A stretch of DNA of 64,000 nt from Nibribacter ruber (GTDB lineage Bacteria; Bacteroidota; Bacteroidia; Cytophagales; Hymenobacteraceae). The notes beneath the pieces are model-generated. The model saw nothing but the letters and a program-made list of their open reading frames with translations. It searched no databases and was not told the origin of the DNA. Made by a program: the position numbers and the translations under genes. This document shows positions 1 to 64,000 of the stretch, in pieces. The stretch spans positions 806,001 to 870,000 of the forward strand of contig NZ_CP047897.1 in the NCBI RefSeq assembly GCF_009913235.1. The letters are read 5' to 3'. Numbering within the stretch: position 1 is the first letter of the stretch; each line of letters starts with the position of its first letter.

Positions 1-92
1 GTAGCATGGCGGGACTGGACGCTGGCAATGGAGGTTTGGAGGCCTTTAAGGTTATTCAGACAGGGAATGACAACGGCAATCTCTACTTTCAT
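1..92 (-). CDS. Glycosyltransferase family 2, N-terminal fragment (runs off the window)
   Basis: The reverse strand from position 92 opens with ATG and encodes about 30 residues before the window edge. It begins MKVEIAVVIPCLNNLKGL, the usual first beta strand and NDP-sugar-binding turn of a GT-A fold family 2 glycosyltransferase (xxVVIPxxN). The start codon overlaps the stop codon of the upstream polymerase gene as ATGA, so the two are probably translationally coupled. It would act in the cytoplasm in surface-polysaccharide assembly. Sugar specificity cannot be read from this fragment. Confidence 0.75.
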   Translation of the reverse strand, partial: MKVEIAVVIPCLNNLKGLQTSIASVQSRHA

Positions 93-1342
93 GCGAGGAA
101 ACTAGCGGTACTAAGGGGCCCAGGCAAGGGCTTGTCTTTCATCTGCACAAAGAAAATTCCAATGTACAGCCAGATCAAACTCTCGGCGCCTCTGAATTGA
201 ACAAGGGAACTGATGAAATAACACAGCAGAATGATGGCCAACGAATCTGACAGCTGGGTCCAGTGAATTCTTTTGAGCAACTGGAACACGATGATCAGGT
301 ACAGCGGCAACCCCAGCAACCCAAACTCCAGCATGACCTGCAGGTAGTAATTGTGCACGTTTTCCTCAGAGAAATCAAGACCGCTTACTTTTTCCAGGCC
401 CAGCATGGCATTGCCGGCGCCGTAGCCCAGGTAATGACTCTGCGCCATGGCCTCCGGAAACTGTTCCCACATGGCTTTCCGGCCAGACATACCTGCATCT
501 TCTGAAGACCCGAAATCAGAGAAGCGCTTTAGGCCATACACTTTTTGTGACACCTGCCCTAAATCCACACTGATTAAAACCAGCACCCCCACCAAGACTA
601 AACCTGTGATCAGGTTCCGGCGCTCTAATTGGCTGGGCACTGCAGATAGAAACCGAAGTCCTACCACCAGCAAGGTCAGAATCACCCCCACCCGGGAGGC
701 ATATAAAACACTAAGCAACAAGATAAATACCAGCAGCAGGTAAAAGTGACGCTTAGGGCTCTTCACAAAAAATGCCAGGTGGAAAGCCATCCAGGAAGCC
801 TCCAAATTCACGCCGCCGCCAAAAAGGGTTTCAATGTTAGGGTGCCCGATGGGCGCTTTCAAAAACCGGATGATTTCCTCCTGATAATACACCATCTTGG
901 CCGCCACAATGAGAAACACCACCCAAGATACTTTCCTGAACACCCAAAGAATCTCCTCTCTGGACAGCCAGCTTCCCACCAGGCCGCCAATGAGGAGGCA
1001 GTAAAAAGCAAACACATAGTTGATGATCATGCTGTCAAAGCCATAGACGGCGTACAAGGCCAGGCTGGAAACAAACACCCACAAAAAGAAATGGTAGACA
1101 TAGCGCGGAAGTCTGGGAAACCAGGCGCCTTTGTTGGTCACGAAGAAAAACAGGAAAAGCAGAGAGCCTACGTGGTACACCTTGATGGTGTCAATGGACT
1201 TTTGCTGATATTCATCCTGCAGGGTCATCCAACCGGTAATGCTGAGCATCTGCAGGTTCAGAAGTAGAAAAAACAAACCCAAAACCGCCATTAGAACCTT
1301 TCTATTAGAAACATCCAGTCCCGACTGTAATGATTGCTCCAT
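89..1342 (-). CDS. O-antigen ligase / polymerase family membrane protein
   Basis: A 417-residue, strongly hydrophobic protein with about ten predicted membrane segments. A large soluble loop near residues 265-330 carries SGRKAMWEQFPEAM and GYGAGNAML, followed by ENVHNYYLQVMLEFGLLGL. This arrangement is typical of the Wzy_C / O-antigen ligase superfamily, where the loop residues (an Arg, and the His of HNYYLQ) take part in transfer from polyprenyl-linked sugar. The protein would polymerise or ligate surface glycan at the inner membrane. It sits between two glycosyltransferases with a 3-bp gap and a 4-bp overlap, so the three genes form an operon. Whether it is a Wzy polymerase or a WaaL ligase cannot be decided from the sequence. 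Confidence 0.8.
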   Translation of the reverse strand: MEQSLQSGLDVSNRKVLMAVLGLFFLLLNLQMLSITGWMTLQDEYQQKSIDTIKVYHVGSLLFLFFFVTNKGAWFPRLPRYVYHFFLWVFVSSLALYAVYGFDSMIINYVFAFYCLLIGGLVGSWLSREEILWVFRKVSWVVFLIVAAKMVYYQEEIIRFLKAPIGHPNIETLFGGGVNLEASWMAFHLAFFVKSPKRHFYLLLVFILLLSVLYASRVGVILTLLVVGLRFLSAVPSQLERRNLITGLVLVGVLVLISVDLGQVSQKVYGLKRFSDFGSSEDAGMSGRKAMWEQFPEAMAQSHYLGYGAGNAMLGLEKVSGLDFSEENVHNYYLQVMLEFGLLGLPLYLIIVFQLLKRIHWTQLSDSLAIILLCYFISSLVQFRGAESLIWLYIGIFFVQMKDKPLPGPLSTASFLA

Positions 1343-1345
1343 GTT

Positions 1346-2254
1346 TTACTCCAAATGAATCTGGCCCAGTTTGGCTCCCAACCCTTCGCGTACCGCCTTC
1401 AACTGCTTCTTCCAGCCGGTCCAGCTGGTGTCTTTGTCAATGAGCAAATTCTGCACGACTAACCTAAAAAGGAGCTTAGGCAGGGCCTTCAGATAAAACT
1501 CGCCGGTAGTGGAATGTTGCTTGAGCAGGTACACATTGTTGCGGTACTCATAGAGCCTTTTCAACGGCGATGCCTGTACGGCCATCATGCACTTGCCCAG
1601 CATTTGAATGGGCACATACTGCGTCTGAGGATGATAAATCTTACTGCCAGACACATAATACAGATGCAGGTTATATTTCACCCGGGCCCTAAGACACATT
1701 TCTGCGTCATCTCCCCAAATGAAAATTTCCTTCAAGGGCAGGCCAATCTGCTGTAGCGTATTTTTATGAATGCAAAATCCTAGAAAAGGAATGCTGGTGG
1801 TTTCTACTATTTCCTGTTGCAGGCAAGAGACTTCATTGGTGGTGACCCAGGCACTGCCCATTTTCACTTTGGTAAACCAGGCTAACTTTCCGTGGTTGGT
1901 CTCACTGATGGCTATGCTGCCGTAAATATTCTGGGGTTGCTTAAGGTGTTTGAAGAGTTCTGCGAAGGCGGCGGGCGCTACCACGCAGTCATCATCCATG
2001 CACCAGCTCCAGTCATAGCCAAGTTCCAGGCTTTTCTGCATGCCGTGGTAGAAGCCTCCGGCCCCGCCCAGGTTTTCCTGCGTGAGCACCAGAAGGCCCG
2101 ACTGTTCCTGAAGCCACGCGGCCGTACCGTCTGTAGATCCATTGTTTACCACCAGAATAGCGTCCAAGGCCATGGTTTGGTCTTTTAGAGACTGGACACA
2201 GCGTTTCAGCAGTTCTAGACGGTTGTAAGTTACAACTATGGCAATGGTCTTCAT
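1346..2254 (-). CDS. Glycosyltransferase family 2 (GlfT/rhamnosyltransferase-like)
   Basis: A 302-residue protein beginning MKTIAIVVTYNRLELL, the GT2 nucleotide-sugar-binding strand, with NNGSTDGT at about residues 37-44 and the metal-binding WCMDDDC near residue 85. The D-D-D-type motif and the later FIWGDDAEMCLR (about 177-188), which resembles the catalytic WxDDxE/D motif of galactofuranosyl- and rhamnosyltransferases, point to a family 2 enzyme building cell-surface polysaccharide. No membrane helix is evident, so it probably works on the cytoplasmic face. It is the first gene of a leftward operon with the polymerase 3 bp downstream. Donor and acceptor are unknown. Confidence 0.85.
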   Translation of the reverse strand: MKTIAIVVTYNRLELLKRCVQSLKDQTMALDAILVVNNGSTDGTAAWLQEQSGLLVLTQENLGGAGGFYHGMQKSLELGYDWSWCMDDDCVVAPAAFAELFKHLKQPQNIYGSIAISETNHGKLAWFTKVKMGSAWVTTNEVSCLQQEIVETTSIPFLGFCIHKNTLQQIGLPLKEIFIWGDDAEMCLRARVKYNLHLYYVSGSKIYHPQTQYVPIQMLGKCMMAVQASPLKRLYEYRNNVYLLKQHSTTGEFYLKALPKLLFRLVVQNLLIDKDTSWTGWKKQLKAVREGLGAKLGQIHLE

Positions 2255-2665
2255 TCAGGGCGTTTAAAACGATATACTGGCGTAGGGGATTTTGGTTAGA
2301 ATATTCAATAATATATATGTTAATCCATTGAATACCAAATCAGAAAATTACTTTTTACTAGGTTTGGCCTGCCTTTTTGCCTAGAGCAGTTTTTAACAGT
2401 CTACGTAATGAACATGGCAAAAATGAGGAATTCTGGGTGTAAACACTATTGTATCTTCTACTTTCTGTCATTCTATGTCTGAAAGAGGAGCATAAGAAGT
2501 TAACGCCCTGCCTCAGGAGAAATTTCAAGAGAGACAATAAACAATAGCAATACACCTATGACCATACCTGAAAAGAGAAACGTTTTTGGCTTGTTTTCGG
2601 GAAAAGAGGCCAAAAACGACCTGCCTTTGAAAACAGCAAGGTTAAATCAGCAGGAGATATAAGAT
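2255..2665. other. Intergenic region, 411 bp, with one palindromic repeat
   Basis: AT-rich spacer between two leftward genes. It contains one copy of the window-wide palindrome (2581-2618) and presumably the promoter of the glycosyltransferase operon. I see no convincing gene; a 65-codon reverse reading frame here lacks any recognisable feature. Confidence 0.6.
2581..2618. repeat. Palindromic repeat copy 1
   Basis: Arms CGTTTTTGGCTTG and GAGGCCAAAAACG around a TTTTCGGGAAAA centre, one arm slightly diverged. It lies 47 bp downstream of the flippase stop codon. Confidence 0.85.
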
Positions 2666-4015
2666 TTAAATCAATTTGATGCCCTTCTTGTACAGGTAGG
2701 CAAACATAAGCAGCGTAACCAGGCCTTCGGTGGCCATGAGCAGAATGGCTACCCCGGTGTATTCAAAACGGCCTGCCACAAAGGGAACCGAGCAGATATT
2801 GAGGAGGCTGCCCGTGCAGAGAATAAAGAAGAATTGCTTTCGGTAGCCCAAATTCAGCATGGCCTGGATGCCAAAAACATTGCTCAAACACACCAGCAAG
2901 GGCAATCCTGCCATAAGCCGTAGCACTGGAACCACCGGCAGAAACTCCTCTCCCATCACCCAGCGCACCAGCAAAGGCGCCATCACGGCAATGGCCACAG
3001 AGGCACAAGCCGCGCCCAGAAACGTCCAGCGGGTAAGTTGGCGCAGCACCTCTACCATCCGCTCCTTTGAAGTATGCATCAGCTTGCTCAAATAAGGGAA
3101 CAAGGTCTGTGACACCGGAATAAACAAGCCTTGCACGGCCCGCACTATCTTCTCTGCTCCAGAATAATAACCCGCCGCCACCGGCCCGGCCAGCAAACCC
3201 AGAAAGAAGGTATTGGAAATGGTATAGGCACTAATAGAAACGTTAGAGACAAACACAAACCAGCCCTGCCCCAGTTGGTAGCGCAACCCCTGCCAGGTCA
3301 CAGCCGTGGGCCTAATGCCAAACTCCTTCCAGAGAAGCCCTAGGCTCACGCCGCCGGCTACCAAAATTCCAAGGGCCTGCAACACGGGTACCCACAAAAT
3401 ATCCTCAGGTTGGCGCACCAGCAGCAGAATAAGGCTAGCGTAAATGGCTTTGGAAATCAAATGCACAATGGTCACGTATTTCATCCGCTCCATGCCCTGA
3501 AAAAACCAGACCGGCATGAACAGTTGCCCTAGCGCCACGCCAAAAGCCACCAAAAACAGTTGTCTGTTCTCCATGAACACCGGCACCCAGGTCACCAATC
3601 CCCACAACACCAGAAAACTCCCAATGAAAAAGATAAGTTTGAGGGCCAGAATGTGCGTAACGATGGTGCGGAGTTGAGCGGGTTCCTCGCGGTGGCGGGC
3701 AATCTGCTGCGTACCTGACAGGTCAAACCCATAGTCAATCACAATGATGAAGTACTGGATAAACGCCTGGGCATAACTCAGCAATCCGAAGGTAGCCACT
3801 CCCAGCGCCTGCATCAGAACGGGCATGACCAGCAAAGGCAACAGGTAGTTGAGGCCCTGCAAGACAGACAAAGACAGAAAATTCTGAATCAGCCGCTTTC
3901 TGGTCTGGTTTAACAGCAACCCTTGCACACGTACGGGGAGAAAGCGCTTCAAACGAATAGGAAAGAGGTGGATTGTTCTTTTATCAGAAAGCACAAAACT
4001 ACTAAAACGCGACAA
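2666..4015 (-). CDS. Polysaccharide flippase (Wzx / MOP superfamily)
   Basis: A 449-residue polytopic protein with about 12-14 hydrophobic segments, starting after a short basic N-terminus. The stretch SVLQGLNYLLPLLVMPVLMQ (about 51-70) is the first helix typical of Polysacc_synt (PF01943) flippases, which move undecaprenyl-linked oligosaccharide across the inner membrane. Charged or polar residues punctuate the helices, as in this family. It belongs with the glycosyltransferases and polymerase downstream on the same strand and with the divergent Wzz-like gene upstream. Several downstream Met codons exist, so the start is not certain; the first 35 residues are less hydrophobic and could be partly untranslated. 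Confidence 0.85.
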   Translation of the reverse strand: MSRFSSFVLSDKRTIHLFPIRLKRFLPVRVQGLLLNQTRKRLIQNFLSLSVLQGLNYLLPLLVMPVLMQALGVATFGLLSYAQAFIQYFIIVIDYGFDLSGTQQIARHREEPAQLRTIVTHILALKLIFFIGSFLVLWGLVTWVPVFMENRQLFLVAFGVALGQLFMPVWFFQGMERMKYVTIVHLISKAIYASLILLLVRQPEDILWVPVLQALGILVAGGVSLGLLWKEFGIRPTAVTWQGLRYQLGQGWFVFVSNVSISAYTISNTFFLGLLAGPVAAGYYSGAEKIVRAVQGLFIPVSQTLFPYLSKLMHTSKERMVEVLRQLTRWTFLGAACASVAIAVMAPLLVRWVMGEEFLPVVPVLRLMAGLPLLVCLSNVFGIQAMLNLGYRKQFFFILCTGSLLNICSVPFVAGRFEYTGVAILLMATEGLVTLLMFAYLYKKGIKLI

Positions 4016-4066
4016 AGCGGGTTCATATAAAATGACTATTTTTAGCCCGTCTATCCCAACGCCCGT

Positions 4067-4927
4067 ATGAGCACGAATTATTCTCCCACCCCAGATTCTG
4101 GTGAATACATTGACATCTTCTCGCTGTTAAAGGGCATGGGCCGTTTTATAGGCAGGCTCCTTCAAGCCGTCTTCCGGAACCTGCCGTTGGTTCTGGTCTG
4201 CCTGGCTCTTGCTTTGGGCCTGGCCTATTATGAATACAAGTCACGGCCGCCTTATTACATTTCTGAAATGGTGGTGACCACTGGTCCTCTGGACCCTATG
4301 GTATCTACCGTTCTCTTGGAGCGCCTCTCCGCGGATATTGAGGATCAGAGCCCCGAGTACCTGGCCAAAAAATTACACATCTCCGCCGCCGCCGCCAGTC
4401 AGGTTTCCAGCATTGGCAGCATTGAACTCCCTCCCACCAACCTTACCAACCAGTACGACTCCCTGGGCATACGGGCGCAGCCGATGGTGTTTAGCGTCAC
4501 CGTCAAAGACCCTGTTTATTTTGACACGCTGGAAACGGCCCTGGTGCGGTACGTGGAGGAGAATGCGTTTTACCAGCAATACAAGATATCCAGCGAGGAG
4601 CGCATTCAGGCGTTCATAGAAAGAATCAATCGCGACATCCGGCAACTGGACAGCGTAAAACTGGCCGTGCTGGCCACCGGCCGTTCGCAAGGCGCCGTGC
4701 AACCAGAGGGTCTGTTCAGCGAGGGTCTGAACCTGTATAGAAAGAAAGAAGCTCTGCAACGCCAGTTAGAAGACTTCCATCATGTGCAGGTGGTTGTGCC
4801 GTTTACGCCCCAGGCCAAACCGCACGGACCCAAGAAGTGGAATTTCTTGTTAGTGGGTGCCTTGGTAGGTGGATTGCTCGGTACGGCTTTGGCGTATTAC
4901 AGAGACAAAAAAAGAGGCAAAATCTAA
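4067..4927 (+). CDS. Wzz-like chain-length determinant protein
   Basis: A 286-residue protein with one membrane helix near residues 37-55 (LPLVLVCLALALGLAYYEYK) and a second near the C-terminus (FLLVGALVGGLLGTALAYY), with a periplasmic domain between them. This two-helix, PCP-type topology is that of Wzz/FepE co-polymerases that set O-antigen chain length. The sequence before the second helix (PQAKPHGPKKW) is Pro-rich, as in PCP proteins. No cytoplasmic tyrosine-kinase domain is fused. It is divergent from the flippase with 51 bp between the starts, which must hold both promoters. It ends 5 bp before the next gene. Confidence 0.75.
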   Translation: MSTNYSPTPDSGEYIDIFSLLKGMGRFIGRLLQAVFRNLPLVLVCLALALGLAYYEYKSRPPYYISEMVVTTGPLDPMVSTVLLERLSADIEDQSPEYLAKKLHISAAAASQVSSIGSIELPPTNLTNQYDSLGIRAQPMVFSVTVKDPVYFDTLETALVRYVEENAFYQQYKISSEERIQAFIERINRDIRQLDSVKLAVLATGRSQGAVQPEGLFSEGLNLYRKKEALQRQLEDFHHVQVVVPFTPQAKPHGPKKWNFLLVGALVGGLLGTALAYYRDKKRGKI

Positions 4928-4932
4928 CGCGC

Positions 4933-5535
4933 ATGGCTACTCCCCTTTTCCCCAAAGACCCTTTGTTGCAGCAGTTAGTAGAGCAGGACCCGGCCATTGA
5001 ACTCACGCAGGAGCGGCAGCCCATCTATGACTCGCTGCTCAGTTCCATCATCTCCCAGCAGTTGTCTGTGAAGGCGGCGGCTACCATCAAGCAACGGTTT
5101 TTGGCCTTATTTCCGGAAAACAACCCAAAACCAGAATTGGTCTTGGCGGCTTCTACAGAAGAATTGCGCGGCGTGGGCTTGTCTGGCCAAAAAGTGAATT
5201 ACGTGCGCAGCGTGGCTCAGCAAAAACTAGACGGCCTACTGGAAGACGCAGACATCGCCCACCTCCCCGATGAGAAACTAATTCAGCGCCTGGTAGCCAT
5301 TAAAGGCATTGGAAGATGGTCAGCAGAGATGATTCTGATGTTCGCGCTGCAGCGCCTAGACGTGATGGCCGTGGATGACCTGGGAATCTACAACGCCATG
5401 AAACGCCTCTATGGTTGGCAGGAAACCCACAAAGAAGCCAAGCAGAAGATGCAAGCCCAAGCCGAACTCTGGCGCCCCAACAGAACCTTAGCCTGCCGCT
5501 ACCTATGGCAGTCCCTCAATAATAAACCTTTGTGA
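4933..5535 (+). CDS. DNA-3-methyladenine glycosylase II (AlkA-like, HhH-GPD)
   Basis: A 200-residue protein that would excise alkylated purines from DNA in base-excision repair. It has the HhH-GPD signature: helix-hairpin-helix near residues 120-135 (LVAIKGIGRWSAEMILMFAL), followed by MAVDDLGI, with the catalytic Asp at about 148-149. SSIISQQLSVKAA (about 37-49) is the conserved first helix of the AlkA core. It lacks the N-terminal beta domain of E. coli AlkA, like many compact bacterial AlkA/MAG homologues. I chose ATG 4933 because upstream in-frame codons would overlap the Wzz-like gene. It lies 5 bp after that gene, but its function suggests chance co-transcription. Confidence 0.88.
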   Translation: MATPLFPKDPLLQQLVEQDPAIELTQERQPIYDSLLSSIISQQLSVKAAATIKQRFLALFPENNPKPELVLAASTEELRGVGLSGQKVNYVRSVAQQKLDGLLEDADIAHLPDEKLIQRLVAIKGIGRWSAEMILMFALQRLDVMAVDDLGIYNAMKRLYGWQETHKEAKQKMQAQAELWRPNRTLACRYLWQSLNNKPL

Positions 5536-5628
5536 GTCGCGAGTTCTGAGTCTTGAGTCGCGAGTCTTCAAAACGGAGGTACGGATGAAAAGCGGAGATT
5601 TTAATTCTTAATTCCTAAATCTGAATTC

Positions 5629-5692
5629 CTAATCCACTATTCGTTTTTGGGCTGTTTTCCAGAAAACAGCCCAAAAACGAATAGTGGATTAG
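5629..5692. repeat. Palindromic repeat copy 2, extended arms
   Basis: A perfect GTTTTTGGGCTG/CAGCCCAAAAAC core. The flanks are also complementary (CTAATCCACTAT on the left, ATAGTGGATTAG on the right), giving a palindrome of about 64 bp between convergent genes. The right flank reaches into the last codons of the DUF58 gene. Confidence 0.9.
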
Positions 5693-6606
5693 CGCACTTT
5701 CTGGCGTTTGACCAGGTAGGCGTATAAGACTTTGTCCATAGGGTCTTTTAAATCCACGGAAATCAGGTCAATGCGGTGCTGTCCGCAGCGCAGGGCCAGC
5801 TCTTTCTTGAACTGCTGCATGGCGTGTACGTAGGCAGCGCGGACTTCGGCGGGTTGAACTTTTATGCGGTCGCCGGTTTCCAGGCCCACAAAAGTGTAAG
5901 GGCGGTTGGGGAAGTTGAACTCCTCCTCGGTTTCGGCGTGGGTGATGTGAAAAATCAAGACTTCGTGCTGCTGGTGGCGCAAATGCTGCAAGGCGGTGAA
6001 AATCTCCTCCAATTGCTCGTACTGGCTCAACATGTCGGTGAACAGTATGACCAGGGACCGTTTGGGCAGCGTCTGGGCAATCTGGTGCAGCATGCTGGCT
6101 ACTTTGGTCTGCTTTTGTGGCGGGGCTGGCTTTTGCAGTTGCTGTTGCAGGGTGAGCAGCAGCGTGTGCAGATGCGCCCCGGTAGACCTGATGGCTGTTT
6201 GGTGCTCAATCTGGTCTGAGAAGGTGGTGAGGCCTACGGCATCTCGCTGTTTTTGCAGGAGCGTAGCCAGGGCCGCCGCCGCCAGTACGCCATAAGACAG
6301 CTTGCCATAGTTGTTGGTGGGGTAATACATGGAGCCAGACACGTCCAGTAGCAATTGACAGCGAAGGTTGGTTTCTTCCTCGTAGCGCTTTACAAAGAGT
6401 TTTTCAGTGCGCGCGAAGACCTTCCAGTCTATGTGCCTTGTGCTTTCACCGGGGTTGTAGAGGCGGTGCTCAGAGAACTCCACGGAGAAACCATGATAGG
6501 GAGATTTGTGCAGCCCCGTAATGAAGCCCTCCACCATTTTTTTGGCCAGAAACTCCAGGTTCTGCAGGTCGCGTACGTCATCCAGGTCAACTTTTATCCT
6601 GCTCAT
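5689..6606 (-). CDS. DUF58 domain-containing protein (VWA-like)
   Basis: A 305-residue soluble protein with the DUF58 hallmark RLYNPGESTRHIDWKVFART (residues about 47-66), followed by a von Willebrand A-like segment with the MIDAS-type motif DVSGSM (about 89-94). DUF58 proteins usually partner MoxR AAA+ ATPases and are linked to assembly or maturation of envelope complexes. No MoxR gene is visible in this window. It overlaps the RlpA-like gene upstream by 20 bp, so the two are probably co-transcribed. The precise role is not known for this family. Confidence 0.85.
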   Translation of the reverse strand: MSRIKVDLDDVRDLQNLEFLAKKMVEGFITGLHKSPYHGFSVEFSEHRLYNPGESTRHIDWKVFARTEKLFVKRYEEETNLRCQLLLDVSGSMYYPTNNYGKLSYGVLAAAALATLLQKQRDAVGLTTFSDQIEHQTAIRSTGAHLHTLLLTLQQQLQKPAPPQKQTKVASMLHQIAQTLPKRSLVILFTDMLSQYEQLEEIFTALQHLRHQQHEVLIFHITHAETEEEFNFPNRPYTFVGLETGDRIKVQPAEVRAAYVHAMQQFKKELALRCGQHRIDLISVDLKDPMDKVLYAYLVKRQKVR

Positions 6607-7000
6607 GTGCGGTTTTCTCCTTCTCCCAGTACGCCAGGGCGGCTTCTTTGCTCAGGCCCGTGATCTTGACCTGCGCGCTCCCCGCCCCAATGATCTGAAG
6701 GTCTTGCGCGGCAGATTTAGACAAGTCAATCACAAACCTGGACTTGCGGCTCATGCGGTCATTGATCTTGACCACCACCGTCTGGCCGTTGCTCAGGTTA
6801 TGTACCTTTACGTAACTGTGTAGAGGAAGGTAGGCATGGGCGGCCGTGGGCAGCGCCGGGTCATATTTCTCACCGCTGGTGGTGGGTCTGCCCTCATAGT
6901 GGCTGGCGTAGAAAGTGGCCTTGCCCCATTGCTGGAAGGGCTTGTCGCCGATGGCCCACAATGGAGCCAGGCACAGGAAAAGGAAGAGTAGCTTTTTCAA
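6587..7000 (-). CDS. RlpA-like double-psi beta-barrel protein
   Basis: A 137-residue exported protein with a signal peptide (MKKLLFLFLCLAPLWAIG) and a double-psi beta-barrel domain: GKATFYASHYEGRPTTSGE, then KVHNLSNGQTVVVKINDR and FVIDLSKSAA. These are the conserved blocks of RlpA (septal lytic transglycosylase) proteins. It has no SPOR domain, so it may not be targeted to the septum as E. coli RlpA is. The catalytic Asp is probably that of INDR. It would act on peptidoglycan in the periplasm. The gene leads a two-gene leftward operon with DUF58. Confidence 0.85.
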   Translation of the reverse strand: MKKLLFLFLCLAPLWAIGDKPFQQWGKATFYASHYEGRPTTSGEKYDPALPTAAHAYLPLHSYVKVHNLSNGQTVVVKINDRMSRKSRFVIDLSKSAAQDLQIIGAGSAQVKITGLSKEAALAYWEKEKTAHEQDKS

Positions 7001-7132
7001 CTGGTCTGTCTATCCCTCGGGAATATTAGTACATTCGAATTTACCTATTAAATTTCATCTTTAAAATTTTTTAAAGTGGAACTCTTCCTTTAAATTGGCT
7101 CCAACAAATACTAACAAGGAACCCTTCAAGTT

Positions 7133-7468
7133 ATGGTGGAAGAGAACAACGACAAAGCGGAAATCTACTCGCAGCGAGTAAGAGCAGGAAAGCGCACCTA
7201 TTTCTTTGATGTGAAGTCAACCCGCTCCAATGATTATTACCTGACTATCACGGAGAGCAAGCGTAAGTTCAAAGATGAGAACTACTCTTATGAAAAGCAC
7301 AAGATTTTCTTATATAAAGAAGACTTTGTCAAGTTTGTAGAGGCGCTGCAAGACACCATTGACCACGTGAAAGGCGAATTGTTGTCTGAAGAGGCACTGG
7401 CCGATCTGGAACGCATGGAACAAGCCCCAGAAAACGTCACGGTGGATGAAGATCTAAAGTGGGAATAA
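7133..7468 (+). CDS. PUR family DNA/RNA-binding protein (DUF3276)
   Basis: A 111-residue acidic-tailed protein. The core IYSQRVRAGKRTYFFDVKST followed by DYYLTITESKRKF matches the PUR repeat family that in Bacteroidota is annotated DUF3276. The fold (beta sheet plus helix) binds single-stranded nucleic acid. The C-terminal tail (about 85-111) is acidic and probably disordered. It is monocistronic: the divergent neighbour starts 132 bp upstream and a strong terminator follows within 20 bp. Cellular targets are unknown. Confidence 0.88.
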   Translation: MVEENNDKAEIYSQRVRAGKRTYFFDVKSTRSNDYYLTITESKRKFKDENYSYEKHKIFLYKEDFVKFVEALQDTIDHVKGELLSEEALADLERMEQAPENVTVDEDLKWE

Positions 7469-7487
7469 CCTCCCCTTCCTTCACCCC

Positions 7488-7517
7488 AAGCTCATGCCTC
7501 GCGTGAGCTTTTTTTAT
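7488..7517 (+). terminator. Rho-independent terminator after the PUR-family gene
   Basis: Stem AAGCTCATGC / GCGTGAGCTT followed by a run of T. It lies 20 bp past the stop codon. Confidence 0.85.
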
Positions 7518-7529
7518 GCCCGAAGGTTT

Positions 7530-7567
7530 CGTTTTTAGGCTGTTTTCTGGGAAATACCCCAAAAACG
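7530..7567. repeat. Palindromic repeat copy 3
   Basis: Left arm CGTTTTTAGGCTG, right arm CCCCAAAAACG; the inner stem is diverged. It lies between convergent genes, just after a terminator. Confidence 0.8.
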
Positions 7568-7820
7568 GATGCCTTTAAGCTTTTGGCCAAGGTCAAAATA
7601 ATACCAGCTCTCTGTTTGGGAAAGAGAGGCCATACCTAATAGAAGGCGTATATACTTATAATAAGCTGATCTCTACAGGATAAGTACAGCCTTGAAATAC
7701 GCTTAAAAATACATTCTAAGGTAGTACAAGGTTTTTAACCTGGAATGTCGCTTTCATACTAACTTTTAGCATAGCGGTTGTTCTCCCGCCTCAAAGCCCC
7801 AAATAGAAAACCTATCCCTC

Positions 7821-8093
7821 TTATTCTGCGGTGGTAGGGTCTATGACGGCCACCACCTCATTCACTGCGTTTGCCGGAAACCCTCCTTGTTTGGCGTGTT
7901 CGCGCACCATTGTTTCATTAGGCGCAATGTAGGTGCAATAAATTTTGTCGCCGGTCACAAAACTCTGTACCCACTGTATTTGAGGCCCCATTTTGTTCAA
8001 GACGCCACAGGAGGTTTGCGAAATGCTTTTCAGTTGGTCAGCAGTAAATTTACCCGCTCCCGGAATTTCTCTTTCAATCACATACTTTGGCAT
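7821..8093 (-). CDS. DUF4242 / SCO4226-like small protein
   Basis: A 90-residue cytoplasmic protein beginning MPKYVIEREIPGAGKFTADQ and containing IQWVQSFVTGDKIYCTYIAPN and REHAKQGGFPAN. These blocks match the DUF4242 family, whose Streptomyces member SCO4226 binds nickel in a ferredoxin-like dimer. The His of EHAKQGGFPAN and the Glu residues are the likely metal-contacting positions in the family. No neighbouring nickel enzyme is present, so a role in metal handling is only inferred. It stands alone and faces the PUR gene convergently. Confidence 0.8.
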   Translation of the reverse strand: MPKYVIEREIPGAGKFTADQLKSISQTSCGVLNKMGPQIQWVQSFVTGDKIYCTYIAPNETMVREHAKQGGFPANAVNEVVAVIDPTTAE

Positions 8094-8509
8094 AATGGTA
8101 CGTTTTATGTCCTACTCTTCTGGCTTTTCGGGTTTGCCCCGTTTTTAAAAATGGTTTCTGGTCTCCATTGGTTAGGTTGCTTGTATGCACCTTCCTATTT
8201 TTAACGTAGCCAGATAAACATTGGCCACGGCATTCTGCCTCCTATTTCCCCTAAATTCTGCTTGCTACTTAGTTTCTATGGTTAGCATTGAAAATTCATG
8301 TCACGGGTAAAGGAATGATTCATTGGGAAAGTCACTCCTCGTTTTTTGGCTATTTCTCAGAAAAGAGGCTAAAAACGCCACATTTATCTCCCTAAACAAT
8401 CCCGGCAGAATGCGTATATTTGCGGCCGCTTAGAGGCGTTCACTTTCGTATTAGGTGGCCTCTGGCACTTGAGTATTTTCTTCAGAACTTTTACCAACTC
8501 CTTTTATAT
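8094..8509. other. Divergent intergenic region, 416 bp
   Basis: Separates the leftward DUF4242 gene from rightward ychF. It contains palindrome copy 4 and a candidate -7 box TATATTTG at 8415-8422, about 90 bp before the ychF start. No gene was seen. Confidence 0.55.
8340..8377. repeat. Palindromic repeat copy 4
   Basis: CGTTTTTTGGCTA on the left and GAGGCTAAAAACG on the right: the arms have changed together (GGCT...  / GGCT A). It lies about 40 bp upstream of a candidate -7 box for ychF. Confidence 0.8.
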
Positions 8510-9607
8510 ATGGGACTTCGTTGTGGAATAGTGGGTTTACCAAACGTGGGTAAGTCTACGCTGTTCAATGCCTTGTCAAACGCCAAAGCAGAATCTGCCA
8601 ATTATCCTTTCTGCACCATTGAGCCCAACGTGGGCGTGATCACCGTGCCAGATGAGCGCCTCCAGATTCTGGAAGGCCTGGTGCACCCAGAGCGCGTGCT
8701 GCCTACCGTCATGGAGTTTGTAGACATTGCCGGCCTGGTGAAAGGTGCCAGCAAAGGCGAAGGCTTGGGCAACAAATTCCTGGCTAACATTAGAGAGGTA
8801 GACGCTGTCATTCATGTGGTGCGTTGTTTTGATGATCCTAACATTGTGCACGTAGCCGGCGGCGTAGACCCGGTGTTTGACAAAGACGTGATTGACACGG
8901 AGCTTCAGCTGAAAGACCTAGAGTCAATTGACAAGAAGATTGCCAAGGTAGAGCGTACCGCCAAGTCTGGTGATGCCGCCGCCAAAAAAGAGTTTGCGTC
9001 TTTGCAACGCTTCAAGCAGCATTTGGAAAGCGGCAAGAACGCCCGTTCTCTGGACGTTTCTGAAGAAGACCTGGATGCGGTAGAAGACTTGAAGCTTTTG
9101 ACCATCAAGCCGGTCATCTACGTAGCAAACGTAGACGAGGCCTCCATTCAAACGGGCAATAAATTCCTGGATGCTCTAAAAGCCCACGTGGCCGAAGAGA
9201 ACGCCGAGGTGGTAGTAATCTCTGCCGCCATAGAAGAGCAGATAGCCGACTTTACAGACGCCGAGGAGAAAGAAATGTTCCTGGGCGAGTATGGCTTAAC
9301 GGAATCTGGCTTGAACCGCCTCATAAGAGCGTCTTATTCTCTGCTCAACCTAATCACTTACTTTACCGCCGGCGTGAAGGAAGTACGCGCCTGGACTATT
9401 CAAAAAGGCTGGAAAGCCCCGCAAGCAGCTGGGGTTATTCACACAGACTTTGAGAAAGGTTTTATTAGGGCAGAAGTGATCAAATTGCCAGATTATGTAG
9501 AGTACAAGTCTGAAGCCAAAATCAAAGAGGCCGGTAAAATGTCTGTAGAAGGCAAAGAATACGTGGTGCAGGACGGTGACATCATGCACTTCAGGTTTAA
9601 CGTGTAA
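8510..9607 (+). CDS. ychF: Redox-regulated ribosome-binding ATPase YchF
   Basis: A 365-residue P-loop protein of the Obg/YchF family. It has G1 GLPNVGKSTLFN (about 8-19), the YchF-specific NYPFCTIEPN just after it, G3-type DIAGLVKGAS, and a C-terminal TGS domain (about 280-365). YchF hydrolyses ATP rather than GTP, binds 70S ribosomes and modulates translation and stress responses. The length matches the family (363-367). I placed the start at ATG 8510 because MGLRCGIVGLPNVGK is the conserved N-terminus; 30 further upstream in-frame codons are not conserved. It is monocistronic with a strong terminator 16 bp downstream. Confidence 0.96.
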   Translation: MGLRCGIVGLPNVGKSTLFNALSNAKAESANYPFCTIEPNVGVITVPDERLQILEGLVHPERVLPTVMEFVDIAGLVKGASKGEGLGNKFLANIREVDAVIHVVRCFDDPNIVHVAGGVDPVFDKDVIDTELQLKDLESIDKKIAKVERTAKSGDAAAKKEFASLQRFKQHLESGKNARSLDVSEEDLDAVEDLKLLTIKPVIYVANVDEASIQTGNKFLDALKAHVAEENAEVVVISAAIEEQIADFTDAEEKEMFLGEYGLTESGLNRLIRASYSLLNLITYFTAGVKEVRAWTIQKGWKAPQAAGVIHTDFEKGFIRAEVIKLPDYVEYKSEAKIKEAGKMSVEGKEYVVQDGDIMHFRFNV

Positions 9608-9622
9608 ACCCGTTTTCACAAG

Positions 9623-9660
9623 TAAAAAAGGAGAGTCTATATGGCTCTCCTTTTTTTTTT
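9623..9660 (+). terminator. Rho-independent terminator after ychF
   Basis: AAAAAAGGAGAG / CTCTCCTTTTTT stem with a short loop and ten trailing T. Confidence 0.92.
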
Positions 9661-9846
9661 GCCTGAGAGGGCTCATCCGTATAAATACTAGGTATTGGAA
9701 GATAGAGCCTGAGAAAAGGTTGAAATTAATAACCTCCTTCTCTGGCAGTTACGTAGTAAGAATATTTATTTATCCGCAGAAAAGGAAACATTTTCTTTAT
9801 TTCGGGGTAAACATGCTCATATTACTATATTCCAACTTTTAAAACT

Positions 9847-11340
9847 ATGAAAAGAACCTTACTTAAAGCATCATTGGCAGGCGCGCTGTTGCTGTCCATG
9901 GGTGCTCCCAAAGAGTCCATAGCACAGTCCGCTGACCGGCCATGGGGATTGTCGCTTTACGCAAGCGCCAACCAAGCCAGAACAAACATGCGCAATGACA
10001 TGTGGGACATGAGTAACTCCTCTTGGGGAGGTGGTTTGGCCATAAACCGTTACCTGTCTCCATCGTTTGACCTGTCTTTGCAGTTGAACTACTTCAACCT
10101 AGAGCAGGACGCAGCCTTTGTTACCTGGAGAACCACAGGGTACGGACCAGGCAGATTTGAAGACGAGATTGGAACCGCCAACCTGGCCTTCAAATTGAAA
10201 ATGAACAACGGTAAAATCTTGAAAGAAGAGTCCTTCATCAAGCCTTACCTAGTTGCCGGCGTTGGCTTACAGTACGCCAGCGTAGAAGCCTATTTGCCGG
10301 TGGGCATACCAGGTGGTACGCGTGAGGAGAAATGGGACGAAGGCATGTTGCGCATGAACTACATGGGCGGCGCCGGTCTTGGTTTCAGAATCACAGACGG
10401 CATCAGCTTGTTTGTACAGTCTACCCTCAACTACCCAACCACCGACTTGCTGGACGGTATCTCTAACGAGCAGTCTGACGAGTTGAACGACCGTTACCTG
10501 CAGCACCAGTTTGGTCTTTCTTTTGGCTTGGGTAAAGCCAAAGACACAGACGGCGACGGAGTTTCTGACAGAAGAGACGAGTGCCCAGACACCCCAGCCG
10601 GTGTTCAGGTTGACAAAAAAGGCTGTCCATTGGATGGTGACGGTGACGGCGTAGCCGATTACCTGGATAAGTGTCCTACTGAGGCTGGTACTGCCGCCCT
10701 GGAAGGTTGCCCAGACCGTGACAATGACGGCGTACGTGACTCAGAAGATGAGTGCCCAGACCAAGCAGGTACTGCTGCTACTCGTGGCTGCCCAGACTCT
10801 GACGGTGACGGTGTTGCTGACAAAGACGACAAATGCCCAGGCACACCAGCCGGTACAAGAGTGGATGCTTCTGGTTGCCCAGTAGTTCTTGACCGTGACG
10901 GTGACGGTGTAAACGATGACGTAGACAAGTGCCCAGACGTAGCTGGTTCTGCTGCTAACTTGGGTTGCCCAGGCTTAGACATGGAAGACAGCACCTACAT
11001 GGCCCGTGTTCCTAAGATTCAGTTTGAATTCAACAGAGCAGTATTGAAACCAGTTTCTTACCCAACTCTGGATAGAATGGCTACCATGTTAGGCAAATAT
11101 CCGCACTACAACCTGCGTATCTCTGGCCACGCTGACCACGTTGGTTCTAATGAGTACAACCAGGAGCTTTCTATGAGAAGAGCAGACGCTGCCAAGTCTT
11201 ACTTGATTGACAAGAAAGGCATCAGCTCTGACCGTATCATCACAGAAGGCTTCGGAGAAGAGAGACCAATTGCTCCAAACACCACCAACGCTGGTAGAGC
11301 GCAGAACAGACGTGCCGAATTCAGATTGTTCATCCAGTAA
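9847..11340 (+). CDS. OmpA family outer-membrane protein with thrombospondin type 3 repeats
   Basis: A 497-residue exported protein with a signal peptide ending near AQSADRP. An N-terminal beta-barrel (about 30-228) is followed by five calcium-binding thrombospondin type 3 repeats (about 233-377; units like DGDGVxDxxDxCP). The C-terminal OmpA peptidoglycan-binding domain (about 385-497) has the motif IQFEFNRAVLKPVSYPTL and ends AQNRRAEFRLFIQ. It anchors the outer membrane to peptidoglycan; repeat number in this family often varies. It is likely a major envelope protein: monocistronic, with a clear terminator and A-rich leader before ATG. Confidence 0.95.
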   Translation: MKRTLLKASLAGALLLSMGAPKESIAQSADRPWGLSLYASANQARTNMRNDMWDMSNSSWGGGLAINRYLSPSFDLSLQLNYFNLEQDAAFVTWRTTGYGPGRFEDEIGTANLAFKLKMNNGKILKEESFIKPYLVAGVGLQYASVEAYLPVGIPGGTREEKWDEGMLRMNYMGGAGLGFRITDGISLFVQSTLNYPTTDLLDGISNEQSDELNDRYLQHQFGLSFGLGKAKDTDGDGVSDRRDECPDTPAGVQVDKKGCPLDGDGDGVADYLDKCPTEAGTAALEGCPDRDNDGVRDSEDECPDQAGTAATRGCPDSDGDGVADKDDKCPGTPAGTRVDASGCPVVLDRDGDGVNDDVDKCPDVAGSAANLGCPGLDMEDSTYMARVPKIQFEFNRAVLKPVSYPTLDRMATMLGKYPHYNLRISGHADHVGSNEYNQELSMRRADAAKSYLIDKKGISSDRIITEGFGEERPIAPNTTNAGRAQNRRAEFRLFIQ

Positions 11341-11363
11341 CAATCCTGATTTTTAACTTCAGA

Positions 11364-11392
11364 AAAGCCCCGCCTTTGGTGGGGCTTTTTTG
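11364..11392 (+). terminator. Rho-independent terminator after the OmpA gene
   Basis: AAAGCCCCGCC / GGTGGGGCTTTTTT hairpin 23 bp past the stop codon. Confidence 0.92.
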
Positions 11393-11527
11393 CGTTTAAC
11401 ACTGTAGCTAATCATAATCAGTTAATAGGCATTTCTGCTCCTTCACACATATAAGATGCGATTGGCTAACCTTCAATTTAAGTATGAGAGGCAGAAATAA
11501 TAAATATTTCAACAAGCAAATACCACT

Positions 11528-12055
11528 ATGGAAAATCAGGAAAGAGAAGTTTGGCAGAGAGGCCCCGTGGCCGGCGTGCCTCCCCTGCTGCAACCGGTGG
11601 CCCACGCGCTTTTGCAAGCTCAGGAAGAAATAGAAAGAGAAATGCTGGACTACCCGGAGCAGCTGTTATGGGAAAAACCCGGCGGGTTAGCTTCCATCGG
11701 ATTCCATTTGCAGCACCTCACTGGCGTGTTAGACAGGCTGTTTACCTATGCCCTTGCACAACCGCTTACAGAGGCGCAGCGGCAGAACCTAACTGCTGAA
11801 GGACAGCCTAATCCAGAGCTTAGGATTCAGGAACTCGTTGTCACATTCGGGTCACAGGTAGTAAAAGCGATTTCTCAGTTAAAAGCCACGGATGAAACTA
11901 TTCTTTTAGAACCAAGAGCCCTGGGTCGCGCCCAGATTCCCACCAATGTTTTGGGGCTTTTGTTTCATTCTGCAGAGCACACCATGCGGCATGTAGGCCA
12001 ATTGCTGGTGACCGCCAGAATCTTAAAAATCGGCTCCTTGCCTCAAACGCCGTAA
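11528..12055 (+). CDS. DinB family protein (YfiT-like putative metal-dependent hydrolase)
   Basis: A 175-residue protein with the four-helix DinB layout. The three metal-binding His are visible in SIGFHLQHLTGVLDRL (about 56-71) and in LFHSAEHTMRHVGQLLVTAR (about 145-164). DinB/YfiT proteins bind a divalent metal; several act as thiol-dependent S-transferases (bacillithiol, mycothiol), but the substrate here is unknown. Its first 25 residues are Pro-rich. It is not close to its neighbours on either side and probably has its own promoter. Confidence 0.82.
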   Translation: MENQEREVWQRGPVAGVPPLLQPVAHALLQAQEEIEREMLDYPEQLLWEKPGGLASIGFHLQHLTGVLDRLFTYALAQPLTEAQRQNLTAEGQPNPELRIQELVVTFGSQVVKAISQLKATDETILLEPRALGRAQIPTNVLGLLFHSAEHTMRHVGQLLVTARILKIGSLPQTP

Positions 12056-12079
12056 AGGTGATAAGTTTAATGAAGCCTT

Positions 12080-12117
12080 CGTTTTTGGCTTATTTTCTGG
12101 AAATGAGGGTAAAAACG
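12080..12117. repeat. Palindromic repeat copy 5
   Basis: CGTTTTTGGCTTA left arm and GAGGGTAAAAACG right arm, moderately diverged. It lies 25 bp after the DinB stop. Confidence 0.8.
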
Positions 12118-12412
12118 GATATGGTGGATAGCAACCGCCTGTCTAGCTTACCCACAAGATCCTTCATAGATGACAGGTGATGTGAAGATGTGGAGATTTG
12201 AAAATGTGCGGATTTGAAAATTTGCAGATGTGATTGAGGCAAAGACTACCTCTCCCGCAAACTTGTAGCTTGTGGGTGCTATTGGGCAAGGTTAAAATGC
12301 GTGCGTCGCAAGAGGACGCTTGGGCCATGGTATTTATTAACCTTGATTATATCAGTAAACAATACAAACCTCAAATCCTCCAAGAACTCACTGTTTCCTC
12401 AACTCAACCATC

Positions 12413-12448
12413 AAAAAAAGCCGCCTGAGATTTCTCCCGGCGGCTTTT
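12413..12448 (-). terminator. Rho-independent terminator of the DPP III-like gene
   Basis: On the reverse strand AAAAGCCGCC / GGCGGCTTTT is followed by seven T, about 40 bp beyond the peptidase stop. The hairpin is symmetrical and may also stop rightward transcripts. Confidence 0.8.
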
Positions 12449-12485
12449 CGTTTTTAGCGTCTTTTGACCAAAACAGGCCAAAAAC
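12449..12485. repeat. Palindromic repeat copy 6
   Basis: Ends only a few bases from the peptidase stop codon. The right arm CAGGCCAAAAACG is intact; the left arm (CGTTTTTAGCGTC) is diverged. Confidence 0.75.
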
Positions 12486-12488
12486 GGC

Positions 12489-14639
12489 TTAGTTGTAATT
12501 AGGCAGCAAATTATAGGTTTTGCCGTACTCCAGCATTTGCTGCGTGAAGTTGGTTGGATACGTGATGAGGACATCCACCACTTTTCCGTCTTTCACCACA
12601 GGCGTTAACTTAGGCTGAATAAAGCCGGCGTAGGGAGCAATGTTCAATTTGCTGTAACGGTCCAACACTTCTTTGTGTAGCTTCTGGTCTACCTTCACCC
12701 CGTAGGTTTCCACCAGGTTCTTGGCGGCATTGAAATCACCTTCAGAGGTCATGCGCTGGGTTTCTTTCAGCAATTCGCCAAACAGGCTTCTCAACTTCTG
12801 GTAGTCATTAATCTTGAAGTACGTTTTTCCGTCTTTGGTCACGCGCTCAATCACGTTGTCTTTCTTGCCTCTTTCAAAAGCCCAGGCGGCCACCATCTGG
12901 CGGTTGCGCATATGCGCTTCCTCCACGGTTTCCCCCAAAGCCAAACGTGACAACTGCGTCATCAAACCTCCCCGAATGTAGCCGTCATATTCGGCCTTGC
13001 CCACTTCCAGTGACGGCATCACGCCAATCTCTACCAGTTTAGGGTCCATCACGTAATACAGGGCTACCAAGTCGGCGCGGCCTTCTTCAATGGTGCTGGC
13101 GTAGTTTTTCAGGGTTTCCTTGGGAGTGCCCACGCCCGGGTTAATCTGCCCAGACGCGTGCCCAATCACCTCGTGCATGTCGGTGTGCAGGTCGCTGGCA
13201 ATAGAAGAGTATTTTTTAGAACGCTCAATCTCCTCAGGGCTGTAGGCAAACTCGGTTAAAACGCTTCCGCCGGTGTTGGCCGCCTCATTGTAGGCATGTA
13301 CAATGTTGCCCAGGTTCACAGACTTAGAGCCATGCTCTTTTCTGATCCAGTTGGCGTTGGGCAGGTTAATGCCAATAGGCGTGGCCGGAGCGGCATCACC
13401 ACCTTCCACCACGGCCGTGATTACCTTAGCCGTAATACCAACTACCTTTTTCTTCTTATGCTGCGGCAAAAGCGGCGAATTGTCTTCAAACCACTGCGCC
13501 TGGTCTCCTATAGCCTTAATGCGTTTGGTAGCTTCCAGGTCTTTAAAGGACACCACCGACTCATAGGCTGCCTTAATGCCCAGCGGGTCACCGTACACTT
13601 CAATGAAGCCGTTCACCACATCAGTGTTAGAATTCACGTCTTGCACCCAGGCAATGTTGTACTCATCAAACACGCGCAGATCGCCGGTCTTGTAGTATTC
13701 GGCTAGTTTTTGAAGGGCTAAGCGCTGTTGCTCGTTCTCGGCTACCGGAATGGCTTTCTCCAGCCAGAAGACCATGCGCTTGATGGCGGCATCATACATG
13801 CCACCTACCTTCCAGACCTTCTCCACCAACTTGCCGTTTTCTTTTACCAGCTTAGAGTTTAGGCCATAGGAAATAGGACGAGTATCTTTTTTGTCTGCCA
13901 TCTTGGCGTAGAAATCCTCTACCTCTTTCTGGGTAACGCCTTCATAGTAGTTGTTGGCCGAGGTGGCAATCAGGTCCTGCCCTGCTACCTGGTTCACACG
14001 CTTGGGCGCTATGTTTGGATCAAACAGGATAGGCGTAATCCAGGCAATGAAACTGTCCACAGTCTCGCCTTTCTGCAAAGGCAATTGACCAGCCGGAACT
14101 TTCTTGATAGATTCGGCTAAAAACGCCTTGCTGAACTCCGGTAAAAACTTGTTGGTAGAGTAATGGTGATGGATGCCGTTTGAGAACCACACGCGCTTGG
14201 TGTACTCCATCAGCTTCTCCCAGTCAGGAGAGGTGGAGCGGTCACGCTTGTTTTCCACGATGGCATCTAAGGTGCGGCGTATGCGCAGGTTGTGCTTGAA
14301 GTTCTGGTCATAGATGATGTCCCTTCCTGACAAAGCAGCTTCATACAGGTAATACAGCAATTCTTTCTGCTGGGTGCTCAGTTGCTCAAAACCCGGGGCC
14401 CGGTAACGAAGAATGCGCAGATCGGCGAACTGGTCGCTTACGTACTGAAAATCTTCTTCCAACTTTTGCGGGGGCGAAGTCTGGGTCACGGAAACCACTG
14501 CTTTCTCCTGCACGCCTACCACTTCTTTGGTGGCAGCGGCAGTGCTGCTATTGGAAGAAGTGCTGGTATTCTTGGCGCAGCTTCCTAACAGCAGGGTTGC
14601 CATCAGAAAACCAGACACCTGAAACGTATTCTTTTTCAT
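12489..14639 (-). CDS. Dipeptidyl-peptidase III family metallopeptidase (M49), lipoprotein
   Basis: A 716-residue exported zinc peptidase. The N-terminus (MKKNTFQVSGFLMATLLLGSC) is a lipoprotein signal with the acylated Cys at position 21. The M49 zinc motif is HEVIGH at 489-494 (Zn ligands and catalytic Glu), and the third ligand lies in EEGRAD at 518-523. Unlike the classic HELLGH of mammalian enzymes with an extra residue, the spacing here is HExxGH. The family removes N-terminal dipeptides; here it would act at the envelope. It is monocistronic, flanked by a terminator and divergent from the Mpo1-like gene. Substrate specificity is unknown. Confidence 0.92.
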   Translation of the reverse strand: MKKNTFQVSGFLMATLLLGSCAKNTSTSSNSSTAAATKEVVGVQEKAVVSVTQTSPPQKLEEDFQYVSDQFADLRILRYRAPGFEQLSTQQKELLYYLYEAALSGRDIIYDQNFKHNLRIRRTLDAIVENKRDRSTSPDWEKLMEYTKRVWFSNGIHHHYSTNKFLPEFSKAFLAESIKKVPAGQLPLQKGETVDSFIAWITPILFDPNIAPKRVNQVAGQDLIATSANNYYEGVTQKEVEDFYAKMADKKDTRPISYGLNSKLVKENGKLVEKVWKVGGMYDAAIKRMVFWLEKAIPVAENEQQRLALQKLAEYYKTGDLRVFDEYNIAWVQDVNSNTDVVNGFIEVYGDPLGIKAAYESVVSFKDLEATKRIKAIGDQAQWFEDNSPLLPQHKKKKVVGITAKVITAVVEGGDAAPATPIGINLPNANWIRKEHGSKSVNLGNIVHAYNEAANTGGSVLTEFAYSPEEIERSKKYSSIASDLHTDMHEVIGHASGQINPGVGTPKETLKNYASTIEEGRADLVALYYVMDPKLVEIGVMPSLEVGKAEYDGYIRGGLMTQLSRLALGETVEEAHMRNRQMVAAWAFERGKKDNVIERVTKDGKTYFKINDYQKLRSLFGELLKETQRMTSEGDFNAAKNLVETYGVKVDQKLHKEVLDRYSKLNIAPYAGFIQPKLTPVVKDGKVVDVLITYPTNFTQQMLEYGKTYNLLPNYN

Positions 14640-14785
14640 AGAACTTGATATGAATGGTTAGTTAAAGGTACTCATTTTGCGAAGAGCATCAAAAACCACT
14701 CCCAGTTTGAATTTGCCTCTGCGCCCATTAAATAATTTATCCCGAATTGCTATCTTAGGAGCAGACTAACCTCCTCTTCTCTACC

Positions 14786-15256
14786 ATGGCTGCCATACAC
14801 CTGCTGCTAGACGAATACGCCGAAAGCCACCGCAACGGCACCAACAAAACCATTCACTGGATCTGCGTGCCCGCCATCATGATCAGCCTGATCGGCTTGA
14901 TTTGGTCCATTCCCACACCCGATTTTATGGCGCAGCTGCCTTTCCCTATGAACTGGGGCATCTTGTTTGTGCTGCTGGCCATGGTGTATTACGTAGCGCT
15001 GTCGCCTAGTCTGGCGTTGGGCATGGTGTTGGTGAGTTTGTTCTTCCTCTGGATTGTCTACCAGCTAGACCAGTTCTCGGGCCTTCCGCTGTGGGCCATT
15101 TGCCTGTTTATTTTCGTGGTGGCCTGGGTGGGACAGTTTGTTGGGCACAAGATTGAAGGCAAGAAACCCTCCTTTTTGAAAGACCTGCAATTTCTGTTGA
15201 TTGGCCCAGTGTGGCTGCTTAGTTTCATCTACCAGAAGCTGGGCATTCCGTATTAA
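14786..15256 (+). CDS. Mpo1-like / DUF962 integral membrane protein
   Basis: A 156-residue protein with four predicted transmembrane helices and the DUF962 N-terminal signature HLLLDEYAESHRNGTNKTIHWICVP. The conserved His residues (H17-type, H24-type and the late GHKIEGKKPSF) match yeast Mpo1, an Fe-dependent dioxygenase that shortens 2-hydroxy fatty acids by alpha-oxidation. The bacterial substrate is not established, but 2-hydroxylated acyl chains occur in Bacteroidota sphingolipids and lipid A, which makes a lipid role plausible. It is divergent from the peptidase gene and stands alone. Confidence 0.85.
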   Translation: MAAIHLLLDEYAESHRNGTNKTIHWICVPAIMISLIGLIWSIPTPDFMAQLPFPMNWGILFVLLAMVYYVALSPSLALGMVLVSLFFLWIVYQLDQFSGLPLWAICLFIFVVAWVGQFVGHKIEGKKPSFLKDLQFLLIGPVWLLSFIYQKLGIPY

Positions 15257-15442
15257 ACCTTTGCAAAACCACCTGATTTATATTGGAAGGAATTTCTGTT
15301 TACATAATTTTTTTGGCGCCTTCTTTCCACCCTATCTTAAAGGCTTTCTACCTGACTAACCCTAAAGCGGAAAGTGGAATAACAATGACGAAAATCACTT
15401 GCCTGCACTACATTGTTTACAGGGTTGGCGTATTGGCGTGGC

Positions 15443-15450
15443 TATCTTTG
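15443..15450 (+). promoter_or_regulatory. Candidate -7 promoter box of the CHGKC protein gene
   Basis: TATCTTTG matches the Bacteroidota TAnnTTTG element and lies 16 bp before ATG 15467, so the 5' leader would be very short. Confidence 0.45.
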
Positions 15451-15466
15451 TCACAGGCAACCACCC

Positions 15467-15844
15467 ATGAAACGACTCGCGACCATATTGCTTTTAACCG
15501 TCATGCTTACGCAGGCCTTCAGCAAGGTCTTTGTAGTGCTGGAGTTTGAAGCCAACCGCGAGTTCATCACCAGTTTCCTCTGCATCAACCGAGCCAAGCC
15601 CCAACTGCAGTGTCATGGCAAGTGCTACCTCCAAAAGAAACTGAAAAAAGCCGACCAGGATCAAAGCCCGGCTTCTCAAAAAAACCAGCTGCAAAAAGCT
15701 GAGATTACTCTTTTTTACCAGCCGTTCATGACGCTTCCGGCCCCGTTCTCCTTCCCTTCTGAGCTCGTTTTCCCGGCCGCATTGGTAAGTGAGGCCACTC
15801 CTACGTTCTTCGCCATTTTTCATCCGCCTAAGTTGACTGTGTAA
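15467..15844 (+). CDS. Small exported protein with a CHGKC motif, upstream of a TonB receptor
   Basis: A 125-residue protein with a signal-like hydrophobic start (MKRLATILLLTVMLTQAFS) and a Cys cluster CINRAKPQLQCHGKCYLQKKL at about 38-58. After it come a Lys/Gln-rich linker and a less conserved tail. Similar short proteins with an HC-x-GKC motif commonly precede TonB-dependent receptors in Bacteroidota. The Cys/His cluster suggests metal (perhaps copper) contact, but this is inference. I used ATG 15467 because it gives a clean signal peptide and follows a -7 box. The receptor gene starts 101 bp downstream. Confidence 0.6.
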   Translation: MKRLATILLLTVMLTQAFSKVFVVLEFEANREFITSFLCINRAKPQLQCHGKCYLQKKLKKADQDQSPASQKNQLQKAEITLFYQPFMTLPAPFSFPSELVFPAALVSEATPTFFAIFHPPKLTV

Positions 15845-15945
15845 GATTGTTTGTCTGGCGCTCAGTGTCAGACAAGATGGCCACGCCTTTGCTTTTTGCC
15901 TTGGCTGCCGCGCTATGTCTTTTCTTTCACTAGACTATTTGCAGT

Positions 15946-18243
15946 ATGAAAAATATATACGCCTGTCTCATGATGTTCATGATGCTAGCCCCCTTTGCCC
16001 AGGCGCAACAAACCGTGAAAGGCAAGGTGGTTGACGCCTTTACCAAAGAAGCGCTCATTGGCGCCAGCGTGCAAGTTCCCAACTCCACCAATGGCACCAT
16101 GACAGCCGCAGACGGGAGCTTTTCGCTCTCTGCCCATGCAGAGAAGATAATGGTTTCTTACCTGGGCTATGTACCCCAAGAAGTTACCATACAGCCCGGA
16201 TTTCTGTTGGTGCAATTGTCTCCTTCTTCCAATCAATTGAACCAAGTCATTGTCTCTGCCAGCCGCGAGGTGCAGGCCCGCACCGAGGCTCCCATAGCCA
16301 TCAGTGCTCTCACTACGCAGGTGTTGCAAGAAACCAAAGCCGCCACGCTAGACCAGGTCATGAACAAGGTAGGCGGCGTGTACATGGTGAACTTGGGCAA
16401 CGAACAGCATACCATGGCCATTCGGCAGCCCATTGGCTACAAAAGCTTGTTCCTGTACTTAGAAGACGGCATTCCCATTAGGGTCTCCGGCGACTTTAAC
16501 CACAACGCCCTTATTGAAATCAACCAGGCAGCACTCAAGTCCATTGAAATCATCAAGGGTCCTGCGTCTTCGCTTTATGGCAGCGAGGCGATTGGTGGGG
16601 CGGTGAATTTCATTACCCAGGCGCCTACCTCGGTGGCTACGGCCATGGTACAATTAGAAAGCAGCAACCAAGGCTACCGAAGAACCGATTTCAGTGCCTC
16701 TCAGACCATTGGCAAGCTAGGTGTTTACGCCGGTGGATATTTTGCAACACAGCATCACGGTCCTATCAGCCACAGCGATTTCAACAAACTGGCTTTCACC
16801 TTTAGAGCAGATTACCAACTGTCTGAGCGCAGCAAACTCACCACCTCGGCCACTTTGGTTGACTACAAAACCGACCAGACCGGCGGCCTGGACAGCACCC
16901 GTTTCTATACCCAGGAATACAGCAGCCTGCATACGTTCACCTACCGCCAGGTGAAAGCCCTGCGCGTACGCACTAGCTTTGAACACACCTGGGATTCTAC
17001 CAACCATACCCAGGCTACGGTATACATCCGGAAAAACGCCATCGGGCAGAACCCTTTCTATGCCATCTCCAACCTAAAAGGAAATCCTACCAAGGCGAAA
17101 GGGGAAATAAATGAGGATGCCTTTCATGGGTACGGCTTAGTGGCCCAGCACAAAAAAAACTTTTCCTTTTTAAGGGCCCAGTTGTTAGCCGGCCTGAGCT
17201 TGGATTATAGCCCGGCCACCTACACGGCCCTTTTCCTGGACATTGACCGAGATGCTGCTGGCAGATATGTGAGCTATACCCAGAAAGACTCTTTGCTTAC
17301 CCATTACGCCGTAAATCTGCTCAATACCGCCGCCTATGCCCAGGCCCAGATCACCCCAATGGAGCGGTTGAACGTGATGGCTGCCCTGCGCTATGACCGC
17401 CTGGACTATGCCTTTGACAACTACCTGGCGCCCTCGGCCTTTACAGGTGCCCCTGATGAGAAAAACGGCTTCCGGCAGTTCTCTCCTAAAATAGGTCTAA
17501 CCTATGATTTGGGAACCAGCAAGGGCGTGTATACCAACTACAGTTTAGGCTTTGCCCCTCCCCAGATTTCTGAACTGTATAGAGGCGTAAAAGTACCTAC
17601 CCTGCAACCTGCCCAGTACCACAGTTATGAAGTGGGCGGCTGGATGAGTTTCCTGCAACACAAAGCCTACCTGGACCTGAGCCTATACCAAATGGAAGGC
17701 GCTCAGGAGATTATCTCGGTGAGGTTAGAGGATGGCACCTATCAGAACCAGAACGCAGGCCAGACCCGTCACCAAGGGGTGGAATACACCCTGCATTATG
17801 AGCCTACCTCAGCGCTTGCGTTCCGGTGGAGCGGGACCAACGCGCGTCACTGGTTTGTCCAGTACCAGGAAAAAGGGAAAGACCTTGCAGGCAATGAAAT
17901 GGCCACGGCCCCCCGCTTCCTTACCAACGCCGAGGTGACCTATCGTCCAAACTATGTCAAAGGCTTACGCCTAAGCCTGGAATGGCAGCACGTGGGCAAA
18001 TACTACATGGACCCCGCCAATTCTGAATACTACTGCGGCTACAACCTGCTCAGCGCGAGGGTTGGCTATACGCTGCACGGTTTTGAAACTTGGGTGAACG
18101 TCTTAAACATGGCCAATGCACTCTATGCCACCACTGTAGATAAATACGCCTATGGCAAAAGCTACCGGCAAGGCATTCCCAGAACGGTACACTTGGGCAT
18201 TGGCTACCAGTTCACCGCCAAAGGAGAAAAGACTCAGCCCTGA
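15946..18243 (+). CDS. TonB-dependent outer-membrane receptor
   Basis: A 765-residue receptor: signal peptide (to AQAQ, about residue 21), a carboxypeptidase D regulatory-like domain (VKGKVVDAFTKEALIGASVQVP, about 24-100), a plug domain (about 115-225; IEIIKGPASSLYGSEAIGGAVNFI) and a C-terminal beta-barrel that ends in an aromatic-rich strand. It imports a substrate with energy from TonB-ExbBD. It has no SusD partner, which argues against glycan import and favours a metal complex, cobalamin or siderophore. The flanking CHGKC protein and the Cys-rich BNR lipoprotein support a metal. The ligand cannot be read from the sequence. Confidence 0.92.
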   Translation: MKNIYACLMMFMMLAPFAQAQQTVKGKVVDAFTKEALIGASVQVPNSTNGTMTAADGSFSLSAHAEKIMVSYLGYVPQEVTIQPGFLLVQLSPSSNQLNQVIVSASREVQARTEAPIAISALTTQVLQETKAATLDQVMNKVGGVYMVNLGNEQHTMAIRQPIGYKSLFLYLEDGIPIRVSGDFNHNALIEINQAALKSIEIIKGPASSLYGSEAIGGAVNFITQAPTSVATAMVQLESSNQGYRRTDFSASQTIGKLGVYAGGYFATQHHGPISHSDFNKLAFTFRADYQLSERSKLTTSATLVDYKTDQTGGLDSTRFYTQEYSSLHTFTYRQVKALRVRTSFEHTWDSTNHTQATVYIRKNAIGQNPFYAISNLKGNPTKAKGEINEDAFHGYGLVAQHKKNFSFLRAQLLAGLSLDYSPATYTALFLDIDRDAAGRYVSYTQKDSLLTHYAVNLLNTAAYAQAQITPMERLNVMAALRYDRLDYAFDNYLAPSAFTGAPDEKNGFRQFSPKIGLTYDLGTSKGVYTNYSLGFAPPQISELYRGVKVPTLQPAQYHSYEVGGWMSFLQHKAYLDLSLYQMEGAQEIISVRLEDGTYQNQNAGQTRHQGVEYTLHYEPTSALAFRWSGTNARHWFVQYQEKGKDLAGNEMATAPRFLTNAEVTYRPNYVKGLRLSLEWQHVGKYYMDPANSEYYCGYNLLSARVGYTLHGFETWVNVLNMANALYATTVDKYAYGKSYRQGIPRTVHLGIGYQFTAKGEKTQP

Positions 18244-18259
18244 CATTGACAATCCTCTC

Positions 18260-18297
18260 CGTTTTTGGGCTATTTTCTTGAAAACAAGCTAAAAACG
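18260..18297. repeat. Palindromic repeat copy 7
   Basis: CGTTTTTGGGCTA left arm, AAGCTAAAAACG right arm, TTTTCTTGAAAA centre. It separates the TonB receptor from the BNR lipoprotein. Confidence 0.85.
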
Positions 18298-18349
18298 GAT
18301 GCTTCCACACCTATTTAGTCTTCGTTGTAAAAACCTTAACTAGATTCTC

Positions 18350-19633
18350 ATGAAATCCATTCATACGGTTCTCTACCCTTTACTGGCGGCCTGGCTGCTG
18401 GTTGGGGTTGGCTGCCAATCCAAAGCCTCCGATAAAAAGCCCGGCGCTAATCAAGCAGTGGCCACCAGAATATCAGCGGCCGGCTTAAAAGCCTCCTGCC
18501 CTTTCCTTACGCAAGACCAAGCCGGCAACCCCGTAATGTGCTGGGTACAGGCGCAGGACACGTCCGGGAATTTCTTGCTATCCTACTCCCGCTCAGAGGA
18601 CGGCGGATTGACATTTGGCAAACCCAGCGCCATTCCTACCACCCAGGGCGTGTACCCGCATGATGAAAACCTGTCAAAGCTCATCTTCAAGAAAAATGGA
18701 GAAATGCTGGCCGTTTTTGGTGTAAGCAATCCCTCCCCAGAGAACAGCTACGCAGGTTTAATCAAGTACACCCAGTCCTTTGACGGAGGCAAAACCTGGA
18801 CCGCCGCCCGGCAACTAGCAATAGACTCTTTGAACAGCAAAGACCAGCGGTATTTTGACGTAGCCCTGCTTCCTAACGGCGAGGTGGCTGCCATTTGGTT
18901 AGATGCCCGCAAGAATACGCCCAAAGAAGGATCCAGCCTATATTTTGCCACCACTACCGGGCAGCAAGGATTCACCCAGGAGAAAGCCATTGACCAGCAA
19001 CTCTGCCAATGCTGCCGCACCGATTTATTTGTGGACGGCCAGGGCCAGGTGCACGCTGCCTACCGCGCCATTCTGCAGGACAGCATTAGAGACATGATGC
19101 ACTTAGTGTCTGTAGACAATGGCCAGACCTTTGCCCCGCGGGAGCGCATTAGTCCAGACAATTGGGCCATTGACGGCTGTCCGCATACCGGGCCTACGCT
19201 GGCCTGGACCAAAACCGGACTGCACGCGGCCTGGTACACCATGGGTGGCGGAAGCGGCGTATTCTACAGCCAGAAAACCGATGAAAAGCCTTTCGCGCCG
19301 AGAGAGCAGGTGAGCTCGTTTCCATCTGCCAGGCACCCGCAATTAACGGCTTACGGTTCTGAAAATTTGGCGCTGGTCTGGGATGAGTTGATTCCTTCTT
19401 CTAAAGACTTCCAAACGCGCATAGGCCTGCAACTGAAAGACCAGAACGGTAGATCCCTACAGCGCGCGTATTTAACCCCGGCCACGGTCAAGGCCAGCTA
19501 TCCCGTGGTACTGCCAACTTCTAACAATAGCCTAGTAATTGCCTACACCCAGAAGACCGATACTAGCAGTGAAGTCTGGTACCAACGCGTAGATCCCCAT
19601 CAACTGAAACCTACTGCGGTTGCCAGTAAGTAA
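18350..19633 (+). CDS. BNR-repeat (sialidase-like fold) lipoprotein
   Basis: A 427-residue lipoprotein (signal MKSIHTVLYPLLAAWLLVGVGC) with several Asp-box/BNR units: SRSEDGGLTFGKPSAI (about 79-94), SFDGGKTWTAARQLA (about 142-156), SVDNGQTFAPRERIS (about 253-267). The fold is a six-bladed propeller. The sialidase catalytic set (Arg triad, Tyr/Glu) is not evident, so hydrolysis of sialic acid should not be assumed despite common exo-alpha-sialidase labels. An unusual QQLCQCCRTDLFV cluster (about 219-231) could bind metal. It follows the TonB receptor by 106 bp with a palindrome in between, so it may be part of the same locus. Confidence 0.8.
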   Translation: MKSIHTVLYPLLAAWLLVGVGCQSKASDKKPGANQAVATRISAAGLKASCPFLTQDQAGNPVMCWVQAQDTSGNFLLSYSRSEDGGLTFGKPSAIPTTQGVYPHDENLSKLIFKKNGEMLAVFGVSNPSPENSYAGLIKYTQSFDGGKTWTAARQLAIDSLNSKDQRYFDVALLPNGEVAAIWLDARKNTPKEGSSLYFATTTGQQGFTQEKAIDQQLCQCCRTDLFVDGQGQVHAAYRAILQDSIRDMMHLVSVDNGQTFAPRERISPDNWAIDGCPHTGPTLAWTKTGLHAAWYTMGGGSGVFYSQKTDEKPFAPREQVSSFPSARHPQLTAYGSENLALVWDELIPSSKDFQTRIGLQLKDQNGRSLQRAYLTPATVKASYPVVLPTSNNSLVIAYTQKTDTSSEVWYQRVDPHQLKPTAVASK

Positions 19634-19640
19634 TCCTCTT

Positions 19641-19680
19641 CCGTTTTTGGCCTGTTTTCCAGGAAACAGGCCAAAAACGG
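19641..19680. repeat. Palindromic repeat copy 8
   Basis: A near-consensus 40-bp palindrome (CCGTTTTTGGCCTG / CAGGCCAAAAACGG, centre TTTCCAGGAAA), 8 bp from the stop of each convergent neighbour. Confidence 0.92.
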
Positions 19681-19688
19681 TTGCGTGG

Positions 19689-22259
19689 CTATGCGTCTGA
19701 GCGAAGCACCTCCAACGGAGGTTTGGCAACTACCGCCTTGCTGTTGAACAAGCCAATAAGCACGGTAAGCAACGAGATGGAAACGAAAATGATGAGGATG
19801 GGCAGCAACGGCGGCGTGAACACGGTCTCAAACTGAAACTTGGCCAGTGCCCAGCTTCCCGCCATTGACAACACCACGCCCGTCCCCGCCGCCAGCGCAC
19901 CCAGAAAGAAATATTCCAAGGCCGTGATGAGGAGAATCTGCTTCCGGCTGGCGCCGAGGGTGCGCAACAGTACGCTTTCCTGCATGCGCTGGTATTTACT
20001 GATGAGCACCGAGGCAATGAGCACCACCAAGCCAGTGATGATGCTGAACGCGCCCATGAACCTGATCACAAAGCCAATCTTGTCAAACAGTTCATCCATC
20101 ACGCTCAAAATCAAGCCCAAGTCTATGATGGACAAATTGGGAAACTGCCGCACCACCTGCCGCTGAAACTGCGCCGAGGCCTGGTTGCTAGGCACGCGCG
20201 TCATGAGTACATGAAATTGCGGAGCCGCTTCCAACACTCCCGCCGGAAACACCACCCTGAAATTGGTCTGCACACGGTTCCAGTCCACCTTCCGGAGGTT
20301 GCCCACTATGGTGGGGATTAAAGCGCCCTGCACGTTGAACACCATCTTATCGCCCACGTCTACCTTAATGCGCTCGGCGTAGCCTTGTTCCAATGAAACA
20401 AACACCGTGTCTTCTACAGACGCCACCGTACCACGCCAGGAACCTTCCACCAGCTTTTCTGAGGACGTAAGCGAATCTCTGAACGTAGCCCGCAACTCCC
20501 TCTGAAACGCCCTTGGTGAAATGCCCAACGTGGAATCCTTTTGCACATCAGCGGCTGTTTGTCCGTTGATTTCTTCCACGCGCATGGTCACGATGGGCAC
20601 TTGCTGAAGGATGGGCAATTGGTTTTGGCGCGCCAGGTTCGCCACAGCCTCGCGCTGGTTGGTTTGGATGTCAAACAAGACCATGTTGGGTTGGTTCTCA
20701 CTGGCAGACAAGGTGATTCTGTTGAGCAAAATACTCTGCACAAAATACAGCGTGCAAATGAAGGCGGTACCTAACCCAATGGACACAATGAGAATGAGTG
20801 TCTGGTTGTTGGGCCGGTACAAATTGGCCAAGCCTTGTCGCCAGAGGTAGCTCCAGGAACGCGGAAAGAACCGGCGTACCAGCCACATCAGAGACCAGGC
20901 CATGCCGGCCAGCACCAGAAATGCCACCAGCACGCCGCCCGTGAAAAATACCGTTTCCAGTAAGGTGTTCATCTGCAGATAGGCAAACCCGAAGATGAAC
21001 AACACAATCAGCCCGTACACGGCCCATTTGAGCGGGTCTTTAAACAGGCTGGTCTCTTCAAAAGAAAGACGCAGCGTGTTCAAGGGCGAAATATTGCGCA
21101 CCGATACCAAGGGCAGCAAGGCAAAAAGCAAAGAAATGAGCAGCCCCAGTAAAATACCCTGCCCAATAGCCAGCCACGAGATGCGCACAGAAATGGCAAT
21201 GGGCAAAAAGTCCTGCAAGACGGTGGGCAAAGTTTGTTGCACCAGAGTCCCCAGCGCAGCCCCAATCAAGGAACCTACCAACCCGATGCCCAGAATCTGA
21301 AACACGTAAATAAGAAAGGCCTGCGTGCTGCTAACGCCCAGGCACCGCAGCACCGCAATGGTGGACAGCTTCTCCCTAATGTACACATGAATGGCGCTGG
21401 CCACGCCAATGCTGCCCAGCAACAAGGCAATGAACCCTACCAAAGACAGGAAATCGGTGAGGTCTTCAAAAGAGCGGCCGGTTTCTTCGCGCTGGGTGTC
21501 TATGGTTTCCATCTCCAGGCCTTCCTCCTCCAACCGCGGCTCCAACTGCTTTACCAGTTTGGCCATGTCTACGGTGGGGCTGTACTTATAGTAGAACTCA
21601 TAGTTGATGCGGCTTCCGCGCTGTGATAAACCGGTTTGGGCCAGATACCGCAACGGAATGTACACCACCGGCGCCACCGAGGCCGAGATGCCCGTCTGTC
21701 CCGGCGCTTTGTTTAACACGCCGGCAATGGCAAACGTGACTTCTCCTACCTTAATGGAATCTCCCACCTGCGCGTTGAACTGCAGCATAAGGGTTTTGTC
21801 TACCAGGGCCTGCTGACCGGTCTTAAAGGAGTTGCCTGCTTCTTTGGGGCTGGTATCAATGGTGCCGTAGTAGGGAAAATTGCCTTCCAGGGCGCGTATC
21901 TGCACCAGCCGGGTGTCCTGCGATTTCTTAAAAAGCACCATGGAGACGAAGTTTTGCTCGCGGGCCCGCTCCTCGCCCAAAGAATCTAATAGCGGCTGCA
22001 ACGCCGGACTCACCGCCCGGTTACTGGAAATGACCAAATCTGCGCCAACCAGTTCTTTGGCCTGCTGGTCAATGTCATACTTCAGGTTATCCCCGAAGGA
22101 GAAGATGGCCACCAGCGCCGCAATACCCAGAATGATGGAAGAAATGAACAGGAACAACCTGGACCGGTTCCGGCGACTGTCGCGCCAGGCCATTTTCAAA
22201 AGCCAGGGTAGGTTTAGTTTGGGGTTGCCAGACATTTTAATGCTTGAGGTTAGAGGCAT
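19689..22259 (-). CDS. ABC transporter permease, FtsX-like (YbbP family)
   Basis: An 856-residue membrane protein with ten predicted helices in two halves, each with a FtsX/MacB_PCD-type extracytoplasmic domain. The N-terminus LPWLLKMAWRDSRRNRSRLFLF and the C-terminal FtsX block are those of YbbP. The family acts with YbbA-like ATPases; it probably extracts or moves lipids or lipoproteins and does not import solutes. The start could also be ATG 22235 (MSGNPKLN), which has an A-rich upstream context. The gene is separated from its ATPase gene by 374 bp that hold two palindromes. The TesA-like esterase gene is divergent, as in E. coli. Confidence 0.9.
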   Translation of the reverse strand: MPLTSSIKMSGNPKLNLPWLLKMAWRDSRRNRSRLFLFISSIILGIAALVAIFSFGDNLKYDIDQQAKELVGADLVISSNRAVSPALQPLLDSLGEERAREQNFVSMVLFKKSQDTRLVQIRALEGNFPYYGTIDTSPKEAGNSFKTGQQALVDKTLMLQFNAQVGDSIKVGEVTFAIAGVLNKAPGQTGISASVAPVVYIPLRYLAQTGLSQRGSRINYEFYYKYSPTVDMAKLVKQLEPRLEEEGLEMETIDTQREETGRSFEDLTDFLSLVGFIALLLGSIGVASAIHVYIREKLSTIAVLRCLGVSSTQAFLIYVFQILGIGLVGSLIGAALGTLVQQTLPTVLQDFLPIAISVRISWLAIGQGILLGLLISLLFALLPLVSVRNISPLNTLRLSFEETSLFKDPLKWAVYGLIVLFIFGFAYLQMNTLLETVFFTGGVLVAFLVLAGMAWSLMWLVRRFFPRSWSYLWRQGLANLYRPNNQTLILIVSIGLGTAFICTLYFVQSILLNRITLSASENQPNMVLFDIQTNQREAVANLARQNQLPILQQVPIVTMRVEEINGQTAADVQKDSTLGISPRAFQRELRATFRDSLTSSEKLVEGSWRGTVASVEDTVFVSLEQGYAERIKVDVGDKMVFNVQGALIPTIVGNLRKVDWNRVQTNFRVVFPAGVLEAAPQFHVLMTRVPSNQASAQFQRQVVRQFPNLSIIDLGLILSVMDELFDKIGFVIRFMGAFSIITGLVVLIASVLISKYQRMQESVLLRTLGASRKQILLITALEYFFLGALAAGTGVVLSMAGSWALAKFQFETVFTPPLLPILIIFVSISLLTVLIGLFNSKAVVAKPPLEVLRSDA

Positions 22260-22301
22260 GGTACACGTTTTCTATTCACCTGCCTTTGATGTATTCCAAT
22301 T

Positions 22302-22340
22302 CCGTTTTTTGCCAGTTTTCAGGGAAATAGCCCAAAAACG
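22302..22340. repeat. Palindromic repeat copy 9
   Basis: CCGTTTTTTGCCAG left arm and TAGCCCAAAAACG right arm; the inner stem is diverged. Confidence 0.78.
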
Positions 22341-22583
22341 ATTTCTCTTCTAGTATGCTCGTATTCCGTCACCCTTTTAAGGGGTTGGGATGGTTACATA
22401 AGCCGATTTTACTTTTACATCGACCCTTATTTTTTTAGAGCCTTTTGCTTTAAATCCCCGCTGTATTGTTCATCCACCTTACTCGTCATCTCCCTATCCC
22501 ATTCAAAGCGAGGCAGAAAAACTTCTTATTTGTATTTCTTAGAAAACTCAGTGTCGGCTCCCATTACCATTAGTTCAACCTTT

Positions 22584-22621
22584 CGTTTTTGGGCTGTTTT
22601 CTGGAAAATAGGCCAAAAACG
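22584..22621. repeat. Palindromic repeat copy 10
   Basis: CGTTTTTGGGCTG / TAGGCCAAAAACG with a TTTTCTGGAAAA centre. It lies 12 bp downstream of the ABC ATPase stop. Confidence 0.87.
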
Positions 22622-22633
22622 ACAACCCCAGAT

Positions 22634-23323
22634 TTACGCGTTCACCACGAGTTCATCTGAGACCAGATGCCCTCCTTTTACTTTAAGAATGCGCTGTGTT
22701 TTGGAGGCCAGGTCCAGGTCATGGGTTACCAGAATGAGGGTAGTGCCGGCTTCGCGGTTCAGGTCAAATAAAAGCTTCACTACTTTCTCACTGGTTTCGG
22801 CGTCAAGGTTTCCGGTGGGTTCATCGGCGAAGAGGATTTTTGGCTGGTTGGAGAAGGCTCTGGCCAGGGAAACCCGTTGCTGCTCCCCTCCAGACAATTG
22901 CGCTGGATAGTGGTGATGCCGCTGCCCCAAGCCTACTTTCTCCAGCAGTTCCATGGAGCGGCTCCTGATATTTCTTTCGCCTCTCAATTCCAGGGGCACC
23001 ATCACGTTTTCTAGAGCCGTAAGGGTTGGCAATAGCTGGAAATTCTGAAAGATGAAACCCACGTACTGGTTGCGCACCTGCGCGCGCTGGTCCTCAGAAA
23101 GTCCGTCCAGGGCAATGCCGTTCAGCTCCACCCGTCCGGCACTAGAGCGGTCCAAGCCGGCGCACAGTCCCAGCAGCGTCGTCTTTCCGCTTCCCGAAGG
23201 GCCCACAATGGCCACGGTGGATCCTTCCTCTACGGAGAAATTAACGTTGTCCAGTACGGTAAGGGTGTTGCCCGCGCTTTGGTAGGTTTTGCTCAGGTTT
23301 TGTATGTTCAGAATGATATTCAC
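22634..23323 (-). CDS. ABC transporter ATP-binding protein (YbbA/LolD-like)
   Basis: A 229-residue ATPase with Walker A GPSGSGKTTLL (about 40-50), the signature LSGGEQQRVSLARAF (about 143-157), and Walker B ILFADEPTGNLD (about 163-174). The DEPTGNLD form is typical of the LolD/MacB/YbbA subfamily, which drives FtsX-type permeases. It would energise the permease encoded just downstream on the same strand. The gene starts 155 bp from the divergent esterase gene, matching the E. coli tesA-ybbA arrangement. Confidence 0.93.
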   Translation of the reverse strand: MNIILNIQNLSKTYQSAGNTLTVLDNVNFSVEEGSTVAIVGPSGSGKTTLLGLCAGLDRSSAGRVELNGIALDGLSEDQRAQVRNQYVGFIFQNFQLLPTLTALENVMVPLELRGERNIRSRSMELLEKVGLGQRHHHYPAQLSGGEQQRVSLARAFSNQPKILFADEPTGNLDAETSEKVVKLLFDLNREAGTTLILVTHDLDLASKTQRILKVKGGHLVSDELVVNA

Positions 23324-23478
23324 AGGTAGATTGTTTTAGGCAAAGGGTCCGGGATTATTGATGTCTCCAAAAGCGGCTGGTAAGATAGAGAACCAAATGC
23401 GATTAATTGAGTACTTAAACCTCAAACCTAATGGGTATGTTTTCGCTTACCTATAGGCTGAGATACTGATGAAACGCT

Positions 23479-24156
23479 ATGATCCATAAAAACGTGTTCT
23501 TGCTGGCCCTGCTGCTTTGGTGCCTGACGGCCTGCTCCCAGAAAAAAGAAGAACGCTCAACCACAGACTCCCAAGCCATGAAAGAAGATACGCCGGCCCC
23601 GGCCAAAACCAAAAACATATTATTCTTCGGGAACAGCCTGACGGCGGGCTACGGCCTCACACAAGCCGAGGCCTTCCCAGCCCTGCTCCAGCAAAAGTTT
23701 GATTCGCTGGGATTACCCTATAAAGCCATAAATGCAGGCCTGAGCGGCGAAACCACCGCCGGCGGCAAGAACCGCATTGACTGGCTTCTGCGGCAGCCTG
23801 TAGATGTGTTTGTGCTGGAACTGGGTGCCAATGACGGCCTGCGCGGCATTCCGCCCCAGGAAACCACCCGAAACCTGCAAACCATTGTAGACAAGGTGAA
23901 AGCCAAATACCCAGAGGCCCAACTAGTCATGCTGGGCATGGAAGTGCCTCCAAACATGGGCGGTACGTATGCCAGCCAGTTCCGGGTGATTTTCAGGGAA
24001 ATAGCCTCCAAAAACAACATGACCCTGGTGCCTTTCTTGCTGGAGGGTGTGGCGGGCATCCGGTCCCTTAACCTACCGGATGGCGTTCACCCCACGGCCG
24101 CCGGTCAGAAGATTCTGGCAGAGAACGTCTGGGAGGAGTTGAAAACTATCCTGTAA
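23479..24156 (+). CDS. SGNH/GDSL esterase, TesA-like lipoprotein
   Basis: A 225-residue hydrolase. A lipoprotein signal (LLALLLWCLTACSQ) puts it in the envelope. Block I FFGNSLTAGYGL holds the catalytic Ser, block II the INAGLSGETTAGG Gly, block III ELGANDGLRG the Asn, and block V DGVHPTAAG the Asp-His pair. This matches E. coli TesA (thioesterase I / lysophospholipase L1). The divergent ybbA- and ybbP-like genes form a conserved cluster with tesA, which supports the assignment and hints at lipid-substrate transfer. A strong terminator follows the gene. Confidence 0.93.
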   Translation: MIHKNVFLLALLLWCLTACSQKKEERSTTDSQAMKEDTPAPAKTKNILFFGNSLTAGYGLTQAEAFPALLQQKFDSLGLPYKAINAGLSGETTAGGKNRIDWLLRQPVDVFVLELGANDGLRGIPPQETTRNLQTIVDKVKAKYPEAQLVMLGMEVPPNMGGTYASQFRVIFREIASKNNMTLVPFLLEGVAGIRSLNLPDGVHPTAAGQKILAENVWEELKTIL

Positions 24157-24593
24157 AAGCACCAAAAGGAATTTTATACAAAAGCCCCGGCGTTGCTCTT
24201 CTCAACGTCGGGGCTTTTGTATTATATGGTAAATATCTATTTTTCTGTATGTTATATATTATAAAGCGCTTTTTCTCTTTCCCCCAGAAGCTAACCACTT
24301 AAGTGCTAATAAAATAAAGTAGGCTTAGAAGCTACTGCCGTTATTTTAATTACAAATAAAAGAGCAATATTTACATAAATTTCGGCCTTTCCCCTGGGCT
24401 GACCTGTTTTTGAGCTTTCCTCCAAGCTTTTCTTTCCTCTGCTCCATTTTTCCGGGGCTTGAGATGCTTACCCTTTTCCACAAGTACCAGTACCGCTTCT
24501 TAAGTACCCTTATCTAATAGCTTTTTATCAAAATTTTGCGTGCCCTAAAACCAAGACAAAAACATTCACCCAACCTAACAAACAACCTTTTAC
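24157..24593. other. Intergenic region, 437 bp
   Basis: After the terminator (24178-24220) lies an AT-rich stretch of about 370 bp. It presumably contains the promoter of the following lipoprotein gene. No gene or repeat copy is visible. Confidence 0.55.
24178..24220 (+). terminator. Rho-independent terminator after the TesA-like gene
   Basis: An 18-bp stem, ACAAAAGCCCCGGCGTTG with one mismatch to its partner CAACGTCGGGGCTTTTGT. A T-rich tail is short, so efficiency is inferred. Confidence 0.85.
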
Positions 24594-25268
24594 ATGAAAT
24601 TTTTTACGAAACTCAAGTTTGCCACCCTGGCGGTAGCCTTATTGTTTACCATGTCCTGCGAGGAGAAAGAGGAAGTCATTCCGGCGCCGGCTCTTTCCTC
24701 CAAAACCACCCAGGCCACAGCCAATGCTAAATTCAACACAGTAGACATACAAGGGGTTGTAGACGCTGGTAAGAATGAAATCACCGCCCGGGGAGTTGTG
24801 TACAATACCACTGGCAGCCCTACCCTTGCCGACAGCAAAACCACTGAAGCGGGCAACACCTTTACCAGCAGCATCAATGGCTTGAACCCTAATACCACCT
24901 ATACCTTCAGGGTGTATGCTACCACCGCAGCCACTACCTATTACAGTGAACCCATTCAGGTAAAAACCCAGAGCCTGGCCGGTACCACCTGGGACTTCTT
25001 CTTCAACCACTCGGCCACGGTTACCTGGCACGGAGATGTGACGTTCAACGCAGATGGCACCACCCTCTATGACGAGCCTTCTTCACCTGGTACGTACATG
25101 AAGCGCGGCACCTGGTCCATGAAAGACAATGTGCTTAGCTACAACATGGACTCTTCTGTGCAGAACCCTACTTCTTATGTGTTCAATGGCACCATGCTCA
25201 ACAACGCCATGAGCGGCACCTACACCTTCGGGACGGCCAACAAGCCTTGGTCTGCAGTGAAAAGATAA
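24594..25268 (+). CDS. Lipoprotein with a fibronectin-III-like and a lipocalin-like region
   Basis: A 224-residue lipoprotein (signal MKFFTKLKFATLAVALLFTMSC). Residues about 30-130 resemble the FN3-like modules of Bacteroidota surface proteins (GVVYNTTGSPTLADSKT... NGLNPNTTYTFRVYATT). Residues about 135-224 form a small beta domain (GTTWDFFFNH, GTWSMKDNVLSYN, GTMLNNAMSGTYTF) that looks like a lipocalin-like or META-type sheet. No enzyme motif is visible and the function is unknown. It is probably monocistronic. Confidence 0.75.
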   Translation: MKFFTKLKFATLAVALLFTMSCEEKEEVIPAPALSSKTTQATANAKFNTVDIQGVVDAGKNEITARGVVYNTTGSPTLADSKTTEAGNTFTSSINGLNPNTTYTFRVYATTAATTYYSEPIQVKTQSLAGTTWDFFFNHSATVTWHGDVTFNADGTTLYDEPSSPGTYMKRGTWSMKDNVLSYNMDSSVQNPTSYVFNGTMLNNAMSGTYTFGTANKPWSAVKR

Positions 25269-25297
25269 ACTTTACGCCATTTTTCTCAAAGGCAAAA

Positions 25298-25347
25298 GCC
25301 CTGTGGTCCTTCCAGATTTGGTGAGACGACAGGGCATCTTTTTTTTT
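25298..25347 (+). terminator. Probable terminator after the FN3-like lipoprotein gene
   Basis: GCCCTGT / ACAGGGC stem with an internal mismatch and a 24-nt loop, followed by ten T. Confidence 0.7.
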
Positions 25348-25382
25348 ACAGACTCCCTTATTTCTAAGCCGGTCCTACCATC

Positions 25383-25420
25383 CGTTTTTGGCCTATTTTC
25401 TGGAAAATAAGCCAAAAACG
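25383..25420. repeat. Palindromic repeat copy 11
   Basis: CGTTTTTGGCCTA / TAAGCCAAAAACG, centre TTTTCTGGAAAA; near consensus. Confidence 0.9.
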
Positions 25421-25551
25421 AAGCTTCCTTTGGCGGTTCCCAAATTTACCTGCAACTTACTCTCAGAATGGCCTGGTTCATTCCAGCTTTTCAAGTAGAT
25501 GATTCATTCCTCTATCGCCGTATTTCTAATTCATAATTTCTAATTACAATA

Positions 25552-26001
25552 ATGGTTTTAGATCAACTCCAGCACGCAGACCGCTATACTTCTTTGCATC
25601 CTTTGTTTGCCCAGGCTTTTCAATTTTTGCGGGAGGCTGATGTCCTGAACCTTCCCACGGGAAAACATGAAATACTGGGGCAGGAAGTATTTGCTTTGGT
25701 CTCTGATGAAAAAGGCAAGCCGCAGGAAGAAGCCAAACTAGAAGCCCATCTTAAATACATTGACATCCAGTACGTGGTGAAGGGAATAGACCGCATGGGT
25801 TGGAAAAACCTATCTGAATGCAGCGCCCCTTCAGAACCGTATGTTGCAGAGAAAGACATCGCTTTCTACCCAGACAAAACCAATACCTGGCTAGACGTTC
25901 CGGCCGGGTCCTTCACCATTTTCTTTCCCTCAGACGCGCACGCGCCCATGGCCACTACCCACGTGGTCCGGAAGATTGTTTTGAAGATTGCCGTAGCTTA
26001 A
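25552..26001 (+). CDS. YhcH/YjgK/YiaL family protein (DUF386)
   Basis: A 149-residue cupin-fold protein matching DUF386 in full length. The blocks PTGKHEILGQEVFALV, EAHLKYIDIQYVVKGIDRMGW and FFPSDAHAPM are diagnostic. The conserved His/Glu (EAHLKYID; DAHAP) form the likely metal-binding pocket. E. coli YhcH belongs to the sialic-acid (nan) regulon and YiaL to an L-xylulose cluster, so family members are thought to act on free sugars, perhaps as anomerase-like proteins. No sugar gene cluster surrounds it here. Confidence 0.88.
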   Translation: MVLDQLQHADRYTSLHPLFAQAFQFLREADVLNLPTGKHEILGQEVFALVSDEKGKPQEEAKLEAHLKYIDIQYVVKGIDRMGWKNLSECSAPSEPYVAEKDIAFYPDKTNTWLDVPAGSFTIFFPSDAHAPMATTHVVRKIVLKIAVA

Positions 26002-26053
26002 TTCTGATTCTAAATACTTACAATCTAATACTAAACCCTAATACTAACCTATT

Positions 26054-26260
26054 ATGAAAATCAATGCAATTACGGTAGCATCACTTATGGCCGTGTGCCT
26101 TTTCTCTTTCTCTGCGTGTGAGCAAAAGCCCGCCGCAGAAAAAACGGGTACCACTACCACCGAAGACCTGGTAGAAGGCACGGACGGCGGCCTGGATTCC
26201 ATGAATATTGAATCTGATTCTACCATGTCCATCACCGCAGACACCCTTAGCTTCCAATAG
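26054..26260 (+). CDS. Small lipoprotein
   Basis: A 68-residue lipoprotein with the signal MKINAITVASLMAVCLFSFSAC and a Thr/Asp/Glu-rich tail (KTGTTTTEDLVEGTDGGLD...). The lipobox is FSAC, with the Cys at 22. It has no recognisable domain; short acidic lipoproteins like this are common in Cytophagales. It lies 53 bp after the YhcH gene and is followed by its own terminator. Confidence 0.7.
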   Translation: MKINAITVASLMAVCLFSFSACEQKPAAEKTGTTTTEDLVEGTDGGLDSMNIESDSTMSITADTLSFQ

Positions 26261-26269
26261 AAAACCTCA

Positions 26270-26304
26270 TAGGCCGCCGCGTAAAAGGGACGGCCTACTT
26301 TTTA
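26270..26304 (+). terminator. Terminator between the small lipoprotein and GNAT genes
   Basis: TAGGCCG / CGGCCTA stem with a T-rich tail that ends right before ATG 26306, so the GNAT gene starts inside the terminator tail. Confidence 0.75.
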
Positions 26305-26305
26305 T

Positions 26306-26794
26306 ATGCCCGTTCCCGTTCAGTTCAGACCCATAGAAGCCAGAGACAACAAAGCCCTAGCCGCCCTAATCCGTCAGGTGTTCAGAGAATTCAAGATTGA
26401 TCGACCTGGCACCGTTTACACAGACCCCACCACCGACAATTTGTATGACCTCTTCCAGACACCCGGCAGTGCCTATTTGGTAGCTGAAGAAAACGGAGAA
26501 ATCATAGGTGGTTGCGGCGTCTTCCCAACAGAAGGCTTACCTACAGGCTACGCCGAGCTGGTGAAGTTTTACCTGGCGGCAGAAGCCAGAGGAAAAGGCA
26601 TTGGCTATGAGTTGTTGTTGCAAAACATAGGCCTGGCCAAAGAATTAGGCTACACGCATCTCTATCTGGAGTCCTTCCCAGAACTGGCCAAAGCCGTGAG
26701 CATGTATGAGAAAGCGGGTTTTAATCCAATAGACCATGCGCTGGGAAACTCGGGTCACTTTGCCTGTAATATTTGGATGGTAAAGCAATTGTGA
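26306..26794 (+). CDS. GNAT family N-acetyltransferase
   Basis: A 162-residue single-domain acetyltransferase. The acetyl-CoA site is LVKFYLAAEARGKGIGYELLLQ (Q/RxxGxG/A, about 88-109), and the final strand is LYLESFPELAKAVSMYEKAGF, with the typical YEKAGF motif. The substrate (amine on a small molecule, peptide or protein) is not predictable. Its ATG lies at the tail of the preceding terminator, so translation relies either on read-through or on a promoter in the previous gene's 3' end. Confidence 0.85.
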   Translation: MPVPVQFRPIEARDNKALAALIRQVFREFKIDRPGTVYTDPTTDNLYDLFQTPGSAYLVAEENGEIIGGCGVFPTEGLPTGYAELVKFYLAAEARGKGIGYELLLQNIGLAKELGYTHLYLESFPELAKAVSMYEKAGFNPIDHALGNSGHFACNIWMVKQL

Positions 26795-26838
26795 GGTAAT
26801 AATGATCTTTGAAAGCTTTAGCCTTAAACTATCTACTT

Positions 26839-27330
26839 ATGAGAAGAAATTTCCTTACTAGCTTATTTCTAGTTGCCACGGGGCTTGCTATCTTTTCTTG
26901 TTCCGTATCAAAGCCTACCGCTCCTCTACCTATCAATCCTTACAAACCAGAAAACGCAGAACTTTATAAAACTATAGCATCCTTAGACAGTACCTATTTT
27001 GCCGCTTACAATTCTTGCAATATGTCCAAGCAAGCTGAATTGTATGCCGAGGATATTGAGTTCTTCCATGACCGCGGCGGCCTGATGACATCCAAAAAGG
27101 ACCTACTGGCAAGTATTGAGAAAAATATATGTGGTAAAGTCACCCGCACATTGGTAAAAGGAAGCTTAGAAGTTTATCCTATTAAGGATTATGGAGCCGT
27201 AGAGATTGGATATCACTCCTTCTACAACAACCAGGAACCAGATGCCCCCATGCACCCCTCTAAGTTTATCATGATGTGGCGTTTAAAAGATGGACAATGG
27301 AAGATTAGCAAGGTAATTAGCCTGCATTAA
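26839..27330 (+). CDS. DUF4440 / NTF2-like lipoprotein
   Basis: A 163-residue lipoprotein (signal MRRNFLTSLFLVATGLAIFSC) with a single NTF2-like domain, about 40-163: LDSTYFAAYNSCNMSKQAELYAEDIEFFHDRGG, then YGAVEIGYHSFY and IMMWRLKDGQWKISKVISLH. DUF4440/SnoaL-like proteins bind small molecules; no catalytic residues can be assigned. ATG 26839 was chosen over 26809 because it gives a proper lipoprotein signal. It follows the GNAT gene by 44 bp. Confidence 0.8.
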   Translation: MRRNFLTSLFLVATGLAIFSCSVSKPTAPLPINPYKPENAELYKTIASLDSTYFAAYNSCNMSKQAELYAEDIEFFHDRGGLMTSKKDLLASIEKNICGKVTRTLVKGSLEVYPIKDYGAVEIGYHSFYNNQEPDAPMHPSKFIMMWRLKDGQWKISKVISLH

Positions 27331-27704
27331 TCATTGGATTATCGTTGGCTTTTCCTGCACTAGATATACTTAATCTTTCTAATATCCATTAAGAATAAAT
27401 TCTATTAAGCTGTTCACGGGATTCTTAAGTGTAAGCTATAAAGCATGGTTACATAGATTATGGAATCTCCTCCTCCAAGCAATACTCACCAACTCTCGCT
27501 TTACAATTTGCTTATTCTTAAATATTAAAGTAGGTGGTGAATACGAGAAGGTTCTAAATGCAAAATTGAGGCTCTTCCATTAAATTTGTTTTTAGCCTCT
27601 TTTACAGAAAACAGCCCAAAAACGGAAATCGTCCTTATTCACTCAACTGCTCAGGGTTTCTCTTTACTTTCCAAAATCACATACACACTGCTTGAGGCAT
27701 AACC
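27331..27704. other. Intergenic region, 374 bp
   Basis: AT-rich spacer between convergent genes with palindrome copy 12 at its right half. No gene visible. Confidence 0.6.
27588..27624. repeat. Palindromic repeat copy 12
   Basis: GTTTTTAGCCTCTTTT left part and AAACAGCCCAAAAACG right part; the first C is replaced by T. Confidence 0.75.
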
Positions 27705-28508
27705 TTACCCGTTGTCCACGAAACCCGGGTACAAGGTCATGCCACCGTCCACGTAAATGGTGGTGCCCGTGATGTAATCGCTGTCTTCAGAGGCCAGCCA
27801 GACGGCTACTTTGGCTACGTCTTCAGGAGACCCTATGCGGCGGTAAGGGATCAGTTTCAAGAGTTCTTTTCTCTTTTCTTCGTCCTTCCAGACATCATCA
27901 TTTATATAAGTGGCTATGGCGCCGGGCGAGATACCATTCACGCGTATTTTCTTGGGAGCCACTTCCAGGGCCAGAGACTTTAACAGCATGAGAATTCCGC
28001 CTTTGGACGAGGCATAGTTCACGTGCCCCGCCCAGGGGATAATGTCATGCACAGAACTGATGAAAAGAATGTTGCCCCTGGCGGTTCCTTCTGCCCCAGT
28101 GGCTGGCTTCTGGTCAAAGAGCTTGATGGACTCGCGGGAGCACAGAAAATAGCCGGTGAGATTGGTGCTGATCACCTTGTTCCATTGCTCCAGGGTCATA
28201 TCAGCAAACTCATTGTCCTTCTGGATGCCGGCGTTGTTAACCACCACGTCCAGAGTTTTGAATTCATCTACCGCGGCTTTGAACATTTGAATCACCTGGT
28301 CTTCTTGGCTTACATCGGCTTGGTAGATGATGCCATTTCCGCCGCCTTTCTGCACTTGGTCCAAGGTGTAGCGGGCTCCTTCTTCATCACCGAAATAGTT
28401 GATAATGACATTGGCGCCCTGCTGCCCGAAGGCAATGGCAATGCCTTGTCCAATGCCCGAGCTGGCGCCAGTAATTAAAACGGTTTGGGGAGATTTCTGC
28501 ATGGCCAT
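27705..28508 (-). CDS. Short-chain dehydrogenase/reductase (glucose 1-dehydrogenase-like)
   Basis: A 267-residue classical SDR. The cofactor motif is TGASSGIGQG (about 13-22), the NNAG motif VVNNAGIQ (about 90-97), and the catalytic set Ser (FISSVHD), Tyr and Lys (NYASSKGG). Residues after the first beta-alpha-beta unit resemble NAD(P)-dependent glucose dehydrogenases of Bacillus type, and the C-terminus DYITGTTIYVDGGMTLYPGF is characteristic. It would oxidise glucose or a similar sugar. It follows the GH15 gene by 15 bp in the same operon, a pairing often seen in Bacteroidota, in keeping with use of liberated glucose. Confidence 0.85.
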   Translation of the reverse strand: MAMQKSPQTVLITGASSGIGQGIAIAFGQQGANVIINYFGDEEGARYTLDQVQKGGGNGIIYQADVSQEDQVIQMFKAAVDEFKTLDVVVNNAGIQKDNEFADMTLEQWNKVISTNLTGYFLCSRESIKLFDQKPATGAEGTARGNILFISSVHDIIPWAGHVNYASSKGGILMLLKSLALEVAPKKIRVNGISPGAIATYINDDVWKDEEKRKELLKLIPYRRIGSPEDVAKVAVWLASEDSDYITGTTIYVDGGMTLYPGFVDNG

Positions 28509-28523
28509 AGTTCTTTCTTGGTT

Positions 28524-30350
28524 TTAGTGGTTGTTGACGTCTTTGTTCCGGCTGTCATTCAGTTGTTTGTCCAGGTTGTAGGCGGCACTGATCAGGCCCA
28601 GATGCGTAAAGGCCTGCGGAAAATTACCCAGATGCTCACCCTGAAACCCTAGCTGCTCAGCATATAGCCCTAAATGGTTAGCATACCCCAGCATTTTCTC
28701 AAAGTAGAACCTGGCCTTCTCCAACTGCCCTGAGCGCGACAGACATTCTACGTACCAAAAGGAGCACATGGAAAATGTGCCTTCATGGCTCACAAACCCA
28801 TCGGGCGCGGCCATGTCTGGCAAGTAGCGGTACACCAAGGAATCTGAGACCAGTTCTTTCTCAATGCGGTCCAGCGTGGATAGCCACTTTGGGTCTTTAG
28901 GACTGATAAACCTCACCAGCGGCATGAGCAAGGTAGAGGCATCTACAGTCTGGGCGCCGGGGTACTGCATAAATGCCTGCTTTTCCTCATCCCAGAAATC
29001 AGTGAAAATGCTGTTGAAGATCTTGTCCCGCTCTACCCGCCATTTTTCATTGTGAGGGAAGGATCGGCTTTCCGCTATTTTGAGGGCCCGGTCAAAGGCC
29101 ACCCAGCACAAGAGCCTTGAATACAGGAAATGCTTCCGGCCGCCGCGTACTTCCCAAATGCCTTCGTCTGGTTGTTGCCAATGGTCGCTAAGCCAGTTTA
29201 TCTGGTTCTCCAGGTCCTTCCAGAAGTCAAAGGAAATGGGATCGCCGTACTTGTCATAGAGATAGACAGAGTCCAGCAGTTCGCCGTAAATGTCTAGCTG
29301 TAACTGCCCATACGCGTCATTGCCAATACGCACTGGAGCAGACTGCCGGTAGCCTTCCAGATGCTCCAGGGTCTTCTCCTCCAACTGGCGGTGCCCGTCA
29401 ATGGAATACATGATGCCCAACCGGTTCTGGCCTTTTATGTCCTGGCAGAGCCTTTCTACCCAGTGCATGAACGCGCCCGCTTCTTTGGTGTAGCCCAACC
29501 GGATTAAGGCATACACAGAAAAAGAAGCATCCCTAATCCAGGTGTACCGGTAGTCAAAGTTTCTGCCTGCGCCAATGCTCTCTGGCAAACTGAACGTGGG
29601 GGCAGCCACAATAGAACCGTATTTGTGTGAGGTGAGCAGCTTTAGAACCAAGGCAGACCGATTGACCATGTCCTGCCAGCGGCCCCGGTAGATGGACTGT
29701 GCTATCCAGTTCTTCCAGTAGTTGACCGTCTCAAAAAGGCTTTGAGTGATAAAGGCCTCAAAATCCCGATCGCCCACAGGCTCCTTTTCTACATGCTCCA
29801 GAAGGAAATCGGCGGTTTGAGTGGGGTGTAAAGTAAAGTCTGCCCACACGTCTGCGCCATCCACTTGCAACGGCACGGTGCTAATCAGGCGGAGGACCGT
29901 TTTTTCATCTTCATCCGAAGTAAACAACACCTCCTTTTCAGAAACCTGTTCTACAGTGTGCGCGCTCTGCCCGTAGTTAAACCTAGGCTGGCACTTCATC
30001 TGAAACCGCACCTCGCCCCTAATGGTGGTCACCCGCCGAATGAGTTCTTTGCCATTGTACAGCTCTTCTACCGGCATAAAATCCGTGATCTCTGCTACCC
30101 CTTCCGGCGAAAGGAACCTGGTCAAGAGCACATTGGTGTCAGGTAGGTACAGCTGCTTGGTTTTTCTTTCCTTGAAGAGCGGGCACAGTTCAAAACTACC
30201 TCCTTTCTCATCATCCAAGAGCGCGGCAAAAATGCTGGGCGAATCAAAGTTGGGGAAACACATGAAGTCAATGGAGCCGTTCAGGCCCACCAGTGCCACC
30301 GTATTTAAATCTCCAATAATGCCGTAATTCTCTATGGGCTGATAACTCAT
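28524..30350 (-). CDS. Glycoside hydrolase family 15 protein (glucoamylase/trehalase-like)
   Basis: A 608-residue protein with the GH15 architecture: an N-terminal beta-sandwich (IGDLNTVALVGLNGSIDFMCFPNFDSPS, about 11-38) followed by an (alpha/alpha)6 barrel. The general acid is in DEGIWEVRGG, the general base in GEHLGNFPQAFTH, and the substrate-site motif is RNFDYRYTWIRDASF. No signal peptide is visible, so it is probably cytoplasmic, like the actinobacterial trehalase and glucoamylase-like GH15 proteins. Trehalose, maltose or short alpha-glucans are the likely substrates. It leads the operon with the SDR gene. Confidence 0.9.
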   Translation of the reverse strand: MSYQPIENYGIIGDLNTVALVGLNGSIDFMCFPNFDSPSIFAALLDDEKGGSFELCPLFKERKTKQLYLPDTNVLLTRFLSPEGVAEITDFMPVEELYNGKELIRRVTTIRGEVRFQMKCQPRFNYGQSAHTVEQVSEKEVLFTSDEDEKTVLRLISTVPLQVDGADVWADFTLHPTQTADFLLEHVEKEPVGDRDFEAFITQSLFETVNYWKNWIAQSIYRGRWQDMVNRSALVLKLLTSHKYGSIVAAPTFSLPESIGAGRNFDYRYTWIRDASFSVYALIRLGYTKEAGAFMHWVERLCQDIKGQNRLGIMYSIDGHRQLEEKTLEHLEGYRQSAPVRIGNDAYGQLQLDIYGELLDSVYLYDKYGDPISFDFWKDLENQINWLSDHWQQPDEGIWEVRGGRKHFLYSRLLCWVAFDRALKIAESRSFPHNEKWRVERDKIFNSIFTDFWDEEKQAFMQYPGAQTVDASTLLMPLVRFISPKDPKWLSTLDRIEKELVSDSLVYRYLPDMAAPDGFVSHEGTFSMCSFWYVECLSRSGQLEKARFYFEKMLGYANHLGLYAEQLGFQGEHLGNFPQAFTHLGLISAAYNLDKQLNDSRNKDVNNH

Positions 30351-30550
30351 GTGGCCTGTTTGGTAGGTAGAAAAGCAAAAGCATTGATTGTAAAAAAGCT
30401 TTTGCCTCTAATCATGAAGGAAAGCTGGCTGCTAGACGCAGATTCAATCCATTTTCCCTTGTCTTTAAATACTCTAAAAGCTTTAGAAGAGTTGAGGCTG
30501 CCGCCAACGCTGCGTATGATGAAAGAGATTCTGAACAAAGTACGCTCTTC

Positions 30551-30588
30551 CGTTTTTGGCCTGTTTTCTGGAAAAGAGTACAAAAACA
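30551..30588. repeat. Palindromic repeat copy 13
   Basis: Left arm CGTTTTTGGCCTG is intact; the right arm (GAGTACAAAAACA) has lost pairing. Confidence 0.8.
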
Positions 30589-31017
30589 GTGGTTCCCCAT
30601 TTTGTCTTCATTAATGCCGAAGAAAAAGGAATTCGCCGCAAGTTTGGATACCTAAGATGGATTGTAAAACTGCTTGAAAAATGGCAGAAGGTTATACCCT
30701 TGCAAATAACGAGGTATGTCCGGTACGCCTTCTCAGTTGTTCATTTTTTGCATGGATGCTGTTCAAGGGTTAATGCTCAACTTGGGATCTAGGGATGCTA
30801 AGGAATAATACTGTTGAAGGGTTAATGATTCTTTAGAAGACCAGAAAAAAGGATGTACATCCTGGAAACGAAAAGTAGAGAATGTCCTCATTCTCTAACT
30901 AGGCTGAAGCATTTTCTTGATGGTGGAATGACCGAACAAGTTGAATGAAACCACTGCTCCCCTATTTTCCCTTTCCTTTGTTGCAACCCTAAACTATCAA
31001 CTTCAGTATGCGTTTAT

Positions 31018-31043
31018 AAACTTTCATTATATTTTGAAAGTTT
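31018..31043 (+). promoter_or_regulatory. Operator-like inverted repeat before the GbsR-like gene
   Basis: AAACTTTCA and TTGAAAGTTT are separated by an AT-rich spacer and lie 12 bp upstream of the -7 box, in the expected -33 zone. This is the layout of an autoregulatory site for the MarR/GbsR-type regulator encoded next. Confidence 0.65.
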
Positions 31044-31054
31044 AAAAAGTTTTA

Positions 31055-31062
31055 TACCTTTG
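31055..31062 (+). promoter_or_regulatory. -7 promoter box TACCTTTG
   Basis: A perfect match to TAnnTTTG only 4 bp before ATG 31067, which implies that transcription starts at or next to the initiation codon. Confidence 0.6.
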
Positions 31063-31066
31063 ATCC

Positions 31067-31573
31067 ATGGAGTTAGCAGAAGCGAAGCAGAAATTCATTG
31101 AAGCATGGGGTAAGTTGGGGTCTGAATGGGGCATCAATCGCACCATGGCTCAGGTGCATGCGCTGCTTTTGGTCTCGCCGGATGCCCTGACTACGGAGCA
31201 AGTGATGGAACGGCTTCAGATTTCGCGCGGCAACGCCAACATGACCCTCAGAGACCTGATCAATTGGGGCCTGATTGAGAAGCAGCACCGCAGCGGCGAA
31301 CGCAAAGAATACTTCTTCGCTGAAAAAGACGTCTGGACCATTGCCCGCCAAGTAGCCAAAGAACGCAAGCGACGTGAGTTAGAGCCAGTCTTGAAACTTT
31401 TGAATCAGTTGCAGGAAGTGGAAGGCAATGAACAGGATCCTGAATACAGCACGTTCAAGAAGTCGGTGACGGACATTAACAAGCTGGCAGGCAACGTAGA
31501 TAAAACCTTAGAGACTATGCTCAAAGCGGAAGAGAACTGGTTCTTCGGGTCCATTTTCAAGCTATTCAAATAG
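31067..31573 (+). CDS. GbsR/MarR-type winged-helix transcriptional regulator
   Basis: A 168-residue winged-helix protein. The N-terminus KFIEAWGKLGSEWGINRTMAQVHALLLVS and the recognition region TEQVMERLQISRGNANMTLRDLINWGLIEKQHRSGERKEYFFAEKD are typical of the GbsR-like (DUF2852-type MarR) family. Such proteins repress a small set of adjacent membrane or stress genes. A palindrome at 31018-31043 is a probable binding site. It precedes an epimerase gene by 70 bp, so the two may be co-transcribed. The inducer is unknown. Confidence 0.85.
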   Translation: MELAEAKQKFIEAWGKLGSEWGINRTMAQVHALLLVSPDALTTEQVMERLQISRGNANMTLRDLINWGLIEKQHRSGERKEYFFAEKDVWTIARQVAKERKRRELEPVLKLLNQLQEVEGNEQDPEYSTFKKSVTDINKLAGNVDKTLETMLKAEENWFFGSIFKLFK

Positions 31574-31643
31574 CTATTTTTTTATCCATTATTTTCATTT
31601 TTTTCTGAAACTTCAATACATACAAACATAAACGAATAGTGAC

Positions 31644-32672
31644 ATGGCCAAGATTGTATTAGCAGGAGGCAGCGGATTCATAGGACAGCTCCTCACCCAG
31701 CATTTCACTGCCATAGGCGACCAGGTAGTAATTCTCACCAGAAAGCCCGGCGCCTCTACCAACCAGGTGCAACACGTTTATTGGGATGGCGCCACTGCCG
31801 GGCCTTGGGTACAACATTTGGAGCAGGCAACTGTCTTGATCAACCTGACCGGTAAAAGCGTAAACTGCCGCTATACAGCCAAGAACAAACAAGAAATCAT
31901 ATCGTCCAGAGTGAATGCCACACACGCCTTGGGTGACGCGCTACGGCAATTGCAAAACCCGCCCCGCCTCTGGATGAACGCCTCCTCTGCCACCATTTAC
32001 CGGCATGCGCAAGATGGTCCTCAGGATGAACTCACCGGTGAGATTGGTACCGGCTTTTCAGTGGACGTCTGCACCGCCTGGGAAAATGCTTTTTACACGC
32101 AAAATACCCCTGGCACCCGTAAGATAGCCCTCCGTTTGGCCATAGTCCTGGACAAAGACGGCGGCGTGATGCCCTATTATCTGAATCTGGCTCGCCTAGG
32201 TTTGGGTGGCTGGCAAGGAAACGGGCTGCAGTGCTTCAGCTGGATTCATTCCCGGGACGTCATCAGCAGCATTGATTTTTTGATAGCGCATGAAGACCTG
32301 GAGGGCGACTTCAACCTCTCTTCACCCCAACCTATTCCCAACCACCGGTTCATGTACAGCATACGGCAGGCGCTGAAAATTTCCTTTGGGTTGAAGGCGA
32401 GTAAATGGATGCTGGAGATAGGCGCTTTCTTTTTAAGAACAGAAACAGAGCTACTACTAAAAAGCCGCTGGGTAGTACCAGCCCGGTTGCAACAAGCAGG
32501 TTACACCTTTAACGTGAGCACCATTGACGAGGCCATTCAATTATGCACTTCAACTCCATCTAAACAAGTATTGAACCATCCTAAAACAACAGCAAAGAGA
32601 CCAAATTCTCCTTACCTTTCACTTCCTAAAAACCATGTTTCGGGAATACCCTTCCAAGGCCCTATTCTTTAA
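31644..32672 (+). CDS. TIGR01777 family epimerase (SDR39U1/YfcH-like)
   Basis: A 342-residue NAD(P)-binding protein. The Rossmann motif is VLAGGSGFIGQLL (about 5-17), and LINLTGKSVNCRYTAKNKQEI and VDVCTAWENAF are TIGR01777 signature blocks. The usual length is about 300, so the last 35-40 residues (from around TSTPSKQVLNHP) are an unusual tail with no recognisable domain. The catalytic YxxxK of classical SDRs is replaced here, as in the family. The function of the family is unknown. It lies between the regulator and a DUF2071 gene, a neighbourhood that recurs in Bacteroidota. Confidence 0.85.
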   Translation: MAKIVLAGGSGFIGQLLTQHFTAIGDQVVILTRKPGASTNQVQHVYWDGATAGPWVQHLEQATVLINLTGKSVNCRYTAKNKQEIISSRVNATHALGDALRQLQNPPRLWMNASSATIYRHAQDGPQDELTGEIGTGFSVDVCTAWENAFYTQNTPGTRKIALRLAIVLDKDGGVMPYYLNLARLGLGGWQGNGLQCFSWIHSRDVISSIDFLIAHEDLEGDFNLSSPQPIPNHRFMYSIRQALKISFGLKASKWMLEIGAFFLRTETELLLKSRWVVPARLQQAGYTFNVSTIDEAIQLCTSTPSKQVLNHPKTTAKRPNSPYLSLPKNHVSGIPFQGPIL

Positions 32673-32781
32673 AATTCAAGGTATTATCTATGTTATACTA
32701 ACATTTAAGACAGATTTTTTTAAGCTTCAATATAAGTTTAATAAAGGTTTAAATTCTTCTCAACATAAGAATTGACAAGCC

Positions 32782-33498
32782 ATGCAAAATACCTTCTTAC
32801 AGGCTGAGTGGAGAAAACTTATTTTAGCTAATTATGAAATTGACCCGGCCATTTTAGTCAAATACCTGCCAGCGGGAACAGAATTAGACTTTTGGAAGGG
32901 CACCTGCTTTGTAAGTTTAGTTGGTTTTATGTTCCAGGACACTAAGTTAAAAGGCCTCCCAATTCCTTTTCACACAGATTTTGAAGAAGTCAACCTTCGG
33001 TTTTATGTGAAGCGGTTAGAGAATGGTATTTATAAACGAGGGGTGGTGTTTATAAAAGAAATTGTGCCCAAGCCCGCGCTCAGTTTGGTTGCCAATGTCA
33101 TCTATGGAGAACCTTATGTGACGGCACGCATGAAGCATTCTTGGGTGCATAAGGAGGTTGCTTTAGAGGTGGAATACCAATGGAAAAAGAACGTCTGGCA
33201 TTCATTAAAGGTAGCAGCAGCCTCCAACTGTATTCCTATTACTGAATATAGCGAAGCCGAATTTATCACCGAGCATTACTGGGGCTATACAAAACGCACT
33301 CAGAAGAAAACCTCAGTGTATGAAGTAACGCATCCCAGGTGGGACATGTATCCGGTAAGTGATTATTCCATCCAAGTAGATTTCCAGTTAAATTATGGTG
33401 CTGATTTTGGTTTTCTATCTACTGCTACCCCAACTTCTGTGTTTTTAGCCGAAGGATCACCTATTATTGTGAAAGTGGGCAGCGTATTAAACCTTTAA
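32782..33498 (+). CDS. DUF2071 (YqjF-like) protein
   Basis: A 238-residue protein with the DUF2071 N-terminus, EWRKLILANYEIDPAILVKYLPAGTELDFW, and the typical block LVGFMFQDTKLKGLPIPFHTDFEEVNLRFYVKR. The fold is acetoacetate-decarboxylase-like in related proteins; catalytic residues are not obvious. It probably belongs with the epimerase 109 bp upstream. Function is unknown. Confidence 0.85.
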   Translation: MQNTFLQAEWRKLILANYEIDPAILVKYLPAGTELDFWKGTCFVSLVGFMFQDTKLKGLPIPFHTDFEEVNLRFYVKRLENGIYKRGVVFIKEIVPKPALSLVANVIYGEPYVTARMKHSWVHKEVALEVEYQWKKNVWHSLKVAAASNCIPITEYSEAEFITEHYWGYTKRTQKKTSVYEVTHPRWDMYPVSDYSIQVDFQLNYGADFGFLSTATPTSVFLAEGSPIIVKVGSVLNL

Positions 33499-33640
33499 CT
33501 GTATTGCGCCACTTTCAAATAATTTCTCTATCGTCATCCTAACTGAATTTGCACTTACTTGCCACCCCTTCAGAAAAGGAGTAGTTTTGCGCTGGTGGGA
33601 AGCTTTTCGCAAGAGTAGCAGATAATCCTCCAACAATAGT

Positions 33641-34441
33641 ATGAAAGAATATTCCCCAGAACTCAGGAAGGTGCAGGTGACACGCTATGTCACTCCCTTA
33701 CGCGAAGGCGGTTCATTACCCGCCATTGTGGAAGCTGACGATGAGTTCCTATATGTCTTAAAATTCAGAGGAGCAGGCCAGGGTATAAAAGCCTTAATGG
33801 CTGAGCTCATTGCCGGCGAACTGGCCCGGGTGTTGGGCTTGCGAATGCCGGAATTGGTGTTCGCGCACCTAGATGAAGCGTTTGGGCGCACCGAGCCTGA
33901 TGAGGAAATTCAAGATTTATTGCGCTTCTCTGAAGGCTGGAACCTGGGTCTACACTACCTCAAAGGCGCGATTACTTTTGACGCGCTGGTGAACTCCGTG
34001 GCGCCATTGCTGGCCTCGCAGATTGTGTGGCTGGACTGCCTTATCACCAACGTAGACCGCACCGCCCGCAACACCAACATGCTCATGTGGCACAAGGAAC
34101 TCTGGCTCATTGACCACGGCGCGGCTTTCTACTTTCACCACAACTGGCCCAACATTGAAGAACAAGCCAAGCGTCCTTTTGCGCAGATAAAGGACCACGT
34201 GCTGCTGGCCCAAGCCTCAGAACTAGAAACCGTGGACTCCGTCTTCAAAGCCCTGCTCACGCCAGAAATCATCAGAACCATTGTTGGGCTTATCCCTGAA
34301 GATTGGTTGAACGCCGTGGATTCTCCTTTTGAGACCGCCGAGGCCCATAGGAACGCCTACATCCAGTTCCTGGAGACCCGCCTTCAACATTCTCACATCT
34401 TTGTAACCGAAGCCAACCATGCAAGAAAAGCACTTATTTGA
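33641..34441 (+). CDS. HipA-like kinase domain protein, paired with DUF3037
   Basis: A 266-residue protein with a compact HipA-like kinase core. Visible features are Lys41 (LYVLKFRGAG, ATP-contacting), the catalytic-loop block ITNVDRTARNTN with Asp139 and Asn144, and a DFG-like LIDHG with Asp158. HipA toxins phosphorylate a tRNA synthetase; this protein is shorter than HipA (~440) and lacks its N-terminal subdomain. No HipB antitoxin is adjacent. It overlaps the DUF3037 gene by 23 bp, and this gene pair is a conserved module in several phyla. Its substrate is not known, so toxicity should not be assumed. Confidence 0.78.
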   Translation: MKEYSPELRKVQVTRYVTPLREGGSLPAIVEADDEFLYVLKFRGAGQGIKALMAELIAGELARVLGLRMPELVFAHLDEAFGRTEPDEEIQDLLRFSEGWNLGLHYLKGAITFDALVNSVAPLLASQIVWLDCLITNVDRTARNTNMLMWHKELWLIDHGAAFYFHHNWPNIEEQAKRPFAQIKDHVLLAQASELETVDSVFKALLTPEIIRTIVGLIPEDWLNAVDSPFETAEAHRNAYIQFLETRLQHSHIFVTEANHARKALI

Positions 34442-34802
34442 GTACGCTGTGCTCCGGGTAGTGCCTTGCGTGGAGCGCGAAGAGTTTCTAAACGTGGGCG
34501 TCATTCTGTACTGCGCCTCCAAGGGATTTCTGCAGACTGTTTTTGATGTGAATGAGAACAAGTTAAAAGCTTTCGCCCCTGAGCTGGACTTAGAAGAATT
34601 AAGGGAGCGCCTGTGCGCTTTTCAGCGGATTTGTGCCGGACGCAAAGAAGGCGGAACCATTGGTCAATTAGCCGTAGCCTCCCGGTTCAGGTGGTTGGCG
34701 GCCACGCGAAGCACGGTGGTGCAGACGTCTGCCACGCACCCAGGCTTGTGCACTGACCCACAACAGACGTTGGACCACTTATTCACCCAGTTGGTTAAGT
34801 AA
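34419..34802 (+). CDS. DUF3037 protein
   Basis: A 127-residue protein matching DUF3037: LFEYAVLRVVPCVEREEFLNVGVILYC (about 6-32) and the C-terminal RFRWLAATRSTVVQTSATHPG. The EREEFLNVGVIL motif is diagnostic. The family has no known function but nearly always accompanies a HipA-like kinase, here with a 23-bp overlap that implies coupled translation. It could be the kinase's substrate, inhibitor or targeting subunit. Confidence 0.8.
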   Translation: MQEKHLFEYAVLRVVPCVEREEFLNVGVILYCASKGFLQTVFDVNENKLKAFAPELDLEELRERLCAFQRICAGRKEGGTIGQLAVASRFRWLAATRSTVVQTSATHPGLCTDPQQTLDHLFTQLVK

Positions 34803-34863
34803 ACGAGAGGGAAAGCAGTAATGTGAATTTTTAGTAGATTCAAAGAACCTAACCTCCCTACTC

Positions 34864-35571
34864 ATGGCAGGAATCTTTGTTCTTTTGGCCCTTTCCTGGC
34901 TTTTGCTTCACTTTTTCCGGCGCACTGGATTGACCGTATTGGGTTATGTGCCTATAGCTAAGAGGTTCTTACAATTCCTGATAGGTTTCTTTTTTGCGGG
35001 AGCAATCTGCCTGCTTATACAAGTATGCCATGAAGCATGGCAAAAAGCCCATTGGATGGTGGTGCCCAACGCTACTTTAAAATCAGTCCTTTACTCTTTT
35101 TACTGGTCTTTCAGGTCAGTGCTAACAGAAGAGCTACTATTCAGGGGAGCTCTGTTGTATGTGTTACTGCAAACAATTGGCTCGCGCAAGGCCTTGGCCT
35201 TAACTGCCATCGCTTTTGGAGTGTATCACTGGTTCTCTTATGGAGTTTTCGGGAATCCCTTTGCTATGCTCATAGTCTTTGTGAGCACAGGGCTGATGGG
35301 TTGGGTATGGGCTTATTCTTACTACAAGACCGCGTCTATGGCCTTGGGCATTGGCCTGCATCTGGGCTGGAATTTCGTCTACAACCTGCTGTCTAAGGGC
35401 CCGCTGGGCGATGTTTGGCTAAAGGCGCAGGAAGGAACTCAAATTGACGGATGGTTCTCTTTAGTAGATTTCCTTATGCCCATTTTACTTGTTCCACTGC
35501 TCTCCTACTGGATGGTAAAATTCTTCTTTTCTGATAAAGCACTATGGTATCATCTGCACCTCCTCCGGTGA
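34864..35571 (+). CDS. CPBP family intramembrane glutamic endopeptidase
   Basis: A 235-residue membrane protein with about seven hydrophobic segments. The CPBP (CAAX/Rce1-like) active-site motifs are present: EELLFRG with Glu89-Glu90 and Arg94, a second motif FGVYHWF with His122, and a third near HLGWNFVYN. The family includes Rce1-type proteases and bacteriocin-immunity proteins. The neighbours give no hint of a substrate. It is preceded by 60 bp of non-coding sequence and probably has its own promoter. Confidence 0.88.
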   Translation: MAGIFVLLALSWLLLHFFRRTGLTVLGYVPIAKRFLQFLIGFFFAGAICLLIQVCHEAWQKAHWMVVPNATLKSVLYSFYWSFRSVLTEELLFRGALLYVLLQTIGSRKALALTAIAFGVYHWFSYGVFGNPFAMLIVFVSTGLMGWVWAYSYYKTASMALGIGLHLGWNFVYNLLSKGPLGDVWLKAQEGTQIDGWFSLVDFLMPILLVPLLSYWMVKFFFSDKALWYHLHLLR

Positions 35572-35610
35572 CAACACCAGCTTAAAAAAAACAAATTAAA
35601 TGGAAAGCAA

Positions 35611-35665
35611 AAGCCCTTCATTTTTGGCCTGTTTTGATGAAAACATGCCAAAAACGAAGGGCTTT
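35611..35665. repeat. Palindromic repeat copy 14, extended arms
   Basis: The core CATTTTTGGCCTG / ATGCCAAAAACG is flanked by AAGCCCTT and AAGGGCTT, giving a long hairpin between convergent genes that can serve as a bidirectional stop. Confidence 0.85.
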
Positions 35666-35683
35666 CTAATGCTATATGCTTCC

Positions 35684-37330
35684 TTAAGAAACGGCTACCT
35701 TTCGCTCAATGTCACGCAGGTTTTCCATCTTCTTGTTGCGCAGGAATCCGTTGATGTCTTCAAAGTGTTCCCGTATGCGCTTGTTGCCAAACTCAAAAAC
35801 CTTGGTTGCCAAGCCGTCTAGGAAGTCACGGTCGTGCGAAACCAGAATCAAGGTTCCGTCAAAAGCGCGCAGGGCGTCTTTCAAAATGTCTTTGGTCTTG
35901 ATGTCTAAGTGGTTGGTAGGCTCATCCAGAATCAACAAATTCACCGGCTGTAGCAAGAGCTTAATCATAGCCAGACGGGTTTTCTCCCCGCCAGACAGCA
36001 TCTTCACTTTCTTTTCTACGGCGTCTCCGCTGAACATGAAAGCACCCAGAATATCCTTGATTTTGGTGCGCACCTCGCCCACGGCAATCTGGTCAATGGT
36101 CTGGAAGATGGTCAAATCCTCGTCCATTAAAGACGCTTGGTTCTGTGCAAAGTAGCCAATCATGGAGTTATGACCAAGCGTTAAGGTTCCGTCGTAGTCA
36201 ATCTCATTCATGATGGCTTTGATGAGCGTAGACTTACCCTCGCCGTTCTTGCCCACAAACGCCACTTTTTGGCCTCGCTCAATGGTCATGGACGCATCCT
36301 GGAACACAGTATGGTCACCGTATTTCTTGGTCAAGTGGTCTACAATTACCGGGTAGTTGCCAGAGCGTGGGGCTGGCGGGAATTTCAAACTCAGCGCCGA
36401 AGTGTCTACTTCATCCACCTCAATAATCTCAATCTTCTCCAGCATCTTCACGCGTGACTGCACTTGCAAGGTCTTGGAATAGGTGCCTTTAAAGCGGTCA
36501 ATGAATCCTTGAATATCAGCGATCTCCTTCTGCTGGTCTTCAAACTGACGTTGCTGTTGCTCACGGCGCTCTTTGCGCAACTGCAGGTATTGAGAGTAAG
36601 GCACCTTATAGTCGTAGATACGCCCCATGGTCACCTCAATGGTGCGGTTGGTAATGTTATCTACAAAGGCTTTGTCGTGGGAAATCACAATCACCGCCTT
36701 GGCATTGTTTACCAAGAAGTCCTCCAGCCACTGAATGGATTCAATGTCCATGTGGTTGGTAGGCTCATCCAGAAGAATCAAATCAGGTTTCTGCAAGAGG
36801 ATTTTAGCCAGCTCAATGCGCATGCGCCAGCCCCCAGAGAACTCGCTCGTATTACGGCTGAAATCAGAACGCAAGAAGCCCAAACCCAGCAAGGTTTTCT
36901 CCACCTCGGCGTCAAAGTTTACTTCTTCAATGGAGTAATATTTCTCGCTGAGTTCAGAGACGTCTTCAATGAGTTTCATGTAGGCATCAGACTCATAGTC
37001 GGTGCGGGTTTCCAGCTGGGAATTAAGGTAGTCCATCTGGTTTTTCATTTCCAGAATAGAACCAAACGCCTTAGACGCTTCCTCAAAAACGGTGCTCTCG
37101 TCTTTGGTGAGCAAGTGCTGTGGCAGGTAGGCAATCACCGCATCTTTAGGCGCCGACACCTTGCCTTTGGTAGGCTTGTTTGCGCCGGCAATAATCTTCA
37201 ATAAAGTAGATTTTCCGGCCCCGTTTTTACCCATGAGGGCAATCCGATCATTTTCATTGATGTTAAAGGTTACATTGCTGAAAAGCGCTGAACCGTTGAA
37301 TTCTACCGCAACCGCGTCAACTGAAATCAT
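35684..37330 (-). CDS. ABC-F family ATPase (translation factor type)
   Basis: A 548-residue soluble protein with two ABC domains: Walker A GKNGAGKSTLL (about 35-45) and GKNGEGKSTLI (about 348-358), and signatures SGGWRMRIELAKIL and SGGEKTRLAMIKLL, each followed by LDEPTNHxDI. The inter-domain P-site tRNA-interaction linker is rich in Arg/Gln/Glu (RKERREQQQRQFEDQQ). No membrane domain is present. ABC-F proteins act on the ribosome, as translation regulators (EttA/Uup/YbiT-like) or ribosome-protection resistance factors. The subfamily cannot be fixed without phylogeny. It is separated from the CPBP gene by an extended palindrome. Confidence 0.93.
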   Translation of the reverse strand: MISVDAVAVEFNGSALFSNVTFNINENDRIALMGKNGAGKSTLLKIIAGANKPTKGKVSAPKDAVIAYLPQHLLTKDESTVFEEASKAFGSILEMKNQMDYLNSQLETRTDYESDAYMKLIEDVSELSEKYYSIEEVNFDAEVEKTLLGLGFLRSDFSRNTSEFSGGWRMRIELAKILLQKPDLILLDEPTNHMDIESIQWLEDFLVNNAKAVIVISHDKAFVDNITNRTIEVTMGRIYDYKVPYSQYLQLRKERREQQQRQFEDQQKEIADIQGFIDRFKGTYSKTLQVQSRVKMLEKIEIIEVDEVDTSALSLKFPPAPRSGNYPVIVDHLTKKYGDHTVFQDASMTIERGQKVAFVGKNGEGKSTLIKAIMNEIDYDGTLTLGHNSMIGYFAQNQASLMDEDLTIFQTIDQIAVGEVRTKIKDILGAFMFSGDAVEKKVKMLSGGEKTRLAMIKLLLQPVNLLILDEPTNHLDIKTKDILKDALRAFDGTLILVSHDRDFLDGLATKVFEFGNKRIREHFEDINGFLRNKKMENLRDIERKVAVS

Positions 37331-37561
37331 GATGTCTTATAATGAGAGCGCAAAGATACTATTTTAATCGCCTTTTTTCCTGACCCAATCCGGCTTTTAC
37401 AAGCACCAGCTGGGTTGATTTGAAAAGGAATTGTGGGCCTGACCGTCGCAACAACCAATCTGCCCTGCCTGGTTCATTTTGCGGGAATTCGATTAGAGGC
37501 TTGCTTGTAAAGGCAGGAACCCATTACCTTGTCTATTAAACAACCCTTAAGCTAAACTTGT

Positions 37562-38005
37562 ATGGCCGTAGAACCCATTATTGTAGAACGCACCTTTGAG
37601 GCCTCGCCCGAAACCATTTGGCAAGCGCTGACAAACCCAGATGAGATAAAAAAGTGGTACTTTGATATTCCGGGTTTTGAGCCGAAGGTAGGCCACCAAT
37701 TCCAGTTCACGGGCGAGAATGAAGGCCGAACTTTTCTACACCTCTGCGAAGTAAAAGAAGCCATCCCCCACCAAAAACTGGTACACACCTGGCGCTACCA
37801 AGGCCAACCTGGTGATACCTTGGTGACCTTTGAATTGACACCTAAGCAAAACGGTACTCGCCTGAAATTGACGCACGCCGGTACGGAGACGTTTCCTAAA
37901 GACAATCCAGACCTGGCCCGCAAAAACTTTGAAGCTGGTTGGAATTTCATTATAGGAACTAGCCTGCAAGACTATCTGGAGAAAGAGAACAAACTGAATA
38001 AGTAG
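37562..38005 (+). CDS. SRPBCC / AHSA1-type protein
   Basis: A 147-residue START-like domain protein. IIVERTFEASPETIWQALTNPDEIKKWYFDIPGFEPKVG is the classic AHSA1 N-terminus, with the repeated pattern VxHTWRYQG... and the C-terminal GWNFIIGTSLQDYLEKE. The family binds small hydrophobic ligands in a deep cavity; this member's role is unknown. A well-formed terminator follows, after an inverted-repeat element. Confidence 0.88.
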   Translation: MAVEPIIVERTFEASPETIWQALTNPDEIKKWYFDIPGFEPKVGHQFQFTGENEGRTFLHLCEVKEAIPHQKLVHTWRYQGQPGDTLVTFELTPKQNGTRLKLTHAGTETFPKDNPDLARKNFEAGWNFIIGTSLQDYLEKENKLNK

Positions 38006-38041
38006 ATATTGACCCTCGCGCAACAATTCGCTTTTCCCCTA

Positions 38042-38179
38042 TTGTCATCCTGAAAGGAACTTGTGGGCGAACTAGAAAGGCCTAGTCAATTAAACTTAAT
38101 GATTTATTTAAACGACTGGTATTATGCATTTAGTAACCGCTTCTACAGCTTGCTCACAAGGTCCTTTCAGCATGACAAA
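38042..38179. repeat. MITE-like inverted repeat element, about 138 bp
   Basis: The left end reads TTGTCATCCTGAAAGGAACT and the right end is its near-complement (GTCCTTTCAGCATGACAA). About 75 bp of AT-rich sequence separates the arms. No ORF is inside. It lies between the SRPBCC gene and its terminator. Confidence 0.7.
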
Positions 38180-38203
38180 ATGAGGATGATTAAATAAATT
38201 AAT

Positions 38204-38251
38204 AAAGGCGGTTGCCAAGGATTTTAACCTCCAGCAACCGCCTTTCTATTT
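38204..38251 (+). terminator. Rho-independent terminator after the SRPBCC gene
   Basis: AAAGGCGGTTGC / GCAACCGCCTTT stem followed by CTATTTTT, which is also the left arm of palindrome copy 15. Confidence 0.85.
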
Positions 38252-38284
38252 TTGGCCTGTTTCCACTAAAACAGGCTAAAAACG
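38247..38284. repeat. Palindromic repeat copy 15
   Basis: CTATTTTTGGCCTG / CAGGCTAAAAACG; it begins inside the T-tail of the preceding terminator. Confidence 0.82.
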
Positions 38285-38290
38285 ATATAC

Positions 38291-39046
38291 TTATACCGCC
38301 ACCATTTGCAATGGAGCGGGCTCCTCTTTAGCAGGATGGCCTTCCGTTTCTAGGCGCTCTGCCAAAAGGGTCAAGTCAGAAAGATTTTCCAGCACGAAGT
38401 AGGCCTTCGGTAGTTTGCCTTCTTCAAACGGTACAGCCAACAGCTCTTCCAAAACCAATGGCTGCCATTTGGTTTCATGGCGAAGGGCGGCTTCTCCTTC
38501 AGGGGCATTGGAAATTAAGCGGGCCCCGAACAAGGTCATCTGCCCTTTGTGGTCTCTTAGCAATCCATTGCCCAACACGTGCTGAGAAATCTGCCACAGC
38601 GTTTCTACCGTTGCCAGGTCTTTACTCTCTTGTGCTAGTTTACCCAAACGATACATGAAGTCACGCACCTCTGGCTGTAGCAACCAAGGCAGTTGACTGA
38701 AAATATCTAAGAACAAATCTGAGTTCCCTTGCAAGCGCAAATCGGCGTCTGGGTGCAGGCGCAACTGGGTCTGGGCTGGGAATTTACGTTTGCTCCACTT
38801 GGCCAGTACCTGTGCTGGGCGCGGGGTTTGCTCCACCGCCACTACCTGCCAGTCCGTATTTTTTAGCATCCAGAAATTCAACTCCTGAAACTCAGGAATG
38901 AAATACGCCTTCAGGTCTAGGGCTTTTACACCCTGCCAGAAATTGACAGCTACCACATGCGACAAGGCCTCTACCCTTTTAGTGAACAGGATGTTCCAAA
39001 TCTGCTGGTGCTGAATGGCGTACTGGTGATACGGTTGTTGGTACAT
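38291..39046 (-). CDS. Phenylalanine hydroxylase paralogue without iron ligands (pseudoenzyme)
   Basis: A 251-residue protein aligned end to end with the hydroxylase encoded 255 bp upstream on the same strand. Shared blocks include HQQIWNILFTKRVEAL, RKFPAQTQLR and the C-terminal YFVLENLSDL. The iron-binding HDxxxH pair is replaced: NSDLFLDIFSQLPWLL has Leu113 and Gln118 where the paralogue has His115 and His120, and the Glu (paralogue Glu162) aligns with Gly159. It is therefore very unlikely to hydroxylate phenylalanine. A regulatory or scaffold role, such as sensing aromatic amino acids or pairing with the active paralogue, is inferred. It has its own leader and terminator. Confidence 0.8.
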   Translation of the reverse strand: MYQQPYHQYAIQHQQIWNILFTKRVEALSHVVAVNFWQGVKALDLKAYFIPEFQELNFWMLKNTDWQVVAVEQTPRPAQVLAKWSKRKFPAQTQLRLHPDADLRLQGNSDLFLDIFSQLPWLLQPEVRDFMYRLGKLAQESKDLATVETLWQISQHVLGNGLLRDHKGQMTLFGARLISNAPEGEAALRHETKWQPLVLEELLAVPFEEGKLPKAYFVLENLSDLTLLAERLETEGHPAKEEPAPLQMVAV

Positions 39047-39060
39047 AACGTGTAAGCATA

Positions 39061-39096
39061 AAAAAAGGCCTGGCTCCGAACTCGGAACCAGGCCTT
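39061..39096 (-). terminator. Attenuator terminator before the hydroxylase-like pseudoenzyme gene
   Basis: On the reverse strand AAGGCCTGGTTCCG / CGGAGCCAGGCCTT is followed by seven T. The left arm GGTTCCGAG is complementary to CTCGGAACC inside the leader ORF upstream (39140-39165 zone), which can form an antiterminator. It lies about 15 bp before the ATG of the gene. Confidence 0.8.
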
Positions 39097-39128
39097 CTAT
39101 AGGTGAAAAATTGCTAGTCTAGATTGAC

Positions 39129-39218
39129 TCAACTTTGCCCATACGGTGTCTCGGTTCCGAGCGGATTATGCATCGGATTACACTTGACAATCGTAAAATA
39201 GAGGGCAAATAGTTTCAT
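39129..39218 (-). CDS. Leader peptide (29 aa) before the hydroxylase-like pseudoenzyme gene
   Basis: A 30-codon ORF (29 residues plus stop), starting MKLFALYFTIVKCN and continuing PMHNPLGTETPYGQS. It lies upstream of a hairpin terminator and contains, right after the NPMHN codons, the run CTCGGAACC that is complementary to the terminator arm GGTTCCGAG. It matches the leader before the active hydroxylase in length, in the CN- and PLG/SLG elements and in antiterminator position, but has no run of Tyr codons. Phe4, Tyr7 and Phe8 are the only aromatic codons that could be sensed early; Tyr26 is after the antiterminator. Confidence 0.6.
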   Translation of the reverse strand: MKLFALYFTIVKCNPMHNPLGTETPYGQS

Positions 39219-39258
39219 TTCAAGACTAATGTATAAACTTTTTGTGACAATTCAAATC

Positions 39259-39294
39259 GTTTTTACGCTGATTTTTTCAAAACGGCTTAAAAAC
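39259..39294. repeat. Palindromic repeat copy 16
   Basis: CGTTTTTACGCTG left arm and GGCTTAAAAACG right arm; a diverged copy 6 bp beyond the stop of the active hydroxylase gene. Confidence 0.7.
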
Positions 39295-39300
39295 GGCATA

Positions 39301-40047
39301 TTATTTTATTTCTTCCTGAGCTAAAGCCAGTTGCAACTCGTCCTCAAAGGCGGTGAGCGACTCCATCAGTTGACTGTAGTCTTCCAACACGAAGTATTCC
39401 TCCTGAAACTTCTCTTTGATGTACGGCGTCTGCAGAATCTGACGCACATTGAAGGCATGACGCTTAGGCTCGTCAGACAGAGAAAACGCCGTCTCACCAG
39501 CCGAAGAAAGAATACCTGCGCCGTAAATGCGCAACTCGCCCTCCTCTTCTATCAGGCCAAACTCAACCGTGTACCAGTACAGCCTGGATATGAGTTCTAC
39601 GGCCCACTCATTGTCCAGAAAATTTAACGCTACCTGGCTCATGGCCTCCAGAAAGTTTACAAACTCCTGGTTGGCCAACAAAGGCACGTGCGCGAAGACG
39701 TCATGGAACATGTCTGGCTCTTCCAGGTAATCCAGTTGGCTCATGGTGCGCAACCAGGTAGTGGCCGGGAACTTGCGTTGGGACAGCAACTCAAAGAAAG
39801 TACGGTTGTCTACAATGCCCGGCACGCCTACCAATTGCCAACCCGTCTTGGCCAGCAAGCGCTCATTCACCTCATTGAAATCAGGAATACGGTTGGGCTC
39901 AAAGCCTACGTCCTTTAAGCCTAGCATAAATGCTTTGGTGGCGGCCGCAGGCAAGATGTTCAATTGCCGGGTATAGAGCAGATTCCATACTTGCTGATGT
40001 TCTGGCGTGTATGCGGCGTAATCCTGGGTTAAGATGATGGTTGACAT
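39301..40047 (-). CDS. phhA: Phenylalanine 4-hydroxylase (aromatic amino acid hydroxylase)
   Basis: A 248-residue enzyme of the bacterial PhhA type that converts phenylalanine to tyrosine with pterin and O2. The catalytic motif is EPDMFHDVFAHVPLL with iron ligands His115 and His120, and the third ligand Glu162 is in LYWYTVEFGL. Length matches single-domain bacterial enzymes; there is no ACT domain. ATG 40047 is chosen because 40 further upstream codons run through the attenuator hairpin and are not conserved. It has a leader with four Tyr codons, so tyrosine starvation should induce it. The pseudoenzyme gene follows downstream. Confidence 0.93.
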   Translation of the reverse strand: MSTIILTQDYAAYTPEHQQVWNLLYTRQLNILPAAATKAFMLGLKDVGFEPNRIPDFNEVNERLLAKTGWQLVGVPGIVDNRTFFELLSQRKFPATTWLRTMSQLDYLEEPDMFHDVFAHVPLLANQEFVNFLEAMSQVALNFLDNEWAVELISRLYWYTVEFGLIEEEGELRIYGAGILSSAGETAFSLSDEPKRHAFNVRQILQTPYIKEKFQEEYFVLEDYSQLMESLTAFEDELQLALAQEEIK

Positions 40048-40084
40048 AGTGGATGGTTTAATTTTTGAGCGAATAATAAGACAT

Positions 40085-40120
40085 AAAAAAAAGCCTGGCT
40101 CCGTTGTCGGAACCAGGCTT
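40085..40120 (-). terminator. Attenuator terminator before phhA
   Basis: On the reverse strand AAGCCTGGTTCCG / CGGAGCCAGGCTT is followed by eight T. The arm TTCCGAC is complementary to GTCGGAA inside the leader ORF (codons just after the Tyr run), giving a mutually exclusive antiterminator. Confidence 0.85.
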
Positions 40121-40147
40121 TGTATGAGTAAGGATGAATCTTCTTTC

Positions 40148-40237
40148 TTATCCTTGAACGCACGCAACTTCCTTCCGACCGAGGGACTCAGGACGGTAGT
40201 AATAATAATTGCAGATGGTCAAGTGCTGTGCTTGCAT
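40148..40237 (-). CDS. Tyr leader peptide (29 aa) of phhA
   Basis: A 30-codon ORF: MQAQHLTICN, then four consecutive Tyr codons (TAT TAT TAC TAC), then RPESLGRKEV and ACVQG-stop. The Tyr run is followed within 20 bases by GTCGGAA, which pairs with the terminator arm TTCCGAC. If charged tRNA-Tyr is scarce, a ribosome stalled at the Tyr run leaves this segment free to pair, so transcription continues into phhA, which makes tyrosine. The run YYYY is far beyond chance for a 29-residue ORF in this position. Confidence 0.9.
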   Translation of the reverse strand: MQAQHLTICNYYYYRPESLGRKEVACVQG

Positions 40238-40302
40238 GGGTCTAAAAGTAGAGGCCGAGAATGGCATCTCCAAACTAAACGGCAGTTTTTTTTTAGGTTC
40301 TT

Positions 40303-40341
40303 CCGTTTTTACCCTGATTTCCAGGAATTAAGCCAAAAACG
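40303..40341. repeat. Palindromic repeat copy 17
   Basis: CCGTTTTTACCCTG left arm and AAGCCAAAAACG right arm. Confidence 0.78.
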
Positions 40342-40495
40342 AGCTTAATTAAGAATTAGTAATTAAGAATCAGACGTTGACGCATATCGCCCCCCCTTTC
40401 AAAGGATTGAGGGATAAGTGAAATTTGACTCATTTAATCATAAATAAGCTTGAATCCTTTCCTTCTTTTCTGCCTCAAAACTAAAAACACTCGCT

Positions 40496-40614
40496 CTCGC
40501 TCGCCTCTGGCGAGTGTGAGGTATCGACGGCCTCCGGCCGCTGTAATTATGTAAGGATACCTTTAAACTTGGCCAGAGGCCAATCACACCCCACACTCGC
40601 CAGAGGCGAGCGAG
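40496..40614. repeat. Long inverted repeat, 23-bp perfect arms
   Basis: The arm CTCGCTCGCCTCTGGCGAGT (continuing GTG, 40496-40518) is repeated in inverse orientation at 40592-40614. The 73-bp spacer holds a small GGCCTCCGGCC stem and GGCCAGAGGCC. Each arm is itself partly self-complementary (CTCGCC / GGCGAG). GC-rich and G+C content contrasts with the AT-rich flanks. It lies 20 bp after the DAHP synthase stop codon and may end the trp operon transcript. Confidence 0.85.
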
Positions 40615-40634
40615 ATTATGATGGTTTATACTAT

Positions 40635-41651
40635 TTAATTCCCCAGCTCTTTTCTAAGCGCGAAGGTCTTTTGCATCTTCTTAATCATGCGCTCTGACTC
40701 CGTAAAACTCAGGGTCTGGGCTCCGTCAGAGGCGGCTTCTTCTGGCTTTTCATGCGTCTCATAGATAATGCCATCAGCGCCGGCCATGATGGCGGCCAAG
40801 GCCATGGGCTCTACGTACTCGCGTATGCCCATGCCGTGCGATGGGTCCACAATCACCGGCAGGTGCGTCTTCTCCTTCAGGATTGGAATAGCGTTCAAGT
40901 CTAGGGTGTTTCGGCTGGCGGTTTCATAGGTTCTAATACCGCGCTCGCAAAGCATCAGTTTCTCATTGCCACCAGAAAAGATGTACTCCGCTGAATAGAG
41001 CAATTCATCAATAGTGCCGGAGATGCCACGCTTCAACAAAACAGGCTTATCTACTTTGCCCAATTCATCTAGCAGGTTGAAGTTTTGGGTATTGCGCGCA
41101 CCCACTTGAAACACGTCTGTGTACGGTTCCATGGGCGCAATCTGCGACACCTGCATCACCTCAGTGACTACCTTAATGCCATTGGCCCGGCACATGTCAT
41201 AGAACATTTTTAAGCCTTCTAAACCCAGCCCTCTAAAAGAATAAGGCGAGCTACGAGGCTTGAACACACCCCCGCGCATGAACCTTACCCCTTGTTCTAC
41301 CAGGTGGTTTATGGTTTTCTCCACCTGCGCCTCATTCTCAATGGAGCATGGTCCCGCCATGATGGTGAACTCGCCTTCCTTCACGCGCAATCCGTCGCCG
41401 AAGTCAATGACCGTCGGGTTTACCTTCCATTTCCTTGACACCAGTTTGTAGTCATCTGAGACAATGTGCAGGTCTTTGATGCCCGGCAGATTTCCCACCG
41501 CGCGCACGTCAAAATCGGCTTTGCCGGTACCTACCAGGTAATGGCCTTGTTGCGTGATGACTTCGGTGATTTTGTATTTCAGAGCATTGGCCTTTTGGAT
41601 GATGGCCTCTTTCTGAGCTGGATTTATATCTGATTGAAGTTGTATTAACAT
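40635..41651 (-). CDS. aroF: 3-deoxy-7-phosphoheptulonate (DAHP) synthase, type I-beta
   Basis: A 338-residue enzyme that makes DAHP, the first step of the shikimate pathway. It has the N-terminal ferredoxin-like domain of Thermotoga-type enzymes (MLIQLQSDINPAQKEAII, about 1-70), and the barrel motifs GPCSIEN, MRGGVFKPRSSPYSFRGLG and PVIVDPSHGMG. The ferredoxin-like domain binds Tyr or Phe in homologues and so gives feedback control. It lies 138 bp downstream of trpA on the same strand with a palindrome between, and so probably belongs to the trp transcription unit. ATG 41651 was chosen because upstream in-frame codons run through the palindrome. Confidence 0.95.
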   Translation of the reverse strand: MLIQLQSDINPAQKEAIIQKANALKYKITEVITQQGHYLVGTGKADFDVRAVGNLPGIKDLHIVSDDYKLVSRKWKVNPTVIDFGDGLRVKEGEFTIMAGPCSIENEAQVEKTINHLVEQGVRFMRGGVFKPRSSPYSFRGLGLEGLKMFYDMCRANGIKVVTEVMQVSQIAPMEPYTDVFQVGARNTQNFNLLDELGKVDKPVLLKRGISGTIDELLYSAEYIFSGGNEKLMLCERGIRTYETASRNTLDLNAIPILKEKTHLPVIVDPSHGMGIREYVEPMALAAIMAGADGIIYETHEKPEEAASDGAQTLSFTESERMIKKMQKTFALRKELGN

Positions 41652-41735
41652 GGTGAAGATTTGGAAATTTGGAGATGTGAAGATTTGAAAATGGTGGGGC
41701 TCAAAACAGTCATATCTATGCTTTAAACTAAAGGT

Positions 41736-41771
41736 CGTTTTTGGCTTGTTTTCTGGAAAAGAGACCAAAAA
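41736..41771. repeat. Palindromic repeat copy 18
   Basis: CGTTTTTGGCTTG left arm and GAGACCAAAAACA right arm, between trpA and the DAHP synthase gene. In-frame translation of it gives SFPENKPKTTF, a non-conserved upstream extension of aroF. Confidence 0.85.
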
Positions 41772-41789
41772 CAATACTTTCTAAAAGTC

Positions 41790-42593
41790 TTATGTCTTGA
41801 GTCCTGCGTCTTGTGTCTGCTTAATACTTTTCAAAAACGTACGCACATTTTCCTTCACTTCTGAAGGTTGTTGCAAGGCTTTGATGAAGGCACTGCCTAT
41901 GATGGCACCGTGCGCGGTTTGACAGGCCATCTCAAACGATACTTTATCAGAAATCCCGAAGCCAATCAACAGAGGACTACGTAAGCCCAAAGCTTTCACT
42001 CTGGAGAAGTAAGCTTGCTGGGCCTCACTGGTCTGTACCTGGCTACCAGTGGTACTGGCACTAGAAACCATGTAAATGAAGGAATCCGTGAGTGCGTCGA
42101 TTTTCCGGATGCGGTCCTCAGAGGTTTGCGGGGTGATTAAGAAAATGAGACTCAGGCCGTATTTTTCCAGAATGAGCTTGTATTCTTCTTCATACTCCAC
42201 CAAAGGCATGTCGGGTAAGATAAACCCATCTACGCCTACCTTGGCGGCGGCTTCACAGAAGGCCTCAAATCCAAACTGCAACACTGGGTTCAAGTAGCCC
42301 ATTAAAATGATTGGAAGCGATACTTTCTCCCGGATACCTTCTAACTGTTGGAATAAGGTTTTCACACTCATGCCATTCTCTAGAGCGACTTGGTTGCTGG
42401 CCTGGATGGTGGGTCCGTCCGCGAGCGGATCAGAGAACGGCATGCCAATCTCCACCAAGTCAGCGCCGGCGGCTTGCAGTTCTTCTAGGATGGTGACGGT
42501 GTCATTCAGGTTAGGGAAACCGGCGGTGAAATACACATTGAGCAAGTTGCCTTGGTTCTCTTGGAACAAGTGGGTAAGTCTATTTTTGGACAT
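41790..42593 (-). CDS. trpA: Tryptophan synthase alpha subunit
   Basis: A 267-residue (beta/alpha)8 enzyme that cleaves indole-3-glycerol phosphate to indole and glyceraldehyde 3-phosphate. The catalytic Glu is in [18 protein letters not shown] and the Asp in DGFILPDMP; the phosphate site is GFGISD and [11 protein letters not shown] 42593 overlaps the trpB stop by 14 bp; the upstream TTG is less likely. The last residues ([10 protein letters not shown]) are encoded by a low-complexity GACTCAAGAC-type repeat rather than conserved sequence. It works as an alpha2-beta2 complex with TrpB. Confidence 0.96.
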
Positions 42594-43773
42594 CGTGGGT
42601 TTCAAAATAGGTGAGAATGGTATTCAAGTCTTTGTCGCCGCGGCCCGATAAATTCAACACGACCACGTCTTCTGGGCCGGCGCCTAATTGTCCCAAGGCC
42701 GCTAAAGCATGAGAGGTTTCTATGGCAGGAATGATGCCTTCCAAGCGGCTCAGTTCGCGCAGGGCTTCCATTGCTTCATTATCCGTGATGGCAATGAATC
42801 TGGCTCTACCCGTGTCTGCCAAATGCGCATGTTGCGGACCTACTCCTGGATAATCTAATCCCGCTGAAATAGAGTACGGCTCCGTGATTTGACCATCCTC
42901 GGTTTGCATGAGTAGGGTTTTACTACCATGAATGATGCCGGTTTTTCCCAGCACAGACGTTGCCGCCGAGTGCCCTGTATCCACACCCAATCCTGCGGCC
43001 TCAACCGCTACCAGTTGTACACTAGGCTCATCTAGGAAATGGTAGAATGCACCCGCGGCATTACTCCCGCCGCCTACGCAGGCCACCACATAATCCGGTA
43101 ACTCACGGCCTTCCTTCTCCTGCAATTGCTTTCTAATCTCTTCACTAATCACCGACTGAAATCTTGCCACCATGTCTGGGTATGGGTGCGGCCCTACCAC
43201 CGAGCCAATAATATAATGCGTATCTACGGGGTTATTAATCCAGTCCCGGATGGCTTCATTGGTGGCATCTTTCAAAGTCTGACTGCCTGAGGTAACTGGC
43301 ACTACGGTAGCCCCCATCAGGCGCATTTTTTCTACGTTGGGCCGTTGGCGTTCGGTGTCAATTTTGCCCATATAAACAATGCATTCCAACCCAGTTAAAG
43401 CACAAACGGTGGCGGTGGCCACGCCGTGCTGACCTGCGCCCGTCTCGGCTATGATTCTGGTTTTGCCTAGGCGTTTGGCTAGCAGAATCTGTCCTACGGT
43501 GTTGTTAATTTTGTGTGCCCCTGTATGGTTGAGGTCTTCGCGCTTGAGGTAAATTTTGGCGTTGTACCGCTCAGAAAGTCGCTTAGCGTGGTACAAAGGC
43601 GTTGGACGGCCCACGTAATCGCGTAGCAAATCCTCCATCTCGGCTTTGAAGCCTGGCTCCAGTATAATCTGCAGGTATTTTTGTCTCAGCTCTTCAACAT
43701 TGGGATACAGCATTTCTGGGATGAAAGCCCCGCCAAACTGACCGTAATATCCCCGCTCATTTACTCCGTACAT
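42580..43773 (-). CDS. trpB: Tryptophan synthase beta chain
   Basis: A 397-residue PLP enzyme that condenses indole with serine. The N-terminus [21 protein letters not shown] and the PLP-lysine motif [15 protein letters not shown] (Lys about 90) are typical of TrpB1. The GGGSNA phosphate loop is in [15 protein letters not shown] and the C-terminal motif is [13 protein letters not shown] 43773 was selected because [11 protein letters not shown] is conserved; codons upstream are not. It lies 19 bp after trpF and overlaps trpA by 14 bp. Confidence 0.97.
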
Positions 43774-43792
43774 AGTACTTGTGGTTAGTATT

Positions 43793-44440
43793 TTATGATT
43801 GTGGTTCTGCTCGTAATTCTTCAATAAACTGCTTGATTCGGTCCACTTTTTTTAGACCCGGCTGAACTTCAAATTTGCTGTTCAGGTCCAGGCCATACAG
43901 CATAGGGTGCCGAAGCGCTCTGATCTCTTCTATATGCTCCACGTCTATGCCGCCACTTAAAAAGAAGGGGATGTCAAAGGTGTAATTGTCCAGCATCTGC
44001 CAGTTAAAACGAAGGCCGTTTCCGCCGGGATTGGGGCCGCTGGCATCAAATAGAAAGTAGTCGCAGCCGCTCACATATTCCCGGATGGACTCAAAATCAA
44101 AATCGTCTCCCACCCGGAAGGCCTTCATGACGGTGAGCCCGGTGTCTCTCAATTCGCGGCACATCTGCGGACTTTCATGACCATGTAGTTGTACCACGTC
44201 CAGTCCCAGATCTGTTGTCTTTTGTAGAATGTTCACTACCTGCTCATCTACAAAAACGCCCACCTTTCGGGTACCTTTAAGAAAGATGCTGGAGAAAACC
44301 GCCCAGGGCGTAGTGATGAACCTCGGCGATTTTTCATAAAAGATGAAGCCCACAAAATCTGGCTGAAGCACCAACAAATCATCAATGTTTTCGGTGTACT
44401 TCATGCCGCAGACTTTAATTTTTAATTTTCTGTATGGCAT
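43793..44440 (-). CDS. trpF: Phosphoribosylanthranilate isomerase
   Basis: A 215-residue single-domain TrpF that performs the Amadori rearrangement before indole-ring closure. [13 protein letters not shown] carries the catalytic Cys (about 11), the catalytic Asp is in [15 protein letters not shown] (about 129-143), and [13 protein letters not shown] is the phosphate site. The domain is not fused to TrpC, unlike in E. coli. It is separated from trpC by 41 bp and from trpB by 19 bp, in the leftward trp cluster. Confidence 0.95.
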
Positions 44441-44481
44441 GGTTGTTTTGTCTGTCTTGTCTGTTGTCTGCTGTGGCTAAC

Positions 44482-45300
44482 CTAGGCTGAAACCGATTGA
44501 GAGGAGGTAAGTTTTTTCACTTCCTCCACTAGGGCTAAACACGCCTTCTCAGGCCGGCTGGTGCGCATGAACGCCTCGCCTATCAAGAAGCCTTCAAACC
44601 CATATTGACGCAGTTCCACTAAATTCTCCGCCTTAGAAAGGCCGCTTTCGGTCACTTTCACAAAGTCATTGGGAATGAGCGAGGCCAGTTCTTTGGAGGT
44701 TTCAATAGACACTGTAAAGTCTTTCAAGTTGCGGTTGTTCACGCCAATCAAATCAACATGCGGCGTCAAGCTATTTTCCAGTTCCTGGCGGTCATGCACT
44801 TCTAACAACACTTCTAAGCCTAGTGAATGCGCAAACTGTCCTAAGCGTTCTACTTCTTCTTTGGTTAAGATGGCGGCAATTAATAGAATAGCGTCTGCCC
44901 CAATGGATTTGGCCTCCAGAATTTGGTATTCGTCTATCACAAAGTCCTTGCGGAGAATAGGGCACAAATTGAATTTACGAGCAGTGGTCAAGTCCTCACT
45001 TTTACCGCCAAAAAACTGCGTATCAGTTAATACAGAAAGTGCGCTGGCCCCCGCCTGCATGTAGCCAATGGAGGTTCTTTCTACAGGCGCATACGCATTG
45101 ATCACCCCCATGGACGGCGACTTGCGCTTGAATTCGGCAATGATGCCGCTCAGGTCTGGGCGCTGGAGGTATTTGCGCAAGGAGATAGGCTGCGATGGGA
45201 AGTAAATGCTGTTCTCCAGCAGTTTCACGGGCACCAGGCTCTTGCGGTCTTCTACTTCCTGGCGTTTGTGTTGTACAATCTGGTCTAAAATGGTTGACAT
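44482..45300 (-). CDS. trpC: Indole-3-glycerol phosphate synthase
   Basis: A 272-residue (beta/alpha)8 enzyme that closes the indole ring. Catalytic Lys residues are in AEFKRKSPSMGVI and LRKDFVIDEYQI, and the Glu in LLEVHDRQEL. The final blocks IGVNNRNLKDFTVSIETS and TESGL (phosphate site) follow. Monofunctional, with trpF as a separate gene. It is preceded by trpD with a 6-bp gap, consistent with one operon. Confidence 0.96.
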   Translation of the reverse strand: MSTILDQIVQHKRQEVEDRKSLVPVKLLENSIYFPSQPISLRKYLQRPDLSGIIAEFKRKSPSMGVINAYAPVERTSIGYMQAGASALSVLTDTQFFGGKSEDLTTARKFNLCPILRKDFVIDEYQILEAKSIGADAILLIAAILTKEEVERLGQFAHSLGLEVLLEVHDRQELENSLTPHVDLIGVNNRNLKDFTVSIETSKELASLIPNDFVKVTESGLSKAENLVELRQYGFEGFLIGEAFMRTSRPEKACLALVEEVKKLTSSQSVSA

Positions 45301-45306
45301 ATTTTC

Positions 45307-46296
45307 TTAATTGGCTAAAAGCTGTTGAAAAGATTGGAGCGCTTGTTTGTTTTGCAGAGAATATCGGGCCTTTTCCACGGCCTCCTGCAGGCTCAAAGTC
45401 TCATCTGCACAGAAGATGCCCAGGCCGGCATTGGCAATCACGGCATCGCGCTGGGCGTTGGTAGCGGAGCCGTTCAACACGTCCAGGAAGATAGCCGCCG
45501 AATCTGCCACCGTGGTTCCCCCTTCCAATTGCTCTGGCGTGTAGGTGGGCAAGCCCAAATCAGATGGTTGTAAGATCTCTTCGCCTTGCGCGGTTACCAG
45601 TTTGAACGCTCCGGTCAGGGAAACCTCGTCATAGCCGTCCAGAGAGTGTACCAGGGCAAAGCGCTTGCCAGTCTGCTGGTACAGGTAGGTGTACAAACGC
45701 AACAACTCCAGGTTAAAAACGCCCACCAACTGGTAATGCGGCTTGGCCGGGTTGATCATGGGGCCCAGCATGTTGAAGAAGGTCTTCACGCCTAAATCTT
45801 TCCTGATAGGTGCCACTTCCCGCATGGCCGGATGGAAGGAAGGCGCGTGCATGAAGCAAATGTTGGCGCGCTCCAGCTTGTCCCGCATCACGGTACTGTC
45901 ATTGGTGAATGTGTAGCCCAGATGCGCCATCACGTTAGAAGATCCGCAAATGGAAGACACCCCGAAGTTGCCGTGCTTCGCCACCTTATATCCCGCGCCA
46001 GCCACTACAAAAGAAGCCAGCGTGGAGATGTTAAAGGTGTCTTTTCCATCTCCGCCGGTGCCGCACAGGTCAATGACTTTGTCGGTGCCCAGGTCAGGTA
46101 AAAGGCACAGTTCCAGCATGGCTTCTCTAAAACCGTCTAGTTCCTGCACTGTGATGTTCCGCATGAGATAGACCGTCATGAACGCCGCTAATTGGCTGGG
46201 ATTAGCCTCGCCTTTGCCAATGCTCACCAGTACCTGCCGTGCGGTTTCCTTGGAAAGGGTTTTATGCTCTGTTAATTGTTGCAGTATGTTTTTCAT
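45307..46296 (-). CDS. trpD: Anthranilate phosphoribosyltransferase
   Basis: A 329-residue enzyme that transfers the phosphoribosyl group to anthranilate. DLCGTGGDGKDTFNIST (about 77-93) binds PRPP, and KHGNFGVSSICGSSNVMAHLG (about 107-127) is the second conserved block. Monofunctional; the glutamine amidotransferase is a separate gene, trpG. The start overlaps the trpG stop as ATGA, indicating coupled translation. Confidence 0.96.
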   Translation of the reverse strand: MKNILQQLTEHKTLSKETARQVLVSIGKGEANPSQLAAFMTVYLMRNITVQELDGFREAMLELCLLPDLGTDKVIDLCGTGGDGKDTFNISTLASFVVAGAGYKVAKHGNFGVSSICGSSNVMAHLGYTFTNDSTVMRDKLERANICFMHAPSFHPAMREVAPIRKDLGVKTFFNMLGPMINPAKPHYQLVGVFNLELLRLYTYLYQQTGKRFALVHSLDGYDEVSLTGAFKLVTAQGEEILQPSDLGLPTYTPEQLEGGTTVADSAAIFLDVLNGSATNAQRDAVIANAGLGIFCADETLSLQEAVEKARYSLQNKQALQSFQQLLAN

Positions 46297-46916
46297 AAAC
46301 TAAGCGATGCCGCGAAAGAAGTCCATTTGGTAACACGTTGTGAGGGGTTTTGCAGCCAGTTGCTCAACATGTCTTTGCCATAGTCAGTTAGTATGGACTC
46401 AGGGTGAAACTGCACGCCGCACACATCATACTGGCGGTGGCGCAGGGCCAGAATCTCACCATTATGATCCACGGCCGTCACCTGCAAATCAGAAGGCAGG
46501 TTGTCTGGCACTACGGTCCAGGAATGATAGCGACCTACCTGAAACGTCTGCGGAAGGTTTCTAAAAAGGACTTCGTATTGATTCACTACCCGCAGGGTGG
46601 TAGAAACGCCGTGATAAACTTCCTCCATGTTGGAAAGGTGGCCGCCAAAGGCTTCGGCAATGGCTTGGTGCCCCAGGCAGACGCCCAGAATGCGCTTAGT
46701 GGGCGCGTATCTTTTCAGAAGAGCAGGCATGATGCCGGCGTCTTCGGGGATGCCCGGTCCCGGCGAAAGCACAATCACGTCAAACGCTTCAACAGCTTCT
46801 AAATCTATCTGGTCGTTGCGGTGTACTTGCAACTGTTCTCCGTACCCCAGCTCGCGGAGCATCTGCACCAGGTTGTAGGTAAAAGAGTCATAATTGTCTA
46901 ACACTAAAATTTTCAT
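46293..46916 (-). CDS. trpG: Anthranilate synthase glutamine amidotransferase subunit
   Basis: A 207-residue class I amidotransferase supplying ammonia to TrpE. MKILVLDNYDSFTYNLVQML is the conserved start, GVCLGHQAIAEAFGG holds the catalytic Cys, and VQFHPESILTDYGKDML the His-Glu pair. ATG 46916 was chosen as the conserved N-terminus; upstream in-frame codons (PFLACFLEKSPKTNET) are the translated palindrome copy 19. The gap to trpE is 108 bp, the largest in the cluster, and contains that palindrome. Confidence 0.96.
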   Translation of the reverse strand: MKILVLDNYDSFTYNLVQMLRELGYGEQLQVHRNDQIDLEAVEAFDVIVLSPGPGIPEDAGIMPALLKRYAPTKRILGVCLGHQAIAEAFGGHLSNMEEVYHGVSTTLRVVNQYEVLFRNLPQTFQVGRYHSWTVVPDNLPSDLQVTAVDHNGEILALRHRQYDVCGVQFHPESILTDYGKDMLSNWLQNPSQRVTKWTSFAASLSL

Positions 46917-46970
46917 GGTACGCGTACTAAAGGGTTCAGTCAGGTGGTTTGGTTTGGGATCGGTTTCATT

Positions 46971-47008
46971 CGTTTTTGGGCTCTTTTCCAGAAAACAGGC
47001 CAAAAACG
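46971..47008. repeat. Palindromic repeat copy 19, between trpE and trpG
   Basis: CGTTTTTGGGCTC left arm, CAGGCCAAAAACG right arm. It lies inside the trp operon and could form an mRNA hairpin that separates or stabilises the trpE and trpG segments. Confidence 0.88.
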
Positions 47009-47024
47009 GCGGTGGGTACAAAAG

Positions 47025-48437
47025 TTAAATGGCAGTGGCTTTTTCCAGGGCTTTGCGCAATGCGGCCAGTTTGTGGTGCACCTCCTGCAGCTCGCTGTGG
47101 ATGTCTGATTTGGCTACTACGCCTGCGCCCGCCTGGTAGTACAACTGGTTTTTCACGCTTAAGAAGGACCTGATCATGATGGCGTGGTTAAAATCTCCGT
47201 TAAAGCCCAAATAGCCCAGGCAGCCTCCATAAAAACCCCGGGCGGTGGGCTCTAGTTCATCAATGATGGTTAAAGCGCGGTGTTTGGGTGCTCCGGACAA
47301 GGTGCCCGCCGGGAACGTGTCTGCCACCACCTGCACAGAGCCGTGCGCCTGCGGTAGTTGGGCCGTCACCTTAGACACCAGGTGAATCACATGCGAGTAG
47401 TATTGCACTTCTTTGAACACGTCTACCTTTACGTTGTCGCCGTGGCGGCTGAGGTCATTTCGGGCCAGGTCTACCAGCATCACGTGCTCGGCGTTCTCCT
47501 TTGGGTCATCATAGAGCTTCTGGGTGAGTTCTGCGTCTGCCTGGTCATTGCCGGTGCGCTTGAAGGTACCGGCAATCGGGAAAATGCTGGCCTGGTTCCC
47601 TTTGATCTGCAGCTGTGCCTCTGGCGATGACCCGAAGATCTTGAAGGTGCCGTAGTCAAAATAGAACAGGTACGGCGAAGGATTAATGGACCTGAGCGCC
47701 CGGTACACGTTGAACTCATCTCCCTTGAACGCCTGCGAGAACTGCCTTGACAACACAATCTGAAACACGTTCCCCAAGTGGCAATGCTTCTGGCCTTGCT
47801 CCAGAATCTTCAGGAATTCCTCATCTGTCTGGTTGGTGGCCTCCTGCCCGTCTATCTGGAAGTTAAACACCGGAATGTTCTTGTTCCTGATCTGCGCCTC
47901 CAGTTCATCCAGGCCGTCGTTTTTGGGCTCTTTTCCCAGAAAATGCTCAAAAATGTAGAGCTCGTTCTTAAAGTGGTTGATGGCAATCACAAACCTGAAG
48001 GCCTGGTACAGAATCTCTGGCATGGCGCCGTGCGCCGTGGGTTTATCCTGAAAGCGCAGGTTCTCAAAATACTGCACCGCCTCAAAGGAGATGTACCCAA
48101 AAAGTCCGTTCTGAATAAACCCGAACTCGTTCTCTGGAGTTTGAAACTTCTGAATATAGTCCTGTAGCAAACCCACGGCCTCTCGCTTGCTGGCCAACGT
48201 CTGCTCCTCTGAACTGCCGTCTGGGTAGCTCTGGTGCAGCACATTTTCTTTTAAAGAAAACTCGGCGATGGGCTCACAGCAAATGTAGCTGAAGGAGTTC
48301 TCCTGCCCGTGGTAGTCTGAGCTTTCCAGCAGCAGGCAGTTGCGGTACTTGTCACGCAGTTGCAGGTAGATGCCCACCGGAGTTACAGTGTCTGAGAGGA
48401 GCTGGCGGTATTGTGTTTTTAGTTGGAAGGTGCTCAT
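47025..48437 (-). CDS. trpE: Anthranilate synthase component I
   Basis: A 470-residue chorismate-using enzyme that makes anthranilate. The tryptophan feedback motif is LLES (36-39), and the active-site blocks are GSSPEAQLQIKGN, PIAGTFKRTGND and MLVDLARNDLSRHGDN. The GTLSGAPK motif is present near 378-385. Residues 162-173 (IFEHFLGKEPKN) are encoded by a palindromic repeat, copy 20. It is the first structural gene of the trp cluster and is preceded by two tandem attenuators. It is followed by trpG after 108 bp. Confidence 0.96.
   Translation of the reverse strand: MSTFQLKTQYRQLLSDTVTPVGIYLQLRDKYRNCLLLESSDYHGQENSFSYICCEPIAEFSLKENVLHQSYPDGSSEEQTLASKREAVGLLQDYIQKFQTPENEFGFIQNGLFGYISFEAVQYFENLRFQDKPTAHGAMPEILYQAFRFVIAINHFKNELYIFEHFLGKEPKNDGLDELEAQIRNKNIPVFNFQIDGQEATNQTDEEFLKILEQGQKHCHLGNVFQIVLSRQFSQAFKGDEFNVYRALRSINPSPYLFYFDYGTFKIFGSSPEAQLQIKGNQASIFPIAGTFKRTGNDQADAELTQKLYDDPKENAEHVMLVDLARNDLSRHGDNVKVDVFKEVQYYSHVIHLVSKVTAQLPQAHGSVQVVADTFPAGTLSGAPKHRALTIIDELEPTARGFYGGCLGYLGFNGDFNHAIMIRSFLSVKNQLYYQAGAGVVAKSDIHSELQEVHHKLAALRKALEKATAI
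47918..47955. repeat. Palindromic repeat copy 20, translated in frame inside trpE
   Basis: CGTTTTTGGGCTC and CTCAAAAATG around TTTTCCCAGAAAA. The arms are imperfect (GGGCTC vs GAGCAT) but the spacing and centre match. It falls at TrpE residues about 162-173 in the same frame in which intergenic copies read as xxFSGKQAKN-type peptides. Confidence 0.6.
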
Positions 48438-48446
48438 GGGTAGTAA

Positions 48447-48481
48447 ATAAAAAAGCCTGCTATTTGTTTAGAACAGCAGGC
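48447..48481 (-). terminator. Second trp attenuator terminator (proximal to trpE)
   Basis: On the reverse strand GCCTGCT / AGCAGGC with a 13-nt loop (arms 48455-48481), then a T run (48447-48454), 10-20 bp before ATG. The arm GCTGTTC pairs with GAACAGC just after the second leader's stop, forming an antiterminator. Confidence 0.87.
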
Positions 48482-48529
48482 CTTTCTGATAAAAGGAGAT
48501 TCAATGCAAAGGCATTACAGGGCTGTTCA

Positions 48530-48586
48530 TCAATCGTGAGAAAGATGCCACCAATAATGCTGTCCAAATGAATTTCTTGATACCAT
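48530..48586 (-). CDS. Second trp leader peptide (18 aa, Trp-Trp)
   Basis: A 19-codon ORF encoding MVSRNSFGQHYWWHLSHD. The adjacent Trp codons (TGG TGG) lie at residues 12-13 of 18 and are followed by a stop, an antiterminator arm (GAACAGC) and the terminator at 48447-48481. This is the classical trp attenuator layout. It is the leader nearer to trpE. Confidence 0.9.
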   Translation of the reverse strand: MVSRNSFGQHYWWHLSHD

Positions 48587-48620
48587 GTTAATATGTATTT
48601 AATGCAATTGTGTAAGTCTT

Positions 48621-48659
48621 AAAAAACGCCAAAGGCCCGGGGTGAATCCGGGCCTTTGG
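48621..48659 (-). terminator. First trp attenuator terminator (distal to trpE)
   Basis: On the reverse strand CCAAAGGCCCGG / CCGGGCCTTTGG, a 12-bp stem, then GCG and six T. The segment TTCACCC in its loop/left arm pairs with GGGTGAA just after the first leader stop, giving an antiterminator. Confidence 0.9.
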
Positions 48660-48695
48660 TATACATCATCTAGTATAAAGCAATCGGTTCACCCA

Positions 48696-48746
48696 TCAAA
48701 TATGAAGGATGTGCCACCAAGCGCCGTGTACTAATTGAGTTTTCAT
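48696..48746 (-). CDS. First trp leader peptide (16 aa, Trp-Trp)
   Basis: A 17-codon ORF encoding MKTQLVHGAWWHILHI with adjacent TGG TGG codons at residues 10-11. The stop is followed at once by GGGTGAACCG, which can pair with CGG(A)TTCACCC in the terminator at 48621-48659. The leader, spacing and terminator are complete, so this is a full attenuator in its own right, 150 bp upstream of a second one. Confidence 0.9.
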   Translation of the reverse strand: MKTQLVHGAWWHILHI

Positions 48747-48817
48747 GTTGCAAATGTAAGGATTGAGATTTCCCGTGCAAGTTTTATTTCAAATCTTTTT
48801 CATTGGGTGATTTCTTC

Positions 48818-48846
48818 TTGGTATCGGCCAGCTTTGCGTACTTTTA
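48818..48846 (+). promoter_or_regulatory. Candidate promoter of the DUF2279 gene (TTG and TACTTTTA)
   Basis: A TTG at 48818 is followed after 18 bp by TACTTTTA at 48839-48846 (-7 box variant). The GTG start at 48851 lies 4 bp downstream, suggesting a leaderless or nearly leaderless message. Confidence 0.4.
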
Positions 48847-48850
48847 GCCT

Positions 48851-49789
48851 GTGGCACGCAAATTTTCTTTGTACCGTAACTCCTGGGGTCCTTTCTGGTT
48901 CCTGTTGCTGTCTTGCCTTTTCCCTGGCTATTCTCATGCCCAAATTCTAACCAAACCAGCTACTCCAGACACTGTTACTCTAGCCAAAACGCTTTCGCCT
49001 TGGTGGTTGGTGGGCGGCGCGGCCGTCTATACCGGCAGTATGATTGCCTTGGGAGAAACCTGGTACCAAGAAAATGCCCGCACCTCGTTTCATTGGTTTA
49101 ATGATGCCCGGGAATGGAAGCAGATAGATAAAGCAGGTCATTTTTGGGGAGCCGTCCATGAAAGCAGACTGGGGATAGAAGCGCTCAAAAGGGCCGGCCT
49201 ACCCGAGAAGAAAGCCATCTGGTACGGCGGCATGCTGGGTATTGTCTTGCAAAGCCCCATTGAATACTTAGACGGCCGTTCACTCGACTATGGCGCCTCT
49301 GCTTCTGACCTAGCCGCGAATGCCGCGGGATCTTTTGCCGTAATAGGCCAGCAATTAGCCTGGGGCGAAACCAGAATCCTGCCCAAATTCTCTTTCCATT
49401 CCACACGCTACGCGGCCATCAGGTCAAACGTATTGGGTAAAAACTGGCAAGAGCAAACCCTGAAGGACTACAACGGCCAAACGTATTGGCTGAGCGTAGA
49501 CGTACCTAAATTTCTATCTACCACGTCCCGCTATCCCAAATGGTTGAATCTGGCTCTAGGCTACGGCGCTGAAGAAGTGGTCTACCATGACGCTGACGCC
49601 AACCGTTTGGCTGGTTTGTCACCGTATAGGCAGTATTACCTGAGTGTGGATTTGAACTGGCAGGCTATTCCCACCCGAAGCAAGTTTTTGAAAGGCACGT
49701 TTGCTTTGCTCTCCATCCTCAAGTTTCCGGCCCCGGCCTTAGAATACAACCGCAGGCATGGTTTCAAGGCACACGCGCTTTACTTTTAA
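48851..49789 (+). CDS. DUF2279 family exported protein
   Basis: A 312-residue protein with an N-terminal signal-like segment (WFLLLSCLFPGYSHAQ) and the DUF2279 pattern FHWFNDAREWKQIDKAGHFWGAVHESRLG and GMLGIVLQSPIEYLDGRSLDYGASASDLAANAAG. The conserved Asp/His residues suggest a membrane-associated hydrolase- or lipid-phosphatase-like fold, but no function is known. It probably has one or two membrane segments in the middle. GTG 48851 gives the full signal peptide; no ATG starts in a sensible place. Confidence 0.8.
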   Translation: MARKFSLYRNSWGPFWFLLLSCLFPGYSHAQILTKPATPDTVTLAKTLSPWWLVGGAAVYTGSMIALGETWYQENARTSFHWFNDAREWKQIDKAGHFWGAVHESRLGIEALKRAGLPEKKAIWYGGMLGIVLQSPIEYLDGRSLDYGASASDLAANAAGSFAVIGQQLAWGETRILPKFSFHSTRYAAIRSNVLGKNWQEQTLKDYNGQTYWLSVDVPKFLSTTSRYPKWLNLALGYGAEEVVYHDADANRLAGLSPYRQYYLSVDLNWQAIPTRSKFLKGTFALLSILKFPAPALEYNRRHGFKAHALYF

Positions 49790-49803
49790 AGAAGTTGCAA
49801 AGC

Positions 49804-50526
49804 CTACAAGCCTTCTTTTTCAATCAAGGCAATGACTTTGCTGTTTTTTGCAATCACCTTTTTATACTGCCCTATCACTTCCTGGAAGCCCACATGCTGT
49901 CTTAAGAGGTTCTGCACTTTAGGTTCTCTAAAAACGGTTTCCCAGTTGCCATTTTCATTTTTATCCAGCACTAAACGATCAAACAAGGTGTTCTCTAGCT
50001 TTTCACTTTTATAAAAGTTAAGGTCTTCGTTTTGACCTATCAGCCAAGGGATGTCTTCCTGGTACAGTTCTAAAATATGGTTGAGTAGTTCCTTGTTCTC
50101 AATAATCCCAAGCTTACCAGAGGCCTTCAATCCCTCAAACCGGCTGTTGTTTGAATTGAACTGTGTAGTGTTGCGAAGTACCCATCTATATTTTTGCAGA
50201 CTATCTTGGTGCAGTGGCACTCCATAGGCCACTTGGTAGAAATAAGAAAATCCTTGCTTTACAAACGCATATGTCTTCACGTCTGACTTTAATTCTGTCA
50301 GGTCCTTTTGCAGATCAAGTTTAAGACCCGTCAAAAATTCCTTTTCTTCCTGCTTTACATGGTTGTGCTCGCTCCAGTTATGCAACCACAAGGATAGCGT
50401 GATGGCAAACACGATGATGCCTATCTCAAGTAAGGTCTCTTTTAGTTTATGTTTCCAACCGGTGTTGGGATCCTTCATAATCTTGAAAACTTGTTTGGTG
50501 TGCTTAACAACTTCTAACTCTGCCAT
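49804..50526 (-). CDS. DUF6090-like membrane protein
   Basis: A 240-residue protein with one strong transmembrane helix near residues 32-52 (LLEIGIIVFAITLSLWLHNWSE), preceded by a basic segment (GWKHKLKE) and followed by a long helical domain rich in Glu/Lys/Gln. This is the architecture of DUF6090 proteins of Bacteroidota, whose function is not known. ATG 50526 was taken over an upstream TTG. It is convergent with the DUF2279 gene, 14 bp away. Confidence 0.75.
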   Translation of the reverse strand: MAELEVVKHTKQVFKIMKDPNTGWKHKLKETLLEIGIIVFAITLSLWLHNWSEHNHVKQEEKEFLTGLKLDLQKDLTELKSDVKTYAFVKQGFSYFYQVAYGVPLHQDSLQKYRWVLRNTTQFNSNNSRFEGLKASGKLGIIENKELLNHILELYQEDIPWLIGQNEDLNFYKSEKLENTLFDRLVLDKNENGNWETVFREPKVQNLLRQHVGFQEVIGQYKKVIAKNSKVIALIEKEGL

Positions 50527-50798
50527 TGATCTTGATTTTAGGCTCAATTTATAGGAATCCTGCCTGTTGTCAAGGGATTCATATTAGAAATCCGTAAGTC
50601 AATTCTTCCCATGAATTCCTAAAATTTAAAAGTGTCTATCCCTCATAGATTTAGGTTACCAAACTTTCTGCAGATGGAAGCAGCCCTCTACCACCAACTA
50701 CAAGTCTTTTCTTCGGAGTACTGTTAATACCAAACTTGTCTTTGCCCTTAGCAAATCATTAGAAGGAAACTCCGTCACCCGCGCCACTTCCTTTTGCG

Positions 50799-50806
50799 TA
50801 TCTTTG
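50799..50806 (+). promoter_or_regulatory. Candidate -7 box TATCTTTG of the Smr gene
   Basis: Matches TAnnTTTG, 58 bp before ATG 50864. No clear -33 element is seen upstream. Confidence 0.45.
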
Positions 50807-50821
50807 TAAAGAAGAAGCCTG

Positions 50822-50861
50822 CGTGTTTTTGGCTTCTTTTTCCGGAAATAGCCCAAAAACG
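50822..50861. repeat. Palindromic repeat copy 21, in the 5' leader of the Smr gene
   Basis: GTGTTTTTGGCTTC and TAGCCCAAAAACGAC. It ends 2 bp before ATG, so it can form a hairpin over the ribosome-binding region. Confidence 0.8.
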
Positions 50862-50863
50862 AC

Positions 50864-51838
50864 ATGAACATAGGAGACCGCGTGCGCTTGATGCACGGCA
50901 AGGAACAAGGCGTGATCACCCGCTTTCTAGACAACAACCTGGTGGAAGTGGCCATTGACAATGACTTCACCATTCCAGTTATGCGCCGCGAAGTGGTAGT
51001 GATTGCCGCTGAGGAGGAAAAGCACTTTGGGAACAATCCTACGCCAGAACCGGTGGTCTCTCAGCGTCCCAGCATGGCCAATCTAGCCCCGGCGCAGGTG
51101 GCTTCGGCGGCGGGCGTATACATTGGCTTAGTGCACACTACCGCAGAACTCTTGGCGGTACATGTGATCAATAATTCTGAGTATGATTTGCTGTTTACCT
51201 ACGGCGAAGAATCTGGCAAAGGCTACTGCGCTTTAAGCAACGATAAACTCGGTCCTAAAAAGACCAAGTCCGTAGTGCACCTCCACATGAACGATTTTGA
51301 TAAGTGGCCTGATTTAGTGGTGCAGTACTTGCAGCATAAAGTGAACGCCACCACCTTGATGGAGTCCGTAACCAGACGCCTCAAATTCAAAGCTTCTTCC
51401 TTTTACAAAGCCAAGAAAACGGTGCCCGTGCTTCAGAAGGAAGGCTATCTGTTTCAGTTGGATTCTAAACCAGTGGCCGTGAACCCAGACGAGATTCTGC
51501 TGCAAATGATAGAATCCAGCAGCTTAATTGAAAACGCCAAGGTCAGCGCTCCAAGTCATGAGGTTGATTTGCACATAGAAAAATTATTGCCTGACGCAGA
51601 CCCGAAAACCATGAGCAACTCAGAGATCCTTCGCCAGCAGTTGGCAGCCTTTGAAGATGCGCTGGAACGTGCCGTGGCCACTAACATGCATGAGATTATT
51701 TTCATTCATGGCACTGGAAACGGCGTCCTTAAAAAAGAAATCCAGAAGCTGCTGAGCCGAAACCCACATATCAAATTCTATGAGGAGGCCCGCAAAGAGA
51801 AATTTGGGTACGGTGCCACCAAGGTGTCTTTGAAGTAA
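50864..51838 (+). CDS. DUF2027 and Smr domain protein (MutS2-like C-terminus)
   Basis: A 324-residue protein: an N-terminal DUF2027-type region (IGDRVRLMHGKEQGVITRFLDNNLVEVAIDNDF, about 2-35), a central beta region, and a C-terminal Smr domain (about 225-324; VDLHIEKLLPDAD then IIFIHGTGNGVLKKEIQKLL, with the LDLHG-like and HGxGxG motifs). Smr domains are nucleases in MutS2. This two-part protein is typical of Bacteroidota and of unknown role; RNA processing or recombination control is possible. A palindrome sits between promoter and start. Confidence 0.88.
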   Translation: MNIGDRVRLMHGKEQGVITRFLDNNLVEVAIDNDFTIPVMRREVVVIAAEEEKHFGNNPTPEPVVSQRPSMANLAPAQVASAAGVYIGLVHTTAELLAVHVINNSEYDLLFTYGEESGKGYCALSNDKLGPKKTKSVVHLHMNDFDKWPDLVVQYLQHKVNATTLMESVTRRLKFKASSFYKAKKTVPVLQKEGYLFQLDSKPVAVNPDEILLQMIESSSLIENAKVSAPSHEVDLHIEKLLPDADPKTMSNSEILRQQLAAFEDALERAVATNMHEIIFIHGTGNGVLKKEIQKLLSRNPHIKFYEEARKEKFGYGATKVSLK

Positions 51839-51859
51839 GGATCAGGTAAAAGTAAATGA

Positions 51860-51909
51860 AAGCCCATTTTTGGCCTGTTTTCATGGGAACAGGCCAAAAA
51901 CGGGCTTTT
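51860..51909. repeat. Palindromic repeat copy 22, extended arms
   Basis: The core CATTTTTGGCCTG / CAGGCCAAAAACG is extended by AGCCC on the left and GGGCT on the right, followed by TTTTC. It can act as a terminator for the Smr gene. Confidence 0.87.
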
Positions 51910-52051
51910 CTTTTTCTATGGTGTTTGAGGATATGGAGATATGGAAATTTGAAAAAACTATCTCTCACGCAAGTTTGTAAACTTGCCCCTATGCAAAGCT
52001 CCAAGTAATAAACTTGAAGCAGGGAAATTAACTTTTAGCCATCGGACGAGC

Positions 52052-53974
52052 TTAATTCTTAATTAAATCCGAAACGTGAAGCTTGCGTAGTAGGGCAGTT
52101 TTCTTGTATTGGTGCTCTTGCATGCGTTGCATAATGTCATTTAGCAATTCCAAGGATTTGAGGATGTAGGCGCCTTTGTTGAGCATGACACAGTCGGCGC
52201 GCTGAGCCATGGCGGCGTCTGTGATTTCTGCGCGAGAGGGCCGGCCTTTCTTGGTGAGTTTTTCCAGAACCTGGGTGGCCCACACCACCGGCAAATGCGC
52301 GGCTTCAGCAATCCAAAGAATTTCTTCCTGAACTTCGGCAAGACGCTGCCAGCCCAGTTCAACGGCTAGGTCGCCGCGGGCAATCATGAGGCCCGCCGGT
52401 TGTTGGCGTAATAGCGTGAGCAGCAAATGCGGAAGGTTATCAAAGGCGGCCTTGGTTTCAATCTTGAGCATGATGCCCACCTCCTTGGCCTGTAACTCCT
52501 GCAAGGCTTGTTGCAACTCTTCCACCATGGGCGGGTGGCTCACGAAAGACAGGTTGATGATGTCTGCAAATGGCAGCACATGGGCCAGGTCTTGCCGGTC
52601 TTTAACGGTGAGTTTGTGCAATTGCAAATCACTCTCTGGCAGGTTGATGCCTTTGTCTGGTTTCAGCTTGGCTCCCAGTTCATCAGCGGCAGTGATTTTT
52701 ACCCGAAGGTACTCTGGGTTCACCTCTTCAATCACGCCCTCAATTTCGCCATCATCAAACCAGATGGGCTCCCCGGCCTTTACTCTGCTGAAGACCTCGG
52801 GCAAGGTGCAGGAAATATGCGCGGGCTCCACTTGGTTTCCTTCACTGTCCAGTTGCGCGGGTTCTCCCGGAATGGATTTGCGATGTAAGATTAGTTCCTG
52901 TCCGTTTTTCAGGAGCAAGGGCAGCGTCATGGCCGGCAATTCGCCAATCTTCTGGATAAGAACTTCGCCGGTTTTGGTGACCAATTGCAGTTCGGTGCCC
53001 GTTGCCAAATACGCAGATTTCCCCGACACGACCAGCAAACCGCCGTTCACTTTCTGGACCACCGTAAACAAGCGTTTGCGCTTACGAGTGTCTTTGAACG
53101 TGATGCGGCTTCCCTCCTCGGCTTGCTTCGCCCATTTCTTGGATACGCGTATGGCGGCATCTACCGGTTCTGGCGCAGGCACGCCCTTGGGTCCCAGCCA
53201 CACCTTGGCCACCGACAGAATCTGCCCTACTTCGTCTATTTTTGGGTGAATGGCCAGCACTTTAGGACCAGCTTTCAAGAGTCCGGTTCTTAGTTTGGGG
53301 CCCATCAAATCAAAGAGAATTTTGCAGCTTTGGTTGAGTTCCTGCTCGGCTTTTCTAATGTTAGCCGCCATTTTCTCCCAGACGGTGATGTCATCATGCG
53401 CGCAGTTGATGCGGGCACAGTTCATGCCGGCTTTCATGAGCGCTCTTACTGCCTTGTAATCTTCGGCGAGGTCCGTAGAAAACGTGACCATGATGCGCCC
53501 GTCACGGCCCGGGCTGGCCGGCCCGAACAGCTCTGAGATGTGCGTTTTAAGGGAACCCGCTGCGGCGGGAACGGTGCTAAGGTCAGCTTTTTTACCGGTG
53601 AGGTGGCCCTGCAACAGCAATAATTGGTTCCGGACGGTGTAGAGCGTAGTCTGCACGTGGGCTTCCAGGCGGCCTAAGGAAGAAAGCCCCAGGCTGGCCA
53701 GCTGAGCTTGTAAGTGTCGGTTGTCATGCTTCCGGAGGGCCAGGTAATGTAACAGGTTCTTGCTGCTTTCTTGGTACTTGACATGCACTTTCTCAATATC
53801 GGCGACATACGCCTTCTCAAGCGCGTTTGCCTCCTGCAAAAGCTCCTTTATGCGGGCCAGCACTTGCTCCACCATTTCTATGGAGACGCCCTCTCCGGCT
53901 CTATCCGTTGGACCGAGGCTGTTGCTTTTCTGTTTTTCTGGCTTGGGGGCTTTGGTTCCTGTTTTGCTCGTCAT
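52052..53974 (-). CDS. Atypical pyruvate kinase-like protein
   Basis: A 640-residue protein with a pyruvate-kinase barrel. Blocks are MVTFSTDLAEDYKAVRALMK..ARINCAHDD (about 162-195), LFDLMGPKLRTG (about 220-231), GINLPESDLQLHKLTVKDRQDL, MLKIETKAAFDNL, IARGDLAVELG and VVWATQVLEKLTKKGRPSRAE. The catalytic Lys (KIE), the ARGDL and the VMLNKGAY end are recognisable, but standard NxSHG reads INCAHDD. A 160-residue N-terminal extension precedes the barrel; the B-domain region is much enlarged and the C-terminal allosteric domain is absent. It may be a true but unusual PK or a PEP-binding relative. Confidence 0.78.
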   Translation of the reverse strand: MTSKTGTKAPKPEKQKSNSLGPTDRAGEGVSIEMVEQVLARIKELLQEANALEKAYVADIEKVHVKYQESSKNLLHYLALRKHDNRHLQAQLASLGLSSLGRLEAHVQTTLYTVRNQLLLLQGHLTGKKADLSTVPAAAGSLKTHISELFGPASPGRDGRIMVTFSTDLAEDYKAVRALMKAGMNCARINCAHDDITVWEKMAANIRKAEQELNQSCKILFDLMGPKLRTGLLKAGPKVLAIHPKIDEVGQILSVAKVWLGPKGVPAPEPVDAAIRVSKKWAKQAEEGSRITFKDTRKRKRLFTVVQKVNGGLLVVSGKSAYLATGTELQLVTKTGEVLIQKIGELPAMTLPLLLKNGQELILHRKSIPGEPAQLDSEGNQVEPAHISCTLPEVFSRVKAGEPIWFDDGEIEGVIEEVNPEYLRVKITAADELGAKLKPDKGINLPESDLQLHKLTVKDRQDLAHVLPFADIINLSFVSHPPMVEELQQALQELQAKEVGIMLKIETKAAFDNLPHLLLTLLRQQPAGLMIARGDLAVELGWQRLAEVQEEILWIAEAAHLPVVWATQVLEKLTKKGRPSRAEITDAAMAQRADCVMLNKGAYILKSLELLNDIMQRMQEHQYKKTALLRKLHVSDLIKN

Positions 53975-54096
53975 CCTTCTTGCGTTTTTTTCCTGATCCT
54001 TCTAGTCAATACGTGATTTCCTCCGTTTAGCCTGAAGCCTTTTCTACCTCCATGGTCAACGCTCCAATTCGCGCAACTTTCCTCCTCAACCAGTTA

Positions 54097-54138
54097 TCCG
54101 TTTTTGGCCTGTTTTCCAGAAAACAGGCCAAAAACGGA
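54097..54138. repeat. Palindromic repeat copy 23
   Basis: A perfect 42-bp palindrome (TCCGTTTTTGGCCTG and CAGGCCAAAAACGGA, centre TTTTCCAGAAAA), about 30 bp upstream of the rnpB -7 box. Confidence 0.93.
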
Positions 54139-54144
54139 TTTCCT

Positions 54145-54176
54145 GCAGTTGTGTCTGACAGAAAGCTGTACCTTTG
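54145..54176 (+). promoter_or_regulatory. rnpB promoter
   Basis: The -7 box TACCTTTG is at 54169-54176, with a TTG element about 20 bp upstream (near 54149). The mature RNA would begin about 10 bp further on. It is the clearest TAnnTTTG promoter in the window because the RNA product start is known from structure. Confidence 0.75.
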
Positions 54177-54185
54177 TAAAAAAAT

Positions 54186-54642
54186 CGGCAAGCCGGCTTA
54201 TCGCTGCGTCTTCTTTTAGGCGGAGAGGAAAGTCCGGGCAACGCAGAGCATCCTGCTTCCTAACGGGAAGGCATTTGGCGGGAGACGGCCAAATGACAGC
54301 CAGTGCCACAGAAAATAACCGCCACTAATTAATTAGAAATTAGAAATTACTCATCTGTGAAGACTCATAATTTTTAATTTATAATTTCTAATTAATTGGT
54401 GGTAAGGGTGAAAAGGTGCGGTAAGAGCGCACCAGCGGCTAGGCGACTAGTCCGGCTGGGTAAACCTCAGGAGTTGAAAGACCAAATAGGCTGGCAGCGC
54501 CTCGTTTTAGGACAAGGCTAAGGGCGGCTCGTCCGATGTCAGTGGGTAGGTTGATGGAGCCTTTCCGTGAGGACTGGCCTAGATAAATGATAAGCCATCT
54601 GTCTTCGGGCAGAGGACAAAACCCGGCTTACAGGCTTGCTGA
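54186..54642 (+). ncRNA. rnpB: RNase P RNA (class A) with an AT-rich insertion in P12
   Basis: The 5' end GGCAAGCC pairs with GGCTTGC at the 3' end (P1). Conserved cores are present: GAGGAAAGTCCGGGC, ACAGAAAATAACCGCC, GGTAAGGGTGAAAAGGTGCGG, AGTCCGGCTGGGTAAACC and the terminal AGAGGACAAAACCCGGCTTA. The RNA processes 5' ends of pre-tRNAs with RnpA. Between ACCGCCAC and GTGGTAAGG, where other bacteria have a short P12, a roughly 75-base AT-rich insertion forms an added stem: TAATTAATTAGAAATTA on the left (54325-54349), TAATTTCTAATTAATT on the right (54381-54397). Total length is about 457. Confidence 0.95.
54325..54397. repeat. AT-rich inverted repeat inserted in P12 of rnpB
   Basis: AATTAATTAGAAATTA and its complement TAATTTCTAATTAATT, about 30 bases apart. 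The words resemble the AT-rich intergenic segments near 5601-5635, 25521-25548, 40344-40372 and 52050-52067. It extends the RNA stem and leaves the RNA core intact. Confidence 0.8.
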
Positions 54643-54886
54643 TTTTTTTATTTTTTCGCCTCTCTCCTTCGGCGCTTCTCTTTGGGGTTCCCTTTTGCCT
54701 TTTCCTGAAAAACCAGGCTTTGAAAAGTCAATCAGCAGTTCTTCCAATTCGGTCCTCTCCTGCCTTCTTTTGCCTCGCGAAGCTTTCCATTATAAAACCC
54801 TAAGGGCTTCCGGCTTTGCTTTTTCCCTTTCCTTATTATCTGGCATTGCTGAAGAGCAACAGTGTTTTTGTTTCTAGTAATACCAT

Positions 54887-54924
54887 CGTTTTTGGGCTGT
54901 TTTCTTGGAATCTGGTCAAAAACG
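54887..54924. repeat. Palindromic repeat copy 24
   Basis: CGTTTTTGGGCTG left arm and TGGTCAAAAACGA right arm with a TTTTCTTGGAA centre. Confidence 0.8.
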
Positions 54925-55078
54925 ACTCCGAATCTGGTTTGGAAAGAAGAACATGGGAATAGATAAGCTTTTTTAGGATTGGTGGTCTTCAAAACCAAAA
55001 TCAAAATTGTTCTGCCCGTTGGTGTCAATACCAACAAGCGCACAATGCCCTGAAACCATCCCTAGTAAATCAGCAATC

Positions 55079-55116
55079 GTTTTTAGGCTATTTCCTGTTA
55101 AACAGGTCAAAAACGA
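55079..55116. repeat. Palindromic repeat copy 25
   Basis: CGTTTTTAGGCTA left arm and CAGGTCAAAAACG right arm. Confidence 0.8.
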
Positions 55117-55264
55117 TACCTAATCTTGGGTGATTGCTAAAAGTTTTAGGTGCAGGTCTTTGTTTCTAAGGCATTATTCTTGAAATTAGCTTAACAGGCC
55201 CCTATACCAGTAAACGGGTAAGAGAAAAGCAGTTGAATAGGAAAAAGGTATAATTGCCATAGCT

Positions 55265-56380
55265 ATGCAAGAGGCAGCCAGGATACAGGAATTACGGGAA
55301 TACAGGATTTTAGACACGCTGCCAGAGAAAGAGCTGGATGAGCTGGTGGAAATCACCTCGGCGATCAATGACGCTCCCATCTGCCTGCTCACGTTCATAG
55401 ACAAAGACCGGCAATGGTTTAAATCGGTGAAGGGTTTAGCCACCCGTGAGACCTTGCGGCAAGATTCCTTCTGCCGCCACGCGCTGGAGTTTCCCAAAGA
55501 AGTGCTGGTAGTGACAGACCCATGCAATGACCCGCGTTTTAAAAACAACCCGTTTGTGGTGGGACTGCCCGGAATCAAATTTTACGCTGGGGCTCCCCTG
55601 GAAACGCCCAAAGGCTACGTGCTGGGCACGCTCTGCATCATTGATACCAAACCCCGCGAGTTTTCTGACAACCAGAAAAAGGCCCTGCAGTTATTGGCTA
55701 AGAAGGCCATGGATTACCTGGAAACCAGAAAACAACTGCTGGACCAGGATGATCTGCTGGAGCACAACATTACGCGCCTTAGAAAACTAACGGATCAAGC
55801 CCCGGGCGCCATTTATCAGCTGGAACTTAGCCCAGATGGCAGACTGCATTTTCCGTTTATAAGCAAGGGCTTTGCCACCATACACCCCATGTTGGACCCT
55901 CAACTCTTAAAGGAAAACGCCGAGGTCGCTTTTACCGTCATTCACCCAGATGACGTGGAGATGGTGCGCCAAAGCCTGATAGACTCCTTTACTCAGCTCA
56001 CTAATTGGGAGGTGGAATATAGGGTGTTGGAGGAGGAAGGCGAAGTGCACTGGCATTGGTCCAACGCCAAACCAGAACGCAAGGAAGACGGCACGGTGGT
56101 TTGGTACGGCACATTCCAGGACATCACCCAGCGCAAAGAGTACATCCAGACGCTGGAGCAGATTCTGTTTGACATTTCGCACGTCATGCGCAAACCCGTG
56201 GCCACTCTTTTGGGCCTCACCACCGCCCTGCAATCTTACCCCATGGACCCTTCTACCCTGCATACCTATGTAGACCATATTCAGGCGGTCTCCAAGGAAA
56301 TGGACGCGTTCATCCATCAGTTAAACGACACTTACCAACAAACCATTACCAAGGTAACCAAGTCCAACGGGCAGGAATAG
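55265..56380 (+). CDS. GAF-PAS sensor protein with a histidine-kinase DHp helix but no ATPase domain
   Basis: A 371-residue soluble protein. The GAF domain (about 22-155) has ITSAINDAPICLLTFIDKDRQWFKSVKGL; the PAS region (about 170-300) includes YQLELSPDGRLHFPFISKG and ends with WYGTFQDITQRKEY. After it, LEQILFDISHVMRKPVATLLGL (about 298-320) is the HisKA H-box with the phospho-acceptor His at about 305, followed by a second helix that ends the protein. No HATPase_c domain is present, so it cannot autophosphorylate alone. A partner kinase or a role in signal binding is possible. Confidence 0.85.
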   Translation: MQEAARIQELREYRILDTLPEKELDELVEITSAINDAPICLLTFIDKDRQWFKSVKGLATRETLRQDSFCRHALEFPKEVLVVTDPCNDPRFKNNPFVVGLPGIKFYAGAPLETPKGYVLGTLCIIDTKPREFSDNQKKALQLLAKKAMDYLETRKQLLDQDDLLEHNITRLRKLTDQAPGAIYQLELSPDGRLHFPFISKGFATIHPMLDPQLLKENAEVAFTVIHPDDVEMVRQSLIDSFTQLTNWEVEYRVLEEEGEVHWHWSNAKPERKEDGTVVWYGTFQDITQRKEYIQTLEQILFDISHVMRKPVATLLGLTTALQSYPMDPSTLHTYVDHIQAVSKEMDAFIHQLNDTYQQTITKVTKSNGQE

Positions 56381-56410
56381 GTTTTTGGTCAAGGGTTTTC
56401 CAAGGATAGA

Positions 56411-57937
56411 TTACGGAGAAGGGGCTGTCTGGCTGCTCAACTCCAGCAACACCTCATAGTAGTTTCTGTTCTGCATCTTGGATTTAAGCCAAGCGTAGTA
56501 ACTCATGGAAGGCAAGTCTTCCTGCTCTACCGGCCCAAAGACTAGGTTGGCTTCTACCTGTTGCAGAAACACTTTACGGGATGCCACGTCTGGTTGCAAA
56601 AAGAACTGCTGCAGCAACTTTAAAAAGGCCATGGCATTCTGGTACATCGGCTGGCTCAGGACTTCTTTGTACTTGCGTTCCACTGCCTGAATCTGATCCA
56701 GGGCCAGGTCCAGATTCCCGAACTCGTATTGCAAAATCACTTCGCCCAGCTTCTTCTTGAGCACCCATTCCAGGCCCATTATTTTTTCACACCACTTGTC
56801 AGTCTTGTCCATGTACAGCAGCACCTGGTTGGCTTTTTGGAAAGCCCCCTGCGCAAAGTACAGGAAGCTCAGGCCCAAACGCGCCGTCAGGAAATCACGG
56901 GGCTGCAAGGTGAGTTTTTTGTCAAATACCAGGGCTTCCAAGGTGCTCACAGCCGTGGGTAATTGCCGCAGAAAGGCATCATTGGCGGCTTTTAGCAGCA
57001 CGTACCGGGGGTAGAAGACCGTGTGCTGGGCCAGTGCTTCTTTTTGCAGGGCTTCATATAACTCAGAAAGGTAGCGATTGGAGGCTTCAAACTTGCGGTT
57101 ACGGTACAGCACATGCGCCATCATGTACAGAATACTCACCCGGTACAACTGGTTGGCCTTTGAAAAACCGTGTGTAGCCATGGCCCTCTGGTACTGCCCA
57201 ATGACGTAGGGTTCAAAGGAGAAGAAGTCTTTTCTCACCAGCACGGCGCTTCGCGCAATCTGCAGCAGCTTGTACAAAAGTGAAGGCCGCTGGCTCACGG
57301 CATCACCTAACTGGTAGGTGCTGAGCACTTCTTGAATGGTGGCGTCAAAGGCCAGGAACCGGCCTCCTCCCCGGGCCTGCCGAAGACGTTGGGCAATGAG
57401 GCTGCTGGCAATGTTGGCGCGTTCATCTTCTTCGGCGAGCAGCTTGTTGGCTTCCCATTTTTGTATGGTTTCTTCCAGCGGGTCTGCGTGCAAACTATCT
57501 GCCTTCTCCATCTGCAAATGAAAGATGGTGTTCAACAACCCGAACTGCTCATTCTGTTGGGCCAGCTTTTCGGCTTTGCGCAGCATGTTCCAGGCCAGCC
57601 GGTCTGCCTGTGCATCAAAAAGATAGCGTGCCAGCGACAGCAATCCCATCACCGAGGAACCAGCAGTGGGATCGTCTGTCCTTTGTTTTAACACAATGAA
57701 ATCTGTTAGCTGCTGCATCAGGCGTTTGCGCAAGGCGTAATACGCCGTGGCATTGCCATCTTCTGGGTACAACCGCTGAATGAGCTCCTGACTTTTAAGT
57801 GGCTTCTTTAACAGCATCAGCTTGTATAGCGCAAAATCCTTTCGGCCCTTCTTCTTTTTCTGACGCTGTAAAAAATGCCCAAACTCCCGCACCTCGTCTG
57901 ATGAGAACGTATCCAGGATAATTTTTAAGTCGTCCAT
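56411..57937 (-). CDS. Conserved hypothetical protein with TPR-like helical repeats
   Basis: A 508-residue, nearly all-helical soluble protein: MDDLKIILDTFSSDEVREFGHFLQRQKKKK, then many Leu/Ala-rich pairs (e.g., LLSLARYLFDAQADRLAWNMLRKAEKLAQQ; LGLSFLYFAQGAFQKANQVLLYMD) that look like tetratricopeptide-type repeats. No motif gives a catalytic role. The size and start resemble a family seen only in Cytophagales-type Bacteroidota. It is convergent with the GAF-PAS gene. Function unknown. Confidence 0.7.
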   Translation of the reverse strand: MDDLKIILDTFSSDEVREFGHFLQRQKKKKGRKDFALYKLMLLKKPLKSQELIQRLYPEDGNATAYYALRKRLMQQLTDFIVLKQRTDDPTAGSSVMGLLSLARYLFDAQADRLAWNMLRKAEKLAQQNEQFGLLNTIFHLQMEKADSLHADPLEETIQKWEANKLLAEEDERANIASSLIAQRLRQARGGGRFLAFDATIQEVLSTYQLGDAVSQRPSLLYKLLQIARSAVLVRKDFFSFEPYVIGQYQRAMATHGFSKANQLYRVSILYMMAHVLYRNRKFEASNRYLSELYEALQKEALAQHTVFYPRYVLLKAANDAFLRQLPTAVSTLEALVFDKKLTLQPRDFLTARLGLSFLYFAQGAFQKANQVLLYMDKTDKWCEKIMGLEWVLKKKLGEVILQYEFGNLDLALDQIQAVERKYKEVLSQPMYQNAMAFLKLLQQFFLQPDVASRKVFLQQVEANLVFGPVEQEDLPSMSYYAWLKSKMQNRNYYEVLLELSSQTAPSP

Positions 57938-58142
57938 TTCAAGAATGGTTAAATGCTGCTTTTCATCTCTTTAATTACAGCATTTTTAAAATAAGATTCA
58001 AATTATCTTTTGCACTCATTATCAATATCCTACAATCTATTATCACGCATTTAAATGTCTAATTTTTTAGAAAGTGAGTAGCATACGCCATAGGCCAGCT
58101 TGTACCTTTATACCATCCCCCGCTTATCTACCATTCTTTTCT

Positions 58143-58694
58143 ATGAAAACCCGTTTTACCTACTTAACTGCGGTGGCCTTATTCTTTTGCTTGGGGGCGA
58201 AGGGTCAAATCTGCCAACCCTTAAAATCTGATACTGTTGCCCCGTTTGCTGTAGAGACAAGTTCTGAAACCAAGGCTGCCTCTACCCTATTGCGGATGCC
58301 TGCAACCGCGGCTTCTTTGCCAACAAGCAGTGGCCTTCTCATGGCTGCAGAGGAACCTACTAAACAAGACAAATTAGGTAACCTAATCATGAGTGAAGTG
58401 ATGATGGCCTTGGTGAGTACGCCCGCCTTTGCCTACAAGGGAGCCTACTGGACCGCAGCAGGAACCCATATCATGTCTCTGGCCGCTTTTAATGGCGGTA
58501 CCTGGGCTGAGAACAAGGAGACCAGTTGGTATGCCTTCGGGTTGCTGAATGCCTTGGCCCTTCACCATTATTTTGTAAAACCCACGTCTGGCGGTCAAGT
58601 CTTCTGTCGGAATTTTGTTGGCTTGAACGCCGTCGCGCTGACTACCCACCTTATAGACAAAACCATTTCCCGGAAGAAGAAAACCAGAGGATAA
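58143..58694 (+). CDS. Exported hypothetical protein
   Basis: A 183-residue protein with a signal peptide (MKTRFTYLTAVALFFCLGAKGQ). The mature part has a Ser/Thr-rich start followed by hydrophobic stretches near residues 85-110 and 130-150, which could be membrane segments. No family recognised. ATG 58143 was chosen because it supplies the signal peptide; a GTG 69 bp upstream is less likely. A TACCTTTA at about 58103 could be its -7 box. Confidence 0.65.
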   Translation: MKTRFTYLTAVALFFCLGAKGQICQPLKSDTVAPFAVETSSETKAASTLLRMPATAASLPTSSGLLMAAEEPTKQDKLGNLIMSEVMMALVSTPAFAYKGAYWTAAGTHIMSLAAFNGGTWAENKETSWYAFGLLNALALHHYFVKPTSGGQVFCRNFVGLNAVALTTHLIDKTISRKKKTRG

Positions 58695-58841
58695 TGCCCT
58701 CAGCAAGGCTCTCTTTTGTACCCCGGCTTTTTTCCTTGAGGGCCTTCTGGCAAACTTCATTGGTCAATTTCCTCCCCTTTGTTTGGAAGTCACAACCTTA
58801 TCCCTTTCAACCACCACCTTTCACCCTAACCAAACGTTAAA

Positions 58842-59555
58842 ATGAAAACAATTCTACTTGCCTTGTTCTGTGTTTTGTGTGCTCAAGGAGCATGGGCTCA
58901 GGACCTCATTGTGAAAAGAAACGGCGAGGAAATCAGCGCCAAGATTCTGGAGATAACGCCAGACGTCATCCAATATAAACGCTTCGACTACCAGGACAGC
59001 CCCCTCATCTCCATAGCCAAAAAGGAAGTGTTCATGATCAAGTATGCCAATGGCAGCAAAGAAGTCATAACCACTACCTTGTCGCCCGCGCCCATTACCT
59101 TCAACAACGTAGATCCTACCCTTGGCCAGGAAGCCATTAAACTGGGTGGTCCCCGGTTAGGCTTCACCGCGATAGGAGGTACGTTAGCGGATGAGCTCAA
59201 AGAAGACCACAACCTTAACCCCTTCCTCACGCAGTTTGGCTGGCAGTTTGAAACCCGCCTGTTCACTACTTCCAAAGGTTTGACTGGTCTGGCAGAGTTT
59301 GTTCCCTTAGTGGGCGGTTTGGAACAAGGAGCTTTTCTGCCAAGTTTGAGCGCCTTGGTGGGCCTGCGCGGCGCCAAAGGATTTGAGTTTGGAGTGGGAC
59401 CCAACGTTTCGCCGGCGGGCGCTGGGCTGGTGTTTGCCTTGGGCACCAACTTGCAGTCTGAGGGCATCAACTTCCCTATCAATCTGGCGGTGGTGCCTAG
59501 TAGGGACGGCGTACGGGCCAGCGTATTATTTGGGTTCAACTCCCGCAAAAACTGA
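58842..59555 (+). CDS. Exported protein with a GEEI..AKI..EVFMI N-terminal domain (paralogue 1)
   Basis: A 237-residue protein with a signal peptide (MKTILLALFCVLCAQGAWA). Residues about 20-75 contain QDLIVKRNGEEISAKILEITPDVIQYKRFDY and KKEVFMIKYANGSKEV, a short beta-rich motif shared with the next gene. The rest (about 95-237) looks like a beta-barrel or outer-membrane domain with Gly-rich strands. The paired, tandem arrangement suggests duplication. Function is unknown. Confidence 0.7.
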   Translation: MKTILLALFCVLCAQGAWAQDLIVKRNGEEISAKILEITPDVIQYKRFDYQDSPLISIAKKEVFMIKYANGSKEVITTTLSPAPITFNNVDPTLGQEAIKLGGPRLGFTAIGGTLADELKEDHNLNPFLTQFGWQFETRLFTTSKGLTGLAEFVPLVGGLEQGAFLPSLSALVGLRGAKGFEFGVGPNVSPAGAGLVFALGTNLQSEGINFPINLAVVPSRDGVRASVLFGFNSRKN

Positions 59556-59585
59556 TTAGAGTCTCACATAACAGCCTTTATCCAG

Positions 59586-60176
59586 ATGAAAAAAAGACTA
59601 CTATTCATGGTGTTGTTCGCCTTGGTTTGTTTACAACCGCTTATGGCCCAGGACATCATCTTAAAAATGACCGGCGAAGAAATTAAGGCCAAGGTTATGG
59701 AAATCTCCCTGTCCCAGGTACGGTTTAAATTGACGGATAGCCCCACTGACAGCGTGCACGCACTCCCGAGAAGCGAAGTTTTCATGATTACGTTTGCCAA
59801 CGGCGCCAAGGAAGTGCTAAACCAGGAGCCAGCAGATACTACCAGTGCAGAGGTCATGACTCCCCAGCAGATGTACCAGCTGGGTACAAAAGACGCGAAG
59901 GCTTACTACAAAGGAAGAGATGTAATTTGGGCCAGCGCAGCTACCACCATGCTGTTTCTACCCGCTCCTATTATCATGGGCGCCATTCCGCCTAAGATTA
60001 AACCCACAGAGGTTTCTAACATTGACTACCTCAAAAACAACTATTACGTGAAGGGTTACAAAAAGCAGGCGCACAAAAAGAAGATTGGCAAAGTGGCCAT
60101 TGGAACGGGCGTGGGCCTTTTAACCACTGCTGCCATTAGTGTGATTGTCTTCATGACCGCCATGAACTCCATGTAA
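59586..60176 (+). CDS. Exported protein with the same N-terminal motif (paralogue 2)
   Basis: A 196-residue protein with a signal peptide (MKKRLLFMVLFALVCLQPLMA). Residues about 22-80 carry QDIILKMTGEEIKAKVMEIS and RSEVFMITFANGAKEV, the same motif as its neighbour, 30 bp away. The remaining part has two hydrophobic segments (about 120-145 and 175-195) instead of the paralogue's beta domain, so it is membrane-anchored. The two share only the N-terminal unit. Confidence 0.7.
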   Translation: MKKRLLFMVLFALVCLQPLMAQDIILKMTGEEIKAKVMEISLSQVRFKLTDSPTDSVHALPRSEVFMITFANGAKEVLNQEPADTTSAEVMTPQQMYQLGTKDAKAYYKGRDVIWASAATTMLFLPAPIIMGAIPPKIKPTEVSNIDYLKNNYYVKGYKKQAHKKKIGKVAIGTGVGLLTTAAISVIVFMTAMNSM

Positions 60177-60186
60177 GCCAGCCGGC

Positions 60187-60224
60187 CGTTTTTGGCCTGT
60201 TTTCTGGAAAATTAGCCAAAAACG
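60187..60224. repeat. Palindromic repeat copy 26
   Basis: CGTTTTTGGCCTG and TAGCCAAAAACG; flanks GGC / GGCC lengthen the stem slightly. 12 bp after the stop of the paralogue 2 gene. Confidence 0.88.
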
Positions 60225-60371
60225 GGCCTAATCTAGTTTAATTTGAAGGATTTAGAAAAATCGAATTGGCTCAAACTAACAACCGTTTTTTATCTGATTA
60301 TCAAATTATTAGCCTTTTTATTTTGTAATTCAAGTCCCGGGCCGTACGTTTGGTCTACCTATTGACATAAG

Positions 60372-60440
60372 ATGATTCAGCACCACGCATTTTTCTTTGG
60401 TTATTACTTTTTTGGACCTTACAAGGGGCTCAACTGGTAA
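60372..60440 (+). CDS. Phe/Tyr leader peptide (22 aa) of the pheA operon
   Basis: A 23-codon ORF encoding MIQHHAFFFGYYFFGPYKG then LNW-stop. It has five Phe and three Tyr codons within 11 residues. The segment GGGGCT near its 3' end is complementary to AGCCCC in the terminator arm that follows at 60477-60500. Ribosome stalling at the Phe/Tyr codons leaves GGGGCT free to pair, so the terminator cannot form. It controls a prephenate dehydratase operon, consistent with control by Phe (and Tyr). Confidence 0.92.
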   Translation: MIQHHAFFFGYYFFGPYKGLNW

Positions 60441-60476
60441 ACCTATGCGTTGAAAACATAACACATACAACACCTG

Positions 60477-60506
60477 AAGCCCCGCCCACCAGCGGGGCTT
60501 TTTTAT
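60477..60506 (+). terminator. Attenuator terminator of the pheA operon
   Basis: AAGCCCCGC / GCGGGGCTT with a six-base loop, then six T, 15 bp before ATG 60522. Confidence 0.92.
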
Positions 60507-60521
60507 TGGCAAAAATGTAAG

Positions 60522-61367
60522 ATGAGAATAGCAATTCAAGGAGGCCCAGCCTCTTTTCATGACGTACTGACAAGAACTATTTTTGAAGAGACTTCCCTGG
60601 AAGTTCTGCATTGTGACACCTTTGAGCAAGTAGGCCAACTTTTGGCAGACGGTAGCGCTGCCCGGGCGGTCATGGCCGTGGAGAATACCCTGGCCGGGCC
60701 TTTGCTGAATAACTTCAAGTTAGTGCAACAGCATCAGTTCCATATTCTGGAGGAGCACTGGCTGCCCATTGACCAAACGCTGATGGCGTTACCAGGCCAG
60801 ACCTTGCAGAACCTTCAGGAAGTATGGTCGCACCCCGTGGCCCTGCAGCAGTGCAGCCGTTTGTTTGAGCAGCATCCATACCTGGTGGCCACGGCCAAGG
60901 CAGACACCGCCGACAGCGCCCGCCAGATTCAAGAACAGCAATTGAAAGGCATAGGAGCCATCGCAAGCCTTGCCGCCGCCGCCTTATATGACCTAACCGT
61001 TTTGCAAGCACAGGCCGCAGACACCCGTCACAACTATACCCGCTTTTTCCTTTTGTCTAAAGAGCGCCGCGGCGCGCATGTTCCCGCCACCAAAGCGAGC
61101 CTTATTGTACCTATCCTATCTGTAAATTCCTCCGCCGCTTTAGTCAGCCAGCTCAAAAAAATTCTGGGGAAGAAATTGTCCCTTTGCCAGGAGTTGCCGG
61201 GCGGTAAAAACCCAGAACTGCTGGTGGAAGTGTCTTGCCCGAATGAAAAGGAATTGATCTTCGCCCTGAAAAAATTGAAGTCCCTTGAGCCTCGGGTTCA
61301 ATTGCTGGGCATGTACCAAGGCAAGCCTGCACCGCAACTATCGTCAATTCTAGATTCTGCCCTATGA
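60522..61367 (+). CDS. pheA: Prephenate dehydratase
   Basis: A 281-residue monofunctional enzyme that makes phenylpyruvate. The PDT domain (about 1-180) begins MRIAIQGGPASFHD, has MAVENTLAGPLLNNF (about 51-65) and the TRF motif in HNYTRFFLLS. The C-terminal ACT domain (about 195-275) includes SLIVPILSVNSSAALVSQLKKILG and binds Phe in homologues; the classical ESRP motif is absent. Its stop overlaps the aminotransferase start as ATGA. The leader and terminator upstream indicate Phe/Tyr attenuation. Confidence 0.95.
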   Translation: MRIAIQGGPASFHDVLTRTIFEETSLEVLHCDTFEQVGQLLADGSAARAVMAVENTLAGPLLNNFKLVQQHQFHILEEHWLPIDQTLMALPGQTLQNLQEVWSHPVALQQCSRLFEQHPYLVATAKADTADSARQIQEQQLKGIGAIASLAAAALYDLTVLQAQAADTRHNYTRFFLLSKERRGAHVPATKASLIVPILSVNSSAALVSQLKKILGKKLSLCQELPGGKNPELLVEVSCPNEKELIFALKKLKSLEPRVQLLGMYQGKPAPQLSSILDSAL

Positions 61368-62557
61368 TTATTTCCAGCGCTCACCGGTTGCAGAACGTGC
61401 CAGAATACTACTTTTCCAGAAAGCTGGCAGAGGTACGGGCTTTGCAGGCAGCCGATAAACACATCATTAACCTGGGCATTGGCGATCCTGATTTGCTGCC
61501 CTCCCCAGAAACTGTGCAGGGTCTTGTGCAGGCTGCCGTCCGTCCAGAAGCCCACCACTATCAGCCCTCTGCCGGTGCGCTGCCTTTAAAAAAAGCCTTT
61601 GCACGTTGGTACCTGAAAACCTACGGAGTCACGCTTGACCCTAAGTCAGAGGTTCTTCCTTTGATGGGCTCCAAAGAAGGCATCTTTCATATTTCCATGG
61701 CCTTTCTGAACCCGGGAGATCAAGTGCTTCTGCCAGACCCCGGCTACCCGGCCTATACGGCGGTAACAAAACTAGTAGGTGCGCAGCCGGTTCCATATGC
61801 CCTAACCCAGGAGAACGACTGGCAACCAGATTTGGACCAGTTAGAAGCGGTGCTGCAAGGCGGCAAGGTTAAACTCATGTGGGTGAATTATCCGCATATG
61901 CCCACGGGGGCCGGCGCCTGCATAACAATGTTGGATGCCCTCATTGTCCTAGCCAAAAAGTATAAGTTTCTACTGGTGAATGACAATCCTTATAGCCTGG
62001 TATTGCCACAGGAATCGCCGGTAAGCCTGCTTTCCAGACCGGGAGCCGAGAAGTGCTGCCTGGAACTTAACTCTCTGAGCAAATCGCATAACATGGCGGG
62101 ATGGCGCGTGGGCGTGGTGGCAGGAAATGGTGCGTATTTGAGCTGCCTGCTCCAGGTGAAGAGCAATCTGGACTCTGGCATGTTTCTGCCCGTGCAACAG
62201 GCCGCCATCAAAGCCTTGCACAATCCAGAGACTTGGCATGACCACCAAAACCAAGAATACCAGAAGCGCAAACAGGTAGTCTTTGAGCTACTTGATCTCT
62301 TGGATTGCCACTACCAAACCAACACGCACGGTCTTTTTGTCTGGGCCAGAGTGCCGGACCATGTTCTAGACACAGAAGCCTTTTTAGACGAACTCCTCTA
62401 TGAGGCCGGAATATTCCTGACTCCGGGCAAAATCTTCGGGAAGCAAGGCGAGCGGTACCTACGGGTCTCGCTCTGTTCACCAGTATCTCAGTTAAAAGAA
62501 GCCATTCAAAGAATTCAACATCACCTTTTACCCAAGAATACCCATGCAAGTATCTAA
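61364..62557 (+). CDS. Class I aminotransferase (aromatic amino acid type)
   Basis: A 397-residue PLP enzyme of fold type I. The PLP-lysine is in NSLSKSHNMAGWRVG (about 235-249), the family's NYPNNPTGA reads NYPHMPTGA, and the Arg for the substrate carboxylate is in YLRVSLCSP. Between pheA and the DAHP synthase-chorismate mutase gene it most likely transaminates phenylpyruvate or 4-hydroxyphenylpyruvate, giving phenylalanine and tyrosine. LL-diaminopimelate or aspartate aminotransferase-like annotation is also possible by fold. It overlaps both neighbours. Confidence 0.88.
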   Translation: MIISSAHRLQNVPEYYFSRKLAEVRALQAADKHIINLGIGDPDLLPSPETVQGLVQAAVRPEAHHYQPSAGALPLKKAFARWYLKTYGVTLDPKSEVLPLMGSKEGIFHISMAFLNPGDQVLLPDPGYPAYTAVTKLVGAQPVPYALTQENDWQPDLDQLEAVLQGGKVKLMWVNYPHMPTGAGACITMLDALIVLAKKYKFLLVNDNPYSLVLPQESPVSLLSRPGAEKCCLELNSLSKSHNMAGWRVGVVAGNGAYLSCLLQVKSNLDSGMFLPVQQAAIKALHNPETWHDHQNQEYQKRKQVVFELLDLLDCHYQTNTHGLFVWARVPDHVLDTEAFLDELLYEAGIFLTPGKIFGKQGERYLRVSLCSPVSQLKEAIQRIQHHLLPKNTHASI

Positions 62558-63659
62558 CAACTCCCTTACCATCACCGCCCGAACCAAAATTTTAAACGGC
62601 GGCCCACTGCCAACCGTCATTGCTGGTCCCTGCAGCGCTGAAACCGAAGAACAAATGCTCCAAACCGCCAGGGCTCTGCAGCAGGATCACCGCGTGTCGG
62701 TGTTCAGGGCGGGCATCTGGAAACCCCGCACTCGGCCAGGCTTGTTTGAAGGAATTGGCCAGGTGGGTTTGGAATGGCTACAGAACGTGAAAAGTGAGAC
62801 CGGCCTGCAAACTGCGGTGGAGGTGGCCAATACGCAGCACGTAGAACAGGCCCTTCGGCATGGGGTGGACATTTTGTGGGTGGGTGCCAGAACCACCGTC
62901 AATCCTTTCTCTGTACAGGAGATAGCTGATGCCCTGCAAGGTGTGGACATTCCGGTGCTGGTGAAGAACCCCGTCAACCCAGACATCCAGTTGTGGCTGG
63001 GCGCCCTGGAACGACTGAACCGCGCCGGCATCACAGACCTGGGACTCATTCATAGGGGCTTTTCCACCGTCAACAATAAACCGTACCGCAACCATCCCAA
63101 ATGGGAAGCCATTGCCCAGATAAGAGCCCTCGCGCCTGGAGTTCCTTTGATCTGTGACCCCAGCCATATTGCTGGCCGCCGCGACCTGTTACAGACTGTT
63201 AGTCAGCAGGCGCTTCACCTGGGCGCAGACGGCCTCATGATTGAAACCCATTGCAACCCAGACGCTGCGTTAAGCGATGCCTCCCAACAAGTGACTCCCG
63301 CGGGCTTAGACGCGCTCCTCACTTCTTTGGACCTGGAATCTGAGCGGGTGGCCAACACGGGACAGTTGCAGGAATTAAGAATGATTGTGGACAGATTGGA
63401 CCAGGACCTGCTGCACCTGCTCTTCCTCCGGACGGATGTTTCGGAACGCATTGGCGCCTACAAGAAAACACATGGCCTGGATGTTTTTCAGGCGGGACGC
63501 TGGCGCGATGTACTGGAGAACAGACTCACCATTGCCCGCGAAATTGGCTTGGACGAGCATTATGTAAAAGCCATCTTTGACATCATCCACAACCAGTCCA
63601 TCGGGCTACAAAACGAAGTAGTGGCCTCTTCTGCTCCTGTTCAGGAAACCGCCCACTAA
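62544..63659 (+). CDS. DAHP synthase / chorismate mutase fusion
   Basis: A 371-residue bifunctional enzyme. Residues about 1-265 are a type I DAHP synthase with VIAGPCSAETEEQML, FRAGIWKPRTRPGLFEGIG and PLICDPSHIAGRRDLL. Residues about 275-360 are an AroQ chorismate mutase (LRMIVDRLDQDLLHLLFLRTDVSERIGAYKK). The fused mutase domain often makes the DAHP synthase responsive to prephenate and chorismate. It completes the route chorismate-prephenate-phenylpyruvate-Phe in this operon; no tyrA is seen. It overlaps the aminotransferase by 14 bp. Confidence 0.95.
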   Translation: MQVSNNSLTITARTKILNGGPLPTVIAGPCSAETEEQMLQTARALQQDHRVSVFRAGIWKPRTRPGLFEGIGQVGLEWLQNVKSETGLQTAVEVANTQHVEQALRHGVDILWVGARTTVNPFSVQEIADALQGVDIPVLVKNPVNPDIQLWLGALERLNRAGITDLGLIHRGFSTVNNKPYRNHPKWEAIAQIRALAPGVPLICDPSHIAGRRDLLQTVSQQALHLGADGLMIETHCNPDAALSDASQQVTPAGLDALLTSLDLESERVANTGQLQELRMIVDRLDQDLLHLLFLRTDVSERIGAYKKTHGLDVFQAGRWRDVLENRLTIAREIGLDEHYVKAIFDIIHNQSIGLQNEVVASSAPVQETAH

Positions 63660-63690
63660 ATGAAGTTTTCTCTGCATGGAATAGATAATT

Positions 63691-63744
63691 ATACCGGTCG
63701 TTTTTGGCTTGTTTTCTGGAAAACAAGCCAAAAACGACCGGTAT
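63691..63744. repeat. Palindromic repeat copy 27, perfect 54-bp palindrome
   Basis: ATACCGGTCGTTTTTGGCTTG and CAAGCCAAAAACG... with perfectly complementary flanks (ATACCGGTC / GACCGGTAT). 31 bp past the pheA operon stop; may terminate it. Confidence 0.93.
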
Positions 63745-63823
63745 CAAAGTAGTATCACTTGAGAAACCCCAACAACAGGCCAGATTGCTTTGCGTTACTC
63801 TAGAACAACCATTTTGTAGAGTT

Positions 63824-64000
63824 ATGACGCATTTCAAATACCTAAGCCTTCTTCTGCTTTTTGTGTCCCAGATAGGCGTTGCCCAGGCGCAGCCGAAACC
63901 TTTGGACCCAGACCTAACCAAGTACACCTACCCTTTTCCGGTGCATTTCCATTCCCTCACCGTGCAGCGGCAGGCAGTTAAAATGGCGTTCATGGACGTG
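63824..64000 (+). CDS. Alpha/beta hydrolase, N-terminal fragment (runs off the window)
   Basis: Fifty-nine residues remain: a signal peptide (MTHFKYLSLLLLFVSQIGVAQA) followed by the typical start of exported Bacteroidota alpha/beta hydrolases, KYTYPFPVHFHSLTVQRQAV and the strand KMAFMDV. The catalytic triad would lie beyond the window. The start is ATG 63824, preceded by 80 bp after palindrome copy 27. Confidence 0.7.
   Translation, partial: MTHFKYLSLLLLFVSQIGVAQAQPKPLDPDLTKYTYPFPVHFHSLTVQRQAVKMAFMDV

Follow-up and report, generated by a model that had tools for sequence, protein, structure and literature searches.

Ribosome-mediated transcription attenuation of amino-acid operons is exemplified by the trp, his and phe leaders of enterobacteria, and in the classical attenuation model the choice is made while transcription proceeds. 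Within the Bacteroidota, an attenuator has been predicted ahead of the pheA-hisHb-aroA-aroQ-tyrA operon of Bacteroides thetaiotaomicron (PMC1173090), and the same source, in its available portions, describes phhABC of Pseudomonas aeruginosa as a catabolic system activated by PhhR, a sigma-54 activator. Biosynthetic phenylalanine hydroxylases (PAHs) are known from Dyella, Legionella and Echinicola vietnamensis, in the last case backed by fitness data (PMC7311316, again in its available portions). A search of the titles and abstracts of the open-licence literature returned, among the matches listed, no report of a Tyr leader or of attenuation on a PAH gene, and the words phenylalanine and tyrosine are absent from the main text of PMC2965389. 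Thus, attenuation and biosynthetic PAH are each known, and what appears to be new at the locus described here is a Tyr leader on a PAH gene, as a predicted variant of ribosome-mediated attenuation.

The locus lies in a window of 64,000 nucleotides from the genome of Nibribacter ruber (NZ_CP047897.1), where a phhA unit with its own promoter-like pair is situated downstream of trp genes and a DAHP synthase gene (Table 1). We consider it very probable that phhA is controlled by ribosome-mediated transcription attenuation in response to charged tRNA-Tyr, and that the hydroxylase is biosynthetic. The main weight of the attenuator reading is the recurrence of the predicted arrangement in relatives.

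Table 1. Features of the phhA locus and of related aromatic amino-acid genes in the window, with positions in window coordinates and minus-strand features mostly given 5' to 3'
Feature	Position	Strand	Remarks
-33-like TTG (inside TTTG) of a Bacteroidota-type promoter	40273-40271	minus	TTG-N20-TACTTTTA, 8/9 scored positions
-7-like element TACTTTTA	40250-40243	minus	starts 13 nt 5' of leader ATG
Leader peptide ORF, 29 aa + stop, MQAQHLTICNYYYYRPESLGRKEVACVQG	40237-40148	minus	ATG 40237, TAA 40148
Four tandem Tyr codons TAT TAT TAC TAC, putative sensor	40207-40196	minus
Predicted 1:2 protector hairpin	40199-40172	minus	holds antiterminator strand, overlaps last Tyr codon
Antiterminator strand 2, GTCGGAA	40179-40173	minus	17-23 nt past last Tyr codon
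Predicted intrinsic terminator and U run	40121-40085	minus	26 nt past leader stop
Antiterminator strand 3, TTCCGAC	40112-40106	minus	within terminator 5' arm and loop
phhA, phenylalanine 4-hydroxylase, 248 aa	40047-39301	minus	Biopterin_H 169.5 bits
Second PAH-like gene	38291-39046	minus	adjoins phhA
Long inverted repeat	40490-40616		between DAHP synthase and phhA promoter
DAHP synthase, end of trp cluster, upstream of phhA unit	41774-40635	minus	DAHP_synth_1 243 bits
trpE, trpG, trpD, trpC, trpF, trpB, trpA cluster	48437-41790	minus	names from reading ORF sequences
Trp leader MVSRNSFGQHYWWHLSHD 5' of trpE	48586-48449	minus	terminator by eye
pheA operon leader MIQHHAFFFGYYFFGPYKGLNW, Phe and Tyr codons	60372-60440	plus
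Terminator-like hairpin and U run between leader and pheA	60477-60504	plus	by eye
pheA, aminotransferase, DAHP synthase-chorismate mutase	60522-63659	plus	Phe supply

The sequence-only reading had proposed, 5' of phhA, a 29-aa leader with YYYY, a terminator and a GTCGGAA/TTCCGAC pairing; all three are confirmed at their exact coordinates, and the range that it gave, 40085-40237, is bounded by the leader ATG and the end of the U run. The terminator hairpin has a predicted energy of -24.3 kcal/mol, and its U run ends 37 nt 5' of the phhA start codon. The 163-nt leader folds with a z of -3.08, none of 200 shuffles being equally good, and the 1:2 protector hairpin appears in the centroid fold of this leader, an observation made at this one locus. 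A near-identical leader peptide is present in a relative (locus L011). The 7-bp antiterminator of N. ruber is not significant alone (p 0.11 versus shuffles) and draws its weight from the relatives. Promoter-like sites were scored against TTG-N17..23-TANNTTTG, which we take to be the Bacteroidota-type consensus, and the position of the best site would place the transcription start at or just 5' of the leader ATG.

The locus thus combines three features of an attenuator, namely a Tyr-codon leader ORF, an intrinsic terminator and a putative exclusive antiterminator beyond the stalled ribosome. From these parts, which are read from sequence, we infer the following behavior. When Tyr is plentiful, the ribosome would pass the four Tyr codons, leaving strand 2 either covered or sequestered in the 1:2 hairpin; the terminator would then form and transcription would stop about 37 nt short of phhA. 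When Tyr is scarce, the ribosome would stall on the Tyr codons and break the 1:2 hairpin, GTCGGAA could pair with the emerging TTCCGAC, the terminator would be blocked and phhA would be transcribed by readthrough. PhhA would in turn convert Phe to Tyr using O2 and tetrahydropterin. The predicted device resembles the enterobacterial trp, his and phe attenuators in its leader of cognate codons, its exclusive antiterminator, its intrinsic terminator and a target that makes the very amino acid concerned, but differs from them in the amino acid (Tyr), the target (a PAH), the lineage (Bacteroidota) and, in all likelihood, a very short 5' end.

Tyr-rich leaders, defined as ORFs 8-60 aa long in which a stretch of 7 residues includes 4 or more Tyr, and lying no more than 800 nt upstream of a PAH gene, recur widely in relatives, all counts being taken over related genomes. 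PAH is encoded by 186 of the 291 genomes of the order, and a scan of 130 PAH genes from 129 of these 186, mainly the best-scoring ones, recovered such leaders before 28 of the 130 on the forward strand versus one on the reverse strand, with no comparable forward excess for any other amino acid across the 130 genes. In a set of 80 named PAH loci, which overlaps the order scan in that some records are identical genomes, the corresponding counts are 22 and 0. The remaining 102 genes of the order scan and 58 of the named loci fall below the threshold. In a third set, drawn from the family, leaders are present in 47 of 83 genomes, versus one of 84 regions on the reverse strand; here the PAH gene was located in 60 of the 84 regions by protein similarity to the paralogue, in some of them without a score for the PAH model. 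Carriers include Roseivirga, Nafulsella, an uncultured Pontibacter, Echinicola, Imperialibacter and Hymenobacter, the Echinicola leaders coming from four species other than E. vietnamensis, and the longest runs reach seven Tyr.

The elements downstream of the Tyr codons recur as well. Of 50 scored leaders, 47 are followed by a terminator-like hairpin, none being found after L076, L104 and L137; when the 280 nt directly 5' of PAH are considered, such a hairpin is present in 44 of 50 leader-bearing versus 51 of 160 leaderless regions. In 43 distinct cases the terminator follows the leader stop at a median of 28 nt, and in 34 of these 43 a strand able to pair with the 5' arm of the terminator lies within 10-26 nt past the last Tyr codon. 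This antiterminator attains p < 0.05 versus shuffles at 23 of the 43 loci, while three loci of one genus (L087, L106, L117) lack any such helix in the 30 nt next to the Tyr run. Cognate pairings score 16.8 on average, versus 10.0 when the terminator is taken from another locus (n=44; Mann-Whitney p 1e-14, the rows being related), and the cognate pairing ranks among the top 5% at 23 of the 44 loci. Both strands are unlike those of N. ruber in the pairings GGATTAGGT with GCCTAATCC in Echinicola, GCTCGGAAA with TTTCCGAGC at L008 and CGCTACTGCC with GGCAGTGGCG at L135.

The RNA left free past a ribosome stalled on the first Tyr codon was also folded, with no shuffle control and with helices that may differ: before the last arm of the terminator is made, at least 5 pairs between upstream RNA and the terminator 5' arm are predicted in 39 of 42 folds, versus just 8 of 42 loci at full length, where 34 of the 42 keep fewer than 5 pairs between strands 2 and 3. 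With so few of these pairs left in the complete RNA, the switch would have to be kinetic and operate during transcription. At the 5' end, 31 of 42 distinct leaders have a best upstream promoter site of at least 8/9, versus 77 of 840 shuffles. With the leader ATG taken as the last one before the Tyr run where several exist, 18 of the 31 high-scoring leaders (18 of the 42 distinct ones) have a -7 element that begins 12 or 13 nt 5' of it. This suggests, from the position of the promoter-like site alone, that the 5' untranslated part of the phhA leader transcript is very short or absent.

PhhA itself is identified as a phenylalanine 4-hydroxylase: it matches solved bacterial PAHs with E 1e-64 and retains H115, H120 and E162, His, His and Glu being what we take to be the three iron-ligand residues of PAHs. 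Pterin_4a, for pterin recycling, is encoded in the same genome (E 3.4e-27, G000:C1:2780110), and a search of 10 genomes found it in all 10. In the single-contig 4.35 Mb genome of N. ruber, profile searches gave no match for PDH_N, with which 14 of 14 control genomes match, nor for PDH_C, with which 12 of 14 do. The observation in the sequence-only reading that the pheA operon lacks tyrA is therefore borne out, and the search that it proposed for a tyrA elsewhere in the genome likewise found none with these profiles. Thus, the genome shows two marks of a biosynthetic PAH, a missing prephenate/arogenate dehydrogenase and a pterin recycling enzyme, and with no tyrA seen, PAH would be the sole Tyr route found here, as far as the profiles reach. 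Phe itself can be made, since pheA, the aminotransferase and the DAHP synthase-chorismate mutase are retained.

One alternative, which we regard as improbable, accepts the leader and terminator as real and has PhhA mainly feeding Phe catabolism via HPPD, the Tyr leader merely tuning its supply. HPPD is indeed encoded in the genome (E 1e-134), 174 kb away from phhA, and its presence makes a catabolic use of PhhA conceivable; a comparison of listed positions further places PAH beside HPPD in at least 12 of the 129 genomes of the order scan. However, none of the 28 leader-bearing genomes is among these, versus 12 of the 101 leaderless ones (p 0.068), and a switch turned on at low Tyr would have the wrong sign for catabolism. 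The placement of phhA behind trp genes and a DAHP synthase also speaks against this alternative. Of the 80 named loci, 43 have a DAHP synthase gene within 6 kb 5' of PAH in the same orientation, mostly together with trp genes, and only 7 of these 43 pass the leader threshold; an aminotransferase with tyrA lies upstream in 2 of 80 and HPPD in 2 of 80. The earlier proposal that phhA serves as a biosynthetic Tyr route is thus supported by the missing TyrA domain, the retained iron ligands of PhhA, the trp/DAHP setting and the recurring Tyr leaders. HgmA_C (PF04209) was dropped as a marker of Tyr catabolism as it matched only 2 of 291 genomes, both weakly; the model being suspected of missing the local form, HPPD was used in its place.

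Still less probable is that the leader acts on the translation of phhA or through another sensor, such as a riboswitch or T-box, rather than through stalling at Tyr codons. The U run ends well short of the start codon, the recurring feature is a Tyr-coding frame, and Rfam recorded no T-box or riboswitch in 38000-42000, where its two matches both fall far under their gathering scores. That a chance run of Tyr codons precedes an ordinary terminator, with phhA constitutive or read from the trp operon, is the least probable of all: although TAY x4 is common genome-wide (20 matches versus 24 for the reversed control, with overlaps included) and the antiterminator of N. ruber is weak by itself, a short ORF with YYYY arises just once when the 587-nt intergenic region is dinucleotide-shuffled 5000 times, the strand bias is 28 to 1, and many genera share the promoter position and the spacing between leader and terminator.

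Returning to the Tyr attenuator, its distribution was compared with that of tyrA. With PDH_N matches accepted at E <= 1e-24, tyrA is present in 125 of 291 genomes and 95 have PAH without it, the 68 genomes with weak matches (E 1e-24 to 1e-3) being scored as tyrA-less; if every match at E <= 1e-3 is counted, tyrA is present in 193 genomes and PAH without tyrA in 49. Across the order, the leader shows no association with tyrA absence (18 of 28 leader-bearing versus 52 of 101 leaderless genomes, p 0.29). In the family, leaders are found in 27 of 31 tyrA-less versus 20 of 52 tyrA-bearing genomes (p 1.2e-5), the weak-match genomes of this set being G234, G303, G337, G341, G344 and G352. This association was dropped as support since it vanishes within genera: the leader occurs in 37 of 37 genomes of genus g3 (21 without and 16 with tyrA), in 1 of 35 of genus g2 (0 of its 4 tyrA-less genomes), in genus g5 in 4 of 4 without and 2 of 4 with tyrA, and in 3 of 3 of genus g1. 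We therefore take the family-wide link to reflect the history of the genera.

In the order sample, the family members without PDH_N at E <= 1e-3 are N. ruber and seven others, all with PAH. None of the seven has a match to prephenate dehydratase (PF00800) or a close match (E <= 1e-50) to the aminotransferase of the pheA operon. They should need Phe, from which they could make Tyr. Six of them carry the Tyr leader, G270 being the exception, and in G202, which belongs to these six, no terminator was detected. Two tyrA-bearing relatives of the same genus, G228 and G196, show no short ORF rich in Phe, Tyr, Trp or His before tyrA; G228 retains a YYYYY leader on phhA and has a Pterin_4a gene adjoining phhA.

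These patterns lead to the proposal, which we consider somewhat more likely than not, that a Tyr-specific and often near-leaderless class of attenuators governs O2-dependent Tyr synthesis by PAH in many Cytophagales, and that some lineages have lost pheA, the aminotransferase and tyrA while keeping the switch, which would give an animal-like, on-demand conversion of outside Phe to Tyr. The biosynthetic PAHs described before (PMC7311316) are comparable in that the enzyme makes Tyr either in place of an absent dehydrogenase or alongside one, whereas the available portions of that article do not mention a leader before PAH, in contrast to the Tyr attenuator predicted here. The P. aeruginosa system shares the PhhA enzyme family but relies on a sigma-54 activator (PMC1173090, available portions), unlike the leader and terminator of N. 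ruber. Bacterial PAH is usually read as catabolic; if the proposal is true, the Tyr leader would be a sequence mark of biosynthetic PAH, and genomes without tyrA would be predicted to be able to make Tyr. It would also extend leader-peptide attenuation to tyrosine and to the Bacteroidota, with amino-acid synthesis using an O2-dependent step in place of the dehydrogenase and yet retaining end-product control.

The available portions of the B. thetaiotaomicron account (PMC1173090) give a likeness in that attenuation is predicted for aromatic biosynthesis in Bacteroidota, but that operon includes tyrA, whereas in N. ruber no tyrA was found and it is a PAH that would be controlled. A closer match to it in the window is the Phe/Tyr leader of pheA. 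From the codon content of the leaders, Phe supply would answer to Phe and Tyr, and the last step to Tyr alone. Phe/Tyr-rich ORFs are also found 5' of pheA in four relatives.

Several further features of the locus and its relatives were observed. The second PAH-like gene adjoining phhA has its iron triad of H, H and E replaced by L, Q and G. This triad-less paralogue (L264-L279) is present in 16 of 16 sampled genomes of the genus, the full triad in none, and 13 of the 16 have no second match at E <= 1e-10; between N. ruber (G000) and G240 its dN is 0.058 and its dS 0.85. It is conserved and probably dead as a PAH. The long inverted repeat upstream of the phhA promoter, which gives a low-scoring microRNA match in Rfam, may mark where the trp transcript ends or may be a repeat element. 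In genus g3 (L311-L343), the PAH leaders extend up to 60 aa and share a similar front and repeated Tyr clusters, e.g. YSYCLSVYSYYSYYYRYY. Two related patterns were noted at L150, L167, L173, L205 and L216 and at L147, L166, L181 and L195. In Algoriphagus, phhA is preceded by a short ORF of the MNPTPRTYVHHSYH type with few Tyr. Many Tyr leaders mix His and Tyr, as in YHYHYYH and HHYYYYY, a pattern that may stem either from drift between TAY and CAY or from a second signal.
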